This document shows positions 1-64,000 of a DNA stretch of 64,000 nt, piece by piece. The position numbers and the translations under genes are program-made. Position 1 is the first letter of the stretch, and the number at the start of each line of letters is the position of its first letter. The notes below the pieces were generated by a model. It searched no databases. It saw nothing but the letters and a program-made list of their open reading frames with translations, and had not been told where the DNA came from. The stretch covers positions 1 to 64,000 of the forward strand of contig PHDD01000025.1 in NCBI GenBank assembly GCA_002840905.1. Direction: 5' to 3'. The DNA is from Bacteroidetes bacterium HGW-Bacteroidetes-4 (GTDB lineage: Bacteria > Bacteroidota > Bacteroidia > Bacteroidales > SZUA-534).

Positions 1-23
1 AGACTACATATTCCATAAAACTA

Positions 24-52
24 AAAAAGCCTCTTAGTTTCCCAAGAGGCTT
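24..52 (-). terminator. Rho-independent terminator of the tRNA-fMet gene
   Basis: A 9-bp perfect stem (27-35 with 44-52, arms AAGCCTCTT and AAGAGGCTT) closes an 8-nt loop. Read on the minus strand it is followed by a T-rich tract, and it lies directly 3' of the initiator tRNA. Confidence 0.85.
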
Positions 53-56
53 GTTG

Positions 57-129
<73 letters not shown>

Positions 130-169
130 ATATATTTTTAAGAACGTATCTTTCTAGTTTTAGCGGCTG

Positions 170-200
170 CAAATATACCGCTTTTGATTTAATCCACAAA
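170..200 (-). promoter_or_regulatory. Bacteroidota sigma-70-type promoter of tRNA-fMet
   Basis: On the minus strand a -33 element TTTG (plus-strand 197-200) is separated by exactly 19 bases from a -7 element TATATTTG (170-177). This matches the Bacteroidota consensus TTTG-N19-TAnnTTTG in every defined position. The tRNA begins about 40 bases downstream. Confidence 0.85.
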
Positions 201-209
201 CAAAAGCAA

Positions 210-899
210 CTATTTTTTCAAATCATCCCTTATTTTACCATCAAATCCGGCACTAGCAAATAAAGTCTCGTCGAATTGTTCAAGCGAGTTCAGCTTAAAA
301 TCAGCGATACAATAAACTTTTTTATCAAAGTTTTCTCCATCAGGAACGGCAACCACTTTCATTTTTGCAGCCTTACCGGCGATTACACCATATACAGAGT
401 CTTCAAAAACCAAACAGCGCTCAGGAGCAACTTTTAACCGTTTGGCAGCCTCAAGAAACACCTGTGGGTGAGGTTTTCCATACTCCATGTGTTCGGCCGA
501 TTGAACGACTTGAAAAAAACCGGCAATTTCCAACTTTTTCAACACCGCATTAATTAAGGAATAACTTGATGCCGAAGCCAAAGCCACAGAAATCTGACTG
601 TTTTTAAGCTTTTCAAGTAAGGGCATAACTCCAGGTAACGATGTTCCCTTTGTTTCAACCAGTCGGGTAACTTCACGCATAATAGAGCCTACCACCTCGT
701 TAACCGGAAGGTTTGCCTCAGGATAAATACCGCTCCAATAATTCACCACTTCATCAACTCGCATTCCGGTAGTTCCACGACAATCGTCTTCACTCAATGA
801 AATTCCCTGCTTTTTAAAGATGGTTATTTCGGCTTCACGCCAAAAAGGCTCGGAATCGATGAGTAAACCATCCATATCAAAAATTACTGCTTCAATCAT
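210..899 (-). CDS. HAD-superfamily sugar-phosphate phosphatase (HxpB/beta-phosphoglucomutase-like)
   Basis: Predicted cytosolic hydrolase of small phosphosugars, about 229 residues, a normal length for the family. Motif I is FDMDG (nucleophile Asp8 and acid/base Asp10), followed by a helical cap domain. Motif II is the Ser in ALASASS, motif III the Lys in GKPHP, and motif IV the ED pair in VFEDS. The DGLLIDSEP context resembles 2-deoxyglucose-6-phosphatase/hexitol phosphatase (YniC) proteins, but the true substrate cannot be told. I chose the start at MIEAVIF (899) because the upstream in-frame Met at 929 adds ten residues without homology. The divergent rsgA follows with about 155 bases between starts. 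Confidence 0.8.
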   Translation of the reverse strand: MIEAVIFDMDGLLIDSEPFWREAEITIFKKQGISLSEDDCRGTTGMRVDEVVNYWSGIYPEANLPVNEVVGSIMREVTRLVETKGTSLPGVMPLLEKLKNSQISVALASASSYSLINAVLKKLEIAGFFQVVQSAEHMEYGKPHPQVFLEAAKRLKVAPERCLVFEDSVYGVIAGKAAKMKVVAVPDGENFDKKVYCIADFKLNSLEQFDETLFASAGFDGKIRDDLKK

Positions 900-1053
900 A
901 GCAAAAATATTTTGGGTAAAAATAACCATTGCGTTGGGTTTGCTCTTCTTTTATGAAAGAAACTTTATACTTCCCAGCTTACAAAGTTGTTGCCGGCAAG
1001 AAACAAGGGCTTCAAAAATATTTCAACTATCTTTACGCCATAAAAATAAAGAA

Positions 1054-1995
1054 TTGGAAAAAGGATTAGTCATAAAATCGACAGGCAGTTGGTATCAGGT
1101 TAAAACCGAAACAGGAGATATTTTACCCTGTAAAATACGGGGAAAATTCCGCAGTATGGGCATCCGCACAACAAATCCCATTGCCGTGGGCGATCAGGTA
1201 CAATTTACTTTCGATAAAAAATCGGAACACGGAGTAATTACTTCAATTGAACCACGAAAAAATTACATTATCCGCCGCTCCATCAATTTAAGCAAACAGG
1301 CTCATATATTGGCCGCTAATATCGATCAGGCTTTTTTAATGGTTACGCTGGTCAAGCCCAAAACCTATCCCGAATTTATTGATCGTTTTTTGGTTTCAGC
1401 CGAAGCTTATACCATTCCAGCAAAAATCATTTTTAATAAAACCGATCTTTATGACACTGCAGCACATAATGAGATGCAATCACTAAAAAATATTTACGAA
1501 AAAATTGGTTATCCCTGCTACATTATTTCGGCACGGGAAAAAACGGGGGTTGATACCGTAAGTGAATTGCTGAAAGACCGCATTTCATTAATTTCCGGAC
1601 ATTCTGGTGTGGGAAAATCAACCCTGATAAACGCGATTGATCCCGAATTGAACCTTAAAACAACTGAGATTTCGCAGTATCACGATTCGGGAAAACACAC
1701 CACTACATTTCCTGAAATGCACGCTCTTGTCTCCGGTGGATATATTATTGACACCCCCGGTATTAAAGGCTTTGGTGTGGTTGATATGGATAAAGAAGAA
1801 CTCTCTCATTATTTTCCTGAAATATTTGCACGTTCTACCCAATGCCAGTACTATAATTGCAGCCACTCCCACGAACCCAATTGTGCAGTAAAAAAAGGGG
1901 TTCAGGACGGTTTAATAGCTGAATCGCGCTACCGGAGTTACATAAGCTTACTTGTTGGCGACGAAGATGAAAAATACAGAAGCAATGCCTATTAA
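1054..1995 (+). CDS. rsgA: Ribosome small-subunit-dependent GTPase A
   Basis: Circularly permuted GTPase that helps mature the 30S subunit. The order is an N-terminal OB-fold, then G4 (NKTDLYD), G1/P-loop (GHSGVGKST), G3 (DTPGIKG), and a C-terminal zinc knuckle with Cys and His in CQYYNCSHSHEPNC. The frame is open back to 820, but the extra N-terminal 78 residues overlap the divergent gene and look non-coding. The family start (KGLVIKSTGSWY) fits the TTG at 1054, giving 313 residues, close to the usual 300-310. The 3' end overlaps the next gene by 29 bases, suggesting translational coupling. Confidence 0.9.
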   Translation: MEKGLVIKSTGSWYQVKTETGDILPCKIRGKFRSMGIRTTNPIAVGDQVQFTFDKKSEHGVITSIEPRKNYIIRRSINLSKQAHILAANIDQAFLMVTLVKPKTYPEFIDRFLVSAEAYTIPAKIIFNKTDLYDTAAHNEMQSLKNIYEKIGYPCYIISAREKTGVDTVSELLKDRISLISGHSGVGKSTLINAIDPELNLKTTEISQYHDSGKHTTTFPEMHALVSGGYIIDTPGIKGFGVVDMDKEELSHYFPEIFARSTQCQYYNCSHSHEPNCAVKKGVQDGLIAESRYRSYISLLVGDEDEKYRSNAY

Positions 1996-2770
1996 ATTAA
2001 TTATCAGTTTAAGCCTTATCCTGTTTCTGATTGCATCGTGCCAGGATAAAGAAAAAAAGGAAACCAAACAAAGTAAACGGGAGCTGACACAAATACCAAA
2101 ACCTCAGCCAAAAGCAGCCAAACAGAAAAAGTTAACACCATTAACCAACAACAACCTTGAAGCCGAGCTGAGTGCCTACGGCAAAGAGAATCCGGAAACG
2201 CTTATTTTACTTAAGACGCCCAAGGGAAATATGAAAATAAAACTTTACCAAAACACCCCCTTTCACCGAGCAAATTTTATTCGTTTAATAAAAAACGATT
2301 TCTATAAAAACACCCTGTTTTACCGGGTAATGAATAACTTTATGATACAAGGCGGGGATTCAGACGATTGGGAGCGTCAGAATTTAAAGCGTAAAATGGG
2401 AACCTATACCCTTCCGGCAGAATTCCAAAATGAAAATATTCATAAAAAAGGAGCTGTTTCCATGGCACGCCAATATGAAAACAACCCCGAAAAACGATCC
2501 GTTCCCTTCGAATTTTTTATTGTTCAAGGCACAAAATATACACCCGGTGAGTTGCTGGGTGCCGAAAAAGAATATGGAATACACATTGCAGAAACCCATA
2601 AAGGAACCTACACGCAAATTGGCGGCTGTCCGCATCTGGATGGTCAACATACTGTTTTTGGACAGGTTATTGAAGGACTCGACGTTATTGATTCCATTGC
2701 AGCCGTAAAGGTTGACGAAGCCAACTGGCCCATTGAAGACATTACCATCGGGTTTCAGATTTTAGAGTAA
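1967..2770 (+). CDS. Cyclophilin-type peptidyl-prolyl isomerase, lipoprotein
   Basis: Predicted cell-envelope proline isomerase. The N-terminus has a hydrophobic stretch ending in the lipobox IASC followed by a charged KEKKE linker, so it should be lipid-anchored. From about residue 75 on it is a cyclophilin domain: NFIRLI, FYRVMNNFMIQGGD, and a C-terminal GQHTVFGQVIEGLDVID. An insertion around AEKEYGIHIAETHKG is typical of the Bacteroidota versions. ATG codons at 1967 and 1985 are both possible starts; both keep the signal peptide. It overlaps the end of rsgA in another frame. Confidence 0.88.
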   Translation: MKNTEAMPIKLIISLSLILFLIASCQDKEKKETKQSKRELTQIPKPQPKAAKQKKLTPLTNNNLEAELSAYGKENPETLILLKTPKGNMKIKLYQNTPFHRANFIRLIKNDFYKNTLFYRVMNNFMIQGGDSDDWERQNLKRKMGTYTLPAEFQNENIHKKGAVSMARQYENNPEKRSVPFEFFIVQGTKYTPGELLGAEKEYGIHIAETHKGTYTQIGGCPHLDGQHTVFGQVIEGLDVIDSIAAVKVDEANWPIEDITIGFQILE

Positions 2771-2810
2771 TTGTGTATCTTGCTTCCATTGAGAACTAAA
2801 ATATACATAC

Positions 2811-3518
2811 ATGAACTTATTATTGATTAGTAATTCAACCATGGCTGGTGAAGCCTATCTGGATTATCCCAAACAAAATATTGCCGATTTTTTGGGTGAA
2901 AAACCGGTAAAAGCATTGTTTATTCCTTACGCTGGAGTTACCCTTAGTTGGGACAATTACGAAAAGAAAGTGAAAGAACGGTTCAATGAGGTAAGTCACG
3001 ATGTGGTATCTATCCATCGGTTCAACAATCCGGTAAAAGCCGTTGAAGAAGCAGAAGCCATTGTTGTTGGTGGTGGAAATACCTGGAACCTGTTGCGTAC
3101 CGTTCGAGACAACGGGCTTATTGAACCCATCCGTAAAAAAGTTTTGTCAGGCACCAAATACATTGGCTGGAGTGCCGGTTCCAATTTAACCTGCCCAACG
3201 ATTAAAACCACCAATGACATGCCAATTATTGATCCCCTGGGATTTGATGCTTTAAACCTGATTCCGTTCCAGATAAACCCCCACTATCTGGATAAAAACC
3301 CCGATGGTCACGGTGGCGAAACCCGCGAAGACAGAATTCTTGAGTTTCTTGAAGTTAATCAGAAAGTTACTGTTGCCGGATTACGCGAAGGTTGTATGTT
3401 CCAGGTCGATGACGGTAAGGTTTCTTATATCGGAAAATTATCTTTACGCGTGTTCCAACACGGTAAAGTACCGGTAGAAATAGATCCAAACGACGATTTC
3501 AGTTTCTTGTTCAAATAA
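2811..3518 (+). CDS. pepE: Dipeptidase E (alpha-aspartyl dipeptidase, peptidase family S51)
   Basis: Cytosolic serine peptidase that cleaves Asp-X dipeptides. Family landmarks are GGGNTWNLL, the nucleophile Ser in GWSAGSN, the Asp in TTNDMPI and the His in INPHY, which correspond to the Ser-Asp-His triad of the E. coli enzyme. The length of 235 residues is close to the E. coli protein (229). It starts 40 bases after the cyclophilin gene and ends just before a terminator hairpin. Confidence 0.9.
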   Translation: MNLLLISNSTMAGEAYLDYPKQNIADFLGEKPVKALFIPYAGVTLSWDNYEKKVKERFNEVSHDVVSIHRFNNPVKAVEEAEAIVVGGGNTWNLLRTVRDNGLIEPIRKKVLSGTKYIGWSAGSNLTCPTIKTTNDMPIIDPLGFDALNLIPFQINPHYLDKNPDGHGGETREDRILEFLEVNQKVTVAGLREGCMFQVDDGKVSYIGKLSLRVFQHGKVPVEIDPNDDFSFLFK

Positions 3519-3530
3519 AAAAACAAACTT

Positions 3531-3573
3531 GGAATGCTTTGCTCGCTTTTTTACGGGCGGCATTCCTTTTTTT
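3531..3573 (+). terminator. Probable terminator after pepE
   Basis: The arms GGAATGC (3531-3537) and GCATTCC (3560-3566) are perfectly complementary and are followed by seven Ts. The loop is long (22 nt) and partly G/C-rich. The next gene starts only 8 bases later, so that gene probably has its own promoter or is reached by read-through. Confidence 0.55.
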
Positions 3574-3580
3574 ACAATTC

Positions 3581-4117
3581 ATGAAAAACAAAACACCTTT
3601 TTTACTACTGATGCTAATTAATTTTAGCGCTTTTTCACAAATTATTATTCCAAAAAAAGATTATGTGCCCGAAGCGCGGCATCCCCGTTATAGTTTTTCT
3701 ATTTCGCTGATAAGCGGAGCAAATTCTTCGCCAGTTTCTTTTGGAATTTATAGGCAAAACCCTGACAGTACAACCGAAATTATTTTTTTAACTCAGGATG
3801 CGTTTTTGCGTCAGGCAAGCGGACATGAAAACTCACGTGCTAACCCTGAAAAAATAAATTATTTTAATAAATATGGGATTGACACAAAAGTATTGGACCA
3901 ACTTTGGAAACTAAAATATGAACAATTTCCCTATGAGAATAACGATGAATTTGGCTGGGGCTCATCTATGGGTGTACCATCTGAAGGGCAGTTCTCTCTA
4001 TTGTCAAATTTTGGAATTCAGCACATAACCGACGTGTGCTTTGGCGAAAATGTTTGGTTGTTTTTACAAAAGGTAAGCGATCCCGTTTGGCAGGGACAAT
4101 ATCAACAAATGCGCTAA
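3581..4117 (+). CDS. Hypothetical secreted protein
   Basis: I do not recognise the family. The 178-residue product begins with a clear signal peptide (MKNKTPFLLLMLINFSAFSQ) and is then soluble and rich in aromatic residues; no membrane segment or catalytic motif is visible. The start at 3581 was chosen over an upstream in-frame start at 3539 because it opens directly with the signal peptide. Its last four bases overlap the convergent gene at 4114-4500. Confidence 0.6.
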   Translation: MKNKTPFLLLMLINFSAFSQIIIPKKDYVPEARHPRYSFSISLISGANSSPVSFGIYRQNPDSTTEIIFLTQDAFLRQASGHENSRANPEKINYFNKYGIDTKVLDQLWKLKYEQFPYENNDEFGWGSSMGVPSEGQFSLLSNFGIQHITDVCFGENVWLFLQKVSDPVWQGQYQQMR

Positions 4118-4500
4118 GGTTTCTTAAGAGAAGCTCGAAGATCCAACAGCCGATTCATTTCCTCTTCGGTTAAATCCTGTTTTTGCAAAAGATAGTCAAT
4201 CGCAGTAAACTCATCATTCAGCGTGGCTGATTTATTTTCATCGTCAATACCTAAATCTTTTTTTAACTGAACAACCATAGCTGAAATTAACTCTTGAATG
4301 GGTTCACCCAACGATTCAAGCACATCCTCGGGAATATTGCTTTTTATCAGTTTGTAATTGCCTGCCAACAACTCAAAATTCTGATATAAGGGATCGTTTT
4401 TTATAATAATCCCTTCTTTGGTAGCCTTTTCGCGCAAGCGCTCAAAAAGCATTATCAACTCGTCAAGCTTCGATTTCAATGATTTCTTATTCTCTTCCAT
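4114..4500 (-). CDS. Hypothetical small helical protein
   Basis: Unrecognised. The 128-residue product is charged, without signal peptide or membrane segment, and predicted largely helical (KSLKSKLDELIMLFERLREKA, heptad-like spacing of Leu/Ile). The C-terminal part (DLTEEEMNRLLDLRASL) looks like another amphipathic helix. It is monocistronic and convergent with the secreted protein to its left. Confidence 0.6.
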   Translation of the reverse strand: MEENKKSLKSKLDELIMLFERLREKATKEGIIIKNDPLYQNFELLAGNYKLIKSNIPEDVLESLGEPIQELISAMVVQLKKDLGIDDENKSATLNDEFTAIDYLLQKQDLTEEEMNRLLDLRASLKKP

Positions 4501-4670
4501 GAGGTTCCTGTCTACACTATAATAACACTCAACTTATTATTTTGTTATACATACAAAGGTATAAGTTTTTTAAAAAGCATCATTAAACATACGAAAGCCT
4601 TTTGTGTTACGTTTAAAATGGTTAAAAAACCAAGATTATAAAACCACTTTTTTAAAATAAATTTAAAAAG

Positions 4671-5207
4671 ATGATACGCTATTTTTTCACTGTTATTTTT
4701 TCGATGTCTGTGCTGATTGGTTCTTCACAGGTGTTTAACACCGCGCAAACTTTAAAAGAAGGCACTTTTTCATTTGGAATTGAACCTTTATTAATAGCTA
4801 GCGGGAATGGCGATTTTATGTTGTTTGGACATGCCGGCTACGGCTTGGTTCAGGGGGTAGATTTGGGACTTAAAGCGGGTGTTTTTGGAGGCTCAACCTA
4901 TGTTGGAGCCGATATGGAATTCGCTTTTGTTAAGAATTTTTCCCTCAGCGCAGGAGCACATGCCACAGGCATTTTTGGGCTCGACGCCACGCTTATTGGT
5001 AGTTTTCCCCTGGCAAGCAATGTAATTTTTTATGCAGGGGTTGATGCAGATCTTAACTTTGGAAACGATCTTACCTTACCCATATGGATTCCTTTAGGTT
5101 TGGAAGTTCAATTAAACAAAAGCATGGCTTTTTTATTCGAAGCCCTACCCGGAATAACCCAAAGCGCACCACACCTTATTGGTGGCGGAATTGTGGTATA
5201 TTTTTAA
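4671..5207 (+). CDS. Small outer-membrane beta-barrel protein
   Basis: A 178-residue protein with signal peptide (MIRYFFTVIFSMSVLIGSSQ) followed by alternating Gly/aromatic beta strands (GHAGYGLVQGVDLGLKAGVF; SLSAGAHATGIFGLDATLIG) and a C-terminal aromatic residue (VVYF), features of an eight-strand-sized outer-membrane barrel. No further function can be read. A bidirectional terminator directly follows the stop codon. Confidence 0.65.
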   Translation: MIRYFFTVIFSMSVLIGSSQVFNTAQTLKEGTFSFGIEPLLIASGNGDFMLFGHAGYGLVQGVDLGLKAGVFGGSTYVGADMEFAFVKNFSLSAGAHATGIFGLDATLIGSFPLASNVIFYAGVDADLNFGNDLTLPIWIPLGLEVQLNKSMAFLFEALPGITQSAPHLIGGGIVVYF

Positions 5208-5244
5208 AAAAGAAAGGCGATTGCTGTAACCAACAATCGCCTTT
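5205..5244. terminator. Bidirectional terminator between convergent genes
   Basis: An 11-bp perfect stem (5213-5223 with 5234-5244, arm AAAGGCGATTG) with a 10-nt loop. An A-tract (5206-5211) precedes it, giving a U-tract on the minus strand, and the arm ends in TTT on the plus strand. It serves the barrel gene and the ilvE transcript end. Confidence 0.7.
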
Positions 5245-5265
5245 AAAACATTTTAACCAGGCAGA

Positions 5266-6291
5266 TTAATCAACAAACGATACCCAATTAAATTTATCTT
5301 CCATCTCGCCGTACTGTATCCCTTGTAAACGGGCATAAAGTTTTTTACTCACTTCGCCGGCTTCGCCATTCTTGCTGAAAACATACTCTTTCCCATCACC
5401 CTGAATATCAACAATTTTTCCGATGGGCGATATTACCGCTGCTGTTCCACACGCTCCGCATTCAGTAAACTCGGCCAATTCTTCAACAGGAATCTGACGA
5501 CGTTCAACCTTAAGACCCATATCTTCAGCCAAAGTCATTAAGCTCTTGTTGGTAATACTTGGCAGAATAGACGATGATTTGGGCGTAACATAGGTGTTAT
5601 TTTTTATTCCAAAGAAATTTGCAGGGCCGCATTCGTCAATATATTTCTTTTCTTTGGCGTCGAGATAAAGTGCAGCAGCAAAACCTGCTTCGTGAACTTT
5701 GTGCCCCGACAATAAACTTGCGGCATAGTTACCTCCCACCTTATAAACACCGGTTCCCAGTGGTGCTGCACGGTCAGCATCGCGAACAATTTGAATGTTT
5801 ACCGGTTTAAAGCCCTCTTTAAAATAAGGACCCACCGGAGTTCCAAAAATCATAAAAAGATATTCATTGGCGGCTTTTACACCAACCTGAGCTCCGGTTC
5901 CAATAAGAAGCGGACGCAAATAAAAAGCGGCTCCGGTTCCAAAAGGAGGAACAAAATCCCGATTGAGCTGGATTACTTTTTTACATGCTTCCCAGAATAT
6001 ATTTTCGGGCACTTCTGCCATCATAATCCCTTTGGCGGAATTCATCATGCGTTTGTGGTTTTCGTCCCATCTGAAAACACGTATTTTATTGTCTTTACCA
6101 CGGAAAGCCTTTAATCCTTCAAAAGCTTCCTGGCCATAATGCAGGCAGGTAGCCGCCATGTGAATTGGGATGGTATCAGAAGACGAAACTTCTAACTCTC
6201 CCCAAACGCCATCTTTATAATAGCAACGTACATTGTAGTTGGTTTTTGTGTAACCAAAAGCCAGTTTTTCCCACTCAATATTTTTCATCAT
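5266..6291 (-). CDS. ilvE: Branched-chain amino acid aminotransferase
   Basis: PLP-dependent class IV aminotransferase catalysing the last step of Leu/Ile/Val synthesis or the first step of their breakdown. The 341-residue length and the motif order match the eukaryotic-like long BCAT type. The Schiff-base Lys lies in GVYKVGGNYAASL, preceded by the FYLRPLLIGTG segment; ECGPANFFGI and a CGACGTAA stretch follow. It is a single gene, not part of an ilv operon in this window. The 250-base leader contains a long inverted repeat (6325-6363). Confidence 0.92.
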   Translation of the reverse strand: MMKNIEWEKLAFGYTKTNYNVRCYYKDGVWGELEVSSSDTIPIHMAATCLHYGQEAFEGLKAFRGKDNKIRVFRWDENHKRMMNSAKGIMMAEVPENIFWEACKKVIQLNRDFVPPFGTGAAFYLRPLLIGTGAQVGVKAANEYLFMIFGTPVGPYFKEGFKPVNIQIVRDADRAAPLGTGVYKVGGNYAASLLSGHKVHEAGFAAALYLDAKEKKYIDECGPANFFGIKNNTYVTPKSSSILPSITNKSLMTLAEDMGLKVERRQIPVEELAEFTECGACGTAAVISPIGKIVDIQGDGKEYVFSKNGEAGEVSKKLYARLQGIQYGEMEDKFNWVSFVD

Positions 6292-6324
6292 TGTAAAATT
6301 TAATAATTAATGGTTGGCAGTACC

Positions 6325-6363
6325 TTTTTTTAAAACAGTTGCTAAAACAATCTGTTTTAAAAA
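6325..6363 (-). promoter_or_regulatory. Inverted repeat in the ilvE leader
   Basis: Perfect arms TTTAAAACAG (6329-6338) and CTGTTTTAAA (6352-6361), extendable by two A:T pairs, separated by 13 bases and lying 34-70 bases upstream of the ilvE start. On the minus strand no U-tract follows, so it is not a normal terminator. It could be an operator or an mRNA leader hairpin. Confidence 0.35.
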
Positions 6364-6524
6364 TCTGGCAAGAACCGAATATTTATTGCTGAACTTTGCT
6401 TTGTATTCACGAAAAGAAAATCACAATAAAAAGGATTTCCTTTAAGTTTGTGACAAAAATACGCAATAAAAAATGATGCTACAAAAACCGGCTCATGTTA
6501 AAAAAAAGCATTCTCCCCAAAAAG

Positions 6525-6548
6525 AAAAACCGGAATAACCCGGTTTTT
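6525..6548 (-). terminator. Terminator overlapping the stop codon of the Usp gene
   Basis: Arms AAAAACCGG (6525-6533) and CCGGTTTTT (6540-6548). On the minus strand the hairpin ends in a run of Ts. The stem begins inside the stop codon of the universal stress gene. Confidence 0.7.
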
Positions 6549-7386
6549 ATCTGAATCCTCCGTATTTTATAATTTCATTATTCCGGTTAACTACCATAAT
6601 AGGAATATTAAACTGGTAGTTGGGTTTATCACGTAAGAATTTTTGGTATTTTTTTGCCATCATAACAATTAAATCAGAGTCAATCATTTCGGCAAAACGC
6701 AACACCTCATCCTGAAAATCCTTTTTCTTTTTGGCTGTTTTTATACCATAAATAATGTTCTTTTTATCGAGGGTTTTTTTAGTAAAATATATATTATTAG
6801 CCATGTCTTTTTTCAGGTCTTCTTCTTCAAAATATGGCTTAATAATGTTTATGTTACAATTATAATATTTCGATAAATAAACAATCCAATGTAGGGTTTC
6901 TTTAAACGTTTTGTCTGGGTCTAAGGGCACAACAATTTCTTTGTAATAGTTGTGTGCCGGAAGATCCTGTGTGACAATAAACGGAACATTCAGTCCTTTA
7001 AGTCTTTTAACAAACTCAAGTGGTGTAAATGTTGTTTTTTCGTTGAGTTTATATGATTTTCCAGAAATGATAAGGTTGGCGTTAGCATCCTGCAACAATT
7101 TTGAAACCGCCCCCTTTGATGCACCCAACTCAACAGTAACAAACGGGTTTATCTGATACTTTTCAGAAATGGTTTGCCCAACCGCTTTAAGTTTTTCGCG
7201 TTCTTCGTTAAGTATCCTCTCTTTTTTTGCTTTACCAGTAAAAATTCCAGGCTTTTCAAGGAAACGGGCCAGCATGATATGATTATTCACCTCTTTGGCC
7301 AACTGTACACCGTGTGCAAGAGCTATCTCACAAGCTTCAGTGTAGTCCCAGGGAATTATTATCACATCCTTTTTGTTTCGTGCCAT
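6547..7386 (-). CDS. Universal stress protein, tandem UspA domains
   Basis: A 279-residue cytosolic protein made of two Usp-like Rossmann domains (about 1-145 and 146-279). The first opens with VIIIPWDYTEACEIALAHG and the second with KEIVVPLDPDKTFKETLHW. The ATP-binding G-2x-G-9x-G-S/T signature is not evident in either half, so nucleotide binding is doubtful. Only 41 bases separate it from the cyclase-HD gene upstream on the same strand, and the two may be co-transcribed. Confidence 0.8.
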   Translation of the reverse strand: MARNKKDVIIIPWDYTEACEIALAHGVQLAKEVNNHIMLARFLEKPGIFTGKAKKERILNEEREKLKAVGQTISEKYQINPFVTVELGASKGAVSKLLQDANANLIISGKSYKLNEKTTFTPLEFVKRLKGLNVPFIVTQDLPAHNYYKEIVVPLDPDKTFKETLHWIVYLSKYYNCNINIIKPYFEEEDLKKDMANNIYFTKKTLDKKNIIYGIKTAKKKKDFQDEVLRFAEMIDSDLIVMMAKKYQKFLRDKPNYQFNIPIMVVNRNNEIIKYGGFR

Positions 7387-7427
7387 AATTTAAACATCCT
7401 TTAAATGTGGTTCCTTAATCTACAAAG

Positions 7428-9317
7428 TTAACTATTTTCTTCAACTAATTTACGTATTGCTTCCAATTGGATATTTTTATTTACATCCCGTAACCGCTTT
7501 GCCGTTTCTGTAAAGTACTGATGCTTTTCAATAAAGCTAATCTGAATTTCGTTCCAGCGGTTTATATCGTCTTCAATTATTTGATGCTCTTTGAGTTCTC
7601 TGAAGAGATTACCTGATACCGGAATAAAATCAACCCGGCCCAGGTAATCCAGGTCGGCATCGCAAATAATTTGTTGCAACAAATTTTTGGGTTTCGGCGG
7701 TAATTTGGTTACCATTATTAATTCTGCTATTGCATCAATCTGTTCCGGTAAATAATCGTACGATGGCAATATTTCGCGTGCCAGCAAAACTCCTGCTTCT
7801 TCATGATCTTTATAGGTGCGAATAAAACCTGTGTCGTGAAAAAGTGCCGCTGTTTTAAGTAACAAAAGCTCTTCGTCTGATATTCCTTCGCCGCGGCCAA
7901 TTAATTCCACCTGCACGGTAACGTCAATAGTATGTTTTAAATTATGATAATACAGGTCTCGGGGAAGACTTTCTTCGAGAATATTCATCACGTGTTCTTC
8001 TAAATCGTCGAAGCGAATTAATGCCAGGCGGGTAGCAAAAACCCGATTGGGTTTAATACCAAAGCCCTCAACCGATAGTGCCGGGCGGAATCCTTCGATA
8101 AAATACATGTCGATTTCACCCTTATATTTTACCGGCATTTTGCCCCGGTATTTACACAGGAAATAATCTTTTACCAGTTCATAAGTCATTCCGGTAATGT
8201 TTACTTTCCCTATTTCACCGGAAGCTTCCATTCGGCTGGCAATATTTACCGTATCGCCCCATATTTCCAGCCGTTTTTTATTTCCTGTAGAGTTGCTAAA
8301 AACTGGTCCGGTATGAATTCCCATGCGCAAATCCCAGATTTTTTGGTTATTTCGCTCATACTGATCTTTAATGGTTTGCATGTAGAGCTGCATTTCGAAT
8401 GCAGCCAACACCACTTCAATTGGATTTGTTCGATTTTTTTGAGGTATTCCTCCAGCACAAATGTAAGAATCTCCAATTGTTTTTATTTTTTCTATATGAA
8501 GCCGCTCCACGGCCTCGTCAAACTGAAAAAAGAAGCGATCCAAATCGTCAATAAGCCGTTCGGCATTCTCTTGCTCGGCAATTTTTGTAAACCCAAGAAT
8601 GTTTGAGAATAACACGGTAACCATTTTATACCGCTGGGTTTTATCTTTTGTTGTTTCTTTAAGTTTTTCAAACTCCTCTTTGGGCAAATAATTGGTCAAC
8701 ATTTCTTCGTATTTGCTTTTTTGCTCTGAGAGTTCCTGGGTGCGAATACTAATTTCCGTCTCCAATTGGTATTTATCTTTGGCAATATGAAAATCAGCAT
8801 ATAAAAATATTACCAAAAAGAAACCGATAAAAAGAAATCCATAAATAAACCAGGCAATAACCGTATTAAAAATGCCAAATTGGGTCAATAACAATACTTT
8901 TTCGTAGTAAATTGTTCCCTCGGTGCTTTGTGCCTGAAGTATGTATTGATTTTTTGCTTTTTTTCTGTCGCTGGTTTCTTTTACAGGATAGATAAGCCAG
9001 GGAACATCATCGGTGCTATTTTCATCGAGTACACGAAACCGGGTTAAGTTGTACGAGCGAATTGCTGTAGAATCAAAATAAAAAACAGCTTGTTTCAGAC
9101 CAACATTTGATGGTGCCAACACAATTCGTTGATTGTAAGCCGTATCAAATTCCGGTTTTAAGCTAACATCACCACCAATATTAATGTGGCTCAATAAGGA
9201 TGCTTTTTTTTCTTGTGCAAAACCCTGGTTTAAAGCAAACAACAACAATAAACCGAGGGCAAAAAAAAGCCTTATGCTTACGTTAGACCATGCAAAAACA
9301 GAAACTTTTTTTAACAT
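7428..9317 (-). CDS. Membrane class III nucleotide cyclase fused to an HD-domain phosphohydrolase
   Basis: A 629-residue two-headed signalling protein. It has an N-terminal signal or membrane segment (about 14-34), a roughly 110-residue extracytoplasmic sensor region, a second membrane segment (about 148-176), a coiled linker, a class III cyclase domain (about 230-400) and an HD domain (about 445-565). In the cyclase, Lys279 and Asp283 (KTIGD), Asn358 and Arg362 (NIASR) are present, but the first metal-binding Asp (normally FADIxGFT) is Asn239 (FSNILGFT), and Glu351 sits before IWG where adenylate cyclases have Asp. The HD domain keeps His458, His462, His494-Asp495 and DADLD. It may therefore both make and break a cyclic nucleotide, or be a degenerate cyclase controlling an HD phosphodiesterase. 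Confidence 0.85.
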   Translation of the reverse strand: MLKKVSVFAWSNVSIRLFFALGLLLLFALNQGFAQEKKASLLSHINIGGDVSLKPEFDTAYNQRIVLAPSNVGLKQAVFYFDSTAIRSYNLTRFRVLDENSTDDVPWLIYPVKETSDRKKAKNQYILQAQSTEGTIYYEKVLLLTQFGIFNTVIAWFIYGFLFIGFFLVIFLYADFHIAKDKYQLETEISIRTQELSEQKSKYEEMLTNYLPKEEFEKLKETTKDKTQRYKMVTVLFSNILGFTKIAEQENAERLIDDLDRFFFQFDEAVERLHIEKIKTIGDSYICAGGIPQKNRTNPIEVVLAAFEMQLYMQTIKDQYERNNQKIWDLRMGIHTGPVFSNSTGNKKRLEIWGDTVNIASRMEASGEIGKVNITGMTYELVKDYFLCKYRGKMPVKYKGEIDMYFIEGFRPALSVEGFGIKPNRVFATRLALIRFDDLEEHVMNILEESLPRDLYYHNLKHTIDVTVQVELIGRGEGISDEELLLLKTAALFHDTGFIRTYKDHEEAGVLLAREILPSYDYLPEQIDAIAELIMVTKLPPKPKNLLQQIICDADLDYLGRVDFIPVSGNLFRELKEHQIIEDDINRWNEIQISFIEKHQYFTETAKRLRDVNKNIQLEAIRKLVEENS

Positions 9318-9452
9318 TATGCTATTTGCATTTTAATTGGCTTGAATATAAGCGCTTTATTTTAATTTATCAAATAAATTCCTTAACCGGCTTTTTTGTT
9401 CAAGTTAAAGTCGCTTTTTTGAAGACAAACTGTTCCGGCAAAAACACAAAAT

Positions 9453-9492
9453 AAAGAAACCTTCAAGAAAAACGTCCTGAAGGCTTCTTTTT
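9453..9492. terminator. Bidirectional terminator downstream of the beta-barrel operon
   Basis: Imperfect 13-bp stem (9453-9465 with 9478-9490, one A/C mismatch) with an A-rich 5' flank and five Ts on the plus strand. It closes the sigma / anti-sigma / barrel transcript before the cyclase gene. Confidence 0.6.
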
Positions 9493-9545
9493 GTATTTTG
9501 AATTCCAGATTTTAAAAATAAATTTTTTAAGGTAAGTAAATCATT

Positions 9546-10505
9546 TTAAAAGTTAAACGAAATACCCAGGGTAAACGGGTAAAGTTCTGGCCCTTCATTT
9601 TCTTTAAACAACGACTGCAAACTATAAGTACCGTACAAACCAAACTCATCGTATCCCAATCGTGCGGCAAGCACATAAGTAAAAGGGTTGATATAAAAAT
9701 CGGAACGATCTTTAGTTTTGCTTCCCGATTCGGTTTTCCATTTGGTGTGGGCACCTAATTTTAATGCTCCTTCAACCCCGGCTGCAAGATAAAGTGGGCG
9801 TTGATTAACACGCGCCTGAAACTCAAGCATTAGCGGCACGGTTAAATAAGTAACCGTTAATTTGCTTTTATTGGTGTTCACCGTGGAATCAAAAACATGT
9901 TCCAGCTGATTGGCTCCTTTACTAAGGCGAACACTGGTATTGGCAAACTTGTAATTGTTCCACCGAAAGCCCACTCCGGTTAACAGCCCAATGTGATCTT
10001 TTACCAAATTTATTCCCAACTCAGCCATATTTATATTCAATTCCAAAGATGCGTTGGTATTCAAATCCATATAACGCAACTCCTCGGGCAACGACAACGC
10101 CTGGTTTGCTGCCATATAATTATTCCAACCAATGGAAACAGATGCCCAGTGCGGATCGAATCGATCACTTTTTTTGTCGTTGTGAAATTTAAAATCGTCG
10201 TCGTCGTCCCAACCCCAATCATCGTTGCCTTTATTTATTTCCACATCCTTACCATCTTCGGTAATTCTGATTTTCATTTTACCAATACGTATTTTGGTGG
10301 TGTCAGTATCCCGTTTCTCTTCAAGTGCGTCCAATTCTTCTTCTAATTCCAACAAAGGCGAGACTTGTTTCAACGTGTCAGCGGCTATTTTTTCAGCTGC
10401 CTGAGAAATGGTGTCCTTAACAATTGCCGTGTTGGCATTTACCGGATAAACCAAACCCAGTACTATAAAAGTTAAAAGAGGGTATAAAAAGATTTTTGTT
10501 TTCAT
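9546..10505 (-). CDS. Outer-membrane beta-barrel protein with acidic linker
   Basis: A 319-residue protein: signal peptide (1-24), a charged helical region (LEEELDALEEKRD), an Asp/Trp-rich acidic patch (DDWGWDDDDDF, about 94-105), then a C-terminal outer-membrane barrel of the porin-family type ending in LGISFNF. It is the third gene of an ECF sigma operon, 20 bases after the anti-sigma-like gene, so it is likely an output of, or an envelope sensor for, that sigma system. The acidic patch could bind divalent cations; that is inference. Confidence 0.7.
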   Translation of the reverse strand: MKTKIFLYPLLTFIVLGLVYPVNANTAIVKDTISQAAEKIAADTLKQVSPLLELEEELDALEEKRDTDTTKIRIGKMKIRITEDGKDVEINKGNDDWGWDDDDDFKFHNDKKSDRFDPHWASVSIGWNNYMAANQALSLPEELRYMDLNTNASLELNINMAELGINLVKDHIGLLTGVGFRWNNYKFANTSVRLSKGANQLEHVFDSTVNTNKSKLTVTYLTVPLMLEFQARVNQRPLYLAAGVEGALKLGAHTKWKTESGSKTKDRSDFYINPFTYVLAARLGYDEFGLYGTYSLQSLFKENEGPELYPFTLGISFNF

Positions 10506-10525
10506 GATTTAAAGAATTAAATGTT

Positions 10526-11779
10526 TTACTTTTTTCGGTTTTTAACTTGGGTCGATACTGCAAAATACCTGGTATTTAGCGCAATTTTGGTTTTTTGACT
10601 TTCGCTTGATTTTTCAATAATCAATTTACCGTTCGACCAATTGTTTATTTGTGAAAGTCCAACCTGAGCCAGCTCTTTCACCAGGGTTTTATCAGCTGCT
10701 TGTGTGTTTTGTTCTTCTCTGCTTTCTTCGTCGGAGATATCTGTGGTTTTTAATTGATTTTGTGGGATTGCCTTTTTGTTTAAGGTTTTTGATTCAATAA
10801 ATACCTCTTTACAATCGGCACAATCGAGGGCTGCCAGTTGAATGGGCTGCATGTGAGTAATGGTTTGGACCTGTTGGCTGGCTTCAAGTTCAGCGGCTTG
10901 ATCAGCTGCCTTTTGCAGCTTTTTAAACCCAAACAAATCGGTTTTCGGTAACAACGGCTGATTGTTTTCTATTTGTTTCGGTAAAAGGGGTTCAATTTTT
11001 TCAGTAATCACAGTAACTTTTTGGGGGTTTCCTATATGCCCGGCCAATTGTTCTTTTTGATCAAAGGTGCTGCTATAATACACCATCATGCCAAAAACAA
11101 TTACAGCGGCCGACGAGGCAACATACGAGAGTACCTTTCGGGTTTTGGTATTAAAAATATTAAATCGCTTAATTTTCTGTTTATCCGGATAAATTATTGA
11201 ATAATCAGGAACCAGCTTAATTTTTTGATAGCGTGTAAGTGTTTGTTGTTTTTCAGGATTTGCCTCTAAATAAGCATTTAATGCCACCATCTGATTCTGA
11301 TTCAACCAGCCTTCAACACAACCAATACAATAGGCTTCAAAATTTAAATTGCTGATATTGGGGTTCGACTCGTTAGGCATTAATAAAATTTTTTCATCAA
11401 ACACCACAGCATCTTCTGGCAAAATAGTTTTACGAAAAAGGTTTAGTTCCCTGGTTTTAGCTGCGTTCTTTTTTACCGATGCTTCAAAAACCGCCTGTTC
11501 ATTTTCTGTTAACCAACCTTCAATGTAAGCAACACAATACCGTTGAAAATAATCGGAAGATGGTTCCGACTTTTCAAGTGGAATTTGTTTTAGTCTTTGT
11601 TTTTCAGGAAAAAGAGTTTCGTCAGTTTTAATATAGCTTCCGGTATAAAGATCCATTTCTTCCTGTATGTTGGGGTTTTGCTTCAGAAACTCTTCCATTT
11701 GAGGAATCCATTCCGGAGCTAAAGTTCCGTCGACATAATCAACCAAATACGACTCGTAATTTTGTCGGTTTATATTCAT
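10526..11779 (-). CDS. Anti-sigma-factor-like single-pass membrane protein with three N-terminal repeats
   Basis: Probable inner-membrane regulator of the upstream ECF sigma factor. The cytoplasmic half holds three related modules of about 57 residues (roughly 7-62, 76-133 and 147-202), each beginning with Tyr and a Y(V/I)(D/E)G(T/W)L core and resembling the sigma-binding end of Bacteroidota anti-sigma proteins. One membrane span (about 216-236, VASSAAVIVFGMMVYY) is followed by a Gln/Lys-rich periplasmic tail. No zinc-binding HxxxCxxC is seen. It lies 30 bases downstream of the sigma gene. The triplication of the N-terminal module is unusual. Confidence 0.7.
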   Translation of the reverse strand: MNINRQNYESYLVDYVDGTLAPEWIPQMEEFLKQNPNIQEEMDLYTGSYIKTDETLFPEKQRLKQIPLEKSEPSSDYFQRYCVAYIEGWLTENEQAVFEASVKKNAAKTRELNLFRKTILPEDAVVFDEKILLMPNESNPNISNLNFEAYCIGCVEGWLNQNQMVALNAYLEANPEKQQTLTRYQKIKLVPDYSIIYPDKQKIKRFNIFNTKTRKVLSYVASSAAVIVFGMMVYYSSTFDQKEQLAGHIGNPQKVTVITEKIEPLLPKQIENNQPLLPKTDLFGFKKLQKAADQAAELEASQQVQTITHMQPIQLAALDCADCKEVFIESKTLNKKAIPQNQLKTTDISDEESREEQNTQAADKTLVKELAQVGLSQINNWSNGKLIIEKSSESQKTKIALNTRYFAVSTQVKNRKK

Positions 11780-11809
11780 GCAATTGTTTCTAAAATTGTT
11801 TGGGTGTTG

Positions 11810-12295
11810 TTAAATTACAGCATCCATACTACCAATATAATTTTTGAGAAATACGCGGGCTCTAAAAATATACACTTTGACCTGAGCCTCGGATAAACCT
11901 GTAATTTCTCCAATTTCCTGATATGAATATCCCTCATAATCGCGGAGCATTATCACACTACGCTGTGTTTCGCTCAATTTTTGCACCGCCTGGTTGAGTA
12001 TTTCGCTCAAATCAGAATATTGTCTGCTATGGGAATACTTATCTTCGCGCACCGTTTCAAAATCTGTCATCCGTTTTTCTTTTCGGATTAAATCTATCAT
12101 GGTGTGGTAAGCTGCAGTAAAAATGTAACTCTTAACTTTTTGAGGGTTTACATTTCCAGCATTAACCCATAACTTTTCAAACGTATCCTGTACAATATCT
12201 TTGGCTTTCTCTTTGTCCCTAATGTTTTTAAGGATAAATCGGTAAACCCCATCTGAATACGCATCAACCGCCTTGTTATATTCTTCTATGTTCAT
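11810..12295 (-). CDS. ECF-family RNA polymerase sigma factor
   Basis: A 161-residue sigma-70 protein with only regions 2 and 4. Region 2 includes EKAKDIVQDTFEKLWVN and YIFTAAYHTMIDLIRKE. Region 4 includes KLSETQRSVIMLRDYEGYSYQEIGEITGLSEAQVKVYIFRAR. I place the start at MNIEEYNKA (12295) because a good ECF-type promoter lies at 12321-12347, within the longer alternative reading that would begin at 12331. It heads a three-gene operon with an anti-sigma-like protein and a beta-barrel. Confidence 0.9.
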   Translation of the reverse strand: MNIEEYNKAVDAYSDGVYRFILKNIRDKEKAKDIVQDTFEKLWVNAGNVNPQKVKSYIFTAAYHTMIDLIRKEKRMTDFETVREDKYSHSRQYSDLSEILNQAVQKLSETQRSVIMLRDYEGYSYQEIGEITGLSEAQVKVYIFRARVFLKNYIGSMDAVI

Positions 12296-12320
12296 TTTAA
12301 AAATTTGGCTACAGACAAGT

Positions 12321-12347
12321 GACGGAACCATGTGTTTTTTTGTTACA
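12321..12347 (-). promoter_or_regulatory. ECF-type promoter, probable autoregulation of the sigma operon
   Basis: On the minus strand TGTAAC (plus 12342-12347) and CGTC (plus 12321-12324) are separated by 17 bases. This has the AAC -35 core and CGTC -10 core usual for ECF sigma promoters. It lies 26 bases upstream of the sigma start codon. Confidence 0.6.
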
Positions 12348-12434
12348 CGCCTGTTTATTTATTTCGAAAATAATTCTTAATCGCAGGAATCTGGTTAATT
12401 TAGTGCCCTAAAATTAAACTTATTTTACTTTACT

Positions 12435-13238
12435 ATGAAACAATTTTTACCTGTGTTGCTTGCCCTGTTAATTTTTGCCGGATGCAAGCCCGAACCTAAA
12501 AACGCCAACCCAAATTTATCGGAAAGCGAGCACCTGGTTATGGCTACCGATTGGTTTCAAAAATCAGCAGAAATGAGAGCCTGTTATTATCAAACCTTTA
12601 CCCTGGCTAAATATAAATTGACCGAAAAACAAAACGCATACAAAGGCGGCAAGCCAACTGCGGTGGTTCTCGATATCGACGAAACGGTTTTGGATAACAG
12701 CCCTTTCGAGGTTCATTTAATAAATACCGGACAACTTTATTCCGGTAAATTGTGGCAAGATTGGACCCGTAAGGGAACAGCCAAAGCCTTACCAGGGGCG
12801 GTTAATTTTACACACTATGCTAAGTCGCTGGGTGTTGAAGTAATTTACATTTCAAACCGAAAAACCAATGAACTGGAAATAACCCTCGAAAATTTAAAAA
12901 GTGAAGGGTTTCCCAATGCCGATTCAAACTTTGTTTTTCTCCGCCCAAAGGATAAGTCGGGTGATAAAACCGAACGCCGCAATTTTGTGAACATCAATTA
13001 CGATGTGCTTCTATACATTGGTGATAACCTGACAGACTTCAGCCAGATTTATGGCGATCGGGGTGCCGATTTGGGATTTTCGTTGGTCGATTCTACAAAA
13101 AACCTTTTTGGTGAAGATTATATTATTCTGCCCAATCCTATGTACGGAGAATGGGAGGGTGCCTTATATGGAAATGATTATTCCTTGTCGGCCGAACAAA
13201 AAAGAAATTTACGCAAACAACTTTTAGACGGTTATTAA
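12435..13238 (+). CDS. 5'-nucleotidase / acid phosphatase, lipoprotein e(P4) family
   Basis: Envelope-anchored HAD phosphatase that dephosphorylates nucleotides outside the cytoplasm. The signal peptide ends in the lipobox FAGC. The catalytic DxDxT motif is VLDIDETVLDNS; IYISNRK gives motif II, and IGDNLTDF the C-terminal acidic motif. The 267-residue length is typical for the family. It is divergent from the ECF operon; the next gene begins 23 bases after its stop and may be co-transcribed. Confidence 0.88.
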   Translation: MKQFLPVLLALLIFAGCKPEPKNANPNLSESEHLVMATDWFQKSAEMRACYYQTFTLAKYKLTEKQNAYKGGKPTAVVLDIDETVLDNSPFEVHLINTGQLYSGKLWQDWTRKGTAKALPGAVNFTHYAKSLGVEVIYISNRKTNELEITLENLKSEGFPNADSNFVFLRPKDKSGDKTERRNFVNINYDVLLYIGDNLTDFSQIYGDRGADLGFSLVDSTKNLFGEDYIILPNPMYGEWEGALYGNDYSLSAEQKRNLRKQLLDGY

Positions 13239-13261
13239 TTGAATAAAATATTTTGCTTCCA

Positions 13262-14062
13262 ATGAATTACCAGGGAAATCTATTGAAAATGTCGTCGGAA
13301 CTTGGGACTCCGGTTAGTTATTACATGAACTTTAACAATTCGCCACTACTGGTGAACGATTGGCTGGGTAAATCCCTTCATTTTCATTTTACAGGGCAAA
13401 TTAACTGCATTCATTGTGGAAGGGTTACCAGCAAATCGTTTTCTCAAGGCTATTGTTATCCCTGTTTCACCACGCTCCCACAAACCGATGTGGGCGTGCT
13501 GCGTCCGGAATTAAACCGCGCACACGAAGGAATTTCGCGTGATATGGAATGGTCAAAATTAAACGATTTAATTGAACATTATGTTTATTTGTCGTTTACC
13601 AGCGATTTAAAAGTAGGTGTTACCCGAATAACACAAATACCCACCCGCTGGATTGATCAGGGAGCGGAATTTGCCATAAAACTGGCAAAAACGCCATACC
13701 GTCAATTGGCCGGATTAATTGAAGTGGCTTTAAAAAACTTTGTAAACGACAAAACCAATTGGCGCAAAATGTTGTCGGGGAATGCCGAAGAAATTCCAGA
13801 TTTAGTGTATCAGAAAAAACATTTTTCAAATTTGTTACCCCAAGAACTAAGGACTTACCTGTTAGCCGACGATGAAGTTATTCAAATTTCGTATCCGATA
13901 ATAAAATATCCAGAAAAAATTAAAAGCATAAACTTTGACAATAACCCTGATTATAAGGGGGTTCTTTCAGGAATAAAAGGACAGTATTTATTGTTTGATG
14001 ATGGTTCGGTGTTCAACGTTAGAAAATACAACGGCTATCTGATGAATATCTCGGTAGAATAA
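13262..14062 (+). CDS. DUF2797 family protein
   Basis: A 266-residue cytosolic protein matching the DUF2797 family. It has a four-Cys cluster of zinc-ribbon type (CIHCGR...CYPCF, about residues 41-60), the conserved core HYVYLSFTSDLKVGVTR, and RWIDQGAEFAIKLAKTPYRQLAGLIE. The family has no established function known to me; the Cys pairs suggest metal binding. The start is the ATG at 13262; an in-frame TTG nine bases earlier is less likely. It lies 23 bases after the e(P4) phosphatase. Confidence 0.82.
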   Translation: MNYQGNLLKMSSELGTPVSYYMNFNNSPLLVNDWLGKSLHFHFTGQINCIHCGRVTSKSFSQGYCYPCFTTLPQTDVGVLRPELNRAHEGISRDMEWSKLNDLIEHYVYLSFTSDLKVGVTRITQIPTRWIDQGAEFAIKLAKTPYRQLAGLIEVALKNFVNDKTNWRKMLSGNAEEIPDLVYQKKHFSNLLPQELRTYLLADDEVIQISYPIIKYPEKIKSINFDNNPDYKGVLSGIKGQYLLFDDGSVFNVRKYNGYLMNISVE

Positions 14063-14084
14063 ATATACAATTTTAAACCGATTC

Positions 14085-14123
14085 GCAAATAAAATAAAAG
14101 AGCAGGCCGGGGAGGCCTGCTCT
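14085..14123 (-). terminator. Strong hairpin terminator, minus-strand oriented
   Basis: A perfect 10-bp G/C-rich stem (AGAGCAGGCC at 14099-14108 with 14114-14123) and a 5-nt loop. On the minus strand a T-rich tract follows (plus 14085-14098). On the plus strand only three Ts follow, so the stronger direction is minus. It would end a transcript coming from the structured element at 14130-14257, and may also stop the DUF2797 transcript. Confidence 0.7.
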
Positions 14124-14129
14124 TTAACT

Positions 14130-14257
14130 GCGGAATGAAAGTCTAGAGAACAACAAACCTTATAGTGCTCACTTAATCGCTTCCAATATAGAGCAACTCG
14201 TGCTCTTTTGCCATCGAAAAAGTAATGGCGACCGTTAAGTCAACCATCTCATTCCGC
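14130..14257 (-). ncRNA. Candidate structured non-coding RNA, family unknown
   Basis: Four nested or adjacent perfect stems can be drawn. P1 is 9 bp (14130-14138 with 14249-14257, GCGGAATGA/TCATTCCGC). P2 is 6 bp (14171-14176 with 14235-14240, ACTTAA/TTAAGT). P3 is 6 bp (14190-14195 with 14201-14206, AGAGCA/TGCTCT). P4 is 5 bp (14210-14214 with 14225-14229, GCCAT/ATGGC). Together they make a closed multibranched fold with no reading frame inside. On the minus strand it runs straight into a strong terminator. Size and shape do not let me assign 6S, SRP or another known RNA, and no clean promoter was found. Confidence 0.5.
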
Positions 14258-14273
14258 CAAACTGTGTTCCCGT

Positions 14274-14381
14274 CTAAAAATTAAGAAATTCAACAACTGA
14301 GGATGTTGTTGTATTGAACTCATAAACCAACCAAAATTTACCATTATTAGGATTGGGATACACAGTAAGCTTATTAATCTC
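14274..14381 (-). pseudogene. Orphan T9SS type A sorting-domain remnant
   Basis: The minus strand reads a 35-codon open stretch beginning EINKLTVYPNPNNGKFWLVY and ending at a TAG. The KLTVYPNPNNGKF pattern is the start of the type A C-terminal sorting domain of T9SS cargo. A TAA lies immediately upstream in frame, there is no cargo domain, and the domain is cut short compared with the usual 70-80 residues. It is read as the tail of a lost secreted protein. Its stop is 17 bases from the structured element at 14130-14257. Confidence 0.6.
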
Positions 14382-14953
14382 TTATCAAAATATATTTCAG
14401 GGTTACAAAAGCTTTTAATTAACCAATATCAATTATGCTTCCCAAACATAAATTTTTTTGTAAACCCCACATTCAAAGAACTCATTTTTAGCATCCCGCT
14501 GTTTTCTGTTAACAGCCTTTTACTTTAATTAATCAACTTAAACTGTGAAATTTTTACTAAAGAAAAACAATCCACAGGCTAAGTTCGATTGTTTACAGTT
14601 AGAGAAACAACGAAAACCCCGGAAGTGTTCAATTTAATTGCTTTTTGTTTTAAAAAAAACAAAAAATCGCCCTCAAAATTTTACAATGTCTTGTTTTTAA
14701 GCGATTTAAAAAATAGACAAAAAAATCACATATCGACATTTATTGTGCAATATTTAAATTTTGTAATGCGCAAAAGCAAATAATTATTAAAACAAAACGT
14801 GGGTTTTAAGTTAAGCGATAAAAAAACAAAAAAAACACCCGGCGTTTTTATGCACAAATCAAAAAAAACGCTCATTAAAAAAGACTAACGTCAAAATATC
14901 TGGGCCTTTTGCCGGTATTTTGTATTTTTACAACCAAATAAAACAATATCAAC
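14382..14953. other. AT-rich intergenic stretch
   Basis: About 570 bases rich in poly-A/T. A 64-codon open frame at 14589-14783 is Lys/Phe/Asn-rich and looks random. A hairpin with arms AAACAATC and GATTGTTT lies around 14565-14594. I see no gene or clear promoter. Confidence 0.5.
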
Positions 14954-15964
14954 ATGAATTTTATAAAACTGTTAATACTAACTACACTAATACTTTCCCT
15001 TGGGGGATGCAAACAAAGTCGCGTTAAAGAAAGTCTGCTTCCGAGTTCATCGGGGAATCCGGGTGAAGTGGTTTTAATAATGGAAAAAACAGCCTGGGAG
15101 GGCTCTGCAGGAGAAAGTTTCAGAAGTTTGTTACAGGAAGAAACGCCCGGCCTACCTCAACGGGAACCCTTATTTAACCTGGTTAATATTCCTGCCAAAG
15201 CTTTTACCGATTTATTTAAAATTCACCGAAATTTAATTATTGTGTCAATTGATCCTTCAATTGAACAAGCCGGGATTAATGTTGATTACAACCGCTGGTC
15301 GAAACCCCAGTTAATTATTACCATGAAAGCACCCAACCGCGAAAGTTTTTTTGAATTATACGACAAAAACAATCAGAAAATTCTGGGCTTGCTACTTAAA
15401 GCGGAGCGCGATCGTTTAATGAATAACTATAAAGCCTATTCAGAACAATCCCTTATTAACCGGCTTGAAAAACGTGCTGATATACATCTCGACATCCCAA
15501 AAGGATACTACTACGCCTTGGACACCAACAACTTCATCTGGTTGTCGCACGAAACCTCGGAAACAAGCCAGGGTCTTTTTATTTACTATTACGATTACGT
15601 TGATGCGGAAACTTTTAGCCTGAATACTTTAATAAACAAAAGAAACGAAATGCTTAAAAAATATGTGGGCGGCGAAAATCCCGGTTCCTACATGTCAACC
15701 GAACTTCAGGTACTTCCAACTTTTCGCTCATTCAAACTGAATGGAACTTACACTGCGGAGCTTCGTGGTTTGTGGAAGGTGGAAGGTGATTTTATGGGAG
15801 GCCCGTTTATTAGTATCTCGCAACTTGACGAATCAAAAAACCGTGTAGTAACCGTCGAAGGATTTGTTTATGCTCCCAAATACAACAAACGTAATTACGT
15901 GCGTCAACTGGAAGCCATTTTGTATTCATTAAAACTGAACGCTAAAGAAGAAGAAAAGAATTAA
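14954..15964 (+). CDS. DUF4837 family lipoprotein
   Basis: A 336-residue predicted lipoprotein (signal peptide ending LSLGGC) of the Bacteroidota-specific DUF4837 family. The N-terminal part (SSSGNPGEVVLIMEK) and the C-terminal part (LRGLWKVEGDFMGGPFIS and FVYAPKYNKRNYVRQLEAILYS) are the recognisable blocks. The biochemical role is unknown. It stands alone between the AT-rich gap and a convergent terminator. Confidence 0.8.
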   Translation: MNFIKLLILTTLILSLGGCKQSRVKESLLPSSSGNPGEVVLIMEKTAWEGSAGESFRSLLQEETPGLPQREPLFNLVNIPAKAFTDLFKIHRNLIIVSIDPSIEQAGINVDYNRWSKPQLIITMKAPNRESFFELYDKNNQKILGLLLKAERDRLMNNYKAYSEQSLINRLEKRADIHLDIPKGYYYALDTNNFIWLSHETSETSQGLFIYYYDYVDAETFSLNTLINKRNEMLKKYVGGENPGSYMSTELQVLPTFRSFKLNGTYTAELRGLWKVEGDFMGGPFISISQLDESKNRVVTVEGFVYAPKYNKRNYVRQLEAILYSLKLNAKEEEKN

Positions 15965-15985
15965 CCGGCAGCATCAGAAACCAAT

Positions 15986-16016
15986 AAAAAAAAGCCCCGA
16001 TTCTGGAGCTTTTTTA
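15986..16016. terminator. Bidirectional terminator
   Basis: A-tract, hairpin arms of about AAAGC-CCC and GG-AGCTTT with one mismatch around a GATTCT loop, then a T-tract. It lies between the convergent DUF4837 and C1B peptidase genes and can serve both. Confidence 0.65.
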
Positions 16017-16033
16017 TTGCTTATCGCACAAGG

Positions 16034-17239
16034 TTATTTTATTTCCAACTTCTTTTTAATGTCTTTAGGAATAGCGTTTTTATGCACGCCAAAACTCAGG
16101 GTTTTGTATTGAACAAAAGCTTCAGAGGCGTAGAAGAACCCTCCATAACTATTGTAATCAGTTCCCCACGAGTTTTTAATATAATAGTATTTGCTGCCGT
16201 TCTGATCTTTGGCAATGCCGCTGATTACCATGCCGTGATCGTCGGTGGTTTGGTAATTATCAAACGCCAGCTGACGCAATTCCTGGGTAATTTTTTTCTC
16301 AGGTTTTGGAGCATCAAAGCTATAAAGCAATTTGTCGCGTTCTGTCTTGCTCATGCTTTCCCACTTCAGGCGTTCTTCGCCGGCCATTTCGGCCAAATCG
16401 TCCTGAGGAACAATGGCAACCCCATTTTTCGACGAAAATCCTTTTTCGCTTACATCGCTGGCCCAAACAACGGTATAACCCGATTCTATCGAATTATCAA
16501 AAACCTGCATCATTTCTTCCATCGGAATATTGTAATAATGCGACCAGGTCCAGTTATCCGGAACTTCTAAAACAAATGTTTCATAAAATGGATGATGGGT
16601 AAATGAGGTGAAAAAGAAATAATCGTCGGGGTTGATGCCTACAACCTCATCGGCAAAAGTGCGTGCCGTGTATTCTTTTCCATTCCAGGTAAATTTTTCC
16701 GGAATTTCACCAAAATAAGCATCGAGAATTCCCATAAACCCTCTGAACCAAGCAGTAGAAAGGCTTCGGTTTTTGTTTTCAATAACCCCATCCAGATAAC
16801 GTTTTAAAACTTCGTCAAGCTCACCATGGGTATGCACATCGGTCCCGTAATTCAATCCGGTGTAGGCTTCTTCAGGAAGCATCCCGTAATTTTTTATTAC
16901 GTTGAACACATCGTTCACCGCACCACCACCGCCAAAATTATAGTTCCCGTGCATACGCACATAATTCCAGGCTTTTTCTTCATAACTTTTGCGAACCACA
17001 TACAGTTCCGACAAATCAACCGCAGATTTTCCCATACGCAGCATTTCAGCCTCAACCATACCCATAGCCGAATAACTCCAGCAGGTTCCTGCCCGTTGTT
17101 GATTCTCAACCGGACTCGAAGGCACCTCTTTTACCATTGTAAACTGATACCCTTCCGACTTTTTGGATTCCGCTTCCTGTGCAAAAACTCCCAGGTTTAA
17201 TAAAAACATAGCTCCACTTAAAAACACCAATTTTTTCAT
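16034..17239 (-). CDS. Secreted bleomycin-hydrolase-like cysteine peptidase (family C1B)
   Basis: A papain-fold aminopeptidase of the bleomycin hydrolase/PepC group, 401 residues. A signal peptide (about 1-20, ending VFAQ) makes it exported, unlike cytosolic PepC. The catalytic residues are visible: oxyanion Gln and nucleophile Cys53 in NQQRAGTCWSYS, His in DDHGMVISG, and Asn in YYIKNSWGT. It probably trims peptides in the periplasm. It is monocistronic, with a divergent gap of about 530 bases on its left flank side. Confidence 0.88.
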   Translation of the reverse strand: MKKLVFLSGAMFLLNLGVFAQEAESKKSEGYQFTMVKEVPSSPVENQQRAGTCWSYSAMGMVEAEMLRMGKSAVDLSELYVVRKSYEEKAWNYVRMHGNYNFGGGGAVNDVFNVIKNYGMLPEEAYTGLNYGTDVHTHGELDEVLKRYLDGVIENKNRSLSTAWFRGFMGILDAYFGEIPEKFTWNGKEYTARTFADEVVGINPDDYFFFTSFTHHPFYETFVLEVPDNWTWSHYYNIPMEEMMQVFDNSIESGYTVVWASDVSEKGFSSKNGVAIVPQDDLAEMAGEERLKWESMSKTERDKLLYSFDAPKPEKKITQELRQLAFDNYQTTDDHGMVISGIAKDQNGSKYYYIKNSWGTDYNSYGGFFYASEAFVQYKTLSFGVHKNAIPKDIKKKLEIK

Positions 17240-17726
17240 ATCTTTTTAAATTTAATTTTTGTTTGACATTAGAATCCAAAAATAAAAAAAAGTAACAGGA
17301 ATGCCGGATGAATTGTTACTAAGCATAAACAGCAATTCTTTATGTGCTTTTGTTTAAAAGCAAAACAGCAATTTGATCTTTAATCATAAATCGTTGTTAT
17401 AGCCGTACATTTTCGCCCTCATACCTAAAAGAAAACGCGTTCAGGGGATAGAACAAAAGCCACATAACCCTGCTTATTATGTGCTTTGCTTACCTTATTT
17501 TAGTGAAATTCACTAGCGTTTTTTATAAGCGGCTTTTTCAAAATATGGAAAAACGACTCTCGAAACCTAAAAATGGCTTAACTAAATCTACCAACCCCTA
17601 TCCCATGGGAGTTAGTGTGCTTTAATACTTTTAACACACGTGAAGATGCTTGTACCCTGGAAAAAACACTTTAAAAAAAGCAGTTGGAAGAAAGATCTTA
17701 ATACAAAAATTCAGAAATAAGTCTGT
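17240..17726. other. Intergenic stretch without a recognisable gene
   Basis: About 490 bases between the C1B peptidase start and the tRNA-Arg promoter. Small palindromes occur (AGTGAAATTCACT near 17510; CACATAA...TTATGTG near 17461-17483) but no reading frame, repeat family member or clear promoter for the peptidase was found. Confidence 0.5.
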
Positions 17727-17757
17727 TTTGTGCATTTCATTTAATTACTTACTTTTG
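17727..17757 (+). promoter_or_regulatory. Bacteroidota sigma-70-type promoter of tRNA-Arg
   Basis: TTTG (17727-17730), 19 bases, then TACTTTTG (17750-17757): a perfect TTTG-N19-TAnnTTTG promoter. The tRNA begins 14 bases after the -7 element, so transcription starts only a few bases before the mature 5' end. Confidence 0.88.
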
Positions 17758-17771
17758 CCGCACATTTAGTT

Positions 17772-17843
17772 GCCCCCATAGTTCAAGGGATAGAATAGCA
17801 GTTTCCTAAACTGTAGATCCAAGTTCGAGTCTTGGTGGGGGTA
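17772..17843 (+). tRNA. tRNA-Arg (CCU)
   Basis: Complete cloverleaf. The acceptor stem is GCCCCCA/TGGGGGT (first pair a G-T wobble), the anticodon loop TTCCTAA gives anticodon CCT, and the T arm is TTCGAGT. The discriminator is A and CCA is not encoded. It reads AGG codons. Confidence 0.93.
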
Positions 17844-18067
17844 CTATTCTTAATCCAATACCCGGCATTATATTTTCCATACTTTCAATATAAAGATTTG
17901 GTTCTTGGGTTTGTGAAATCATCTTAAACGGTCCTTTTCTCACAAACATTTTGTATTTTGTCCCTAAGTTTATCTTTTTTGAAACGAGCATGTTCGTTTA
18001 AAACACAATCACGGATGAAAATTTACATGCGAGTTCTATCCGGCTTTATGAAATAAATTATATTCCG

Positions 18068-18790
18068 ATGAAAATTTGCTATGCTGTTTTGATTTTTCTG
18101 CTGTTTTCGTTTTCGTTAAACGCACAAAAAAATCACGTGAGTTTAAGCATGGGTTTGGCTTATCCGTTGGGAGAATTTGCCAAGTCAGGCGATTATTATA
18201 ATCATGGTTATGCCATGCCCGGCTTTAATTTAAGTTTTGAGGGAAATTATATTCCTTTGTGGTACGTAGGAGTGGGCGGTGCTGCTAATTTTACCACAAA
18301 CTATACCCACTCGGATAAATTATTCGAAGATTTAGTTGATGTAATTAATCGGAACCCTGTTTCCCAAATACCCGATAATACCAATGTTGTTCACGAAACA
18401 GACCGCTGGAGTTATGTGAACCTGGTAGCAGGCCCAACGCTTGCCATTCCATTAACCCGGTTTCAATGGAATATAAAATGTTTTGCCGGCATAAGCGTAA
18501 TATTTCCACCCACACAGAGTATGGTAATTCCGTCCGAAATTGGTTCGTACAGCCATTCAGGAGACGCGCAAAATATTGCATTTAGTTACTTGCTGGGAAC
18601 CGACCTTATCTACAAGCTGATGAAAAATTACAGCATCATTCTTAATGCGGCCTATTCCCAAACACAATCCGAATCCCAATCAAATTTAAGTTATTCGGTC
18701 GACGGACAAACCTCCATCCTGGAACCTTTTACAAAAAATACGGATATTCAGTCGCTTCACCTTACACTGGGTTTGGCTTATTTGTTTTAA
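18068..18790 (+). CDS. Outer-membrane beta-barrel protein
   Basis: A 240-residue protein with signal peptide (MKICYAVLIFLLFSFSLNAQ) and alternating strand pattern: SLSMGLAYPLGEFA, YVGVGGAANF and a C-terminal LHLTLGLAYLF ending in Phe, as outer-membrane barrels do. No specific function can be assigned. It is monocistronic, 157 bases ahead of the OmpA operon on the same strand. Confidence 0.65.
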   Translation: MKICYAVLIFLLFSFSLNAQKNHVSLSMGLAYPLGEFAKSGDYYNHGYAMPGFNLSFEGNYIPLWYVGVGGAANFTTNYTHSDKLFEDLVDVINRNPVSQIPDNTNVVHETDRWSYVNLVAGPTLAIPLTRFQWNIKCFAGISVIFPPTQSMVIPSEIGSYSHSGDAQNIAFSYLLGTDLIYKLMKNYSIILNAAYSQTQSESQSNLSYSVDGQTSILEPFTKNTDIQSLHLTLGLAYLF

Positions 18791-18946
18791 TTTTTTTTCT
18801 TCTTTATCCGGTTCCTGTACAAAAAATAATAACCTGCTCAAGGATAATAATGTGTCAACTGTCAAAATAGTTTTTCAATCTATTGTTTTTTTCAGTAAAC
18901 TTGTAGCTATGCAAATAAATTAGCGCAACAAAAACCGGAATTACAG

Positions 18947-21427
18947 ATGAAAACTTTTTATGCAGTTTTGTTATTGATAACCCTGGCTCTTAGCTCTGCC
19001 TTGGCTCAGGAGAATCCAACCATTGACAAAAAAACCTTTTTTGCCAATCCCGACGGACTGGTTCGGGTTAAAAAAGATTTTAGGTTGGCGGAAAAATATT
19101 ACCAAAAAGGGCAGGGAACCTACGATGAAGCTCTTAAACACTATTTAAAACTGTTTCAATACAATCCCGAATCGCATGCGCTAAACTATAAAATTGGAGT
19201 ATGCTACTTGTTTAACTCAAACAAAAAAGCTTCGCTGGACTATTTTCTAAAAAGTGCTCCCGAAGTTGCCCGCGATTATTATTTGTTGCTGGGACGCTCG
19301 TATCAGTTTAACTTAAAATTTGATGAGGCCAGCGACGCATACGGAAAACACATGGAGTCTCTTTCAAAATGGAAAAAGTTTGATTTCAGAAAAGAATATA
19401 CCCAGTTGATTGAAGAATGCAATACCGGAAAGGAGATTATGAAAGATTCCCTTTCGGCTTTTATAGTTAATTTAGGCCCTATCATCAACAGTTACTACGA
19501 CGAATATGGTGCTTATCTTCCTTTCGACGACACCATTATCTACTACACATCGAAGCGTCCAAAGGTTGAACCTCGCAAAAGGGAGTCGCGTTTTAAATAT
19601 AATGAGCGCCTGTTAACTTCAAACAACGCCATTTACCAGCCGGCACGCTACGCCAGTGAGTTGCCAAAACTCAGCTTTAATGACAACACCAGTCTGGCCG
19701 GGGTCGATCACCATCAAAAAAGAATTTTTATTTACCGGGGAGCTACACATCATGGGCGGCTTTTCTCGGCAAAATACAATGGCAAGCGCTGGAAAACAAA
19801 GTTGCTTAAAGGAAAAATCAATCACATTGCCTATAAAGAAACATCCATCAGCATAGCCGACGATGGAACCACCTATTATGTTACCAACCGACGTGGAGGA
19901 CTGGGAGGTAAAGATATCTGGGTAGCAAAACAGGTGGCTGAAAACAAATTCAAGGAAATAAAAAATATGGGAGCTCCCTTAAACACTCCTTTTGACGAAG
20001 AAGGCGTTTTTGTAGCTCCCGATGGAAACACGTTGTTCTTTTCATCGAACGGACATAAGGGAATGGGCGGTTTTGATGTTTACAAAAGCACAAAAAACGA
20101 AGACGGAACCTGGTCGGAACCCATAAATATGGGCCATCCCATAAACAGTCCTTCCGACGAACTTTTCTACCATCCTACAGCCGATACCATGGTTGCCCTT
20201 TATTCAACCATTCGTGGCGACAGTTATGGTGGATTGGATATATACAAAATTCAGATTGATCCCCGGATTCCCTTTAAGCTTATTGGTTCGGTTACCGACA
20301 GTGAAGATGGCAGCATCCTTCCTGCAGCTGTAACCCTTTACGAGGGAAAAACACAACGTTTGTTGCAAAGCACTAAAGTAGATAGTATAGCAGGAATCTA
20401 CCTGTTCGATTTGGAAGACGTAGGCGATTATTTTATTACCGTTGATTATGAAGGATACAAATCGATTACTGAAAATGTGGTTTGTCCAACAAATAAATAT
20501 GAGACTATTGTACAGGATTTTAGAACCGAGAAGCTAAAGCATCCATTTACGTTAATTGGAAAGGTTTATGATTTGGATAAATACACGCCATTACAAGCAG
20601 CATTGACATTTAGGCTGGCTCATCAGGATTCGGTAATTGCGCGTGTGGTATCATCCGACTCAACCGGTAAATACAACGTAACCTTCGATGATAAATACGA
20701 CATGATAATTGACGTGGTGGCCGAAGATTATTTCGACGTGCAGGAACCTTTAAATGCCACTAACGAACCTAACAACATTATCTCGAAAGATATAGCGCTA
20801 AAACGAAGTAGGATAGAATACACGCTTACCGGGCGAATTCTTCAGGAAGAAAGCAATGCTCCGGTTCGTGCAGCCATCAGCTTTTTTGCCCCAAACAGCA
20901 GCGAACCTTTTGCCATTGTAATTTCTGACAGTGTTGAGGGTAAATATACGGCAACCATCGAAAATCCTGGTCCTTTTCTACTTGAAATAGAATCCAATGG
21001 CTATTTCTTCCTAAATGAAACCTATCAGTTTCCGGAAGGACAAACCTATACCGCCAAAAACTTCCTGCTGAAAAAAATGGAAACCGGGGTTAAGTTTGTG
21101 GTTAACAACATTCTTTTTAACACCGGTAAAGCATCGCTGATGCCGGAATCGTTTAAGGAACTGGATAAGCTTGCCGATTTGCTGCAAAAAAATGCCGGTA
21201 TCCGCATAGAAGTTTCGGGACACACCGACAATGTCGGATCGGCTTCTATAAACAAAAAAATATCCAAAAGCCGTGCGCTAACGGTAAAAAACTATCTGGT
21301 ATCGCGGGGTATTGAACAAGACCGTATGGAATATGAGGGATATGGTTTCGACCAACCCATTGCACCCAACGACACACCCGAAGGACGGGCCATGAACCGA
21401 AGGGTTGAAGTTAAGATTATACAATAA
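18947..21427 (+). CDS. OmpA-family protein with TPR, PD40 and Cna-B-like domains
   Basis: An 826-residue envelope protein. It has a signal peptide (1-20), a TPR-like helical region (about 30-165), a PD40/WD40-like propeller (about 225-415, with repeats such as PDGNTLFFSSNGHKGMGGFDVY and DELFYHPTADTMVALYS), three carboxypeptidase-regulatory-like beta domains (about 435-700) and a C-terminal OmpA peptidoglycan-binding domain (about 710-826, VSGHTDNVGS and NRRVEVKI). This architecture is that of the OmpA partners of PorP/SprF-type proteins in T9SS organisms. It heads a compact operon: 18 bases to the lipoprotein and then 18 bases to the DUF5723 gene. Confidence 0.85.
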   Translation: MKTFYAVLLLITLALSSALAQENPTIDKKTFFANPDGLVRVKKDFRLAEKYYQKGQGTYDEALKHYLKLFQYNPESHALNYKIGVCYLFNSNKKASLDYFLKSAPEVARDYYLLLGRSYQFNLKFDEASDAYGKHMESLSKWKKFDFRKEYTQLIEECNTGKEIMKDSLSAFIVNLGPIINSYYDEYGAYLPFDDTIIYYTSKRPKVEPRKRESRFKYNERLLTSNNAIYQPARYASELPKLSFNDNTSLAGVDHHQKRIFIYRGATHHGRLFSAKYNGKRWKTKLLKGKINHIAYKETSISIADDGTTYYVTNRRGGLGGKDIWVAKQVAENKFKEIKNMGAPLNTPFDEEGVFVAPDGNTLFFSSNGHKGMGGFDVYKSTKNEDGTWSEPINMGHPINSPSDELFYHPTADTMVALYSTIRGDSYGGLDIYKIQIDPRIPFKLIGSVTDSEDGSILPAAVTLYEGKTQRLLQSTKVDSIAGIYLFDLEDVGDYFITVDYEGYKSITENVVCPTNKYETIVQDFRTEKLKHPFTLIGKVYDLDKYTPLQAALTFRLAHQDSVIARVVSSDSTGKYNVTFDDKYDMIIDVVAEDYFDVQEPLNATNEPNNIISKDIALKRSRIEYTLTGRILQEESNAPVRAAISFFAPNSSEPFAIVISDSVEGKYTATIENPGPFLLEIESNGYFFLNETYQFPEGQTYTAKNFLLKKMETGVKFVVNNILFNTGKASLMPESFKELDKLADLLQKNAGIRIEVSGHTDNVGSASINKKISKSRALTVKNYLVSRGIEQDRMEYEGYGFDQPIAPNDTPEGRAMNRRVEVKIIQ

Positions 21428-21445
21428 CTGATTAATTTTTGGATT

Positions 21446-23065
21446 ATGAAAAGATTAAAAACACATAACAGCTTATTTCTTGCAGGAATTTTTTTACTGG
21501 CTACCAGCTGTTTTGAGGACGGAGTAGAATTAACCGATCCCCACAAATATGATCGCGCACTGAATCTGGCCGGTCCCATCGGTAACATTAACCTTAGTAC
21601 CGTATCGCTTTTGAAACAGCTGGGTTCAGACTCCTACATAATTGTTGATGATGAAGGCTTGTTACACGTGCAGGTCGACACTTCGATTACGGCTACCTGG
21701 GAAGATGTGATTTCAATTAACGATCTGACCACTTCGCGCACTTACGACATTAATCCCAATAAAAAAGCCCCGGTAGGTCCCTTTTATGATACTATTGTTG
21801 TAAATGTTTTCTCCCTGGGCGAAGACAACCAGCGGTTCGACCGCTTGTTGGTAGAAACCGGACAACTGGGAATTTCTGTTATCCTGCCCAATAATTTTGA
21901 GGGTTCATATACCATAACCATACCAGAAATCACAAATCCTGCTGGGGAATCGGTAGTTTTACCTACCCGAAATTTTAATGATGCGTCGCCCATTGACCCT
22001 ATCGATATTGCCAACGACTCAATAGTTTTTAATAACGCTGATGGTAAAAGTTTTATAACCATAGTAACCGAAGTAGATGTTACCAATGTTACCGGAAGTC
22101 CGGCAAACACCCAAATGCAGGTCGATGTAAACATAACCGGATTTAAGCCGGCTTATGTTGAAGGCTATTTTGGTAAAATGAATGTGCTGGAACAAACCCG
22201 CGAACAGCGTTTCGATTTCTTCAAGGACTTCAATTTTGCAGACATGGTACAATTCCAGGAAATCAGCCTTGAACTGAACATCGAAAATTATTTTGGCATT
22301 CCCCTGACTTTGAATATTGACTCTTTGGTGTTTGAAAACACCCAAAGCGGCCAAATTGAGCACATCAGCATTGATGGAAATTCCATTGAAGTAGAACGGG
22401 CCTTTGCACCAGATGAGCCATCTACCAATCAACTGCTGATAAATAACAACAACTCCAATTTAATTGACGGAATTAATCTGGGTCCCGACCGGGTATTTAT
22501 GGCCTTTATTGGTCAATCCAATCCCGCAGGAGAAACTGCACAACCCAACTTTATCAACACCAATACTCAGGTAAGGGCCGAAATATTAATTGACCTGCCT
22601 TTCTGGTTTAAAACCAGTTTGTATGAGCGTACCGATACCATAAGTTTTGATGTGGTGGGTCTTTTTAAAGACAGCGCTCAGGTAGATATGGTAGAGGAAA
22701 TCAATCTGGATTTGACTTTTGATAACGGTTTTCCTTTTAATATTCAGTCTCAATTTATTATGGTTAACGACAATGGATTTGAAATTGACTCGCTGTTTAA
22801 TCAGGACGGAGGCCTGTTTATTTGGGAATCGGGCCAAATGGACTCTCAAGGAAAGGTTATCGCACCCACATCAACAAAAATACAGCTAAGAATTGATAAA
22901 GCCCTTACAAAAAAACTTTACGATAATGAATCTTCACGCATTCATATACGAAGCCGTATAAGTTCAGGCGATAAGGAAAATCCCGATTTCGTTCGTCTAT
23001 ACGATTACTATACTATAAAAGGCAGCATGAAGTTTGAAGTAAAAAGCAGCGATTTAAGCTATTAA
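21446..23065 (+). CDS. Large hypothetical lipoprotein of the OmpA-DUF5723 operon
   Basis: Unrecognised family. The 539-residue product has a signal peptide with lipobox LATSC and then a long beta-rich acidic sequence without transmembrane segments. It has no enzyme motif; segments such as SLELNIENYFGIPLTLNIDS and EINLDLTFDNGFPFNIQS suggest repeated beta-sandwich units of about 200 residues. Its position between an OmpA-type anchor and a DUF5723 barrel-like protein suggests the three form an outer-membrane complex; that is inference. Confidence 0.7.
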   Translation: MKRLKTHNSLFLAGIFLLATSCFEDGVELTDPHKYDRALNLAGPIGNINLSTVSLLKQLGSDSYIIVDDEGLLHVQVDTSITATWEDVISINDLTTSRTYDINPNKKAPVGPFYDTIVVNVFSLGEDNQRFDRLLVETGQLGISVILPNNFEGSYTITIPEITNPAGESVVLPTRNFNDASPIDPIDIANDSIVFNNADGKSFITIVTEVDVTNVTGSPANTQMQVDVNITGFKPAYVEGYFGKMNVLEQTREQRFDFFKDFNFADMVQFQEISLELNIENYFGIPLTLNIDSLVFENTQSGQIEHISIDGNSIEVERAFAPDEPSTNQLLINNNNSNLIDGINLGPDRVFMAFIGQSNPAGETAQPNFINTNTQVRAEILIDLPFWFKTSLYERTDTISFDVVGLFKDSAQVDMVEEINLDLTFDNGFPFNIQSQFIMVNDNGFEIDSLFNQDGGLFIWESGQMDSQGKVIAPTSTKIQLRIDKALTKKLYDNESSRIHIRSRISSGDKENPDFVRLYDYYTIKGSMKFEVKSSDLSY

Positions 23066-23083
23066 TATCGAAAAAGTACTACT

Positions 23084-24580
23084 ATGAAGCAACAATACAA
23101 ACTCCTTTTAACCTTTACTTCGGTTCTGTTCTTCTGGTTGGGCTCCTATGGGCAACAACCCCTTTCGCTTTACTACCTCGAGAACATTCCGCAATCTTCA
23201 TTTATCAATCCGGCTATGGCCCCGCGCGCCAATGCTTTTTTTGGTATCCCGGGAGTTAATGCCATTTATATTGGGGTAAACACCGATTTATTTGGCTCCG
23301 AGCTTTTTCAAAAAGCCCCCGACGGTTCCGACATTACGCTTACCAGTAAATATTTCGACTATAATAAGCTGTATAAACGAATCGGTAAAGCCGGCAACTT
23401 AAGCCCTTATTTTAGCATCGCACCCATAGCCTTTGGTTTTAGTGGCAAAAAAGGGTATTTTACCTTTAGCTGGTCCGAAAAAGTAAATGCTTCAATGAAT
23501 TTGCCTAAAGATTTATTTACTATGGCCGATATAGGCTTGTTTCCCAACGGAACGCACCTCGATTTTAGTCCCCTGGCACTAAATGCACAATATTATCGCG
23601 AACTTTCTTTTGGTTATTCCTATAAATTCATGAGCAAGCTCCGCGTAGGAGCTCATGTTAAGTTGTTGCAGGGATTGGCTGCCATGAAAACCGATCTGGA
23701 AAAATTCGACATCCAAACCAGCACCGACGAATGGCTGGTTGATATGGAAGGAACGGTGTACCTTTCGGCCCCCATTACGGTAACCACCGACGAAAACAAC
23801 GTTCCCGATGGAATGGAAGATTTTGACAGCAGCACCAAGAACCTTATTAACAAAGGGCTACTTAACTTTTCGAACCCAGGTGTTGCTTTTGATTTAGGCG
23901 CGGTTTATGAACACAATCCCAGTTGGACATTTTCAGCATCAATAAACGATTTGGGCTTTATTAAATGGGGTGGCGATTTAACCTCGCTCACGGCTAATGG
24001 AACTTACCGTTTCAGTGGTGTTAATATTGATGAATCGAACATCGACAGTTTGAGTGGCGATTATATTGTGAATATGGTGCTTGATTCACTTAAAAATGCC
24101 GTAAACTTACAACGAGGTTCCCGTAGTTTTTCCACAGGCTTGGGACCAAAAATTTACCTGGGGGCCAAATACAATGTGAATCATTATTTTGCCCTGGGTG
24201 CGGTCTCGCGTACTTCGTTCTACAAAAACGACTTTCAACAGGAATTTAATGTCTCGGCCAACCTTAACCTCTACCACTTTTTAACCACCTCGGTGAATTA
24301 TACCCTTGCGGTTAATGGTGCCAACTCAGTGGGTTTTGCGCTGGGATTGCGCGGCAGTTCATTGCAGTTCTATCTGGCAGCCGATTACCTGCCTTACAAA
24401 TGGAGGCCATACACCATTAATTTTACCGCTGACGAAGGAGAGCAGGCCAATGAACCCATTGAAATTCCACGAGCTCCAAAAAGTTTCGACAACTTTAATT
24501 TGATGCTGGGCTTTAACCTGCTGTTTGGGGCCAATGGCTTCCGCGACGAACCCATGATTGATGCGTATGAATCGTTTTAG
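23084..24580 (+). CDS. DUF5723 family outer-membrane protein
   Basis: A 498-residue protein with signal peptide (1-24). The family hallmark near the N-terminus is LYYLENIPQSSFINPAMAPR, similar in layout to PorP/SprF proteins (SxxNPAxxG), followed by beta-barrel-like strands to the end (SFDNFNLMLGFNLLFG). It probably sits in the outer membrane with the OmpA-domain protein encoded two genes upstream. The function is not known; a gliding/T9SS-linked or surface-anchoring role is plausible. It ends the operon, and palindromic repeats follow. Confidence 0.78.
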   Translation: MKQQYKLLLTFTSVLFFWLGSYGQQPLSLYYLENIPQSSFINPAMAPRANAFFGIPGVNAIYIGVNTDLFGSELFQKAPDGSDITLTSKYFDYNKLYKRIGKAGNLSPYFSIAPIAFGFSGKKGYFTFSWSEKVNASMNLPKDLFTMADIGLFPNGTHLDFSPLALNAQYYRELSFGYSYKFMSKLRVGAHVKLLQGLAAMKTDLEKFDIQTSTDEWLVDMEGTVYLSAPITVTTDENNVPDGMEDFDSSTKNLINKGLLNFSNPGVAFDLGAVYEHNPSWTFSASINDLGFIKWGGDLTSLTANGTYRFSGVNIDESNIDSLSGDYIVNMVLDSLKNAVNLQRGSRSFSTGLGPKIYLGAKYNVNHYFALGAVSRTSFYKNDFQQEFNVSANLNLYHFLTTSVNYTLAVNGANSVGFALGLRGSSLQFYLAADYLPYKWRPYTINFTADEGEQANEPIEIPRAPKSFDNFNLMLGFNLLFGANGFRDEPMIDAYESF

Positions 24581-24596
24581 ATTTTTATAAGGATTC

Positions 24597-24720
24597 ACCA
24601 CCCGCAGCCATGCTGCTGGATTAACACGGACCAACCATAGGCCTGTTAGCACAAATAAAAAAAGCACCATAATCTGCGTGTTTCTGTGGTGAAGAAAAGC
24701 ACCACCCGCAGCAATGTTGC
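24597..24720 (-). repeat. Family A hairpin repeats, two copies
   Basis: Two copies of ACCACCC plus a 5-bp hairpin with 3-nt loop: GCAGC-CAT-GCTGC (24604-24616) and GCAGC-AAT-GTTGC (24708-24720), the second with a G-T wobble. Reverse-complemented they match the GCRRC-NNN-GYYGC-GGGTGGT elements at 42.5-44.7 kb. Between them lies a degenerate family C palindrome (near 24651-24692). The rest of the 24581-24918 gap holds no gene. Confidence 0.65.
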
Positions 24721-24918
24721 TAGATTACACAGACTTGCCTGCCTCTGGCGGGGTTACACAAAAAATAGAAATAAGCGAGAAGCTAAATCTGTGATAACCG
24801 GCCAACCGTTGGTCGGTGAATCCCAGACACTTTTCGGGAGTGGTGAAAAAAAACTCAGCAAGGCCCCACATTTCAGAAACTTTAAATACTTTTAAGTTTT
24901 TAAACAAACGAATCATCC

Positions 24919-26253
24919 TTGTATCAACTGCTGACCATAAAAGATTTTATCGTTGTCCCCGTTTTGCTTATGGTAGCTTACCTTTGGGCAAATCGGGTAA
25001 AAAATAAAAACCTCGTCCAATCGCCCTATTACCGATATTTTGCCTGGGGTCTTTGGGCAAAAATAGCGGCCGGATTGGCTTTTGCTGCCGTTTATCTTTT
25101 TTATTACGGAGGAGGCGACACCGTTTACTATTTTTTTGGCTCGGCCAGCACCGTTAAAATGGCCGGAAAAGACTTTTGGGCTTTTATCCGCCTGCTTTAT
25201 GGCGATCACAGCGCTGAAATTTACAGCCTCTTCGACCGCTCCACGGGTTGGCCATTATACTGGCGTGACATCAACTCCTATGCCGTAAGTCGTTTTAACG
25301 TACCCTTCTACCTGCTGGGCTTGGGATCCTACCTGGGAAACACCATTGTGATGAACCTGTTTTTATACCTGGGTACCTGGCATTTCTTTAAATTGTTACT
25401 GGAGTTGTATCCCCGACAGGAAAAGGCCCTTGCCTGGGCCTTGCTATTTGTTCCCAGTGTGGTGTTCTGGACAAGCGGCATACTAAAAGACGGATGGACC
25501 CTTACCGCCATTCTGTTTATGTTTGTAACCATTTACCGCCTGTTTATCAAGCGGCAAAAATTCTGGAAGAACCTCTTTATCCTGCTTTTTTGGTCTTACA
25601 TTGCCTTTTCCATCCGGCCCTATATTTTTTATGTAAGCATTGGCTCCGGATTAATCTGGCTTACGTTTACGGCCATAAAGGCCATACAAAGTTCGTTTTT
25701 ACGCACCATTGCCCTGCCTTTTCTGGTTTTTTTAGCCTGGATATCCGGCGCCATAATAATAGCCCAAACGGGCGAATTGGCCGGGTCGCGTTATTCCAGT
25801 CTCGATGCCATGCTCGAAACAGCCTGGATTATACAGGACGACCTGAAAAAAGACTATTACGGTGGTAACAGTTTCGATATTGGAACTTTTGAACCCACCT
25901 TAAGCGGAGTCCTGGGCAAAGCACCAAAGGCTATAGTGGCCGGACTGTTTCGCCCTTTTGTGTGGGAAGGCCAGGGAGCTTTAATGCTATTGTCGGGGTT
26001 GGAAAACCTGATTTTACTCCTGCTCGTTGCATGGGTGCTGCTAAAAACCGGACCCTTTCGATTTTTTAGCCGTCTGTATCACGATCCCTTAATCCTTTCT
26101 CTTTTTGTCTTTGCCCTGACCTTTGCTTTTTTTGTTGGGCTTACCACAGCCAACTTTGGTGCCCTGGTACGCTATGTGGTTCCCGGAAAATTACTGATGG
26201 TACTGGTGGTGGTGTTGACTTATAAAAAGGATAAAATACAGCTTACTTCTTGA
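24919..26253 (+). CDS. Polytopic membrane protein, possibly polysaccharide-related
   Basis: A 444-residue integral membrane protein with about ten hydrophobic spans and no recognisable catalytic motif. Conserved-looking loops include YYGGGDTVYYFF, TSGILKDGW and SIRPYIFY. The overall look resembles EpsG/Wzy-type or GT-C-like proteins of exopolysaccharide loci, and it lies next to a glycosyltransferase region, but it is on the opposite strand and I cannot assign a function. Translation seems to start at the TTG at 24919, since no ATG precedes the first hydrophobic span. Confidence 0.7.
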   Translation: MYQLLTIKDFIVVPVLLMVAYLWANRVKNKNLVQSPYYRYFAWGLWAKIAAGLAFAAVYLFYYGGGDTVYYFFGSASTVKMAGKDFWAFIRLLYGDHSAEIYSLFDRSTGWPLYWRDINSYAVSRFNVPFYLLGLGSYLGNTIVMNLFLYLGTWHFFKLLLELYPRQEKALAWALLFVPSVVFWTSGILKDGWTLTAILFMFVTIYRLFIKRQKFWKNLFILLFWSYIAFSIRPYIFYVSIGSGLIWLTFTAIKAIQSSFLRTIALPFLVFLAWISGAIIIAQTGELAGSRYSSLDAMLETAWIIQDDLKKDYYGGNSFDIGTFEPTLSGVLGKAPKAIVAGLFRPFVWEGQGALMLLSGLENLILLLLVAWVLLKTGPFRFFSRLYHDPLILSLFVFALTFAFFVGLTTANFGALVRYVVPGKLLMVLVVVLTYKKDKIQLTS

Positions 26254-26275
26254 TTGCATTAATTGCTCCTCAACA

Positions 26276-26354
26276 ATTAACTATTAAGGAGTTAAGGGCA
26301 ATTAAGAGGGACTCAAATACCAGTCCCTTAACTTTACTTCATTTCTTAATGGTT
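26276..26354. repeat. Family B palindromic repeat, left of GxxExxY gene 1
   Basis: Imperfect palindrome whose ends read CTATTAAGGAGTTAAGGG and TTTCTTAATGGTT, with an inner CCCTTAACT arm matching AGTTAAGGG. It lies 20 bases from the stop codon of the GxxExxY gene at 26374-26793. The same family occurs at 26851, 26935, 28259 and 32515. Confidence 0.75.
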
Positions 26355-26373
26355 CATAAAATGAAAGCAGACT

Positions 26374-26793
26374 TCATCGATCGAGAAGTTGTTTAAAGAA
26401 TTCATTAACATAGGGTTTCATCGATTTTGAAATGTTAACCACATTAAAATTGATTAATAAACCCTGGGGGTTTTGCAGCAACTTCATATAGGTCATTAAT
26501 TGGGCTTCGTGTATGGGCAGGATGCATTCAATGGCTTTTAATTCAACAATTACGGTATCGTTTACCAGTAAATCAAGACGTAAATCAGCATCAATCACAA
26601 GGTCGTCATACTTTACCGGCACTTTGAGTTGTTGCGTTACCTGATACCCGTTTTTAACCCGTTCGTATTTCAGGCATTTCTCATATACGCTTTCCAGCAG
26701 TCCCGGCCCCAGCTCACGGTGAACTTTAATGGCAAAGCCAACAACATCGTACGACAATTGCGTAACTGCGCTTTTTGTTAGGTAGGCTTGCAT
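26374..26793 (-). CDS. GxxExxY protein, PD-(D/E)XK nuclease-like (copy 1)
   Basis: A 139-residue protein of the GxxExxY family. The naming motif is seen in [15 protein letters not shown] (G-L-L-E-S-V-Y). The nuclease-like core follows: RLDLLVNDTVIVELKAIE, where the Asp and the E-x-K fit a PD-(D/E)XK active site, and then HEAQLMTYMKLL. The C-terminus is the usual GLLINFNV and PYVNEF. The family is widespread but its function is not established. The gene is bracketed by family B palindromes, 20 bases from the stop and 58 bases from the start. Confidence 0.88.
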   Translation of the reverse strand: MQAYLTKSAVTQLSYDVVGFAIKVHRELGPGLLESVYEKCLKYERVKNGYQVTQQLKVPVKYDDLVIDADLRLDLLVNDTVIVELKAIECILPIHEAQLMTYMKLLQNPQGLLINFNVVNISKSMKPYVNEFFKQLLDR

Positions 26794-26850
26794 TATTCTT
26801 TAATTTTAAAGAGAATAAAATTAAACAAACTTAAAATCCAATACAAAAAT

Positions 26851-26926
26851 AACCATTAAGGAGTTAAGGAAAATTAAGGGGCATTCAGAAAACAGCCTCT
26901 TAACTAAGCTTCATTTCTTAATGGTT
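26851..26926. repeat. Family B palindromic repeat, right of GxxExxY gene 1
   Basis: Ends read AACCATTAAGGAGTTAAGG and TTTCTTAATGGTT, the outer 10 bases being exact inverted repeats, with an inner TTAACT arm. This is the better-preserved of the two palindromes around GxxExxY gene 1. Confidence 0.78.
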
Positions 26927-26934
26927 AAAAAAAC

Positions 26935-26974
26935 AACCATTAAGGAGTTTAGGGCGATTAAGAAAGGCACATAA
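26935..26974. repeat. Half copy of family B repeat
   Basis: AACCATTAAGGAGTTTAGGG followed by GATTAAG and CACATAA. The same half-repeat plus CACATAA tail occurs at 32583-32622, in both cases just beyond the C-terminal end of a GT2 glycosyltransferase sequence. Confidence 0.65.
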
Positions 26975-27002
26975 AATAAGACAAGAAAAAAAAATCACAA
27001 GA

Positions 27003-27095
27003 ACACCCGGTTTTTTTAAACTGCTTTTGTTGCTTATATGAACTGCATGCACGAAGGGATTAAAACCGGTAACACAACAGGCTGGATAAAGCATA
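27003..27095 (-). pseudogene. Decayed C-terminal end of a GT2 glycosyltransferase
   Basis: On the minus strand one frame reads, with interrupting stops, pieces equivalent to the end of the intact GT2 at 32641-33522: a PxLxxxxxxPSxxQF stretch, ATKAV in place of AIKAF, and KNRVF at the terminus. The flanking half family B repeat is also shared. The rest of the gene is missing, and the remaining 26794-27256 sequence holds no other gene. Confidence 0.5.
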
Positions 27096-27256
27096 AAGCG
27101 CAAACCAAAAGCCACGAATGGAACGAATAAACACAATTGAATTACGCTCCGATACGCCTTAACTGCCGGTGCGTGTTTAAAAAAGCCTGGTGTTTAATTG
27201 TAATTTTAGACTGATTAAAATGTTAATTTGAGTGGTGGGTGCTTTAGTAAAATTTT

Positions 27257-27862
27257 TCAAATATGTGGAAGTATCTTTTTTTGTAAACCGGTTTTAATCT
27301 CATCCCAGGTAATTTTTTCCTTCATGACAGGCATTGGATCTGGTTCAGCATCTTCAAAATGTATCAGACTCTTTTTAACCAGAAATAAATTACCATCATC
27401 AAATTTCTCAACATAAAATCTGAATAAATCGTTGAGGGAAAAGTGTTTTAGCAGATAATAGAGGTCAATAAAATCTTTCTTGGTTCCACGTCCGGTAATG
27501 GCATTCAATTTCATCGCCCCAATATCTTTTAATGAGGCCAATCGAAAATTATCTTCTTCGATTAATTCTGAAACCCATGGATATCTGTAATTTACTATAT
27601 CAACTTTTATATTGTCGATAGACAGAACATTAATGTTTTTTGATTTTTGTAATATTACAATTGAGCCGATTAGTTCAATATTCTTTTCTTGCTTCTCAAA
27701 ATCTATCTTACCAAACAAATCAATATCAACAGATTCTCTATGCCCTATCTGTAATGCAAGCGCAGTGCCACCAACCAGCCTTAGGTCAGAAAACACATCC
27801 ATTTGCATTAATTGCGCTAATATCCGTAAAAGGTCGGGGTTGACTGCTGATTTGTATAACAT
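27257..27862 (-). CDS. AbiEii/AbiGii-like nucleotidyltransferase (putative toxin)
   Basis: A 201-residue DNA-polymerase-beta-type nucleotidyltransferase. The signature GGTALALQIGHRESVDIDLF contains the GG-T/S and the DxD metal ligands, with a third Asp in IKVDIVNYR. The C-terminal block MKLNAITGRGTKKDFIDLYYLL is typical of AbiEii-like proteins. It overlaps the upstream gene by 46 bases, so translation is probably coupled. In established type IV systems such proteins are toxins; here the pairing is with a DUF6922-like protein rather than AbiEi. Confidence 0.82.
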   Translation of the reverse strand: MLYKSAVNPDLLRILAQLMQMDVFSDLRLVGGTALALQIGHRESVDIDLFGKIDFEKQEKNIELIGSIVILQKSKNINVLSIDNIKVDIVNYRYPWVSELIEEDNFRLASLKDIGAMKLNAITGRGTKKDFIDLYYLLKHFSLNDLFRFYVEKFDDGNLFLVKKSLIHFEDAEPDPMPVMKEKITWDEIKTGLQKKILPHI

Positions 27863-28125
27863 CGAAATGATTCTTTTGGCACATTGGTAAGTAGAGACAT
27901 AAAACTAACTACTTTTGGATCCATTGAGCGGGCCGAAATAATGGCCTCTTTAATTTCATCCATAGAAAAACGGGATTTAAGCAAGTGCCAATCATTTAAT
28001 TTACCGTATTCCATTACTCTTCGAATAACGAATATTTTATGCTTCTCAAAATCCAGGGTTGCCACATCTACATCCCAAAATAGGTGCGGTGAAAAGTCTT
28101 TGGGCGATATGTTCTTGTCGTTCAT
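27817..28125 (-). CDS. DUF6922-like protein (putative antitoxin partner)
   Basis: A 102-residue protein: LFWDVDVATLDFEKHKIFVIRRVMEYG and DWHLLKSRFSMDEIKEAIISARSMDPKVVSFMSLL. This pattern is common in small Bacteroidota proteins encoded immediately before AbiEii-like nucleotidyltransferases, and I believe it corresponds to DUF6922. No DNA-binding motif is obvious. The 46-base overlap with the following gene supports a two-gene toxin-antitoxin-like unit. Confidence 0.72.
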   Translation of the reverse strand: MNDKNISPKDFSPHLFWDVDVATLDFEKHKIFVIRRVMEYGKLNDWHLLKSRFSMDEIKEAIISARSMDPKVVSFMSLLTNVPKESFRCYTNQQSTPTFYGY

Positions 28126-28258
28126 GTTTCCGGGTAGTTTTATACAAAGTTAATGAAAATATTAGCAGGGTGAAAAGTAAAATTGCCACAAAGACACTAA
28201 AACACAAAGAAAAACACTAAGGTTCCGCGCATTCGTGGCTAAAAAAGAACGGCCTGGT

Positions 28259-28360
28259 TTTCTTAATGGTTAAAATTTTAAACACACCATTAAGGAGTTA
28301 AGGGCAATTAAGAAAAAGCCTTAAATAAACCGACTGTTTTTCTTCATTGCTTAATCGTTT
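28259..28360. repeat. Family B palindromic repeat cluster
   Basis: A half element (TCTTAATGGTTAAAA) followed by a full one, CACCATTAAGGAGTTAAGGG to CATTGCTTAATCGTTT. The right end runs into the stop codon region of the broken GT4 gene. A degenerate family C-like stretch (about 28166-28246) lies just to the left. Confidence 0.65.
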
Positions 28361-29528
28361 AAAACCCGGGCCTTTATCACTTCTGCTAAAAGCTGAACCT
28401 GTTTTTTTCTTGAAAATTGTTCAGTATTTATTGAATCACAAGGCAGGTGGCCCTTTTCTTTAAATTCCCGATAAATGTTTGGCAACAGTTCAGCCAGATG
28501 CTGCGCATCCTTTACCAGATAACCCGAGCGGGTTTCCCGGATTAATTCCTCCTGAAGGGTATCGCTTAGTTGGCTATTCGGGGGAAAAGGATAATATTTC
28601 TCTTTTAAAGCCAGCGCTTCCTTATCATGGGTATAGCAAAATAAAATGGGCCGTTTTAAGGCTAAATAATCATAAATTTTCGTTCCAACAAAATGGTAAT
28701 AATTAAACAATAACAACAAGTGTTGCTGGCCAAGTTCTTTAATTAGTTGGTGATTGGGCATAGATGAAACAATTTTGACGTTCGATTCAAGCATCGGGTA
28801 TTGTTTTAAAAAACTTACTATCTCCAACTGTTTATTTATTCCAAAAAAAGAAATGTGTATCTGGCAATCATTGTTTTCTTTTAAAAAATTTAATATTACA
28901 GTCAATACGCTTCTCCAGGGGTGCCAGTCATATAAAGATCCCACAAAAGCAAGCTTCAAAACCACTGATTTCTCCGGTATTTCATTTAGGTTCTTGAAAG
29001 CATCTTCATCGTAACCATTAGTAATAATCGAAAAAGCTTTATCTTTAATTACGTTTATTATTTGCTCTTGAAAAAACTCAGATACCGTAGTAATGTGACC
29101 TACTCCCGACAAAAAATGTTTTTCAAAAAAAGTATTCCAGAGCTTCCTAAACTTATTCGGGCTACGTGAGGCACTTTGGGTCCAGGGATCGCGATAATCG
29201 GCTACCCAGGGAATGCCATTGTCCCGGCTTAATTTCGCCGCATATTTAAAGAGCACAAAAGGTTCCCCCGTAGCAATAATCGCATCGACTTTATGGGTTT
29301 TTAAATAAGCTTTTGCTCCTTTATACAAACCAACTTTTGGGCCCACAAAAAAAAGAAACTGCATCAACTCATACCAGGCTGTTATGGCTTTGCGTAACAA
29401 TCGATATTTGTTTTCTCCATACTTCAGCATAAGCCGGTTGGCCCAATTAGGCTGGTAGGGTGTCCGTATAATGGTGCCACCGAAACATAGGGTGGAAAAT
29501 CATAGGCTAATATGAGAACTTTCTTCAT
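28351..29528 (-). pseudogene. GT4-type glycosyltransferase with deleted N-terminal part
   Basis: The C-terminal 359 residues are open and look intact: ATGEPFVLFKYAAKLS, WVADYRDPWT, a GT-B fold nucleotide-sugar domain with LAFVGSLYDWHPW, and KIYDYLALKRPIL. The real N-terminus, MKKVLILAYDFPPYVSV, lies at 29528 in a different frame. After 17 codons it jumps by an internal deletion to IRTPYQPNWANRLMLKYGE, losing an estimated several dozen residues and the frame. A second fragment of the same gene is at 32178-32488. The start codon overlaps the end of the AlbA-type pseudogene (ATGA). A shortened protein starting inside (MLKYGENKY, 29430) is unlikely to be active. Confidence 0.75.
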
Positions 29529-29965
29529 TTCAGCACCTCCCAATGGCCATCTTTACGACCTCCTATTCTTGCAATAATACCTTCGCGCTTTAAATTCGAT
29601 AAATGCTCCTTTATGGTACCATCCGACTTTTGCAATAGTTGCATCAAATCCTCTTTGGTGTAAAATCAATTTTCCTTCAATAATTCAACTATACGTTCCT
29701 TTGTGGTCTTTTGGGCAGTCTTTTGGGCGGTTATTTTACCGTAAGTAACTAAAATTCCATTTTGCACTTCTTCAAAATCAAAATGAACTTCCGGATATTC
29801 TTTCATTAAATCTCTTATACGGATAAAGCCTGTGCCGTATTTTTCTATTTCGCCTTTTAAATAAAAGGCTTCAGCAATAAGAACTTTGGCATCGAAACTT
29901 TTCTTGAACTCTACTCGTTCGTTTTCGCCTTGGTTTATTAATAATTTAAGTTCCTCATTTGTCAT
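29525..29965 (-). pseudogene. AlbA_2/HATPase-type regulator, internally deleted and with an in-frame stop
   Basis: The N-terminus (LLINQGENERVEFKKSFDAKV) is the start of an AlbA_2 domain and then joins directly to the C-terminal ATPase tail (KGEIEKYGTGFIRIRDLMKEY), so a middle of a couple of hundred residues is missing. After ELLKEN a TGA (29666-29668) interrupts a frame that continues as a winged-helix tail (YTKEDLMQLLQKSDGTIKEHL to WEVLK). An intact relative lies at 40734-42086. Confidence 0.75.
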
Positions 29966-30076
29966 AGCATAAAAATACAAAACTTACCCAATAAACAAGC
30001 TATTCGTAGAGTATTAAAAATCATTTGCTAATAAACACCCAATTGGTCGTAAATTTTTAAAGAGTAAATAATTTTT

Positions 30077-30147
30077 CACCACAAAGGGCACAAAGAAGCA
30101 CAGCGTTTTGTTTTTTCTTCTTTGTTTTGCTTTGTGTTCTCTGTGGT
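30077..30147. repeat. Family C palindromic repeat
   Basis: Begins CACCACAAAGGGCACAAAG and ends CTTTGTGTTCTCTGTGGT, so the two halves form an imperfect long hairpin. Other family C copies are at 40190, 40655 and 42169. The gap 29981-30463 otherwise holds only the glycosyltransferase stub at 30184. Confidence 0.72.
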
Positions 30148-30183
30148 AAAATGTTTTGCTATCTTTACAAAAATCGCAGCAAC

Positions 30184-30237
30184 ATGACCAAAACCCTCCT
30201 CTTTTTTACAAGCAGCTACCCTTTTGGAAAGGGTTAA
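30184..30237 (+). pseudogene. N-terminal stub of a glycosyltransferase
   Basis: ATG followed by TKTLLFFTSSYPFGKG and a stop. The LLFFTSSYPFGKGE-type beginning is characteristic of GT4 glycosyltransferases of Bacteroidota exopolysaccharide loci. Nothing recognisable follows. A TATCTTTA stretch 21 bases upstream resembles a -7 promoter element. Plus-strand orientation is opposite to the surviving transferases. Confidence 0.5.
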
Positions 30238-30463
30238 GCCAAATACGCGGTATGTGTCAAGTTATCGGTATTAAGGTTTCTATTTCGTTACAAGTATTGA
30301 AAAAAAAACGCCTTGCATCGTATTTTACGCAGTTGGGTTTTTAAGTGCGACAATTATTCATACATAGCTTCGTTTTCCGTTTAGTTTTCATAATAAGCTT
30401 TTAATTTTCATAGATATTTTGTACATTTACAAAAGTAGTAGCGTCTAATTTTCACATATAAAC

Positions 30464-32011
30464 ATGAATAGCATAAGCATTTCACAAGAAGCGTCTGTTT
30501 TTCGCGGACTTGTTTTGCCCGAAAAAGGTAAGATTGTGGGTTATGCGGCACTTATCGACGTTTTTAAGCTAAAAATACCTCTTCCAAATAGAATTGCATT
30601 AATAAGTGATAAAAACAGGCAATATCAAAATGAAAATTGGAGGGTGCTTACACCAAGGCATCAACCCGAAGAGAACTTATATCGACACCTGGTTTTTGCC
30701 ATTAAATATGAAGGAATAAACCTGTTATTCTTTAAAAAACTTTTTGAAGCTATCAGTATGAACCAAGTATTGGATTTAATCCAGGAAGAGCCCACGGGGC
30801 AATACGCCCGCAAGATTTGGTTTTTATATGAATTTTTAACGCAAAAGGAACTGGAAATTTCTAATGCCGATACTAAGATCAAATTTATTAAATTGTTGGA
30901 TACTCAAATTCAGTACGGAATAGAACATGGAAAAAAATCGACCCGGCATCGTGTAATAAACAATTTATCAGGCACCTACAATTTTTGTCCATTAATATTT
31001 AAAACCCCCAAGCTTGAAAACTATATTTCACTTAATTTATCCGACAAAAAGAACGTGTACCTAAATTCTATTCATAAAGATGTGTTGCAACGGGCTTTTT
31101 CCTTTCTATTACTGAAAGACTCGAAGGCTTCATTTACAATTGAAGATGAAAATCCGGGGACAAACCGGGCATTGCGCTGGGGTAAAGCTATTGGCCAGGC
31201 AGGTTCTAAACCTCTTTCAAAGGAAGAATTAGTGCGACTACAACAAATTGTTATTGAAGACAGGCGATTTACCAACATGGGATTTCGTACCGAAGGAGGC
31301 TTTGTTGGCGAACACGACCGATTATCGGGAGACCCTATTCCCGACCATATTTCGGCACGGCATCAAGATATTGATGCTCTGATTACCGGGTTAATAAATA
31401 CCTATAATGTATTAGAAGAATCGGCCTTTCATGCGGTACTCGCGGCAGCCATAATTGCTTTTGGTTTTGTAATTATTCACCCTTTTACCGATGGCAATGG
31501 TAGAATTCATCGCTACTTAATTCATCATATTTTAGCAAAAATGCGGTTCACCCAACAGGGGATAATTTTTCCTGTGTCAGCCTCCATACTTGACCATATT
31601 GATGATTACAGAAAAGTTTTAGAAGATTTTTCACATCAAATCATGGAATATATTGAATGGGAAACCTCAACAGAAAACAATGTAAGGGTTAAAAACAACA
31701 CCATTGATTATTACCGATATTTTGATGCAACCCCTATGGCTGAATTTCTTTTTGATTGCGTTGACGATACCATTAAAAATATAATTCCGGCAGAAGTACG
31801 TTATTTACAAAAATACGATGCCTTTAAAAATTATTTAGATAATACCTTTGAAATGCCCGATAAGATGGTAGCCAATCTGGTTCGGTTTTTAGAACAAAAC
31901 GATGGGAAACTCTCAAAAAGAGCACGCGCTAAAGAATTTAAGCTGCTTAAAGAAACTGAAATTGATGAAATTGAGAACCATTTCCGACAAATACTTGCTT
32001 CCGACTTCTAA
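30464..32011 (+). CDS. Fic-domain protein (putative protein AMPylase)
   Basis: A 515-residue protein with a complete Fic active-site motif, His339 in HPFTDGNGRIHR, in the context AFGFVIIHPFTDGNGR. Fic enzymes with this motif transfer AMP from ATP to Ser/Thr/Tyr of target proteins. The N-terminal 200 residues are a helical region (EEPTGQYARKIWFLYEF) and the C-terminal 130 resemble a helical/winged-helix extension; an inhibitory S/TxxxE motif was not identified. It is a lone gene in the decayed region, between a family C repeat and a GT4 fragment, and looks acquired. Confidence 0.85.
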   Translation: MNSISISQEASVFRGLVLPEKGKIVGYAALIDVFKLKIPLPNRIALISDKNRQYQNENWRVLTPRHQPEENLYRHLVFAIKYEGINLLFFKKLFEAISMNQVLDLIQEEPTGQYARKIWFLYEFLTQKELEISNADTKIKFIKLLDTQIQYGIEHGKKSTRHRVINNLSGTYNFCPLIFKTPKLENYISLNLSDKKNVYLNSIHKDVLQRAFSFLLLKDSKASFTIEDENPGTNRALRWGKAIGQAGSKPLSKEELVRLQQIVIEDRRFTNMGFRTEGGFVGEHDRLSGDPIPDHISARHQDIDALITGLINTYNVLEESAFHAVLAAAIIAFGFVIIHPFTDGNGRIHRYLIHHILAKMRFTQQGIIFPVSASILDHIDDYRKVLEDFSHQIMEYIEWETSTENNVRVKNNTIDYYRYFDATPMAEFLFDCVDDTIKNIIPAEVRYLQKYDAFKNYLDNTFEMPDKMVANLVRFLEQNDGKLSKRARAKEFKLLKETEIDEIENHFRQILASDF

Positions 32012-32177
32012 CTTCCGACTTTTCAACCACTAATGAAACAGGGCGAGACAGATGCAAAGCAATTACCGCTTTTATGAACGTTCTGTGCTATTTTTTAACC
32101 ACAGAGAGCTCAGAAAAGCCACAAAGCAAAATATAAAACCAATATTAGAAAGCTAGCAATACCTTCAGTCGCAAATA

Positions 32178-32488
32178 TTACAGTACTAAAGGTTCCCCTG
32201 TAGCAATAATAGCATCCACCGGATGGGTTTTTAAATAAGCTTTTGCTCCTTTATACAAGCCCGCTTTTGGGCCCACAAAAAAAAGAAACTGCATCAACTC
32301 ATACCATGCTGTTATGGCTTTGCGTAGCAATCGATATTTGTTTTCTCCATACTTCAGCATAAGCCGGTTGGCCCAATTAGGCTGGTAGGGTGTCCGTATA
32401 ATGGTGGCTTATACCACGAATACGGGCGTAAACCCCCAACCGAAACATAGGGGGGAAAATCGTAGGCCAGGATAAGGACTTTTTTCAT
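32178..32488 (-). pseudogene. Second fragment of the GT4 glycosyltransferase (5' part)
   Basis: About 310 bases closely matching 29240-29528. It reads MKKVLILAYDFPPYVSVGGLRPYSWYK, then a frame change, then IRTPYQPNWANRLMLKYGE to VDAIIATGEPLVL, where the similarity stops. It keeps 32 or so bases that the other copy lacks, but shares the same right-hand junction (CACCATTATACGG). Both ends of the gene are therefore damaged; it cannot encode a working enzyme. Confidence 0.8.
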
Positions 32489-32514
32489 CATTAGTATAAA
32501 TAAAAACCAAAGTT

Positions 32515-32622
32515 AACCATTAAGGTGAATCCCTGAATAAAACGGCTTAACTTATCTTAATTTCTTAATGGTTTTAAACGAGAACCATTAAGGAGTTAAG
32601 GAAAATTAAGAGAGACACATAA
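32515..32622. repeat. Family B palindromic repeat plus half copy
   Basis: One element from AACCATTAAGGTGAATCCC to TTTCTTAATGGTT (32515-32575), then a half copy AACCATTAAGGAGTTAAGG with CACATAA tail (32583-32622). It separates the GT4 fragment from the GT2 gene at 32641. Confidence 0.72.
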
Positions 32623-32640
32623 CTAAAAACAACAAAAGTA

Positions 32641-33522
32641 TTATTTAAACACCCTGTTTTTAAAAAATGCTTTTATAGCTAAAACAAACTGTGCCCACGA
32701 AGGAGCCATAAACCAATAATATAATAAAGCGGGAAAAATTAATCCGGCCAAGCCAATATTACCTGCCTTTTTAATCATTTTTAATGAAAAAACCACCAAA
32801 TTAAACCGGCGAATCCAATAGGCAAAAGATTCTGTTATGGCATTATTTTCACCAGTTAATACATGATGCACATGCATTCCTGTTTTTACCCTTTTAAAAA
32901 ACAAAGGCTCTCCTGAAACATGTACATAATCTCCTTTAGCTAAATAAAAACACAGGGTAGGAAAAATATTGTTATAGGGCGTATGTTTATTGGGCCACCA
33001 CCACACCGGAAATTCAACTTCTTTAATATCAGCGGTCTTAAAAACACCATAACCAAATGCATCGTGGGAGTTTTTTATAAACCCGGTCAAACGGGTTGTT
33101 TTTTGGGGGTTTGTATAGTTAAAATTGGTAAATGTTTCCAAAATTATATTGCTTTCATCAATAGTAGCAAAGTTGCAGAAAGCGCTAATAGCATTGCTGT
33201 TTTGGAGGGCATTCACAAGTTTTTCAATGAATGTTTCATCGTATAAATCATCATCGCCGGCCCACATAAAATAGGGGGTATCGGCCATTGAAAGTAAAAA
33301 CTGCATGTTTCTGGAGATGCCTAAATTATAGGGTTGCCGGATATAGGTAATTCTGGAATCGATCGATGCAAAACGCTCACAAATTTGTTGACTGCCATCG
33401 GTAGAGCCATCATCGGAAATAATCAGTTTAAAATTGGTATATGTCTGGTTACGTATCGATTGTATTGATTTCTCAATATAAAGAATGTCATTATAAACCG
33501 GCATGCCAATGGTGAGTTCCAT
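32641..33522 (-). CDS. Family 2 glycosyltransferase
   Basis: A 293-residue GT-A enzyme of the polysaccharide locus. The N-terminal nucleotide-binding core is IGMPVYNDILYIEKSIQSI with IISDDGSTDGS, and the metal-binding acidic motif is AGDDDLYD. A C-terminal hydrophobic segment (GLAGLIFPALLYYWFM) could attach it to the membrane. The sugar it transfers cannot be told. It is 3 bases downstream of the next upstream gene and is the last intact gene of the run. Confidence 0.82.
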   Translation of the reverse strand: MELTIGMPVYNDILYIEKSIQSIRNQTYTNFKLIISDDGSTDGSQQICERFASIDSRITYIRQPYNLGISRNMQFLLSMADTPYFMWAGDDDLYDETFIEKLVNALQNSNAISAFCNFATIDESNIILETFTNFNYTNPQKTTRLTGFIKNSHDAFGYGVFKTADIKEVEFPVWWWPNKHTPYNNIFPTLCFYLAKGDYVHVSGEPLFFKRVKTGMHVHHVLTGENNAITESFAYWIRRFNLVVFSLKMIKKAGNIGLAGLIFPALLYYWFMAPSWAQFVLAIKAFFKNRVFK

Positions 33523-33525
33523 AAA

Positions 33526-34281
33526 TCAGCTATTGTGAAATTTATTTCTAATGCGTTTTAATGGGCGTCCCGGAACACATGTATAATTATGCAATTTAGA
33601 ATGCTGAAATGCCCTACCCTGATTTTTCCCATAAAAAACTGTGGCTCCTTTTCCTAAAGCCGAAGCTAATGTAGCTGTACCAGATGTCAGGCAATAGAGT
33701 CTTTTGGAGGAAAATATTAAATCACAAAAATCGGTTATCGTAGGGGTTTCAATAAATAGATCTTTGTTTTTTGGAATATAGAGTGCTTTATCGGTTCTGA
33801 GTTTCATTATTGCTTCAAAATTATACTTTTCCCGCTTTAAAAAATGCATCATATCCCTTTTATCGATCTCGCCCACCCAGGAAAGAAAATTCGGATCAAA
33901 AATCACTTTATTAAACTCCTCTTTATATAAAGGCTTATAATAACATTCCGGTTCATGATGGCGTAAGCCATCGTCCAAATTAAAGGCAAACATCACTTCA
34001 TCGAGTAAGTTTTTTCCTGAATCATTGGCTTTGTCAAGTCTCTCAACCAGAATCTTAAGATTACAGCTTTCACCTGGTTCATCAACAAAACCATCAACAA
34101 ATGGATTTAATTTCCATACCAAATGGCGATTATCCGGGTGGCGGAAAATCGAGCGTTCCGAGATAATAACTCTTTCGTAAACTCCGGTCTCTTTTGCAAT
34201 GCGGGGTAAATGACTGTGAAAAAAATGATCCCCCAACCCCCCATAAGGTATTTCAATGATCAATGTTTTGTGTTCTTCCAT
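33526..34281 (-). CDS. Putative GT-B-type (GT9-like) glycosyltransferase
   Basis: A 251-residue protein. The start IIEIPYGGLGDHFFHSHLP resembles the GGLGD loop of GT-B folds such as ADP-heptose transferases, and LTSGTATLASALGKGATVFYG resembles their C-terminal donor-binding stretch (T/S-G-x-x-H/T...A.G). It is shorter than classical GT9 enzymes (about 320-350). It is tightly packed between two GT2 genes, so it very likely acts in the same polysaccharide pathway. Confidence 0.55.
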   Translation of the reverse strand: MEEHKTLIIEIPYGGLGDHFFHSHLPRIAKETGVYERVIISERSIFRHPDNRHLVWKLNPFVDGFVDEPGESCNLKILVERLDKANDSGKNLLDEVMFAFNLDDGLRHHEPECYYKPLYKEEFNKVIFDPNFLSWVGEIDKRDMMHFLKREKYNFEAIMKLRTDKALYIPKNKDLFIETPTITDFCDLIFSSKRLYCLTSGTATLASALGKGATVFYGKNQGRAFQHSKLHNYTCVPGRPLKRIRNKFHNS

Positions 34282-34284
34282 TAT

Positions 34285-35244
34285 TTAAAACAAATCTCTT
34301 TTTAAAATCCTAAAAAACTCTTGTGTGGCAAATTTAGCATCTTTCAGATTTTTCGGAAAATACGAAAAAGAAAACCACACAAAATTAAAATAATGTTTTA
34401 TTAAATGCGTGCGGGAAACTTTGGCCGGATAGGTAAACATGCAAAAATGCAAAAAGGATCGAAATCGATAAACTGGGAATGAAAGATTTATTTTCTTCAA
34501 CCAGGGCAACATATTTAAATCGGTTTCCAGTTCTTTCGTGCTTATTCGTGAATTTAACCCAGTGGGAGCCAAGCGGTAAACACACATGTTATCTTTAAAA
34601 TACTTTATTTTCCCAAAACTGGCTACCATCGGATATATGGCCCGCTCATTGGAAGAAATCGTTGGAGGGATTCCGCCAGTTTTGTTCCAAATCTCCTTTC
34701 GATAAACCAGCGATGAAGTATGGAATTTCCGATGACTTAAAGTATCTTTCAATTCATAATTCGCGTCACTGGTTTCCCCAAACATTTTTATATGAAACTC
34801 TTTCGAGCCTCTTATAATTTCGGATTGATGGGCGCAACCCGCATATTCCGGATATTGTTCCAAAAAGCCAATTTGCTTTTGGAGTTTTTTAGGATCCGTC
34901 CAAAAGTCGTCCCCGTCCAATAAAGCAATATATTTGCCTTTACAGGCATTTTGTGTAGCCACACTATTTGGGGTTAAACCTAAATTATTTTTATGTTCCA
35001 GTATTCGAATTATATGCGGATATTTCTGTTGATAAGCCTTAACTACCTCTCGGGTTGAATCGGTACTACAATCTTCGCCAATCACTAATTCCACTTTAAA
35101 ATAAGCTTGTTGATTCAGCACACTCTCGATGGCCTCTGCAATGTAGTTTTCCACATTATAGGCAATAGTAGCTACACTAACCAAAGGGGCCTCCTCTTGG
35201 GTGTAATTACTATCTCTAATTTCTTTTAAGCTGTCGTTTAACAT
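34285..35244 (-). CDS. Family 2 glycosyltransferase
   Basis: A 319-residue GT-A enzyme. VSVATIAYNVENYIAEAIESVLNQ and IGEDCSTDSTREVV form the UDP-sugar-binding region, and ALLDGDDFWTDPKKL carries the acidic metal site. KFHTSSLVYRK is the acceptor-side block usual for this subgroup. Its first codons overlap the end of the preceding gene by 29 bases. Confidence 0.85.
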   Translation of the reverse strand: MLNDSLKEIRDSNYTQEEAPLVSVATIAYNVENYIAEAIESVLNQQAYFKVELVIGEDCSTDSTREVVKAYQQKYPHIIRILEHKNNLGLTPNSVATQNACKGKYIALLDGDDFWTDPKKLQKQIGFLEQYPEYAGCAHQSEIIRGSKEFHIKMFGETSDANYELKDTLSHRKFHTSSLVYRKEIWNKTGGIPPTISSNERAIYPMVASFGKIKYFKDNMCVYRLAPTGLNSRISTKELETDLNMLPWLKKINLSFPVYRFRSFLHFCMFTYPAKVSRTHLIKHYFNFVWFSFSYFPKNLKDAKFATQEFFRILKRDLF

Positions 35245-36142
35245 GTTTACCCGATCTTGAATAGAATAATGGGATTATCCAGTAATACATAAAATTAGAA
35301 AAATAAGCCTTTTGAAGATTAAAATAGTGCTTTCTATAACCTGTACCAATTTTCCACATAACAAAAAAATTAGTAAGTGTATTTATTAAAAATAGAATAT
35401 GATATACCAAATATCCTACAAACCCTCTTATTTTATAAAAAAGTAAAGCATTAGACAATAAATTTTGTTTCAATGCCCAGTCTTTATTTGAGCTGGCCCC
35501 GTTTTTATGAATAGCCTGAACCTTATCAAAATACTCGATTTTATATCCTGCTTTTGCAATCCGATAACAAAGTTCCATCTCCTCACTATACATAAAAAAT
35601 TCGGGATCAAAACCCCCAACAATATCCAACACTGACTTTGGTACTAAAAGAAAAGAACCCATTAAACCCTGAATTTTTACTGGCCCTTTTTTAATGAAAT
35701 AATCAAACACCAGATTTTTCTCAATAATTCCCAGATATTCTGAGATATATTGATAAGTCGATTTTTGAACCGTGCCATCTTCATTTAACAAGGTACAACC
35801 AAGAACTCCAATTGAATTATCTGTTTTTATCTGTTTAATACATTCACCAACAGTATTGGGCAGTAAAACCATATCGGAATTTAAAAACAGAACATATTCT
35901 CCTTTGGCTTGAGCTAAGCCCAAGTTATTGGCTCTACCAAAGCCTTCGTTTGTTGGGTTGTTTATCCAAATAACTTGCGGAAACTTGCTGCATATTAAAA
36001 CCTCTGAATTATCCTCTGAATGGTTATCCACAACAATAATCTCATAATCCTTTGTTTCATCTATAGTGGCAACAACCCGCTCAACACAGCATAAGGTGAG
36101 TTCGGGGGTTCTATAGTTAACTATTACGATGGAAAGCTGCAT
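35216..36142 (-). CDS. Family 2 glycosyltransferase, rhamnosyltransferase-like
   Basis: A 308-residue GT2 enzyme. LSIVIVNYRTPELTLCCVERV and IIVVDNHSEDNS open the GT-A domain. FLNSDMVLLPNTV carries the D-x-D-like motif. GGFDPEFFMYSEEMELCYRIAKAG is the signature of dTDP-Rha:polysaccharide rhamnosyltransferase-like proteins. A hydrophobic C-terminal span (VYHILFLINTLTNFFVMW) suggests membrane association. The donor is inferred only from similarity. Confidence 0.85.
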   Translation of the reverse strand: MQLSIVIVNYRTPELTLCCVERVVATIDETKDYEIIVVDNHSEDNSEVLICSKFPQVIWINNPTNEGFGRANNLGLAQAKGEYVLFLNSDMVLLPNTVGECIKQIKTDNSIGVLGCTLLNEDGTVQKSTYQYISEYLGIIEKNLVFDYFIKKGPVKIQGLMGSFLLVPKSVLDIVGGFDPEFFMYSEEMELCYRIAKAGYKIEYFDKVQAIHKNGASSNKDWALKQNLLSNALLFYKIRGFVGYLVYHILFLINTLTNFFVMWKIGTGYRKHYFNLQKAYFSNFMYYWIIPLFYSRSGKHVKRQLKRN

Positions 36143-36771
36143 TATATTCTTTTTCTATCCCAATTTACATTTTCATTTACCTTTTTTGCAGGTGTCCCTG
36201 CCACAATTGTATTGCTTTCAACATTATGAGTTACTAAACTATTTGCTCCAATAATACAGTTGTCTTCTGCCCGAACCCCTTTTAAAACAGTAACATTTGC
36301 TCCAATCCAAACATGATTTCCAATACAAATACTTTTCCCATAATTAATCCTTTTATTCGTTTTCAAATCAACGATGCTATGAGAATCACTTGTCCGGAAG
36401 TAAATGCTTTCGGAAAGCATGCAGTCCTTACCCAATTGAATCGTTAAATTTGATTCTACCACTGCAAATTTAGCCGATTCTATAGTAGTATCATCATCAA
36501 TAATAATGGTATTAAACGAGTCTTCAAACCAAAACTCTACCTGTTTAATTCTACACCTTTTACCTATTATAAGTTTATGATTTGAACCCAAAATTTTTAC
36601 AATGCCTGAATCAATGATTGAGTCATGGCCTATTTGAATTGTATTGTTTTCTCCGTTTATTACAAACTTAAAATTAGAATACGATGAGTCGTCTAATAAC
36701 ACATTCTTTTTCCATACACCAATTATTCCGTTCCATTTGAATCTAAATAATTTTCTTATAATTCTATGCAT
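36142..36771 (-). CDS. Left-handed beta-helix acyltransferase (WcaF/Maa type)
   Basis: A 209-residue protein with hexapeptide-repeat character throughout and the classical C-terminal block ICIGNHVWIGANVTVLKGV, IIGANSLVTHNV and IVAGTPAKKV. Such enzymes acetylate sugars from acetyl-CoA. The His in SDSHSI may be catalytic. It abuts the next gene (1-base overlap at 36142) and is part of the polysaccharide operon. Sequence composition is markedly more AT-rich than the core genes. Confidence 0.82.
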   Translation of the reverse strand: MHRIIRKLFRFKWNGIIGVWKKNVLLDDSSYSNFKFVINGENNTIQIGHDSIIDSGIVKILGSNHKLIIGKRCRIKQVEFWFEDSFNTIIIDDDTTIESAKFAVVESNLTIQLGKDCMLSESIYFRTSDSHSIVDLKTNKRINYGKSICIGNHVWIGANVTVLKGVRAEDNCIIGANSLVTHNVESNTIVAGTPAKKVNENVNWDRKRI

Positions 36772-36789
36772 TTATTATATTAATTATTG

Positions 36790-37599
36790 TTAGTTAAACC
36801 GAAGCTTTAGTTTAGTTATAAGTTTTTTTAATAATAGCTCTAAAACTTTAGTAAAGCTTAAATAATAATTGCAATAACTATCAACCGCTTTATTAATAAG
36901 AATCGGATTAATTTTATGTTTTTGTTGAATATAATTGATTAAAATATCTGCATGCTCATGGTTGATGCTTCTAATCATTGAATTATTCAAAACCCTGTAA
37001 TTAAAATAAACTTTGTTTTTATATATGATTTTTGCATTGTTTGTGTTTAGTTTTAACCACAGGTCCCAATCTTCTATACCCATAAACGGTATATCCGCAT
37101 CATAAAGTCCAACTTCAAGTAATTTTTGTCTTCGAAAAATAGCACAAGCATCAATATGATTTCCAAAAAGGATTTTATAAAAATCCATCGGGCCTTGCTT
37201 GCGCACATAATTTTCTTCTCCAAAACGTTTTTGATCACCAAAAAAACCATCAAATTCAACCCCTTTTTTACAGAAATCAAAAAAATCGGTTATAAAAACA
37301 GGTTCAATGTAATTATCCGCATCTAACATTAATACATAGTCAGCTTTGGCTTTAAGAATCCCGTTGTTTCGAGAGTGAGCCAAACCCTGGTTTTCTTGTT
37401 TAATTACAATATATTTTTGAGTATCTAACTTATCAATTACTTCATTGGTATGTATATCCGTGGAACCATCGTTAATAATAATAATCTCTATCTGATCCCG
37501 AAATACAGAACAATCAACCGATGCCAATGCCTCTGGCAGATATTTGCCGTGATTGAAGCAAGGTAAAATGACAGATAATATTATATCATTTTTTTCCAT
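36790..37599 (-). CDS. Family 2 glycosyltransferase
   Basis: A 269-residue GT-A enzyme. LSVILPCFNHGKYLPEALASV, IIIINDGSTD and VLMLDADNYIEP (acidic metal site) identify it, followed by PFMGIEDWDLWLKL, the catalytic-base ED motif. The C-terminus is short and basic with no membrane span. It overlaps the FkbM gene upstream by 14 bases. It is strongly AT-rich like its neighbours. Confidence 0.85.
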   Translation of the reverse strand: MEKNDIILSVILPCFNHGKYLPEALASVDCSVFRDQIEIIIINDGSTDIHTNEVIDKLDTQKYIVIKQENQGLAHSRNNGILKAKADYVLMLDADNYIEPVFITDFFDFCKKGVEFDGFFGDQKRFGEENYVRKQGPMDFYKILFGNHIDACAIFRRQKLLEVGLYDADIPFMGIEDWDLWLKLNTNNAKIIYKNKVYFNYRVLNNSMIRSINHEHADILINYIQQKHKINPILINKAVDSYCNYYLSFTKVLELLLKKLITKLKLRFN

Positions 37600-38416
37600 T
37601 TATTCCAATTGTTAATTCACCACTATTTTGAATATCAAAACCTTCACGAATCAAAATGTTGTAAATATTTTCTCTACATTTAAGTTCATCATGTATTTCG
37701 ATTGCAATAATTTTTACTTTTTCTAAAAAAGAAACGTCTGAAATAGTTTCATCAAAAAGCAATGCTTCAGCGCCTTCAATGTCAATTTTTAGCAAATCAA
37801 CGGGATCAAATTTATTTATTTCCATTAATTGTTTAATCGTATATCCTTTAATGCTTAAAACCGGGGCGTTTTCTGCAACAGAGATGGCCCACTCCCGGCC
37901 ATCTCTGAAATCGCGATTAATACCCAAGAAACATTCCTTGTACCACACAGCTCCCGGAATAACTTTCGCTTGCAATTCATTTAATGAGAAGTTCTGTTTC
38001 ATTGCCCGCACATTGGATTCAAACGGCTCAACCACGCATAATTTTATGGTTGGGTTTACCATTTGAAAATAGAGGGATGAATACCCGACATTTGCCCCCA
38101 GATCAAGCATTGTTTTAATCTCAAAATTATTTTCTTTACTATAATCAATAATGGGTTTATACTCCTCCTCAATAAAGATTTGATAAAAAACAAGGTTATC
38201 CGTTGTTCCTTTTCTAATTTTTGCCTTAAAGTCTTTTTTTATTACCAAATATTCACCGCGTAATTTTTTTATACCAAAACCCGCTTTAATTATTTCATCA
38301 TTTATCGCTTTGTTTTGTACAATTTTATAATCAATTCTTTTTTGTATTTGAAATATCACATAGTTTAATAAAATGATAATCCATTCTTTTAAACTATAAA
38401 GTTTTAAATTTATCAT
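37586..38416 (-). CDS. FkbM-family SAM-dependent methyltransferase
   Basis: A 276-residue methyltransferase that probably methylates a sugar of the surface polysaccharide. The SAM-binding motif is TMLDLGANVGYSSLYFQ. VDLLKIDIEGAEALLF is the FkbM motif II, and VKIIAIEIHDELK follows. The N-terminus has a hydrophobic basic patch without a clear signal. It overlaps genes on both sides by 4 and 14 bases, so expression is coupled. Confidence 0.87.
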   Translation of the reverse strand: MINLKLYSLKEWIIILLNYVIFQIQKRIDYKIVQNKAINDEIIKAGFGIKKLRGEYLVIKKDFKAKIRKGTTDNLVFYQIFIEEEYKPIIDYSKENNFEIKTMLDLGANVGYSSLYFQMVNPTIKLCVVEPFESNVRAMKQNFSLNELQAKVIPGAVWYKECFLGINRDFRDGREWAISVAENAPVLSIKGYTIKQLMEINKFDPVDLLKIDIEGAEALLFDETISDVSFLEKVKIIAIEIHDELKCRENIYNILIREGFDIQNSGELTIGINGKK

Positions 38417-38994
38417 TTAATTGATTTTATAATTTTAGCAGGCACACCACCTATTATCGAGTTTTCAGGATAACTTTTGTTAACAACCGAACCCGCTGCT
38501 ACCACACTTCCCTTTTTAATATTTACACCGGCAAGTATAGAACAACCATGCGCAATCCAGACATTATCTTCAATCACTATTGGTTTTACTTCAATTCCCT
38601 GGGAGTTTATGTTTTTACTTATATCAGTAAAAATGTGATTCGCGGGAATAATCATGCAACCGCCTGCAATTAGTACATTATTACCAATTTGTGTGTTACC
38701 ATGCCCATAGATAATCGTTCCTGGATTAATACTACAAAACTCTCCGATTTCGATATTTCCACCATAAGTCAAAATCTTAACATCTTCCAATAATTCGGTG
38801 TTTTTACCTATGCTGATTTTTCCACCATACCGTGTATCTAGAATTGTTGAATGTCTTATTCTAACCGATTTATTCATAACAATATTTGGATCCAATTGAA
38901 TTTTCCAAATTTTGACTTTTAATACAAAATCTTGTTGTCTATTATAAAGCCATACAATAATTTGCTTTATACACCTAACTATAGTAACTCCCAT
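38413..38994 (-). CDS. Left-handed beta-helix acyltransferase
   Basis: A 193-residue hexapeptide-repeat protein with repeats such as ISIGKNTELLEDVKIL and IGEFCSINPGTIIYG. The C-terminal block is IVIEDNVWIAHGCSILAGVNIKKGSVVAAGSVV and GGVPAKIIKS. The HGxxxxG context and the His in ANHIFTD fit acetyltransferases of the LPS/capsule type. Its start overlaps the end of the ABC ATPase gene by 16 bases. Confidence 0.85.
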   Translation of the reverse strand: MGVTIVRCIKQIIVWLYNRQQDFVLKVKIWKIQLDPNIVMNKSVRIRHSTILDTRYGGKISIGKNTELLEDVKILTYGGNIEIGEFCSINPGTIIYGHGNTQIGNNVLIAGGCMIIPANHIFTDISKNINSQGIEVKPIVIEDNVWIAHGCSILAGVNIKKGSVVAAGSVVNKSYPENSIIGGVPAKIIKSIK

Positions 38995-40181
38995 GTTGCT
39001 TTCAAATTTACTACCCCAGTATTTGTCCCTCCGTAAATGGCCATATCTGAATTTACATCAACAATATCAAAACTACAAATGCTGTCAAGGTACTCAAACA
39101 CTATCCCATTTTTAATAAAAACCGCTAAATCAATAAAATAACTGCCGTTTAATAAAAATTCTTTGGGTATGGTCAATATTGCAGTTTGGTTTCCTATTTG
39201 CTTTATATTATCGAGCACTTTGGTTGTGATTTTATTCCCCTTTATATCTTTTAGTGCCAAACCCAAACAGTTCGATAGGTTTTGAACATTAAATTGAACT
39301 TTAAGTACTATTTCTTCGCTATTCGTAAATGTTTGTTTTGGTTTCTTTTGAATATCTAATACTGTTGCTTCGAGCACACAATTTTCTCCATTACTGTTAG
39401 CTTTGTAGTTAATTGTATCCTGCCTTACAATATTGTTCAGGTAATGATTAATGGTATCCAGCGTGTTTCCTAAATAGTTTACTTGACCATCCTTTAATAT
39501 AATTCCTTTATTACACAATTGCTCAACCGCTCCCAAATTATGGCTAACAAAAATCACAGTTCGGCCCCCTTTGGCCACTTCGTCCATTTTACCGAGGCAT
39601 TTTTTTTGGAACTCGGCATCGCCCACGGCCAATACTTCGTCAATAATGAGTATTTCGGGCTCCAGGTGGGCGGCTACGGCAAAGGCCAGACGCACATACA
39701 TGCCGCTGGAGTATCTTTTTACCGGGGTGTCCAGGAATTTTTCAACGCCCGAGAAGGCCACTATTTCATCGAATTTTGTTTTTACTTCACGGCGGGACAT
39801 GCCCAAAATGGTACCGTTCAGGTAAATATTTTCACGGCCAGTAAGTTCGGGGTGAAAGCCTGTTCCTACTTCGAGCAGGGAGCTTACCCTTCCGTTCATG
39901 GTAATTTTACCGCTGGTGGGGTAAGTTATTTTGCTCAGCAATTTTAACAGGGTGCTTTTACCGGCCCCATTGCGGCCAATAATGCCCACGGCTTCGCCTT
40001 GTTTGATTTCAAAACTCACATCGCGCAGGGCCCAGAATGCTTCCTCGTCGGTTCGCTGACCCCCAAAGGTATTGTGCCATAGCCCGCTGAGTGTTTCGCG
40101 CAGGCTACCGCTTTGGCCCCGGCCAATGGTGTATTTCTTACTTAGGTAAGCTACTTTTATGGCTATATCGCTCATGTTCAT
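38979..40181 (-). CDS. ABC-type polysaccharide exporter, ATP-binding subunit (Wzt-like)
   Basis: A 400-residue ATPase that powers export of a finished polysaccharide with an ABC-2 permease. Walker A is GIIGRNGAGKSTLLK, the signature YSSGMYVRLAFA, Walker B EILIIDEVLAVGD, and the switch His is in FVSHNLG. The C-terminal domain (about 260-400) has the beta-sandwich character of Wzt C-terminal domains that recognise the polymer end. Its permease partner is 4.5 kb upstream (44712-45530), separated by an accessory insertion. Confidence 0.92.
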   Translation of the reverse strand: MNMSDIAIKVAYLSKKYTIGRGQSGSLRETLSGLWHNTFGGQRTDEEAFWALRDVSFEIKQGEAVGIIGRNGAGKSTLLKLLSKITYPTSGKITMNGRVSSLLEVGTGFHPELTGRENIYLNGTILGMSRREVKTKFDEIVAFSGVEKFLDTPVKRYSSGMYVRLAFAVAAHLEPEILIIDEVLAVGDAEFQKKCLGKMDEVAKGGRTVIFVSHNLGAVEQLCNKGIILKDGQVNYLGNTLDTINHYLNNIVRQDTINYKANSNGENCVLEATVLDIQKKPKQTFTNSEEIVLKVQFNVQNLSNCLGLALKDIKGNKITTKVLDNIKQIGNQTAILTIPKEFLLNGSYFIDLAVFIKNGIVFEYLDSICSFDIVDVNSDMAIYGGTNTGVVNLKATWELL

Positions 40182-40189
40182 TCTTTATT

Positions 40190-40256
40190 CACCACAGAGA
40201 ACACAGAGAAACTCAGCGTTCTTTTTTTTTTCAGTGCTCTTTGTGTACTTTGTGGT
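40190..40256. repeat. Family C palindromic repeat, left of GxxExxY gene 2
   Basis: CACCACAGAGAACACAGAG to CTTTGTGTACTTTGTGGT, an imperfect long hairpin. It ends 9 bases before the stop codon of the GxxExxY gene at 40266. Confidence 0.78.
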
Positions 40257-40265
40257 TATAGCATG

Positions 40266-40640
40266 TTAAATTACTCTTCTCACTATCCCGTCTTTCAACA
40301 ACTTCACATTAAAATTAATTAATAGTCCCAGCTTTTTACCGGATAATTTCATATAGGTCAGCAATTGAGCTTCATGAATTGGCAATAGGCTATCCACCGA
40401 TTTTAACTCAACAATTACCTCATTTCCGACCAACAAATCAATCCGATATCCGGCATCTAACTTAATAGAATTATAAATAACGGGCAAGGCTTTTTGACGT
40501 TCGGCTATAATTCCTTTTTGAATTAACTCGTACTCAAGACAAACCTCATAGGTGCTTTCCAACAAGCCCGGTCCCAATTCCTGATGTACTTTTATAGCAC
40601 AACCGATAATTTCGTGACTTAAGTGATTTAAATAATCCAT
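40266..40640 (-). CDS. GxxExxY protein, PD-(D/E)XK nuclease-like (copy 2)
   Basis: A 124-residue GxxExxY family protein: [27 protein letters not shown] (G-L-L-E-S-T-Y), the nuclease-like core [18 protein letters not shown] (Asp and E-x-K), then [23 protein letters not shown]. It differs substantially from copy 1 at 26374, so this is not a recent duplication. Family C palindromes stand 9 bases from its stop and 14 bases from its start. It lies between the Wzt-like ATPase and the AlbA-type regulator, inside a polysaccharide operon. Confidence 0.88.
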
Positions 40641-40654
40641 GTTTCGTCTTTTTT

Positions 40655-40715
40655 CACCACGGAGAGCACAGCGTTAAATACATTTTTTCCTGTGTGCTTT
40701 GTGATCTCTTGTGGT
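40655..40715. repeat. Family C palindromic repeat, right of GxxExxY gene 2
   Basis: CACCACGGAGAGCACAGCG to GTGCTTTGTGATCTCTTGTGGTG; the ends CACCAC and GTGGTG are exact inverted repeats. It ends 18 bases before the next gene. Confidence 0.75.
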
Positions 40716-40733
40716 GCATTCTTTTTTGTGAAT

Positions 40734-42086
40734 TTATTCTATTACTTTCCAATAGCCTCCTTTTTCGGAGCCCATACGTTGTAATTTATTATGTTCTTTT
40801 AGTGTATCAATATCTCGTAATATAGTTATTCTTGAAACCTCCAACTTTTTTGCGATTTGTACTACCGATAATTTACTATTATTGGATAATAGTTTCAATA
40901 TTTTTGTTTTTCTATCGGTAGCATTATCGGTAGCATTAGCCGTAACCGTATCGTTTGTCCGATAAATGGTAACCATAATTCCACCCATGGTTTCTTCAAA
41001 AACCGGATCGGGCAAGCCTGCTTTTCTAAAGTCATTTATTATCCGTGATATTCCTCTACCCCAGGCTTCAATAAAACCCGCTTTAAAAAATATATCTGCA
41101 ACGGTCTTGTTATGAGGTTTGGAGGGATGCTTTGAAAACAGCGTTTCAATGGTATAATCTTCGGGCAATTTCCCTTCGTTCCATAATATGAGTTTGTCGT
41201 TATAAACACTTAATTGAATCGAGGTTCCGGTATAATCTTTATGAATAATGGCATTAAAAATGGCTTCCCGCAGCGCTTCTTCGGGGATCTCCAGTTTTTC
41301 AATCCGCTGCAATCCTTCATAGCTAATCGGCGATGTTAAGTATTTTGATTCAAGTATTGCCATCACCTTATCAGCCATTTCTAAGATATTGCCTTCAATC
41401 ACATCCTGAAAGCGTAAATCATCATCACCATCGATAAAACGTCCGATTTTAAATTGAACAGCGGGTACAAAACGCATGGGTTTTTTTCCAAACAAGAGAA
41501 GAGCGGCGTTCTTAATGCTTCCATCCTTCTTCATCAAATTCAGATTCTCTAAAAGTACGGGTATTGGATCTTTGCTTATATCGTCGGCTACCCGTTTTTT
41601 TTGCATCGCCTTATGGATGAAATACTGAATGGCGGTCGGATCCAGATCATCCAGCGTTGCCCCCTCACAAACCAAATCATCCCACGATTTACCGGCCTTT
41701 TTTAATAAATATTGGGTTAAGGCTGTCCCCTTTAATTCTTGTTTGGTACTTCCCGAACGAAAATGATAAATGCCCTTATAGTAAACCGGGACATCGGATG
41801 GAGACACTTTAATTTCAATATAGTTTTCAGGGGCAATCCCCAAAATATTTACCTCTGACACCAATCCTAAATAACTAACAATTTTGTTGGGGATATCCTC
41901 AGATAGTTTTTTTATGTTGGGTAAAGAATATAGCAACCCATCATTAGTTAAACCAATATATAGTTTTCCTCCATGGGCATTGGCAAAACCACATATCCAT
42001 TTCAGGTATTCATCTTTCCATTCTCGCTTATATTCTATATTTTGTTTTTCCAAGTCCCGCTTATTTAACGATGAGCTTTCAACCAT
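40734..42086 (-). CDS. AlbA_2/HATPase_c-type ATP-binding regulator
   Basis: A 450-residue protein of the COG2865 type. It has an AlbA_2 (Schlafen-like) N-terminal domain with IEYKREWKDEYLKWICGFANAHGGKLYIGL, a central linker, a GHKL-like ATPase portion (LREAIFNAIIHKDY, KLILWNEGKLP and AWGRGISRI), and a C-terminal winged helix (VVQIAKKLEVSRITILRDIDTLKEH). It probably acts as a DNA-binding regulator; the family's function is not settled. A damaged relative lies at 29525-29965. It stands in the insertion that splits the ABC exporter genes. Confidence 0.82.
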   Translation of the reverse strand: MVESSSLNKRDLEKQNIEYKREWKDEYLKWICGFANAHGGKLYIGLTNDGLLYSLPNIKKLSEDIPNKIVSYLGLVSEVNILGIAPENYIEIKVSPSDVPVYYKGIYHFRSGSTKQELKGTALTQYLLKKAGKSWDDLVCEGATLDDLDPTAIQYFIHKAMQKKRVADDISKDPIPVLLENLNLMKKDGSIKNAALLLFGKKPMRFVPAVQFKIGRFIDGDDDLRFQDVIEGNILEMADKVMAILESKYLTSPISYEGLQRIEKLEIPEEALREAIFNAIIHKDYTGTSIQLSVYNDKLILWNEGKLPEDYTIETLFSKHPSKPHNKTVADIFFKAGFIEAWGRGISRIINDFRKAGLPDPVFEETMGGIMVTIYRTNDTVTANATDNATDRKTKILKLLSNNSKLSVVQIAKKLEVSRITILRDIDTLKEHNKLQRMGSEKGGYWKVIE

Positions 42087-42168
42087 TTAACACCTGTTTT
42101 TATCTTTACCTTATTCGGTACTTAATCCTCCTCGGAGTACAAAAGTTTAACGTGTTGATTATTTTTTT

Positions 42169-42275
42169 CACCAAGGAGAACACTGAGGACACAGAGTTAT
42201 TTGTTTTTCTCTGTGCTCTCTGTGTTCTTTGTGGTTATAGCATGTTACATTACTCACCTCACTATCCCTTCTTAC
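42169..42275. repeat. Family C palindrome carrying the tail of a lost GxxExxY gene
   Basis: Palindrome CACCAAGGAGAACACTGAG to CTGTGTTCTTTGTGGT (42169-42235), followed by about 37 bases nearly identical to the region just past the 40190-40256 copy. On the minus strand this matches the last codons of GxxExxY gene 2 (GIVRRVI), here with changes. No other part of a GxxExxY gene remains. An apparent 69-codon frame over this repeat (ENTEDTELFVFLCALCVLCG) is only repeat sequence. Confidence 0.7.
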
Positions 42276-42526
42276 CATAAGACATTTTAAAAACGAATGC
42301 TAAGATACGAAGGTTTTAAGAAAGTTCTGGTGGTTTTTGATGGGTTCCCTTTTACTTTATGGAACCATCCCAAAATAATTTCAAATATTCGTAAGTTAAC
42401 AAGTAAAAAAATTATTCAGAGATTAAATTTAAAACGCTTACTGCAAAAAGACCTTCACATCGAAAGAAGAAATGCTCAGTGTTGCCCTACCAAAGGCAGG
42501 TTTACCGACAATGGATTGGCAGGTTT

Positions 42527-42760
42527 GTGTGCTCAAGCAACATCGTTGCGGGTGGTTAAAGAAAATTCACCACAAAGACCACAAAGTATCACAAAGATTT
42601 TCTTTCCCGATAAAAGCCCGACGCTTTCTGTCGAACAAGCAAAATTGATTAAAATAATTTGCTGGCGTCCTAAACCAAAGGTTGCCCTAAAACAAACCAA
42701 ATAACGAATTCTCTAAGGCCTCTGTGTGCTCTAGCGACACTGTCGCGAGTGGTGTATCAT
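42527..42760 (+). repeat. Family A long repeat, copy A (left of the AbiE pair)
   Basis: About 230 bases: hairpin GCAAC-ATC-GTTGC with GGGTGGT, a CACCACAAAG block, a unique middle, a CTCTGTGTGCTCT block, then hairpin GCGAC-ACT-GTCGC with GAGTGGTG. It is clearly homologous, in the same orientation, to 44439-44667. An apparent reading frame at 42297-42704 runs across it and is not a gene. The rest of 42276-42526 shows nothing recognisable. Confidence 0.75.
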
Positions 42761-42793
42761 ATTTCCAACCAGGAACAAAACTCCCTATAAATA

Positions 42794-43567
42794 TTACAAA
42801 GCCTGCTTTATATATTGCTCAAACAGCAACAGGGTTTTTATATCGTCTGCTTTAAATAAAAACGGTTTCACATCATTTGCCATTGTTGACAAATTTATTA
42901 CATCAAGTTCTGCAAGTACCCGCTGTTTCAGTTCGGTCCTGTTTTTAATGCCCAATTTCTGATTTAAGTAAATATAATTTGGCGAAGTGTGCTTTAAAAG
43001 AAATACTACATCATAAAAATCGCGTCCTTTTTTTTGCTTTCGGTTAATTAATGCAAAAAGCTTCTGCGATAGTAATATATCGATTGGTGTGGTATTGATT
43101 GAAGTAAATACATCAAATTTATTAAGAATCACCGGTTCAGGCTGAAAATCAAAACGCTGCGGCTCCGTATCCAGCTGGATAAGTATTTTACCTTCTTTAT
43201 GCCCACTTAGATTTTGATCATAAAGTAATCCGGGAAATTTTATATAACAATGAAAAGCTCCGGCTATCACTTGTTTTACTTCTACCTAGTAGCCCTGTAG
43301 CGTCAGCTTGCTTTTAACCAGGGAACCGATTGCTGAAAATTCATCTTCTGACAGTTGAAAATTATCAAAGTCCAAATCTTCTGAAAAGCGCATATTACCA
43401 TGAATAATTCGCAAGCATGTTCCGCCTAAAAAACACAGCCGGCTGGCGTAGCTGCTTTCAAAAATTATCTCAAGTATTTTATATTGCAAATATTGCCGCA
43501 ACAAAAAGCTCCCAAACCCATGCAGGCTGGGATGATAAAAGCGCTGTATCTGGTTAAGGCTAAGCAT
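42794..43567 (-). pseudogene. AbiEii-type nucleotidyltransferase toxin broken by an amber codon
   Basis: Two open pieces in the same frame are separated only by a TAG (43286-43288). The first has CFLGGTCLRIIHGNMRFSEDLDFDNF, the nucleotidyltransferase signature (GG-T and DLDFD). The second continues without a gap (VEVKQVIAGAFHCYIKFPG) and includes the family block LLSQKLFALINRKQKKGRDFYDVVFLL. Together they would make a normal-sized protein of about 257 residues. The codon after LTLQGY was probably Glu, Lys or Gln before the mutation. It overlaps its AbiEi partner by 8 bases. Confidence 0.85.
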
Positions 43568-44195
43568 CCAAATAGTTTATTAGTAATTTAGTTTTTTTTA
43601 ACAAGACTTTGGAATTGAACTGCTTCGCATAACTTAGCAGGGTATCTCGATTAATTTGTTCATTAATAAGCGGCTTAGAAAAGCGAAAGGATACGATATC
43701 AGCTACCGTATTAATATTTTTCTGAAAGTATAAAAAATCGAGCAGCGCTTTCTCCGGTTCGGCTATTTTAAACAATTTGTTGGTATGCTCTTCTAAAGAA
43801 TACCCAAAAAATGCCGCTGGTTTTACCGATTTGTAAATAAAGGTTCCCAGAGGGGCAGAAAAATTATTGGTTTTTAAAGTACTTATGGAAGTAGTACTAA
43901 ACGTGCCTTCAGGAATAAACCCATAGTGCGACAAGGCCGATTCCATGCTAATGTACGAAGGAGCATAAATTCGGTTGGCAACCAGAAAATTAAACGTTTC
44001 ATTCCGATTGTCATCAGAAAAACAATACCATCCACTGCGTATTTTTTGCAAATACCCTTTCTTTTGCCAGCGAATTAAATTCATTTTATTAAATCGCGGC
44101 ATCCGCTTTTCAATTTCGTGAATTGAAAAAGTGGGGTAATCATTAAATGCCTTTTTAAATTCCAGAAACAACATTTCATTTCTATTTATATACAA
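43560..44195 (-). CDS. AbiEi-type antitoxin
   Basis: A 211-residue protein of the AbiEi family: an N-terminal winged helix (FSIHEIEKRMPRFNKMNLIRWQKKGYLQKIRSGWYCFSD) and a C-terminal antitoxin domain (ISMESALSHYGFIPEGTFSTTSIST, then EPEKALLDFLYF). In type IV AbiE systems it both represses the operon and opposes the AbiEii toxin. Here it is intact, whereas the adjoining toxin frame is interrupted. The pair lies between two copies of the family A long repeat. Confidence 0.85.
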   Translation of the reverse strand: MYINRNEMLFLEFKKAFNDYPTFSIHEIEKRMPRFNKMNLIRWQKKGYLQKIRSGWYCFSDDNRNETFNFLVANRIYAPSYISMESALSHYGFIPEGTFSTTSISTLKTNNFSAPLGTFIYKSVKPAAFFGYSLEEHTNKLFKIAEPEKALLDFLYFQKNINTVADIVSFRFSKPLINEQINRDTLLSYAKQFNSKVLLKKTKLLINYLDA

Positions 44196-44261
44196 ATATA
44201 GTTGTTTTTAGAAATAAAATCCCAAAACATCCTTCCGATCTTATGAAAACGCTGCGTTTGT

Positions 44262-44345
44262 GTGCTCAAGCGACACCGTCGCGGGTGATGGAAAACAATG
44301 CACCACAAAGGTCACAGAGTATCACAAAGATTTCTAAACATCATA
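44262..44345 (+). repeat. Family A partial repeat
   Basis: GTGCTCAAGCGACACCGTCG with hairpin GCGAC-ACC-GTCGC (44270-44282), then a GTGATGG, CACCACAAAG and ATCACAAAG block, matching the left part of the two long copies and then diverging. Confidence 0.65.
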
Positions 44346-44438
44346 AACGTACTTCCTATGAATCCGCCATGTGCAATTCACCCAATTGCTTAAAAGATAC
44401 CTTTTACTTCGACAAAATTTTTTCTCTGTGTTGCTTAG

Positions 44439-44699
44439 TGTGCTTTAGCAACGCAGTTGCGGGTGGTTAAAGAAAATTCACCACAAAGGTCACAGCGTAT
44501 CACAAAGTTTTTCTTTCCCGATAAAAGTCCAACTCTTTCTGTCGAATAAGCAAGTTTGGCTAAATTAATTTGCCTGCTTCCTAAACCCAAGGTTGCCCTA
44601 AAACAAACCAAATAAAGTATTCTCTGTGGGCCTCTGTGCGCTTTAGCAACGCGGTGCGGGTGGTAAAACTTTTTTCTAAACAACATCGTTGCGGGTGGT
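44439..44699 (+). repeat. Family A long repeat, copy B, plus an extra hairpin
   Basis: Direct repeat of 42527-42760. The left hairpin is GCAAC-GCA-GTTGC (44448-44460), the middle carries the shared CTTTCCCGATAAAAG and GGTTGCCCTAAAACAAACC blocks, and the right hairpin GCAAC-GCG-GTGC is missing one base (44646-44657). A further hairpin ACAAC-ATC-GTTGC with GGGTGGT follows (44680-44699). No gene lies in 44196-44711. Confidence 0.75.
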
Positions 44700-44711
44700 A
44701 CATTGAATGCT

Positions 44712-45530
44712 TTATATAATATCGGCCATTACTTTTTCCACCTTCCGGAAATAAATCAGCGAAGTCACAAATAAGACCAACACCACGCCCATCGAAATAA
44801 AGGTATAGGGATGGATGCTTCCCTGACCTATCAGGCTCCAGCGAAAGCCTTCGACCACCCCCACCATGGGGTTCAGGCTATAATAAAGCAGGTGGTATTT
44901 CTCGGGTATATAAAGCGTGGAATAAGCCACCGGAGTGGCATACAAACCAATCTGAATCAGGAAAGGAATTACATGCATAAAATCGCGGTAGCGTATGGTC
45001 AGCGCACTAATCCATATGCCCACGGCCAGGGCAGCCACAATCGCCATCAACAGAAAAAGGGGCAGGTACCAGATATGGGCCGATGGAAGCACCCCGTACC
45101 ACAGCATGGCCAACAGCAACAGCAAAAAGGTGATAAAAAAATCAATTAAACCCACCATAGCCTGCGACAGGGGAAGAATAATCCGTGGAAAATAGATTTT
45201 TTGTATCATGCTCTGGCTGTTTATCAATGAGCGCCCCGATTGACTAACCACAAACGAAAAATAAGTCCAGGCCACCATCCCGCTCAGTGCAAAAACCGGA
45301 TAAGGAATATTTCCCGTATCCACTTTAATAGCGCGACCAAATACAAAAGTAAAAATCAGCAGCGTAGCTGCCGGCTGCAAAAAAGCCCAGAAAAAGCCCA
45401 GAAAAGTTTGCGCATAGCGCACCCGGAATTCGCGGTAAGCCAGGGTAAAAAACAAATCTTTATAACGAAAAAGTTCCTTTATATCAAAAAGATCGAGCTT
45501 TTTACCGGCGTCTATCGTAGTATTGTGCAT
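44712..45530 (-). CDS. ABC-2 type polysaccharide exporter, permease subunit (Wzm/KpsM-like)
   Basis: A 272-residue inner-membrane protein with six hydrophobic spans. FTLAYREFRVRYAQTFLGFFWAFLQP is the conserved N-terminal block of polysaccharide ABC-2 permeases, and YSLNPMVGVVEGFRW the conserved C-terminal one. With the Wzt-like ATPase at 38979-40181 it would export the polymer made by the locus. The two subunit genes are normally adjacent; here 4.5 kb of repeats, toxin-antitoxin genes, a regulator and a GxxExxY gene lie between them. Confidence 0.9.
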   Translation of the reverse strand: MHNTTIDAGKKLDLFDIKELFRYKDLFFTLAYREFRVRYAQTFLGFFWAFLQPAATLLIFTFVFGRAIKVDTGNIPYPVFALSGMVAWTYFSFVVSQSGRSLINSQSMIQKIYFPRIILPLSQAMVGLIDFFITFLLLLLAMLWYGVLPSAHIWYLPLFLLMAIVAALAVGIWISALTIRYRDFMHVIPFLIQIGLYATPVAYSTLYIPEKYHLLYYSLNPMVGVVEGFRWSLIGQGSIHPYTFISMGVVLVLFVTSLIYFRKVEKVMADII

Positions 45531-45537
45531 ATCGTTG

Positions 45538-45545
45538 TATCTTTG
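45538..45545 (+). promoter_or_regulatory. -7 promoter element of the large secreted-protein gene
   Basis: TATCTTTG matches TAnnTTTG exactly, 19 bases before the ATG at 45565. No TTTG is found at the expected distance upstream, so only the -7 half is convincing. Confidence 0.4.
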
Positions 45546-45564
45546 TTTCTCTTTAAGGCAATTT

Positions 45565-46836
45565 ATGAAAAAGACAAAGCTAGTAATACTAATTCTATTT
45601 ATTCTTCTTTCTACTAATATAAATGCTCAGGGATTTGATTCATCGAAAGGGCTTTTGTGGTTTTCAAGTAACGACACTCTGGTTGAAAAAGATGTTGCAA
45701 ATAGAGTTTCTGGCTGGTTAAATGCTTGGGACGCTTCGATTAAAGCAACCCAATCAACACCCTCACTATATCCACTGTTTGTTGATAGTATTGAAATAAT
45801 AAACAATGAATCTGCATTATATTTTGAAACAGATAAACTGGATATTGGTAACATTTTTAATCTAGACTCCTTAAACTACCTAACTTTATTACTAAAGTCT
45901 TATCAAACGGGCGCTTATAGTTTTTTTGTGTCCAAAGGTTATTCCGGCGATGGATATTTTACTGTTGGTAGAAACAATACAACAAAGCATATTTATTATT
46001 GGATTGATGGCCTATCTAAAGCGAGTGCAATTGAATTAGATACTAACTGGGTTATTTTAACTATAGGTTTAGATCGAGTTTCAAAAAAGATAAACTTATA
46101 CAAAAACAGTGTTTTGGTTGAAAGTATTGCTACTGCTTATGATTTTAAAGGTTCAAATTCATTCTCCTGGGCTATTGGTAGTAATGCCTTAACAGCAGGA
46201 TTTCCCTTTAAAGGATTTTTCACAGACATTATCTTTTTAAACAATACGGCGACTTATTTAGATCGTGAACTAACAGAAAAATATCTAAAAAACAAATACG
46301 CCCCCCCAATTAACCTTCCCCAAAACATTAACATAGCCTATGGTTTTGCTGATACCACCATCAACGCATTCAAACCCTGGTTTACTTCCTACTTATGGAG
46401 TAATGGCAGTACCGACCCAACCATCACCGTTAACCAATCGGGAACTTATATCGTTGAAGTTACCGATATCTTTGGATTTACCAGTAAGGATTCAATAACG
46501 GTAAGCTATCCTGAATTAAATTATCCCATTTCCGGTTCTGACACTACCCTTTGTTTGGGGGACACACTACTATGGAATACCGGTCTTTCAACCGGATATT
46601 CTTATGACTGGTTCCCTGTTCAGATTAGTTCAACCACCTATCCAATTTATGCCCCCGGACAATACGCCGTAAAAGTAAGCGACAGTTTAGGAAATTATTT
46701 GCTGTCGGATACACTATCGATAGCGGATGGAGTAACGGAAGCTCCCAGCCTTTCACCTCCATTAGTAAAGACACCACCTATTGGCTACGGGCAAGCAATT
46801 CAAACGGATGCCTTAGCACCGATACCGTGGTATTGA
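45565..46836 (+). pseudogene. Large T9SS-exported PKD/LamG-like protein, part 1 of 3
   Basis: N-terminal piece: signal peptide (MKKTKLVILILFILLSTNINAQ), then a concanavalin/LamG-like module (GLLWFSSNDTLVEKDVANRVSGW to FTDIIFLNN) and Ig-like stretches (YLWSNGSTDPTITVNQSGTYIVEV). The native sequence ends near 46715 (LLSDTLSI). After this the frame reads about 40 unrelated residues to a stop. The following frame picks up at DSGWSNGSS (46719). Comparison with the equivalent module near 48.7 kb suggests that about 30 residues plus a frame-changing remainder are lost at this point. Confidence 0.75.
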
Positions 46837-48527
46837 GTCTTTCCGGAGTGGCTCCCAGTGTAAGTTTTATGGCCGATACCGTATGCTTTGGCGACAGTGC
46901 CACCTTTAACAACCTTACATCCATCGAGGCCGGATTCTCCATTGATTCAGTAATCTGGGATTTTGGTGCTGACACGTCTCATCGTTGGGAACCCCGCTAT
47001 TTGTTTGGCAACGACAGTATTTATCCGGTTTCCTTAACCGCTTTTTCCTCCGGCTGTAGTAGTTATTTTACCGACACGGCTCTGGTAAAAACCAGTCCAC
47101 AGGCTGACTTCACTATTAAATACGGCAACATCCAATGTGAAAATAATCCAATCTACTTTGAAAATACCAGCACTTCTTCCCGCCTCTTGGTTGATTATTT
47201 ATGGGATTTTGGGGATGGTTATACGACTAATGCCATAAACGCAACACATGCTTTCAATACAGCCGACACTTTTCTGGTTAAGCTGACTATACAGAATGAC
47301 TTGGCTTGTAGCAATGCTATGGTTTCTGAGCTTATTGTCAGTAATAACCTTCCGCTGGCTGAACCCTTTGGCTTACTTTCTCCTGAAAACCAGGCTACCA
47401 GCGATGCTTCTTCCATCGATTTTAGCTGGCAGGTTGCTGACTTTGCTATTTATTACCGTCTTTTATTAAGTGCCGATAGCTTGTTTTCACAGATTCTTTT
47501 GGATTCTACCGAAATTGACACCAATCAGATAAATGTATCGTTAAGCTTCCCCGACACCCTTTATTGGAAGGTACAAGCCATTAACCTTTGCGGCGACATT
47601 ACCGAAAGTGCAGTAAGTGTCCTTTATTACTTTTCACCCGCCCAAACCAACTATGGCTTGTTGTGGTTTAATGCCAAACAGCAAAATCTATTGTTAAATG
47701 AGGAAAATCGGGTGTCTTCGTGGAGTAATGCCATTGATACCACAATTAAAGCATCCCAGTCAACGCTAAACCTGCAACCCTTGTTTGTCGATAGTATTGC
47801 CGAACTAAACAACCAGCCGGCTATTTATTTTGAAACCGATAAGTTAGACCTGGGGAATTTATTCGATTTAGATACCTTGCGTTTTATAACAACGCTACTA
47901 AAAGCATACCCTACGGGTAATTACGAGTTCTTCCTTTCCAAAGGGTATTCAGGAGACGGGTATTTTACTATTGGAAAAAACAACGCGGACAGTCTTATTT
48001 ACTACTGGATTGATAAAAAAAGTGGCTTAAGTTCAGTGAATATTGACACCTCTTGGGTCATCCTGACAACCGAGCTGGACCGAATCAATAAAAAAATTAA
48101 CCTTTATAAAAACGGGGTTTTGGCTCAAAGCATTTCAACTACCGAGGATTTAATGGGAGCCAACAGCTATTCCTGGACTATTGGAGGTGACCCTTCAGGA
48201 ACCGGATACTCTTTTAAAGGCTATTTTACCGACATCATCTATCTGGATAACTCAGCAACCGGTAACGACAGGATAAATACAGAGTTATACCTAAAAAACA
48301 AATACAGCCCCCCCGTTAAGCTCCCCGAAAGCATTGTTTTTGACTACGGCTTCCCTGACACCACCATCACAGCCTATAAGCCCTGGTTCACTTCTTACCT
48401 ATGGTCAATTAATGGCGAAACCATTTCTTCCGACTCGGCTATCACCGTTAATCAATCGGGTACTTATGCCGTCGAAGTTACCGATATCTTCGGATTTACC
48501 AGACTTATCCCCAGCCGCAACAAATAG
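46719..48527 (+). pseudogene. Large T9SS-exported PKD/LamG-like protein, part 2 of 3
   Basis: Middle piece without its own start. It has WSNGSSQPF, PKD-type domains (VIWDFGADTSHRWEPRY and YLWDFGDGYTTNAINATHAF), a fibronectin-like region, then a second LamG-like module (GLLWFNAKQQNLLLNEENRVSSW to FTDIIYLDN) that is a clear duplicate of the one in part 1. The frame ends at GFTRLIPSRNK. In part 1 the corresponding position reads GFTSKDSITVSYP, so about 19 bases are deleted here. An alternative start at 46827 (GTG) is only nominal. Confidence 0.75.
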
Positions 48528-50746
48528 CTTCGGCGGAGCTTTGTCGCTTCGACACCTTGTTGTGGGACGCACAACTGGCGGGCAACTACAGCTTTGAATG
48601 GAGCAACGGACAAAGTACGCCTGTTTTGTATATTAGCGAACCCGGAGCCTATTGGTTGATTATTCGTGACAGTCTGGAAAATGCCTGGTACTCCGATACC
48701 ATAACAATAAGCGTTGATGAATTTCCTAAAGAATTTTCGCTGGGTGCAGATACCACCTTATGTCTGGGCAATCGCCTGTATTTACAAAACGGACCAAATG
48801 AGGTGCAAAGCTATCTTTGGAGCGATGGTTCTACGCTGGACTATTTACAGCCCGAAACCAGCGGCACGTATGCTCTTACTGCAACCAATTCCAACGGCTG
48901 CGTGGGAATAGACACCGTACAGCTTACCCTCAATGGAATAGCCCCAGTGCCCGATTTTTCGGTGACGCAGCTTTGTCATAAGGACAGTGCACGCTTTGCA
49001 GATTTATCGCTCTCGCCCGATGGTTCCGACATTGTAAACTGGATTTGGGATTTTGGCGATGGAACACAACTTGCCGAACAAGCGGCTAACCACCGCTACG
49101 AAGAAGCTGGGGAATATGTCGTAACCCTAAGCATTCGCAATGAACTGAATTGCAGCAACAGTGGGCAAAAAACGATACAAATTCATGCCTTACCAACGCT
49201 TGCTTTTATTCCCTCAACAGCATGTTCAAATACCCCGGTACTATTCAGCGATAAAAGCACCTCGACTTCGGGAACAGTCAGCCAATGGCAATGGACCTTT
49301 CCCGATGGCTCAACGCAAACAACAACCCATCCGGAGTTTTCCTTTGCTGCTTCGGGCACTTACCCAGTTCAGCTGATCGTGCGTTCCGATTTGGGCTGCT
49401 ACGACACCTTGGTGCAAAACATCGATATAAAACCGGGCCCCCTGAGCGATTTTACCTTTGGACCCGTTTGTGAAGGCCTGCCGGTAGCATTTAGCGACCA
49501 ATCCATCAGCTTCTTAAACCTTCCGCTTGAATACCAATGGGATTTTGGCGATGGCTCGGAAAGCAACCTGAGCAGTCCGGAAAAAACCTATACCGAGACC
49601 GGAAGCTATGAGGTTAGTCTGCGAACCACCCAGTCCTCAAATCATTGCAGCAGCATCGTAAGCAAAACAATAACCGTAAATGCAAATCCCTTGGCCCGTT
49701 TCGAATTGCCGGTCACTTGTGTAAACACTCCGGTAGTAATTACTGACCTAAGCGAGAGCAGATCGGGTACTATTTCCGAATGGGTGTGGAAAATTGATAC
49801 CCTGGGTACCATTCGCAAGCAAACGCCTTCGATTTCGTTTGCTAATCCCGGAACCTACCAAATAAATCTATCGGTTACCGATAACCTGGGTTGTTCCGAT
49901 TCTGTTGGAGCCACACTAACCGTTCATCCGCTTCCGATTGCCCGTTTCGAAACTTCGATTAACAAAGGACCGGTTCCCTTGATGATTAGCTTCACCAACC
50001 TATCGCAGGGAGCGGCCGAATATTTTTGGGATTTTGGCGATGGGGAAAGTTCTGTAGAAACGCATCCGCAACACACCTTTGCTGACAGCGGATCGTACAC
50101 TGTACAGCTCAGCGCCACATCCGCTGAAGGCTGCAACGCTTCTTTCTATGGAAACATTCGGGGCATTGTTCCCCGGGTCGATTTACGGGTGTTGGAACTA
50201 AGTACCGAAATCTCTTCGGGTTACCTTAAGATATGGGCTTTATTGCAAAACCAGGGAACCCTCGATTTAGAGCAAATAACCCTGCAAGTGAAGACACCGG
50301 GAAGTAACCCTTTACGAGAGGAATTAAAAACCACGCTGTATTCGGGACAAACCTATCTGCACGAATTTGCCACGCAGCTTCCGCTGGATACAAAACACCC
50401 GTTGAGCCACGTTTGCGTTAATGCTTTCGACGCGGTTTTTCCCGATGAGTTTCCTGAAAATAATGAAGTTTGTCTGGCTTTAGAAGATGCCTTTAAAATG
50501 CTGCCATCATATCCCAACCCAGCTGAAAATTATCTGGTGGTGGAATACCTGATTCCTGCTGAAGCCCGGCTAAGTATTAGACTGTACGATACTAACGGAA
50601 AAATTAAGGCGGTACTTTATGATGAAGTCTCAGGTGCCGGTTTTAACCGCCATCGTTTTAACATTGCGGATTTAGGCCCCGGTGTTTATTTTTACAAAAT
50701 AAGTTACAAGGGTACGCAACACAGCCGGACTTTTGTGGTGAATTAA
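48503..50746 (+). pseudogene. Large T9SS-exported PKD/LamG-like protein, part 3 of 3
   Basis: C-terminal piece, about 747 codons and the largest. It resumes at TYPQPQQIASAELC, with at least five PKD domains (IWDFGDGTQ, WQWTFPDGST, YQWDFGDGSE, EWVWKIDTLG and YFWDFGDGES), a CARDB-like domain (VDLRVLELSTEISSGYLKIWALLQNQG) and a T9SS type A sorting domain at the end (YPNPAENYLVVEY to FYKISYKGTQHSRTFVV). Such proteins are carried to the cell surface by T9SS. Restoring both frames would give one protein of roughly 1,750-1,800 residues. Errors in assembling repetitive DNA are an alternative to real mutation. Confidence 0.78.
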
Positions 50747-50863
50747 GCTTATTTCCGGGTTGGAGTTCAAATTCAATTTCTGGGTAAATAAACCCGGATT
50801 GCATATAAAACCCATTCTTAACACTACGGTTCCCGAAAAAATGTTGCTTTGGGTGCGTTTGGT

Positions 50864-51238
50864 TTAGATGCTTCTTAAAAACGCCTGTATGGCTCCATCA
50901 ATTTCCTTTATATTAAACGGCTTATTAAAATAGCGGTTTATCAATTGTTGATCTAGCGCTTCCTTTATTTCTTTATTGATGTCGAAAGCGGTTAAAATAA
51001 AATAAGCTATATGCCGGTAATGCTCTTTGGCTTTTTTTATAAATTCAATCCCGTTCATCCCGGGCATTTTCATATCGCTGATTACCACAATAATATCCCG
51101 ATTACCCTCCAGCTTTTGCAGGCCTTCTGCACCCGAACCTGCCGTAATTACCTTATATTTACGGCGAAAATTTATTTCGAAAAGGGTAAGATTAATGGGC
51201 TCATCATCTACATAAAGTAAGGTAACTTCCTGGCTCAT
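50864..51238 (-). CDS. Single-domain response regulator (CheY-like receiver)
   Basis: A 124-residue receiver domain with no output domain. The acidic pair is DDE in LLYVDDEPIN, the phosphorylated Asp is in VVISDMKMPGMNG, the switch Thr in ILTAF, and the conserved Lys in NKPFN. It should relay phosphate or act by protein contacts. No kinase gene is adjacent; the closest signalling gene is the SpoIIE phosphatase at 52056-54827. Confidence 0.88.
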   Translation of the reverse strand: MSQEVTLLYVDDEPINLTLFEINFRRKYKVITAGSGAEGLQKLEGNRDIIVVISDMKMPGMNGIEFIKKAKEHYRHIAYFILTAFDINKEIKEALDQQLINRYFNKPFNIKEIDGAIQAFLRSI

Positions 51239-51349
51239 TTTATTACAATTTTGTGCGATGCGTTAGCACCTGGGTAATTAATTTGAAGGTCTTAATCTTT
51301 TTTGGTTTATCTTGCAGTTAAAAATACAAATATTAGTGTAAATAACACG

Positions 51350-51934
51350 ATGAAAAAAATAATTTTTGCCACCAACAATCCGAATAAACTGGAAGAGGTT
51401 CAAAAAATGCTTGGCAGTCGCTATCAAATTATTGGCATGGCCGATGCGGGAATCGACGAAGATATTCCCGAAAACGAAGCCACGCTTGAGGGAAATGCCC
51501 GGGTAAAAGCCGACTATATCTATCAAAAATTAAAACTGCCGGTTATTGCTGATGATACCGGACTGGAAGTGGATTACCTGAATGGGGCGCCCGGTGTACA
51601 TTCGGCTCGCTATGCCGGTCCAGATAAAAATGCAGAAGAAAACATGAGAAAGGTACTTTCATCGCTCCTGCTTGTAAAAAATCGAAAAGCACAATTCCGA
51701 ACGGTAATTTGTCTTCGGATTAATGAACAGACCCATTTCTTTGAAGGAGTGGTTCACGGAAGCATTCTGCACGAAAAACATGGTGCGGCAGGCTTTGGCT
51801 ACGATCCCATTTTTAAACCCGACGGATTCCAGTTATCCTTTGCTCAAATGCCCTTGCAGGTAAAAAACCGTATCAGCCATCGGGGAAGAGCGGTACAAAA
51901 ACTGGCGGCATTTTTGTTGCGCAACAACTTTTGA
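51350..51934 (+). CDS. rdgB: XTP/dITP diphosphatase (RdgB/HAM1 family)
   Basis: House-cleaning pyrophosphatase that removes non-canonical purine nucleoside triphosphates (ITP, dITP, XTP). The signature is MKKIIFATNNPNKLEEVQ, followed by ENEATLEGNARVKADY, PVIADDTGLEVDYLNGAPGVHSARYAG and GAAGFGYDPIFKP, with KNRISHRGRA near the C-terminus. The 194-residue length is normal. The start at 51350 is preferred over an upstream in-frame start at 51302 because it matches the family N-terminus. Confidence 0.93.
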   Translation: MKKIIFATNNPNKLEEVQKMLGSRYQIIGMADAGIDEDIPENEATLEGNARVKADYIYQKLKLPVIADDTGLEVDYLNGAPGVHSARYAGPDKNAEENMRKVLSSLLLVKNRKAQFRTVICLRINEQTHFFEGVVHGSILHEKHGAAGFGYDPIFKPDGFQLSFAQMPLQVKNRISHRGRAVQKLAAFLLRNNF

Positions 51935-52055
51935 TTTTTACTGCTACTGTAAGGTTGTCTTAACAAAATTCATACGCCTGGCGAATCGCTTTTTTCTGCA
52001 AAACACCAAATAGTCGCTAAATTTTGATTATTTTGGCAGCCAAATTAGGGTTGTT

Positions 52056-54827
52056 TTGAAATTTACTTCTTTCTTACTGTTTCTTGCTGTTTTTCTGATA
52101 TCAACAGCGGCAAAAGTTTTTGCCAGCCCGCAGTCTTTTACTGCTGACAGTGTTCTCTGGCTGGTAAATCAATCGCCGCGGTCAGAGTTGGAAGCACGGC
52201 TTATGCTTACCACAAAAGTTATGGGCTTCCACGACTCCTTGTTTTTGAATCTTCTCGATAAACAAATAAAACTGGAACAAAAAAAGACGGACAAAAAACA
52301 ACTTAAAAACCTTTACTGGTGGCTGGGTTCTTATTATCAAATCGACACACAATTAAACCGGGCACAAAGCAATCTTGAAAAAGCCCTGGTTTTTGCTTCG
52401 GATGCAGCCGAAAAATCACAATTGCTTTTGCATCTGGCACAACTAAAAATTACCAGCGGACGTTATCTGGAAGCACTGGAATATTTGCGCCAAGCCAAAA
52501 TTGCTATCTATAATCAGGAATTCTACCCGATGGAATCAGCGATTCTGCTCGAAGAAGCCTTTTGCTACACTCAATTGCATAATTATGATGCCGCAGCTTC
52601 TCGTTTAACTGCTGCGGGTTTTACCCTTCAGCTAACTGAAAACCCGTTTTTAAAAGCAAAGCGTTTTTGTTATTTAGGGTATTTGCATTGCGCTGAAAAA
52701 GATTATTTAAATGCTCAGGCTTTTCTGATGGAGGCTTTTTCCCTTTGGAACCAAGACACCCTGCATGCCGATTTTGCTTTAGCTTCGCAACAATTGGCCT
52801 GCATTTATAAAACGCAATTTAAACAGGACCTGGCAACCAATCATGCTCAACGAGCACAACGTGTTTTTGACACCTTGCATTTGCCGTCAGGAAGTGCAAG
52901 CGCACGTTTGTTGTTAGCTTCGCTCACTAAAAATAAACCCGATACTTTAGCACATAAACTTTTACTTCAGGCCAAAAATCTTTTCGAAAAAAGTAAGCAC
53001 ATCAGCGGACGAATTGATTCATACATCGCTTTAGCCAATTACTATAACAAACAAAACCTTTACGATTCCACTAAACATTACCTTAACCTTGCCCAAGAAT
53101 TTATTCCGCTGACTGAAAACCAAAAACATCAACTGGATTTTAATCTGGCAAAAAGCCGGTTTTACCTCAACCGTAACACGCCCGACAGTGCGCTTATATT
53201 TGCTAAAAAAGGTCTGCAAGAATCTTTATTTTCAGACGACTGGGAACAAAAAGCCAATGCTTATGCCCATTTAGCCGATCTGTATTATGCCACAGAACAA
53301 TTGAGGCTGGCATACCAATACCTTTCATTAGCTCACGCCTATAAAGATTCTCTTGCTCAATTAGGTGCTTCATTCGAATTAAAAAAACTGCAGGAAAGCT
53401 TTGAAGCTAAGAGGCAGGAATCGCTGATTCTACATTTAACCAACGAGCGTAACCTGCAAAATAAAACCATTGAAAAAAATATAAAACGGCTCGAAAAACA
53501 ACAGGCTATCATTTATCTGATTGCCATTGTTTTGTTGCTGATTCTTCTAATAGCGCTGCTTATGGGCGCTTTTCTTCATTACCGTAAAAAAGACAACCAG
53601 CGCCTGGCACTGCGAAACAAACAAATTGCCCAGCAAAAAGAAGAAATAGAAGTACAACGGCAACACCTCCAAGATATTAATCAGGAATTGGAAAAACTTT
53701 CGCTGATAGCCCGCCAAACCGACAACGGCATTCGAATAATGAATGAAGTGGGTCGTATAACCTGGGTAAACGAGGGTTACGTTAAGATGCACGGATACAC
53801 CCTTGAGGAGTTGCAGGAAATTGGTCGCTTCGATTTACTGGGCGAAGAAGCCAATATTAATATTCAGCAACTGGTAAGTGTTTGGTATGGAGATAAAAAA
53901 CCCATTTCTTTTGAATCTTTAGTTAAAAACAAGGGAGGAAATGAAATCTGGGTTCAAACCACCCTAACACCCATTCTGGACGAAAACCAGAAAATTGAAA
54001 AAATGATAGCCATTGAATCAGATATTACGCGTATTAAAAAAGCCGAGCACGAAATCCGCACCAAAAACCTCGACATTATGGCAAGTATTTCGTATGCCAA
54101 GCGCATACAGGAGGCCATGATGACCCCTTTTAGCGTGCTTAGCGCGGTGTATCCCGACAGCTTTTGTTTTTACCAGCCCAAATCGATTGTTAGCGGTGAC
54201 TTTTACTGGATGACCAACAAACACGACCGCTTGATTGTAGCTTGCGCTGACTCGACCGGTCATGGGGTTCCCGGGGCTTTTATGAGTTTGATTGGTATAT
54301 CGTTTCTGAATAAAATTGTAAACGAAAAAGGGTTTGTTTCGCCGGCAATAATTTTGAACCGGCTTCGCATGAACATCATTTCGCACCTGCACCAGACAAA
54401 TGGTGAAAACCTGGCTGGCGACGGAATGGATATTTCCGTCATTTCCATCGACTTAAAAAACAATTACCTTGAATTTGCCGGAGCTATGAATCCGGTAATT
54501 ATTTTGAGAAACAACGATCTGATTGAACTAAAGGCCGATCGTATGCCTGTGGGCTTTTTCGATAACGAAGATCGTCCTTTTTCATCAACCAGCCTGAACC
54601 TGCAGGCCAACGATCAGATTTACCTGTTTACCGATGGCTATTACGACCAGTTTGGCGGAAAAAATGGTTCGAAAATGAAAAGTCAGCGTTTCCGCGATAT
54701 CTTGCTGCGCTGTGCGTTTAAATCGAGTGAAGAGCAAAAAACTATTATTGAAGACAGTTTTAATGCCTGGAAAGGGGATTATACTCAAGTAGATGATGTG
54801 CTTTTAATGGGCATTCACATTAATTAA
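52056..54827 (+). CDS. TPR-PAS-SpoIIE serine phosphatase sensor
   Basis: A 923-residue membrane signalling protein. It has a signal peptide, a periplasmic array of TPR-like helices (about 60-460), one membrane span (about 487-510, IIYLIAIVLLLILLIALLMGAF), a coiled coil, a PAS domain (about 550-665, ITWVNEGYVKMHGYTLEEL) with a PAC end, and a SpoIIE/PP2C phosphatase (about 690-923). The phosphatase keeps SGDFYWM, ACADSTGHGVPGAFMS, GDGMDISVI and LFTDGYYDQFGG with metal-binding Asp residues. It probably controls an anti-sigma/anti-anti-sigma switch encoded elsewhere. It seems to start at the TTG at 52056. Confidence 0.88.
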   Translation: MKFTSFLLFLAVFLISTAAKVFASPQSFTADSVLWLVNQSPRSELEARLMLTTKVMGFHDSLFLNLLDKQIKLEQKKTDKKQLKNLYWWLGSYYQIDTQLNRAQSNLEKALVFASDAAEKSQLLLHLAQLKITSGRYLEALEYLRQAKIAIYNQEFYPMESAILLEEAFCYTQLHNYDAAASRLTAAGFTLQLTENPFLKAKRFCYLGYLHCAEKDYLNAQAFLMEAFSLWNQDTLHADFALASQQLACIYKTQFKQDLATNHAQRAQRVFDTLHLPSGSASARLLLASLTKNKPDTLAHKLLLQAKNLFEKSKHISGRIDSYIALANYYNKQNLYDSTKHYLNLAQEFIPLTENQKHQLDFNLAKSRFYLNRNTPDSALIFAKKGLQESLFSDDWEQKANAYAHLADLYYATEQLRLAYQYLSLAHAYKDSLAQLGASFELKKLQESFEAKRQESLILHLTNERNLQNKTIEKNIKRLEKQQAIIYLIAIVLLLILLIALLMGAFLHYRKKDNQRLALRNKQIAQQKEEIEVQRQHLQDINQELEKLSLIARQTDNGIRIMNEVGRITWVNEGYVKMHGYTLEELQEIGRFDLLGEEANINIQQLVSVWYGDKKPISFESLVKNKGGNEIWVQTTLTPILDENQKIEKMIAIESDITRIKKAEHEIRTKNLDIMASISYAKRIQEAMMTPFSVLSAVYPDSFCFYQPKSIVSGDFYWMTNKHDRLIVACADSTGHGVPGAFMSLIGISFLNKIVNEKGFVSPAIILNRLRMNIISHLHQTNGENLAGDGMDISVISIDLKNNYLEFAGAMNPVIILRNNDLIELKADRMPVGFFDNEDRPFSSTSLNLQANDQIYLFTDGYYDQFGGKNGSKMKSQRFRDILLRCAFKSSEEQKTIIEDSFNAWKGDYTQVDDVLLMGIHIN

Positions 54828-54839
54828 AAAAACCTCATG

Positions 54840-55994
54840 CTATTTTACCCGGTGCATTACTTCCAAAGCCTGTTTAAGTGTATCGGGATGTTTGGCAAAA
54901 CACAAGCGGAGCACTTTATAATCGCTTTTAGCCTTATAAAAATACGACAGCGGAATGGTGGCCAAACCATATTCACGAACCAAACGTGAAGCAAACTCCA
55001 TATCTTTTTCGTCGCTTATGTCTGAATAATCAACACATTGAAAATAGGTTCCGGCAGCAGCTTTAAATTTGAATTGTGAACCCTGTAAGCCCTTAAGCAA
55101 TAAATCCCTTTTTTCCTGATAAAGCAGTTTCACCTCAAGGTACTTCTTTTCGGTCTTCAGGTATTCTGCAAAAGCATGTTGAACGGGTGTGTTTACCGTG
55201 TACATGGAATACTGGTGTGTTTTACGGATTTCAGCGGTGAGGTGTTCCGGTGCTAAGATATATCCCAGGCGCCAGCCGGTGGCATGATACGTTTTTCCAA
55301 AAGAATTTACAATTATGGTTTGATCTTTTATTTTCGCATGCTGCGCCAGGCTTTCATGCACACCATCATCAAAAACAATGTGTTCATAAACCTCGTCGCT
55401 TAAAATATAAATGTCAGTGCCCTGGACTACTTTTTTTAAACGCTCAATATCCAATGCCGAAAAAACCGTTCCTGTGGGATTATGCGGGTTATTAAAGATT
55501 ATCATGCGGGTATTTCCACTTAAGGCTCTTTGAACATTCTCCCAATTCAGCGAATATCCGGGCATATTCATGTCAACAAACACTGGAATACCCCCACTCA
55601 AACGCACAGCCGGTGCATAGCTGTCGTAGGCGGGTTCAATAATAATTACTTCGTCGCCTTCGCGCACCAATGCGGTTATGGTGGTAAACAAAGCATCGGT
55701 GGCTCCGTTGGTAATGGTTATTTCCGTTTCAGGACTAAAATCTGCCTGATATAGCTCCTGCATCCGTAAAGCAATCTGCTCCCTAAGTTCAAACAAACCG
55801 TCAACCGGGGCATATTGGTTTTTGCTGCTATTCAGTTGTTTGCAATACAGATCGATAAGTGCCTGATCAGGATTAAAATCAGGATAGCCCCGAGACAAAT
55901 CGATGGCCTTATGCTGTTGCGCCAATTCCGACATAATTGCAAAAATTGTTTTTCCCGAATTCACCAGCTTGGAATATGATGCTTTTTTACTCAT
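54840..55994 (-). CDS. Class I aminotransferase, methionine aminotransferase (YbdL)-like
   Basis: A 384-residue PLP enzyme of fold type I. DLSRGYPDFNPDQALID and YAPVDGLFELREQIA form the N-terminal part, with NNPHNPTG, ILSDEVYEHIVFD, and the Schiff-base Lys in VNSFGKTYHATGWRLGY. This arrangement fits the YbdL/kynurenine aminotransferase group, which prefers Met, Gln or aromatic amino acids; a specific substrate is inference. Its stop is 12 bases from the convergent SpoIIE gene. Confidence 0.85.
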   Translation of the reverse strand: MSKKASYSKLVNSGKTIFAIMSELAQQHKAIDLSRGYPDFNPDQALIDLYCKQLNSSKNQYAPVDGLFELREQIALRMQELYQADFSPETEITITNGATDALFTTITALVREGDEVIIIEPAYDSYAPAVRLSGGIPVFVDMNMPGYSLNWENVQRALSGNTRMIIFNNPHNPTGTVFSALDIERLKKVVQGTDIYILSDEVYEHIVFDDGVHESLAQHAKIKDQTIIVNSFGKTYHATGWRLGYILAPEHLTAEIRKTHQYSMYTVNTPVQHAFAEYLKTEKKYLEVKLLYQEKRDLLLKGLQGSQFKFKAAAGTYFQCVDYSDISDEKDMEFASRLVREYGLATIPLSYFYKAKSDYKVLRLCFAKHPDTLKQALEVMHRVK

Positions 55995-56055
55995 GATTAT
56001 CGAAACTTAGACGTGGATTTTAGGTAAAACAAAGGTGCAAAAATTACTTTACTTT

Positions 56056-56775
56056 TTAATCAGAAAACACGTCTTTTAAAACAGCAAACGATTTTAACGC
56101 ATTAAAATTAAGCAGATGCAATTCAAAAAGTTGAACCAACGCCTCCAGTAGTTCATTTCGTAAGCTTTTGTTAAGGCTAAAATGCTCCATTTCGGTAAAC
56201 GGAGCATTTAAAAAACAGATCAGCCATTCCAACACCGCCTTGTTCACATAAAATGCATGCGAGGGCTTAAAATAGACTCCATGACCCTCTTTGAAATCAT
56301 AATAGGGTGCATCAATTAACTCATCGGGCATAAAGCCCATATAGCGGGCTATTTTTGTTAAAAACACCAGGTGAAAATAGGCCAGGCCATGATTTGTTTC
56401 TTCCAAAACCAAAATAGCCGTTTTCACAAAAGCATAAAGCCGCTCATCGGCAAATTCTTCACGTACGGTTCGGTGAATTACTTCAGAAATAAAAAGAGCC
56501 AAGGCGCTTTTGGTAATTTCCTGGGTTAAAGAATGTAGCGGCAAAACCAGCTTATACTCCTTTAATTTTTGGATGGATGCCGATGCTTTGTAATAAATTT
56601 GGGTGTCGAGAAGAAATAACGGTTGAAAAGCTCCCAGTTTATTTTGTTTTCCGTTACCAATGCCATAAACCAAAAGCGACTGTCGTCCGTATTTTTCACT
56701 GAGCACGTGAACTATAATTGAAGTGTCGCTGTACTTGGTGTAATTAAGAACAATAGCTTCAGTTTTTGAAAGCAT
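56056..56775 (-). CDS. recO: DNA repair protein RecO
   Basis: Recombination mediator that loads RecA with RecF/RecR. The 239-residue length is standard. The N-terminal OB-fold has the hallmark MLSKTEAIVLNYTKYSDTSIIVHVLSEKYGRQSLLVYGI; the helical C-terminal part (FLTKIARYMGFMPDEL) lacks the Cys zinc cluster of some RecO proteins. Its ATG overlaps the stop codon of porZ by one base (TAATG), so the two are translationally coupled. Confidence 0.92.
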   Translation of the reverse strand: MLSKTEAIVLNYTKYSDTSIIVHVLSEKYGRQSLLVYGIGNGKQNKLGAFQPLFLLDTQIYYKASASIQKLKEYKLVLPLHSLTQEITKSALALFISEVIHRTVREEFADERLYAFVKTAILVLEETNHGLAYFHLVFLTKIARYMGFMPDELIDAPYYDFKEGHGVYFKPSHAFYVNKAVLEWLICFLNAPFTEMEHFSLNKSLRNELLEALVQLFELHLLNFNALKSFAVLKDVFSD

Positions 56776-59045
56776 TACTTCACTATTAGTATTTTTGTGG
56801 CTTCTGCCTGTTCTCCATCAGCGGTTGTGCACAAAACCAGGTAAATTCCAGTTTGAACATCTTCACCACTCATGTCCTTGCCATTCCAGACGGCATCGCC
56901 GCCATTGCTCATGGTTTCGTAAACCAGGTATCCGGCCAGGTCGGTAATTTTAACATGGGTTTGATACATTAATCCGCGAATGGTAATGGTTCCATTGTAC
57001 CCTTCTTTAACCGGATTGGGAAAAGCATAAATAGCGCTGAAATCGCGTTTGGCATCTGTGGCCGTTCCCATAAACGATTGCAGGCCCTTGTCGGTGCCAA
57101 TAAAAAGCTCGCCGGTTTGGGTGTCCATTTCCAATGCCATAATTTGATTTGACAAAAGCCTTGAATTATCGGTATTCCAAACCAGGAGTTCCTTTGTTCC
57201 ATCGGCAGAAACCAAAAACAAACCGCCCCCGGCCGTTCCCAGCCATTTTCGGTTTGCTCCGTCAACGGCGATTGAGGTAACTACCTCGCCTTCGAGCAAG
57301 TCTTTTAAATAGCCATCGACAACGAGTTGCGGTATACGCCCATAAATTATATTTTCATCAAATATGCGGTTGGGGTTATCGTAAACCACCACTCCGTTGG
57401 CTGTTCCTATCCATATAGCACCCTCTTTATCTTCGACAATTGAATATATTTCGCCACTAAACATGCCGTCTGCATCGCGCAAAAAGAAATGACGGTAGTC
57501 ATCGTCAGATTCAATTGCCGGTGTATTGTTCGAATTCCAAACAAACACACCGTCGTTGCGGTTCGATACGGCCCACAAATTATTTTGTGAAGTACATATT
57601 ATTTTTGAAATTGTTTTGTTGCTAAAAGCCCCATTATAGGCAAAGCTATACCAGTTATTGTCCGGTGTTTTTAACACAAAAGGATAGTCAGAAGTACGAT
57701 TAGCCAGCCAAAGGTTTCCGTTTTTATCGTAAGCACATCCTCCAATAAAATTATTAAGGTGTCCCTGGGTGTTTTCTGTTGTCCATACTTTACTAACCAT
57801 ATGGTCAGTTACCTGAATAGCTCCGTAACCCCAGGTGCCGGCCACATAATTGCCCGGACTTGTACCAGTAATGTTACTTACATCGCGCAGGTTAATTAAT
57901 GAGTCCCCATTGTTGGTTTGCAGCGACTGCCAGTTTTCATCCTTAAATTCAAAAACATCGGCTTTGTAATAGGCGTTTTCGCCGGTTCGCCGATGACCAC
58001 CCGGTGCAACCAACAATTCACCTTGATTGTAATATAATTCATAGATGTTGCTGTTTTCAGGCCCCTCGGGCAAATAAACCGATTTATAATTCGTTTCACT
58101 GTGACTTAACAAGCCGTTCTTGCCATCGGCAATCCAAAGGATTCCTTCGCTATCGTACAAACCATGCCGGGCTTCGTGTGCACTGAAAAGACCTATTTGT
58201 TGCAATCCGGCCTCATAAGTATGTACATGATACTGCTTTACTACCGTTAACTTATTTTCTGATACCGCCAGGTTCGACACCTGTTTTAAATGGGTTAGTA
58301 CGGTATCCCACTTTTGACCATTGTATTCACAAACAAGCGTATTGTCAACAATTGCAGTGGGGTTTAATACATAAAGTTTATTATTGAATAAAACAGGGGA
58401 AAAATAAGTACCATTGGGACTTAATAGATTGGAAACACGTTCCCAATTTTCAAAATTACTTAAAAAAGGATTGCTAATGGCTGCCCGGAAAATACCGATG
58501 TCGGTTGTGGCATACAAGGTGTCGTTATACACAGCGGTTCCACTTACTTTTAAATAAGAACCACCGGCTCCGATGATGTAGGTATCACTAATCTCATCTT
58601 TTAGCAGGTTAAAAACAACAATTCCAAAACCACAGCTCAGGTAGGCGTAATCTTCAAAAAAATTAATGTGATAAATCGCTTTGTCGGCTATCATGTTTTT
58701 TTGTTTGATATCCGGAAAATTCGTTTTTATGTCATCGGTAAATAAGTCGAGATTGCCATTGGTGTAGGCAATCAATAATTTATTAAACTCTTGGTTGTAG
58801 GCAATATAACCCACTCCAAGGTCACTCAGCACATTAATTTTCGATAATTTATTAAGCCTTCCGTCGGGTTTGTTATAATAAAAAACCGCCAGATCGGTAG
58901 CGCAGTAAACCCGGTCTTCAGTCAAAGCCAAAGTATGCCCCTGATTGTAAGGAAGGTGTTCGCGCCAGGTTCCTTTTGGAATTTGCGAAAAACTTAAGGT
59001 GGAACTAAAAAAAATAAACAGTACCGCAGTAATTTTAACCGTCAT
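56775..59045 (-). CDS. porZ: Type IX secretion system protein PorZ
   Basis: A 756-residue surface protein of the T9SS attachment complex, which delivers anionic LPS for anchoring of cargo. A signal peptide (about 1-20) precedes IPKGTWREHLPYNQGHTLAL, the characteristic PorZ opening. Two beta-propellers of the two-component-regulator type follow (WIADGKNGLLSH, GAIWIGTANGVVVYD, KWLGTAGGGLFLV and ELFIGTDKGLQSF). The C-terminus is a type A sorting domain (FPNPVKEGYNGTITI to ATKILIVK), as expected because PorZ is itself T9SS cargo. It is followed directly by recO. Confidence 0.9.
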   Translation of the reverse strand: MTVKITAVLFIFFSSTLSFSQIPKGTWREHLPYNQGHTLALTEDRVYCATDLAVFYYNKPDGRLNKLSKINVLSDLGVGYIAYNQEFNKLLIAYTNGNLDLFTDDIKTNFPDIKQKNMIADKAIYHINFFEDYAYLSCGFGIVVFNLLKDEISDTYIIGAGGSYLKVSGTAVYNDTLYATTDIGIFRAAISNPFLSNFENWERVSNLLSPNGTYFSPVLFNNKLYVLNPTAIVDNTLVCEYNGQKWDTVLTHLKQVSNLAVSENKLTVVKQYHVHTYEAGLQQIGLFSAHEARHGLYDSEGILWIADGKNGLLSHSETNYKSVYLPEGPENSNIYELYYNQGELLVAPGGHRRTGENAYYKADVFEFKDENWQSLQTNNGDSLINLRDVSNITGTSPGNYVAGTWGYGAIQVTDHMVSKVWTTENTQGHLNNFIGGCAYDKNGNLWLANRTSDYPFVLKTPDNNWYSFAYNGAFSNKTISKIICTSQNNLWAVSNRNDGVFVWNSNNTPAIESDDDYRHFFLRDADGMFSGEIYSIVEDKEGAIWIGTANGVVVYDNPNRIFDENIIYGRIPQLVVDGYLKDLLEGEVVTSIAVDGANRKWLGTAGGGLFLVSADGTKELLVWNTDNSRLLSNQIMALEMDTQTGELFIGTDKGLQSFMGTATDAKRDFSAIYAFPNPVKEGYNGTITIRGLMYQTHVKITDLAGYLVYETMSNGGDAVWNGKDMSGEDVQTGIYLVLCTTADGEQAEATKILIVK

Positions 59046-59116
59046 AAAACATTTGTTTGAAATACTTTTTTCTATAAACTAAAAAATGTTGTTTTTATTT
59101 TATTTCTGAACAAACA

Positions 59117-59842
59117 TTAGCGCTCAAAAACTACCTGCTCATATGAAAAGCGTTTTCGGGGATAAAATATGCCCTCCGGTGTGCCTTGGCCCACGGTAAT
59201 TACCATGTTTATTTCTGCTTTACGCGAAAGTTTCAGGTATTTTTTTATCCTTTTTGAGTCGAAGCCTTCTATCGGACAGGTGTCGTAACCATAAGCTTTA
59301 ACAGCTAACATAAACGTTTGTGCAGCTAAAGCCACGCTTTTGTGAATAGTTACTTTTTTGTTTATTGAGGTTACTTCGCGAATAATCGGCCGTTTTAGCC
59401 CGATAAAAAACACCAGAAGTTTTTTTATCAGGCTGAAGAGAAACAGAAAATCACCGGAATAGAATATACGCATCACCTTACTGTAATAAAGTCGCCGTCG
59501 CTTTTTACTGTTATCTTTTTCAAAATTATCGGGACTCTCTATAGAATCGAGATTAAACCGGATCGATTGCTTAAACTTATCGGGGCGTGCAACAACTATA
59601 ACAATTTCAGAAGCTGTGCGTGTTGCGCTTTGATCCAGGCAAAAATTTGAAATTTTTTTCCGGGCCTCTTCGGTTCTGATACGGTAAAATTCCCAAAGTT
59701 GCATGTTGCTGCTATTGGGCGAAAGCAAAGCTAAATCAAGGCTTTTTTTTACAATTTCGGGGTTGTATTTTTCCTGATTGCCATACACCCGCATCGAGCG
59801 CCGGGCGTTTACTATTTGTTCAAACGAGGTTGCATTTTCCAT
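59117..59842 (-). CDS. Nitroreductase family protein
   Basis: A 241-residue flavoprotein-type oxidoreductase. RRSMRVYGNQEKYNPEIVKKSLDLALLSPNSSNMQLWEFYRI is the FMN-binding N-terminal signature. VALAAQTFMLAVKAYGYDTCPIEGFD and a C-terminal FERxR-type RFSYEQVVFE region follow. A basic, hydrophobic insertion (KKRRRLYYSKVMRIFYSGDFLFLFSLIKKLLVFFIG) in the middle is longer than usual and may contact the membrane. The substrate is unknown. Confidence 0.82.
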   Translation of the reverse strand: MENATSFEQIVNARRSMRVYGNQEKYNPEIVKKSLDLALLSPNSSNMQLWEFYRIRTEEARKKISNFCLDQSATRTASEIVIVVARPDKFKQSIRFNLDSIESPDNFEKDNSKKRRRLYYSKVMRIFYSGDFLFLFSLIKKLLVFFIGLKRPIIREVTSINKKVTIHKSVALAAQTFMLAVKAYGYDTCPIEGFDSKRIKKYLKLSRKAEINMVITVGQGTPEGIFYPRKRFSYEQVVFER

Positions 59843-59874
59843 ATTGAATGTTTGTTCGTGGTGACATTATGCTA

Positions 59875-59882
59875 CAAAGATA
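59875..59882 (-). promoter_or_regulatory. -7 promoter element of the nitroreductase gene
   Basis: On the minus strand TATCTTTG, an exact TAnnTTTG match, 33 bases upstream of the start codon. A TTTG lies 22 bases farther upstream, slightly beyond the usual 19. Confidence 0.45.
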
Positions 59883-60084
59883 ACATTTGCAAAAGAATCG
59901 CGACCAAAACAATCCCGTTTAAATTAACCCGGTGATAAACCTGTTTTTAAATCGGACAAAACACATTGTCTGTTACATAAAAAACGCTTATTATATTAAT
60001 TAACAGCCAATTAAAAACGCAAACGATTGCTTCATTTTATGCACAAAATCATTTTTAGTCCCCTTTTTAACTCATCGTTTTTTC

Positions 60085-60092
60085 TATCTTTG
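60085..60092 (+). promoter_or_regulatory. -7 promoter element of pgk
   Basis: TATCTTTG matches TAnnTTTG exactly, 50 bases before the pgk start. The -33 region is only T-rich and has no exact TTTG at 19 bases. Confidence 0.5.
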
Positions 60093-60141
60093 TGAAACCA
60101 AACGAGTACTCAAAAATTAACACAGATAAAATTAGTGAATC

Positions 60142-61395
60142 ATGGTAAAAATTAGTGATTACAATTTCAAGGGCAAAAAAGCCATTGTGCGCGTCGATTT
60201 TAACGTGCCATTAGACAAACAAACTTTTGCGGTGACCGATGAAACCCGCATTGTGGGAGCTCTTCCCACCATCAATAAAATTTTAAACGATGGCGGTTGT
60301 GCAATTCTGATGTCGCATTTGGGTCGTCCGGATGGACAAAAACAAGAAAAGTTTTCGATGAAGCACATTGTGTCTACTCTGGAAAAAAACCTGGGAAAAA
60401 AAGTAATATTTGCCGGTGATGTGGTTGGCGAAATGGTAGCAAAAAAAGCTGCTGATTTAAAAAGCGGTGAAGTTCTGTTGCTTGAAAACCTGCGTTTTTA
60501 CGAAGAAGAGGAAGGCAAACCGTATCATCTGGGTAAAGATGCTACCGATGAGGCCAAAGCCGCAGCTAAACCTGCAGTAAAAACTGCACAAAAAGAATTT
60601 GCCAAAACCCTGGCCAGCTATGCCGATGTTTATGTAAACGATGCTTTTGGCACCGCCCATCGGGCTCACGCTTCAACCGCACTAATTGCCGATTATTTTG
60701 CATCGGACAGTAAAATGGCCGGATTCTTACTGGAAAAAGAAATTAAGTTCCTGGGCGATACCGTAGCAAATCCCGAACGTCCGTTTGTGGCAATTGTTGG
60801 TGGAGCTAAAGTTTCTGGTAAATTAGAAGTGCTTAAATCGTTGATTGAAAAGGTAGATACTATTTTAATTGGTGGGGGAATGGCTTATACGTTCCTGAAA
60901 GCTCAGGGTCATAACATTGGCAACTCCCTGGTTGAAAACGATTTGCTGGAAACCGCCAATCGGATTTTAGCCGATGCCAAAGCCAAAGGCGTTAAATTCC
61001 TGCTACCCGTTGACAATTTAGCTGCCGATAAATTCGACAACAACGCCGCTATCGATGTAGTGGGTATTGATATTCCTGAGGGTCGTATGGCTTTAGACGT
61101 AGGTCCTGAAACCACCAAATTGTATGCGGCAGAAATTGCCAAAGCAAAAACCGTAATCTGGAACGGACCTATGGGTTGTTTTGAAATGCCAAATTTTGCA
61201 AAGGGAACTTTTGGTGTTTGCGAAGCTGTTGCCGATTCGTCTGCTATTTCGATTATCGGTGGTGGCGATTCGGTGGCTGCAGTAAACCAAAGTGGATTGG
61301 CCGATAAAATGAGCCACATTTCAACCGGTGGTGGAGCTTCGCTGGAATTTCTTGAGGGAAAAGTTTTACCCGGAGTTGCTGCATTGACAAAATAA
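60142..61395 (+). CDS. pgk: Phosphoglycerate kinase
   Basis: Glycolytic enzyme interconverting 1,3-bisphosphoglycerate and ADP with 3-phosphoglycerate and ATP. The signature is KKAIVRVDFNVPLD with DETRIVGALPTI and LMSHLGRPDG in the N-domain. VNDAFGTAHRAHAST and FVAIVGGAKVSGKLEVLKSL mark the middle, and the nucleotide end has VIWNGPMGCFE and IIGGGDSVAAV. The 417-residue length is slightly above the bacterial average because of an insertion after residue 118 (EEGKPYHLGKDATDEAKAAA), common in Bacteroidota. A strong terminator follows, so it is monocistronic. Confidence 0.96.
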   Translation: MVKISDYNFKGKKAIVRVDFNVPLDKQTFAVTDETRIVGALPTINKILNDGGCAILMSHLGRPDGQKQEKFSMKHIVSTLEKNLGKKVIFAGDVVGEMVAKKAADLKSGEVLLLENLRFYEEEEGKPYHLGKDATDEAKAAAKPAVKTAQKEFAKTLASYADVYVNDAFGTAHRAHASTALIADYFASDSKMAGFLLEKEIKFLGDTVANPERPFVAIVGGAKVSGKLEVLKSLIEKVDTILIGGGMAYTFLKAQGHNIGNSLVENDLLETANRILADAKAKGVKFLLPVDNLAADKFDNNAAIDVVGIDIPEGRMALDVGPETTKLYAAEIAKAKTVIWNGPMGCFEMPNFAKGTFGVCEAVADSSAISIIGGGDSVAAVNQSGLADKMSHISTGGGASLEFLEGKVLPGVAALTK

Positions 61396-61429
61396 TTATT
61401 TCGATAGTATTGTTTCACATGAAATATAG

Positions 61430-61457
61430 AAAGCGCACGAGACCGTGCGCTTTTTTT
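61430..61457 (+). terminator. Rho-independent terminator of pgk
   Basis: A perfect 10-bp stem (AAAGCGCACG with CGTGCGCTTT) around a 4-nt loop, followed by seven Ts. It lies 35 bases after the pgk stop codon. Confidence 0.92.
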
Positions 61458-61583
61458 GTGTTTAACCTTCCACTATCATTGGTCGTCGAACGTCTATATT
61501 CGTTGAGTACTAACGCCAAACAATTCGCCTTGTTTCTCGCATCAGGCCTGCACTGTTTTTCAGGAATTGGTCTGCGAGATCCA

Positions 61584-62726
61584 TTAAAAATTCCATTTTA
61601 CGCGGGCAAAGGCCATGTTCATCCCTAAGCGCTGTTTGTTATAAACTTCCACATTAAAGTATTGATATATCAGCGAAAAGTTTAAGTTGTTAGACAGCGA
61701 CAAATCAAATCCGGGCATTAAAAAATATCCGTTCTGATCGGTATAATACATTGCGGCTAAATAGGCGCTTAAGATAGGTGTTACAGGATAATTTACATTC
61801 ACAAAAAAGTTGTATTCCGAAACAGATAAGCTTTTTGAATTGTTTGGAGCGGCAATCAATTGAGTTAAACTTGTGAGCGAATTCTTGTCGTTGTACAAAA
61901 ATTCAGCCTGAACCATCAGGCTGTTACCAAAACTGTAATCCGTTCCTATGGTTGCCAAAAAAACGCCACTGGTATCCGCGAAGTTTTTCTCGGAACGATA
62001 ATAGGATAGCTCTCCCCTCAGGGAGAATTGATTGATGTTCCCTTCCCATCCGGTTCCAATTACAAAATCCTCACCATTCACATAGCCGCCCAAAAACTGA
62101 ATGTCGTAACCCCATTTGTTAAATTTGCTTAATGCTCCTATTGTCATTTGCTTAGAGCTGTCTACTTTTGCAACCAGTTCAATTACCGCCGCGGTGCCTG
62201 TATAATAAACCGCGCGAAGCGCGTCGGCGCCGGGTTTTTCGGCATAATCAAAATCGTAATACGAATAGGCGTTGAAGATGTCGTTTGGATTCCAAACCAA
62301 CGATCGTCCCCAGTTGATGCGCTGTCGGCCCAAGGTTAATTCAAATTTTCCGTTTATATATTCAGCATACAAGCGGTCAACTTGTGTGTTTAGCAAGCTG
62401 TTGTTTGAATTAAACCAATTCCAGTTTAAATCTACAAGTCCTTTGTCTGATTCAAAATGTTTTGCATAGCCGGCTGTTTGTTCAATGGTTTCGCCCCCAA
62501 GCAATTGATTCCTGAACTGGGTTTTAATGTTCAATTTATCGGATGCATACCAAGCTAAATTGATTCGATTGTGAAGCACATAATCCCAAGTAGCATTGGC
62601 GGAATCTTTCATAAACATAGAGGTGCCCAATTGGGAAATGTACCCGTCTATAGTAAATTGATTTTGAGCATTTAAAATAAATACATTATAAAAAGCAAGT
62701 AAAAAGGGTATTAATATTTTTCTCAT
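61584..62726 (-). CDS. Outer-membrane porin-like beta-barrel protein
   Basis: A 380-residue protein with signal peptide (about 1-20) and many amphipathic beta strands (LGGETIEQTAGYAKHF, FELTLGRQRINWGRSLVWNP and LNMAFARVKWNF-like end), finishing in Phe as barrel proteins do. The GRQRINWGR motif recalls porins of the OprP/alginate type, but the substrate is unknown. It is 50 bases downstream of the LolD-like ATPase on the same strand, a neighbourhood that suggests an envelope transport unit. Confidence 0.72.
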   Translation of the reverse strand: MRKILIPFLLAFYNVFILNAQNQFTIDGYISQLGTSMFMKDSANATWDYVLHNRINLAWYASDKLNIKTQFRNQLLGGETIEQTAGYAKHFESDKGLVDLNWNWFNSNNSLLNTQVDRLYAEYINGKFELTLGRQRINWGRSLVWNPNDIFNAYSYYDFDYAEKPGADALRAVYYTGTAAVIELVAKVDSSKQMTIGALSKFNKWGYDIQFLGGYVNGEDFVIGTGWEGNINQFSLRGELSYYRSEKNFADTSGVFLATIGTDYSFGNSLMVQAEFLYNDKNSLTSLTQLIAAPNNSKSLSVSEYNFFVNVNYPVTPILSAYLAAMYYTDQNGYFLMPGFDLSLSNNLNFSLIYQYFNVEVYNKQRLGMNMAFARVKWNF

Positions 62727-62776
62727 AATGCTTGAAAAATTTACCGAGCTGGAGCTCGGTGATCCTTAAAGTCAAA

Positions 62777-63472
62777 TTATTCACCCCCATTTTTACGTAC
62801 GTCGCTTAAAATTTTACCGTCTTCGAGCGTAATTACGCGGCGGGCCTTTTTAACCACACGGGCATCGTGCGTGCTAAAAATGAAAGTAATATTTTCTTCA
62901 CGGTTTAATTTTTCCATAATGTCTAACAAGGTTTCGGTCGATTTGGAATCAAGATTAGCAGTAGGTTCGTCGGCCAAAACAAATTTGGGTTTTGATGCCA
63001 ATGCCCGAGCCACAGCCACTCGCTGTTGTTGGCCACCCGATAGTTTGGCCGGTCGGGCATTCATTCGTTCACCCAAGCCCACCGCTTTTAATAATTCTTT
63101 GGTTCTGGCATCGCACACTTTCTTCGATTTTCCCTGAAGTCGCATAACAAATTCGGTGTTCTCTTTAGCCGACAACACCGGTATCAGGTTATAGGCCTGA
63201 AATACAAATCCAATGTTGTGTAATCTGAAATCAGTTAAATCGGCGCCTTTCAAAGAACTCATCAGACTGCCTCCAACCATAACCTCGCCCGAAGTAGGAA
63301 TATCCAATCCGCCAATCATGTTTAATAAAGTGGTTTTCCCCGATCCCGATGGGCCAACAATGGCTGTAAATTCGCCTTCTTCAATATCAAAGGTAACATT
63401 ATTTACTGCATGAACCTTAACCTCAGATTCGTTGTAAATTTTATTTAACTTGTTTATTTCTATAACTTTCAT
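62777..63472 (-). CDS. ABC transporter ATP-binding protein, LolD/MacB type
   Basis: A 231-residue ATPase of the lipoprotein-release/MacB class. Walker A is GPSGSGKTTLLNM, the Q-loop FVFQAYNL, the signature LSGGQQQRVAVARALA, and Walker B KFVLADEPTANLDS; the switch His is in FSTHD. It works with the FtsX-type permease immediately upstream (42 bases). A LolD function is plausible but a MacB-like exporter cannot be excluded. Confidence 0.9.
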   Translation of the reverse strand: MKVIEINKLNKIYNESEVKVHAVNNVTFDIEEGEFTAIVGPSGSGKTTLLNMIGGLDIPTSGEVMVGGSLMSSLKGADLTDFRLHNIGFVFQAYNLIPVLSAKENTEFVMRLQGKSKKVCDARTKELLKAVGLGERMNARPAKLSGGQQQRVAVARALASKPKFVLADEPTANLDSKSTETLLDIMEKLNREENITFIFSTHDARVVKKARRVITLEDGKILSDVRKNGGE

Positions 63473-63514
63473 CGTTCGTTTGTTTTAAAAGAGCTAAATC
63501 AGCTCAAGGGTTAA

Positions 63515-64000
63515 CTATTCCGTTCTTAAGGCTTCAATGGGTTTGAGTTTTAATGCTTTTCGGGCTGGAATTATTGAAGATAAAACGGCCACAATTACAA
63601 CCAAAATGATTATTCCAAAAAAGAAACTCAGGTCAATGGCCGGGTAAACCGTTGCCGCCCATCCGACCGATTCAAAACCTTCAGCTACGGATGAAAAATT
63701 TAGTCCGGTATGTTCGGTGATTTTAATGAGCAATCCTCCCAGAACCATTCCAACCATACTTCCGCATAGGGTTAAAAATATGGTTTCAAGCATTATCATG
63801 CTAAAAACCTGCTTGCGTTTCATGCCAATAGCCATTAACATGCCCAATTCTTTAACTCTTTCAAGAATAGCCATTAACATGGTGTTAATAATACCAAAAG
63901 CTAAAGCAAAAAATATGATACCCATAATCAGGTAATAATACACCTGAATAAAATCGGCCATCAAACCGGCATCGGGAGCCAAAACTTTCCAACTTAGAAA
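63515..64000 (-). CDS. FtsX-type ABC permease, C-terminal part (runs off the window)
   Basis: The open frame continues through the right edge, so only the last 161 codons or so are visible. They contain three hydrophobic spans of the FtsX domain: YYYLIMGIIFFALAFGIINTMLM, the loop AILERVKELGMLMAIGMKRKQV, FLTLCGSMVGMVLGGLL, and a final span before VLSSIIPARKALKLKPIEALRTE, the characteristic ending of LolC/E- and MacB-type permeases. It is co-transcribed with the ATPase gene 42 bases downstream. Confidence 0.9.
   Translation of the reverse strand, partial: FLSWKVLAPDAGLMADFIQVYYYLIMGIIFFALAFGIINTMLMAILERVKELGMLMAIGMKRKQVFSMIMLETIFLTLCGSMVGMVLGGLLIKITEHTGLNFSSVAEGFESVGWAATVYPAIDLSFFFGIIILVVIVAVLSSIIPARKALKLKPIEALRTE

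Follow-up and report, generated by a model that had tools for sequence, protein, structure and literature searches.

The question raised by this locus is whether a small nuclease-like gene and the palindromes on either side of it constitute a single genetic unit. In the window, by which we mean the whole 64,000-nt stretch of DNA analysed, GxxExxY gene 1 is bracketed by two copies of one palindrome, family B, and GxxExxY gene 2 is bracketed by copies of a different palindrome, family A, both as proposed in the original prediction, which had been made from the letters alone (Table 1). That prediction had gone on to suggest a gene-plus-palindrome unit and, by analogy with REP/RAYT systems, a protein that mobilises or maintains its repeats. 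Gene-repeat partnerships are known from HUH transposases and REPs.

Table 1. Positions of GxxExxY genes, palindromes, and related features in the window (plain coordinates) and in other genomes (coordinates with locus or genome names)
Feature	Position	Strand	Basis or detail
GxxExxY gene 1, PD-(D/E)XK nuclease, 139 aa	26374-26793	-	Profile matches; E34, D74, E84, K86 present
Family B palindrome, 3′ of gene 1	26279-26354		AACTATTAAGGAGTTAAGG...CTTAATGGTT; 19 bases past stop
Family B palindrome, 5′ of gene 1	26851-26926		AACCATTAAGGAGTTAAGG...CTTAATGGTT; 57 bases ahead of start
Family B half-arm, abutting upstream palindrome	26935-26962		Word match
Two family B half-arms, back to back	28262-28311		Word match
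Two family B half-arms, back to back	32546-32612		Word match
Gene-less family B palindrome, another family of the same order	L372:881-979 (G028:C255)		Sequence match
GxxExxY gene 2, 124 aa, 52% identity to gene 1	40266-40640	-	Sequence comparison
Family A (CACAGAG/CACAAAG) palindrome, 3′ of gene 2	~40190-40258		Repeat comparison, folding
Family A palindrome, 5′ of gene 2	~40655-40716		Flank reading, folding
Remnant: family A arm with the final ~36 nt of a GxxExxY-like gene, 5′-truncated	42201-42280	-	85% identity to 40222-40301
Family A palindrome without GxxExxY gene	30077-30147		Repeat/word match
Genus g33 slot in G488: clade-A left arm, then 1.9 kb insert	L428 (G488:C1:1896620-1898820)		Sequence reading
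23S_rRNA_IVP four-helix-bundle genes, often in palindrome loops, away from rRNA genes	L098:107-482, L121:215-599, L130:5552-6050, L148:4966-5329, L342-L371, L222		

Gene 1 encodes a GxxExxY protein of PD-(D/E)XK-like type, as predicted: in profile searches it matches TIGR04256 with 136.1 bits (cut-off 35) and PF13366 (PDDEXK_3) with 131.3 bits (cut-off 22). The NCBI model name for the family is only 'GxxExxY protein', and none of its members is known to us to have had its activity assayed. Glu34, Asp74, Glu84, and Lys86, the catalytic residues of the PD-(D/E)XK superfamily, are present all together in 207 of 209 aligned proteins, and the median dN/dS is 0.073 (32 of 47 close pairs). The low dN/dS and the retained residues point to selection on the protein, probably for an enzymatic function. 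The predicted structure of the gene 1 protein (pLDDT 90, pTM 0.83) has a compact PD-(D/E)XK fold, and no PDB chain matches the protein by sequence. Structural comparison with VIA-align places SSO0001, a Cas4 protein, in the best rows (Z 8.9, rmsd 4.1, 102 aligned), together with restriction-type folds at Z ~8; lower down is Hjc resolvase (Z 6.7, rmsd 3.3, 87 aligned), at a level, Z <8, that may reflect a common arrangement only. The best Foldseek matches are LHK-Exo, SSO0001, and lambda exonuclease (best E-value 5.6e-3). Cas4 profiles give weak matches only, and PADLOC reports weak Cas4 similarity in 40 of 50 members. The structural model supports a nuclease of the broad Cas4/lambda-exonuclease/Hjc class, and no more specific assignment.

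The family is present in 152 of 296 sampled Bacteroidota genomes (149 above the cut-off), with up to 12 copies per genome; a scan of viral contigs with the gene 1 protein found no relative. For flank analysis we used 216 non-identical loci (4 of 220 were removed as identical; L060 and L093, which carry an identical gene and probably come from one genome, were both kept), among them the closest 80 of 581 public-genome relatives, picked for similarity to one clade, and 100 further loci drawn from the top of the family listing for the 296 genomes. With phyla partly assigned by record title, the closest 80 include members of Bacteroidota, Ignavibacteria, Cyanobacteria, Planctomycetota, Acidobacteriota, and Chloroflexi. 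Within 110 nt of the gene, flanks were searched for arms paired in inverted or in direct orientation and for local palindromes, with positions at 170-280 nt as the far control, and 3 of 216 loci were left out for short flanks. A signal is present in 178 of 213 loci near the gene, as compared with 17 of 209 in far flanks and 8 of 213 after shuffling. In particular, inverted arm pairs alone exceed the 99th percentile of shuffled sequence in 143 of 213 loci (far, 5 of 209), direct pairs are present in 67 of 213 (far, 13 of 209), and local palindromes in 64 of 213 (far, 6 of 209); 35 of the 213 loci have no signal in any of the three tests. An equal spread of palindromes, which the original prediction had named as its refutation, is thus not observed; they are enriched around GxxExxY genes.

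The usual layout has the gene in the loop, with the left arm before the start codon and the right arm after the stop, so that the gene generally sits inside its palindrome and not next to it, a tighter link than predicted. Specifically, where the arms align above threshold (137 loci), the aligned part has a median length of 40 nt, and the arms lie a median of 16 nt from the start codon and 3 nt from the stop; the unit, estimated from gene and arm lengths, is usually ~450-500 bp, as compared with ~650 in the window, where a complete palindrome on either side of the gene represents a minority form among the loci analysed. A strict gapped alignment of upstream with downstream flanks lacked sensitivity, placing 17 of 40 loci past the 99% point of mismatched pairs. 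Against a neighbouring-ORF control (1 of 120 loci left out for short flanks), 73 of 119 loci pass the 95th percentile, versus 11 of 206, and only 10 of 119 pass the 99th, in part because the top-scoring 'controls' include several that are units themselves (another GxxExxY gene, IVP genes). At one locus (L187, G001:C40:67837-69238) the GxxExxY gene is apparently interrupted by ~1 kb of other sequence.

Empty sites in relatives, which the original prediction had proposed to look for, are present at each of four slots that we compared, with neighbour genes named by eye. The phoH-purC-like slot (20 genomes searched, 12 read) is filled in G001 and G003, carries a frameshifted gene in G004, and is empty in the window genome (G000) and in G002, G008, and G009, where spacers of 29-90 nt contain neither gene nor palindrome; the remaining five genomes read have no GxxExxY gene there. 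The leuC-leuD slot (101 genomes searched, 10 read) is filled in G229 and empty in G383, G364, and G428, which are three species of the same genus and have flanks 87-91% identical; in G408, another species of that genus, it is occupied by a four-helix-bundle gene with a different palindrome around it, and in G427, of another genus, by a CACGGAG palindrome without a gene. The scpA-scpB-like slot (8 genomes) is filled in G093, G139, G065, and G202, empty in G214, G108, and G104, and in G077 retains the arms around a gutted gene. In the genus g33 slot (199 genomes), 26 genomes have one unbroken match of at least 944 of 1151 bases, i.e. across the unit; among 20 more chosen by gap size, 5 are empty and 13 carry a GxxExxY gene that best matches another clade (64-71% identity to L285), with the words CACGAATT, CACGGATT, or CACAGATT in the 8 of these 13 that were read. 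On the simplest reading of these sequences, the slot would have been filled at least twice. The same slot contains a remnant and another repeat in G474; in G488, the insert behind the clade-A arm, at the place taken by GxxExxY in relatives, has two open frames, one of them ATPase-like (438 codons) and the other of 163 codons. By eye, neither a target-site duplication nor a reaction intermediate can be made out at the four slots, even at 87-91% flank identity, the spacers being too diverged for confident alignment, and the empty sites could be losses. The unit is gained or lost as a block; its arms track the protein, and the words track the gene.

The arms are built of short words (CACAGAG, CACGAATT, and others) placed ~10 bp apart. 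With a degenerate word, [CT][AG]CN[AG]A[GT], which like the other patterns used was chosen after reading some of the same loci, spacings of 9-10 nt predominate (127 and 195 cases), and a further peak lies at 19-22 nt (208 loci, 8 of 216 being left out for short flanks). This word is ~4.6 times denser near the gene than far from it (980 versus 215 matches in 416 windows each); sense-strand words peak 20-60 nt ahead of the start codon, and antisense words 0-40 nt past the stop. A spacing of one word per helical turn suggests a protein that would read one face of the DNA.

Palindrome family and protein clade go together, in a test that the original prediction had proposed. For pairs among 112 loci whose neighbourhoods give no tblastx match, the arm alignment score rises from 17.4 at protein identity 0.2-0.4 (n=543) to 28.4 at 0.7-0.8 (n=364) and 39.5 above 0.8 (n=5), and far flanks of the same locus pairs score 14.6-15.7 throughout. 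Across 21162 pairs of 209 loci (7 of 216 being left out for short flanks), near words give a Spearman correlation with protein similarity of 0.186 (after label permutation, a mean of -0.001 with sd 0.024), and far words one of -0.018. The effect of clade is small per pair, yet specific to the arms, and arm sequence tracks protein clade even across unrelated neighbourhoods.

Within the window, the two family B copies at gene 1 are 80% identical across 87 nt in direct orientation and, folded as single-stranded DNA, give -9.3 kcal/mol (z -2.20) and -12.3 kcal/mol (z -3.75). The sequence CATTAAGGAGTTAAGG occurs, with at most 2 mismatches, 5 times in the 64-kb window, versus 0.01 expected from 100 dinucleotide shuffles. 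Genome-wide (4.32 Mb), the family B word has 7 sites with at most 1 mismatch, 5 of which lie at 26282-32601, a 6.3 kb stretch that includes gene 1; with at most 2 mismatches it has 10 sites, and sites outside the window may be chance, because a reversed control pattern also has 10. With 5 of 7 sites clustered and no genome-wide excess, family B is therefore a local partner of gene 1 and not a genome-wide repeat. By eye, CCATTAAG of family B may be taken for a variant of CCACTAAG. The half-arms in Table 1, which were absent from the original prediction, part successive segments of 26935-32612, as if punctuating a small island; the segments between them contain, with names given by eye, an AbiEii-like gene pair (27257-28125), a glycosyltransferase, and a Fic-like gene. 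A 225-nt direct duplication (29252-29476 and 32182-32406, 94% identity) is also present in this region.

The window genome has seven GxxExxY genes, each with different flanking words when read by eye: CACAAAG; CACGAATT (L002, downstream side only); CACAGAG/CACTAAG; CCACAAATA; CCATTAAG; a weak AATTCGCAAATTT pair; and GCGGATTTTCACTGATT. Each of the seven genes passes one or more of the three flank tests, L002 barely, and at L003 the gene sits within one palindrome. The genome contains 21 CACARAG word-pair places; by coordinates, 4 of the 13 that were listed individually are in GxxExxY gene arms and 9 are elsewhere, 2 of the latter lying in the remnant at 42.2 kb. At 42521-44666, a further gene pair (42794-44195, by eye AbiE-like) lies between repeats that combine GTGTGCTCAAGCAACATCGTTGCGGGTGG with CACAAAG arms.

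Palindromes without a GxxExxY gene (the gene-less family A copy in the window and those in G028 and G427), different clades in one slot, and related units in unrelated neighbourhoods all argue against an immobile regulatory, defence, or addiction module, whose words would be operators for GxxExxY or a partner, and whose presence and absence would arise from horizontal transfer through recombination between conserved neighbours. We regard such a module as unlikely, even with helically phased words that resemble operator arrays, strong purifying selection on the gene, and the weak similarity to Cas4 in PADLOC on its side.

The number of words in a genome follows the gene. At least 3 CACARAG word pairs are present in 78 of 152 genomes with GxxExxY versus 4 of 144 without, and at least 10 in 40 versus 0 (296 genomes), counts that ignore phylogeny, related genomes not being independent and p-values thus unreliable. 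In total, genomes with the gene have 1281 pairs and those without it 60 (reversed control pattern, 72 versus 29), and word pairs correlate with GxxExxY copy number (rank correlation 0.68). The units' own arms account for ~255 of the 1281 pairs, about a fifth (0.48 pairs per gene, from 125 genes, times 531 genes). In G163 and G230 the word pairs lie mostly on one strand (8 versus 55; 0 versus 17), which hints at tandem arrays.

Y1 transposases are relevant here, as a RAYT/IS200-type enzyme could mobilise the palindromes in trans with GxxExxY as cargo, an arrangement for which REPtrons are a known precedent (PMC3733652). Among GxxExxY-bearing genomes, at least 3 word pairs are indeed found in 75 of 131 with Y1_Tnp versus 3 of 21 without; these three, however, have words without Y1_Tnp, and Y1_Tnp genomes that lack GxxExxY reach this number in only 3 of 79 cases. 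Moreover, with a broader word than that of the co-occurrence count, none of 20 Y1_Tnp genes from word-rich genomes has a word pair within 400 nt, versus 54 of 99 GxxExxY genes (100-locus set), and cargo status alone does not explain clade-specific arms. Mobilisation by such an enzyme therefore strikes us as quite improbable.

A second protein family has a similar setting. Flanks of 23S_rRNA_IVP genes (PF05635, the protein family of rRNA intervening sequences, IVS) carry a signal in 22 of 30 loci, versus 5 of 30 in far flanks and 2 of 30 after shuffling, and their palindromes have, by eye, periodic words of their own, of 7-9 nt. One such gene occupies, in G408, the leuC-leuD slot that holds a GxxExxY unit elsewhere. 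PMC4990558 describes the Coxiella IVS as a selfish element of 428 nt whose terminal stem measures 28 bp and whose loop carries an ORF, and states that the functionality and origin of rRNA IVS are still unclear >25 years after discovery.

Orientation and arm mismatches bear on whether the arms act as RNA or as DNA. In the first 120 loci, some of them orthologous and hence not all independent, 102 have neighbours within 350 nt on both sides, and the GxxExxY gene is in sense in 78 of 84 co-directional neighbour pairs; among control adjacent ORF pairs, 202 of 277 are co-directional. Mismatches between arms comprise 199 G.U and 238 A.C (p=0.069), leaning away from a G.U excess, which favours recognition as DNA. 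The least probable explanation in our estimation is an RNA-level one on the pattern of the 23S rRNA IVS, in which the arms would anneal within the transcript, the resulting hairpin would be trimmed by RNase III, and mRNAs would tolerate the unit: the ORF in an inverted-repeat loop, the sense orientation, and the IVS-encoded IVP proteins in similar palindromes would fit, but a selected RNA hairpin should favour G.U over A.C, and the sites read lie between protein-coding genes.

We favour, with slightly better than even confidence in the explanation as a whole, nuclease action included, the reading that a GxxExxY gene, together with the arms on either side of it, makes up a single compact unit of selfish DNA. 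The protein would recognise the phased words as DNA, either as duplex or as extruded cruciform, and would cut there; cutting would lead to copying of the unit into another intergenic slot or, by homing-like repair, into a gene-less palindrome; alternatively, host recombination may spread the unit. Gene-less palindromes would be by-products or decayed units, and the strong sense bias inside operons might come from a need for read-through transcription or from the removal of antisense copies by selection. More tentatively, and as a possibility that we would not call probable, there may be a nuclease-only class of mobile DNA, in which a small PD-(D/E)XK protein recognises the helically phased words of the arms around its gene, cleaves there, and spreads gene and gene-less palindromes over several phyla, with IVP genes as a second independent class and the rRNA IVS as a special case of an 'ORF in a palindrome' lifestyle.

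A literature search on GxxExxY and PF13366/PDDEXK_3/TIGR04256, with preprints and most subscription journals outside its scope, found nothing tying the family to palindromes; PMC8934634 mentions GxxExxY. The association of abundant intergenic palindromes with GxxExxY genes gives both a testable role. If the proposed reading is true, a PD-(D/E)XK enzyme joins the gene-repeat partnerships, and the result bears on why rRNA IVS carry an ORF in a hairpin.

Among known systems, insertion sequences share with the GxxExxY unit the inverted repeats at both ends. Cas4, lambda-type exonucleases, and Hjc are the nearest solved folds, and the GxxExxY unit holds no other gene. Rpn/transposase_31 nucleases, which are PD-(D/E)XK members, are likewise a nuclease family. 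They are linked to horizontal transfer (PMC5350276, PMC10327210), but they are a different family (Pfam PF04754), and the opening lines of the two abstracts do not mention palindromic arms. The rRNA IVS with an S23/IVP ORF is, according to PMC4990558, a selfish element of ~430 nt that likewise ends in inverted repeats and carries a small ORF in its loop; GxxExxY units, in contrast, lie between protein-coding genes (at the four slots, with genes named by eye), encode another protein family, and have no G.U excess. REP/RAYT (REPtron) and TIRtron systems of HUH/Y1 type, as described in PMC3733652, also combine a small gene with palindromes or inverted repeats on its flanks, have repeat families that lack the gene but are tied to it, and can have several gene types, each with different repeats, in a genome. 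Unlike REP/RAYT, the unit has as its only gene a PD-(D/E)XK rather than an HUH/Y1 enzyme, arms that are arrays of words with ~10-nt period rather than GTAG-tagged hairpins, and a gene placed between arms that almost touch start and stop. The predicted analogy with REP/RAYT holds for the dependence of repeats on the gene, as an association, and not for the enzyme; nor do the 20 Y1 genes carry these word pairs. The unit departs from REP/RAYT and from the rRNA IVS in a tested defining feature of each; it looks like an undescribed kind of selfish element, whose way of life resembles both.
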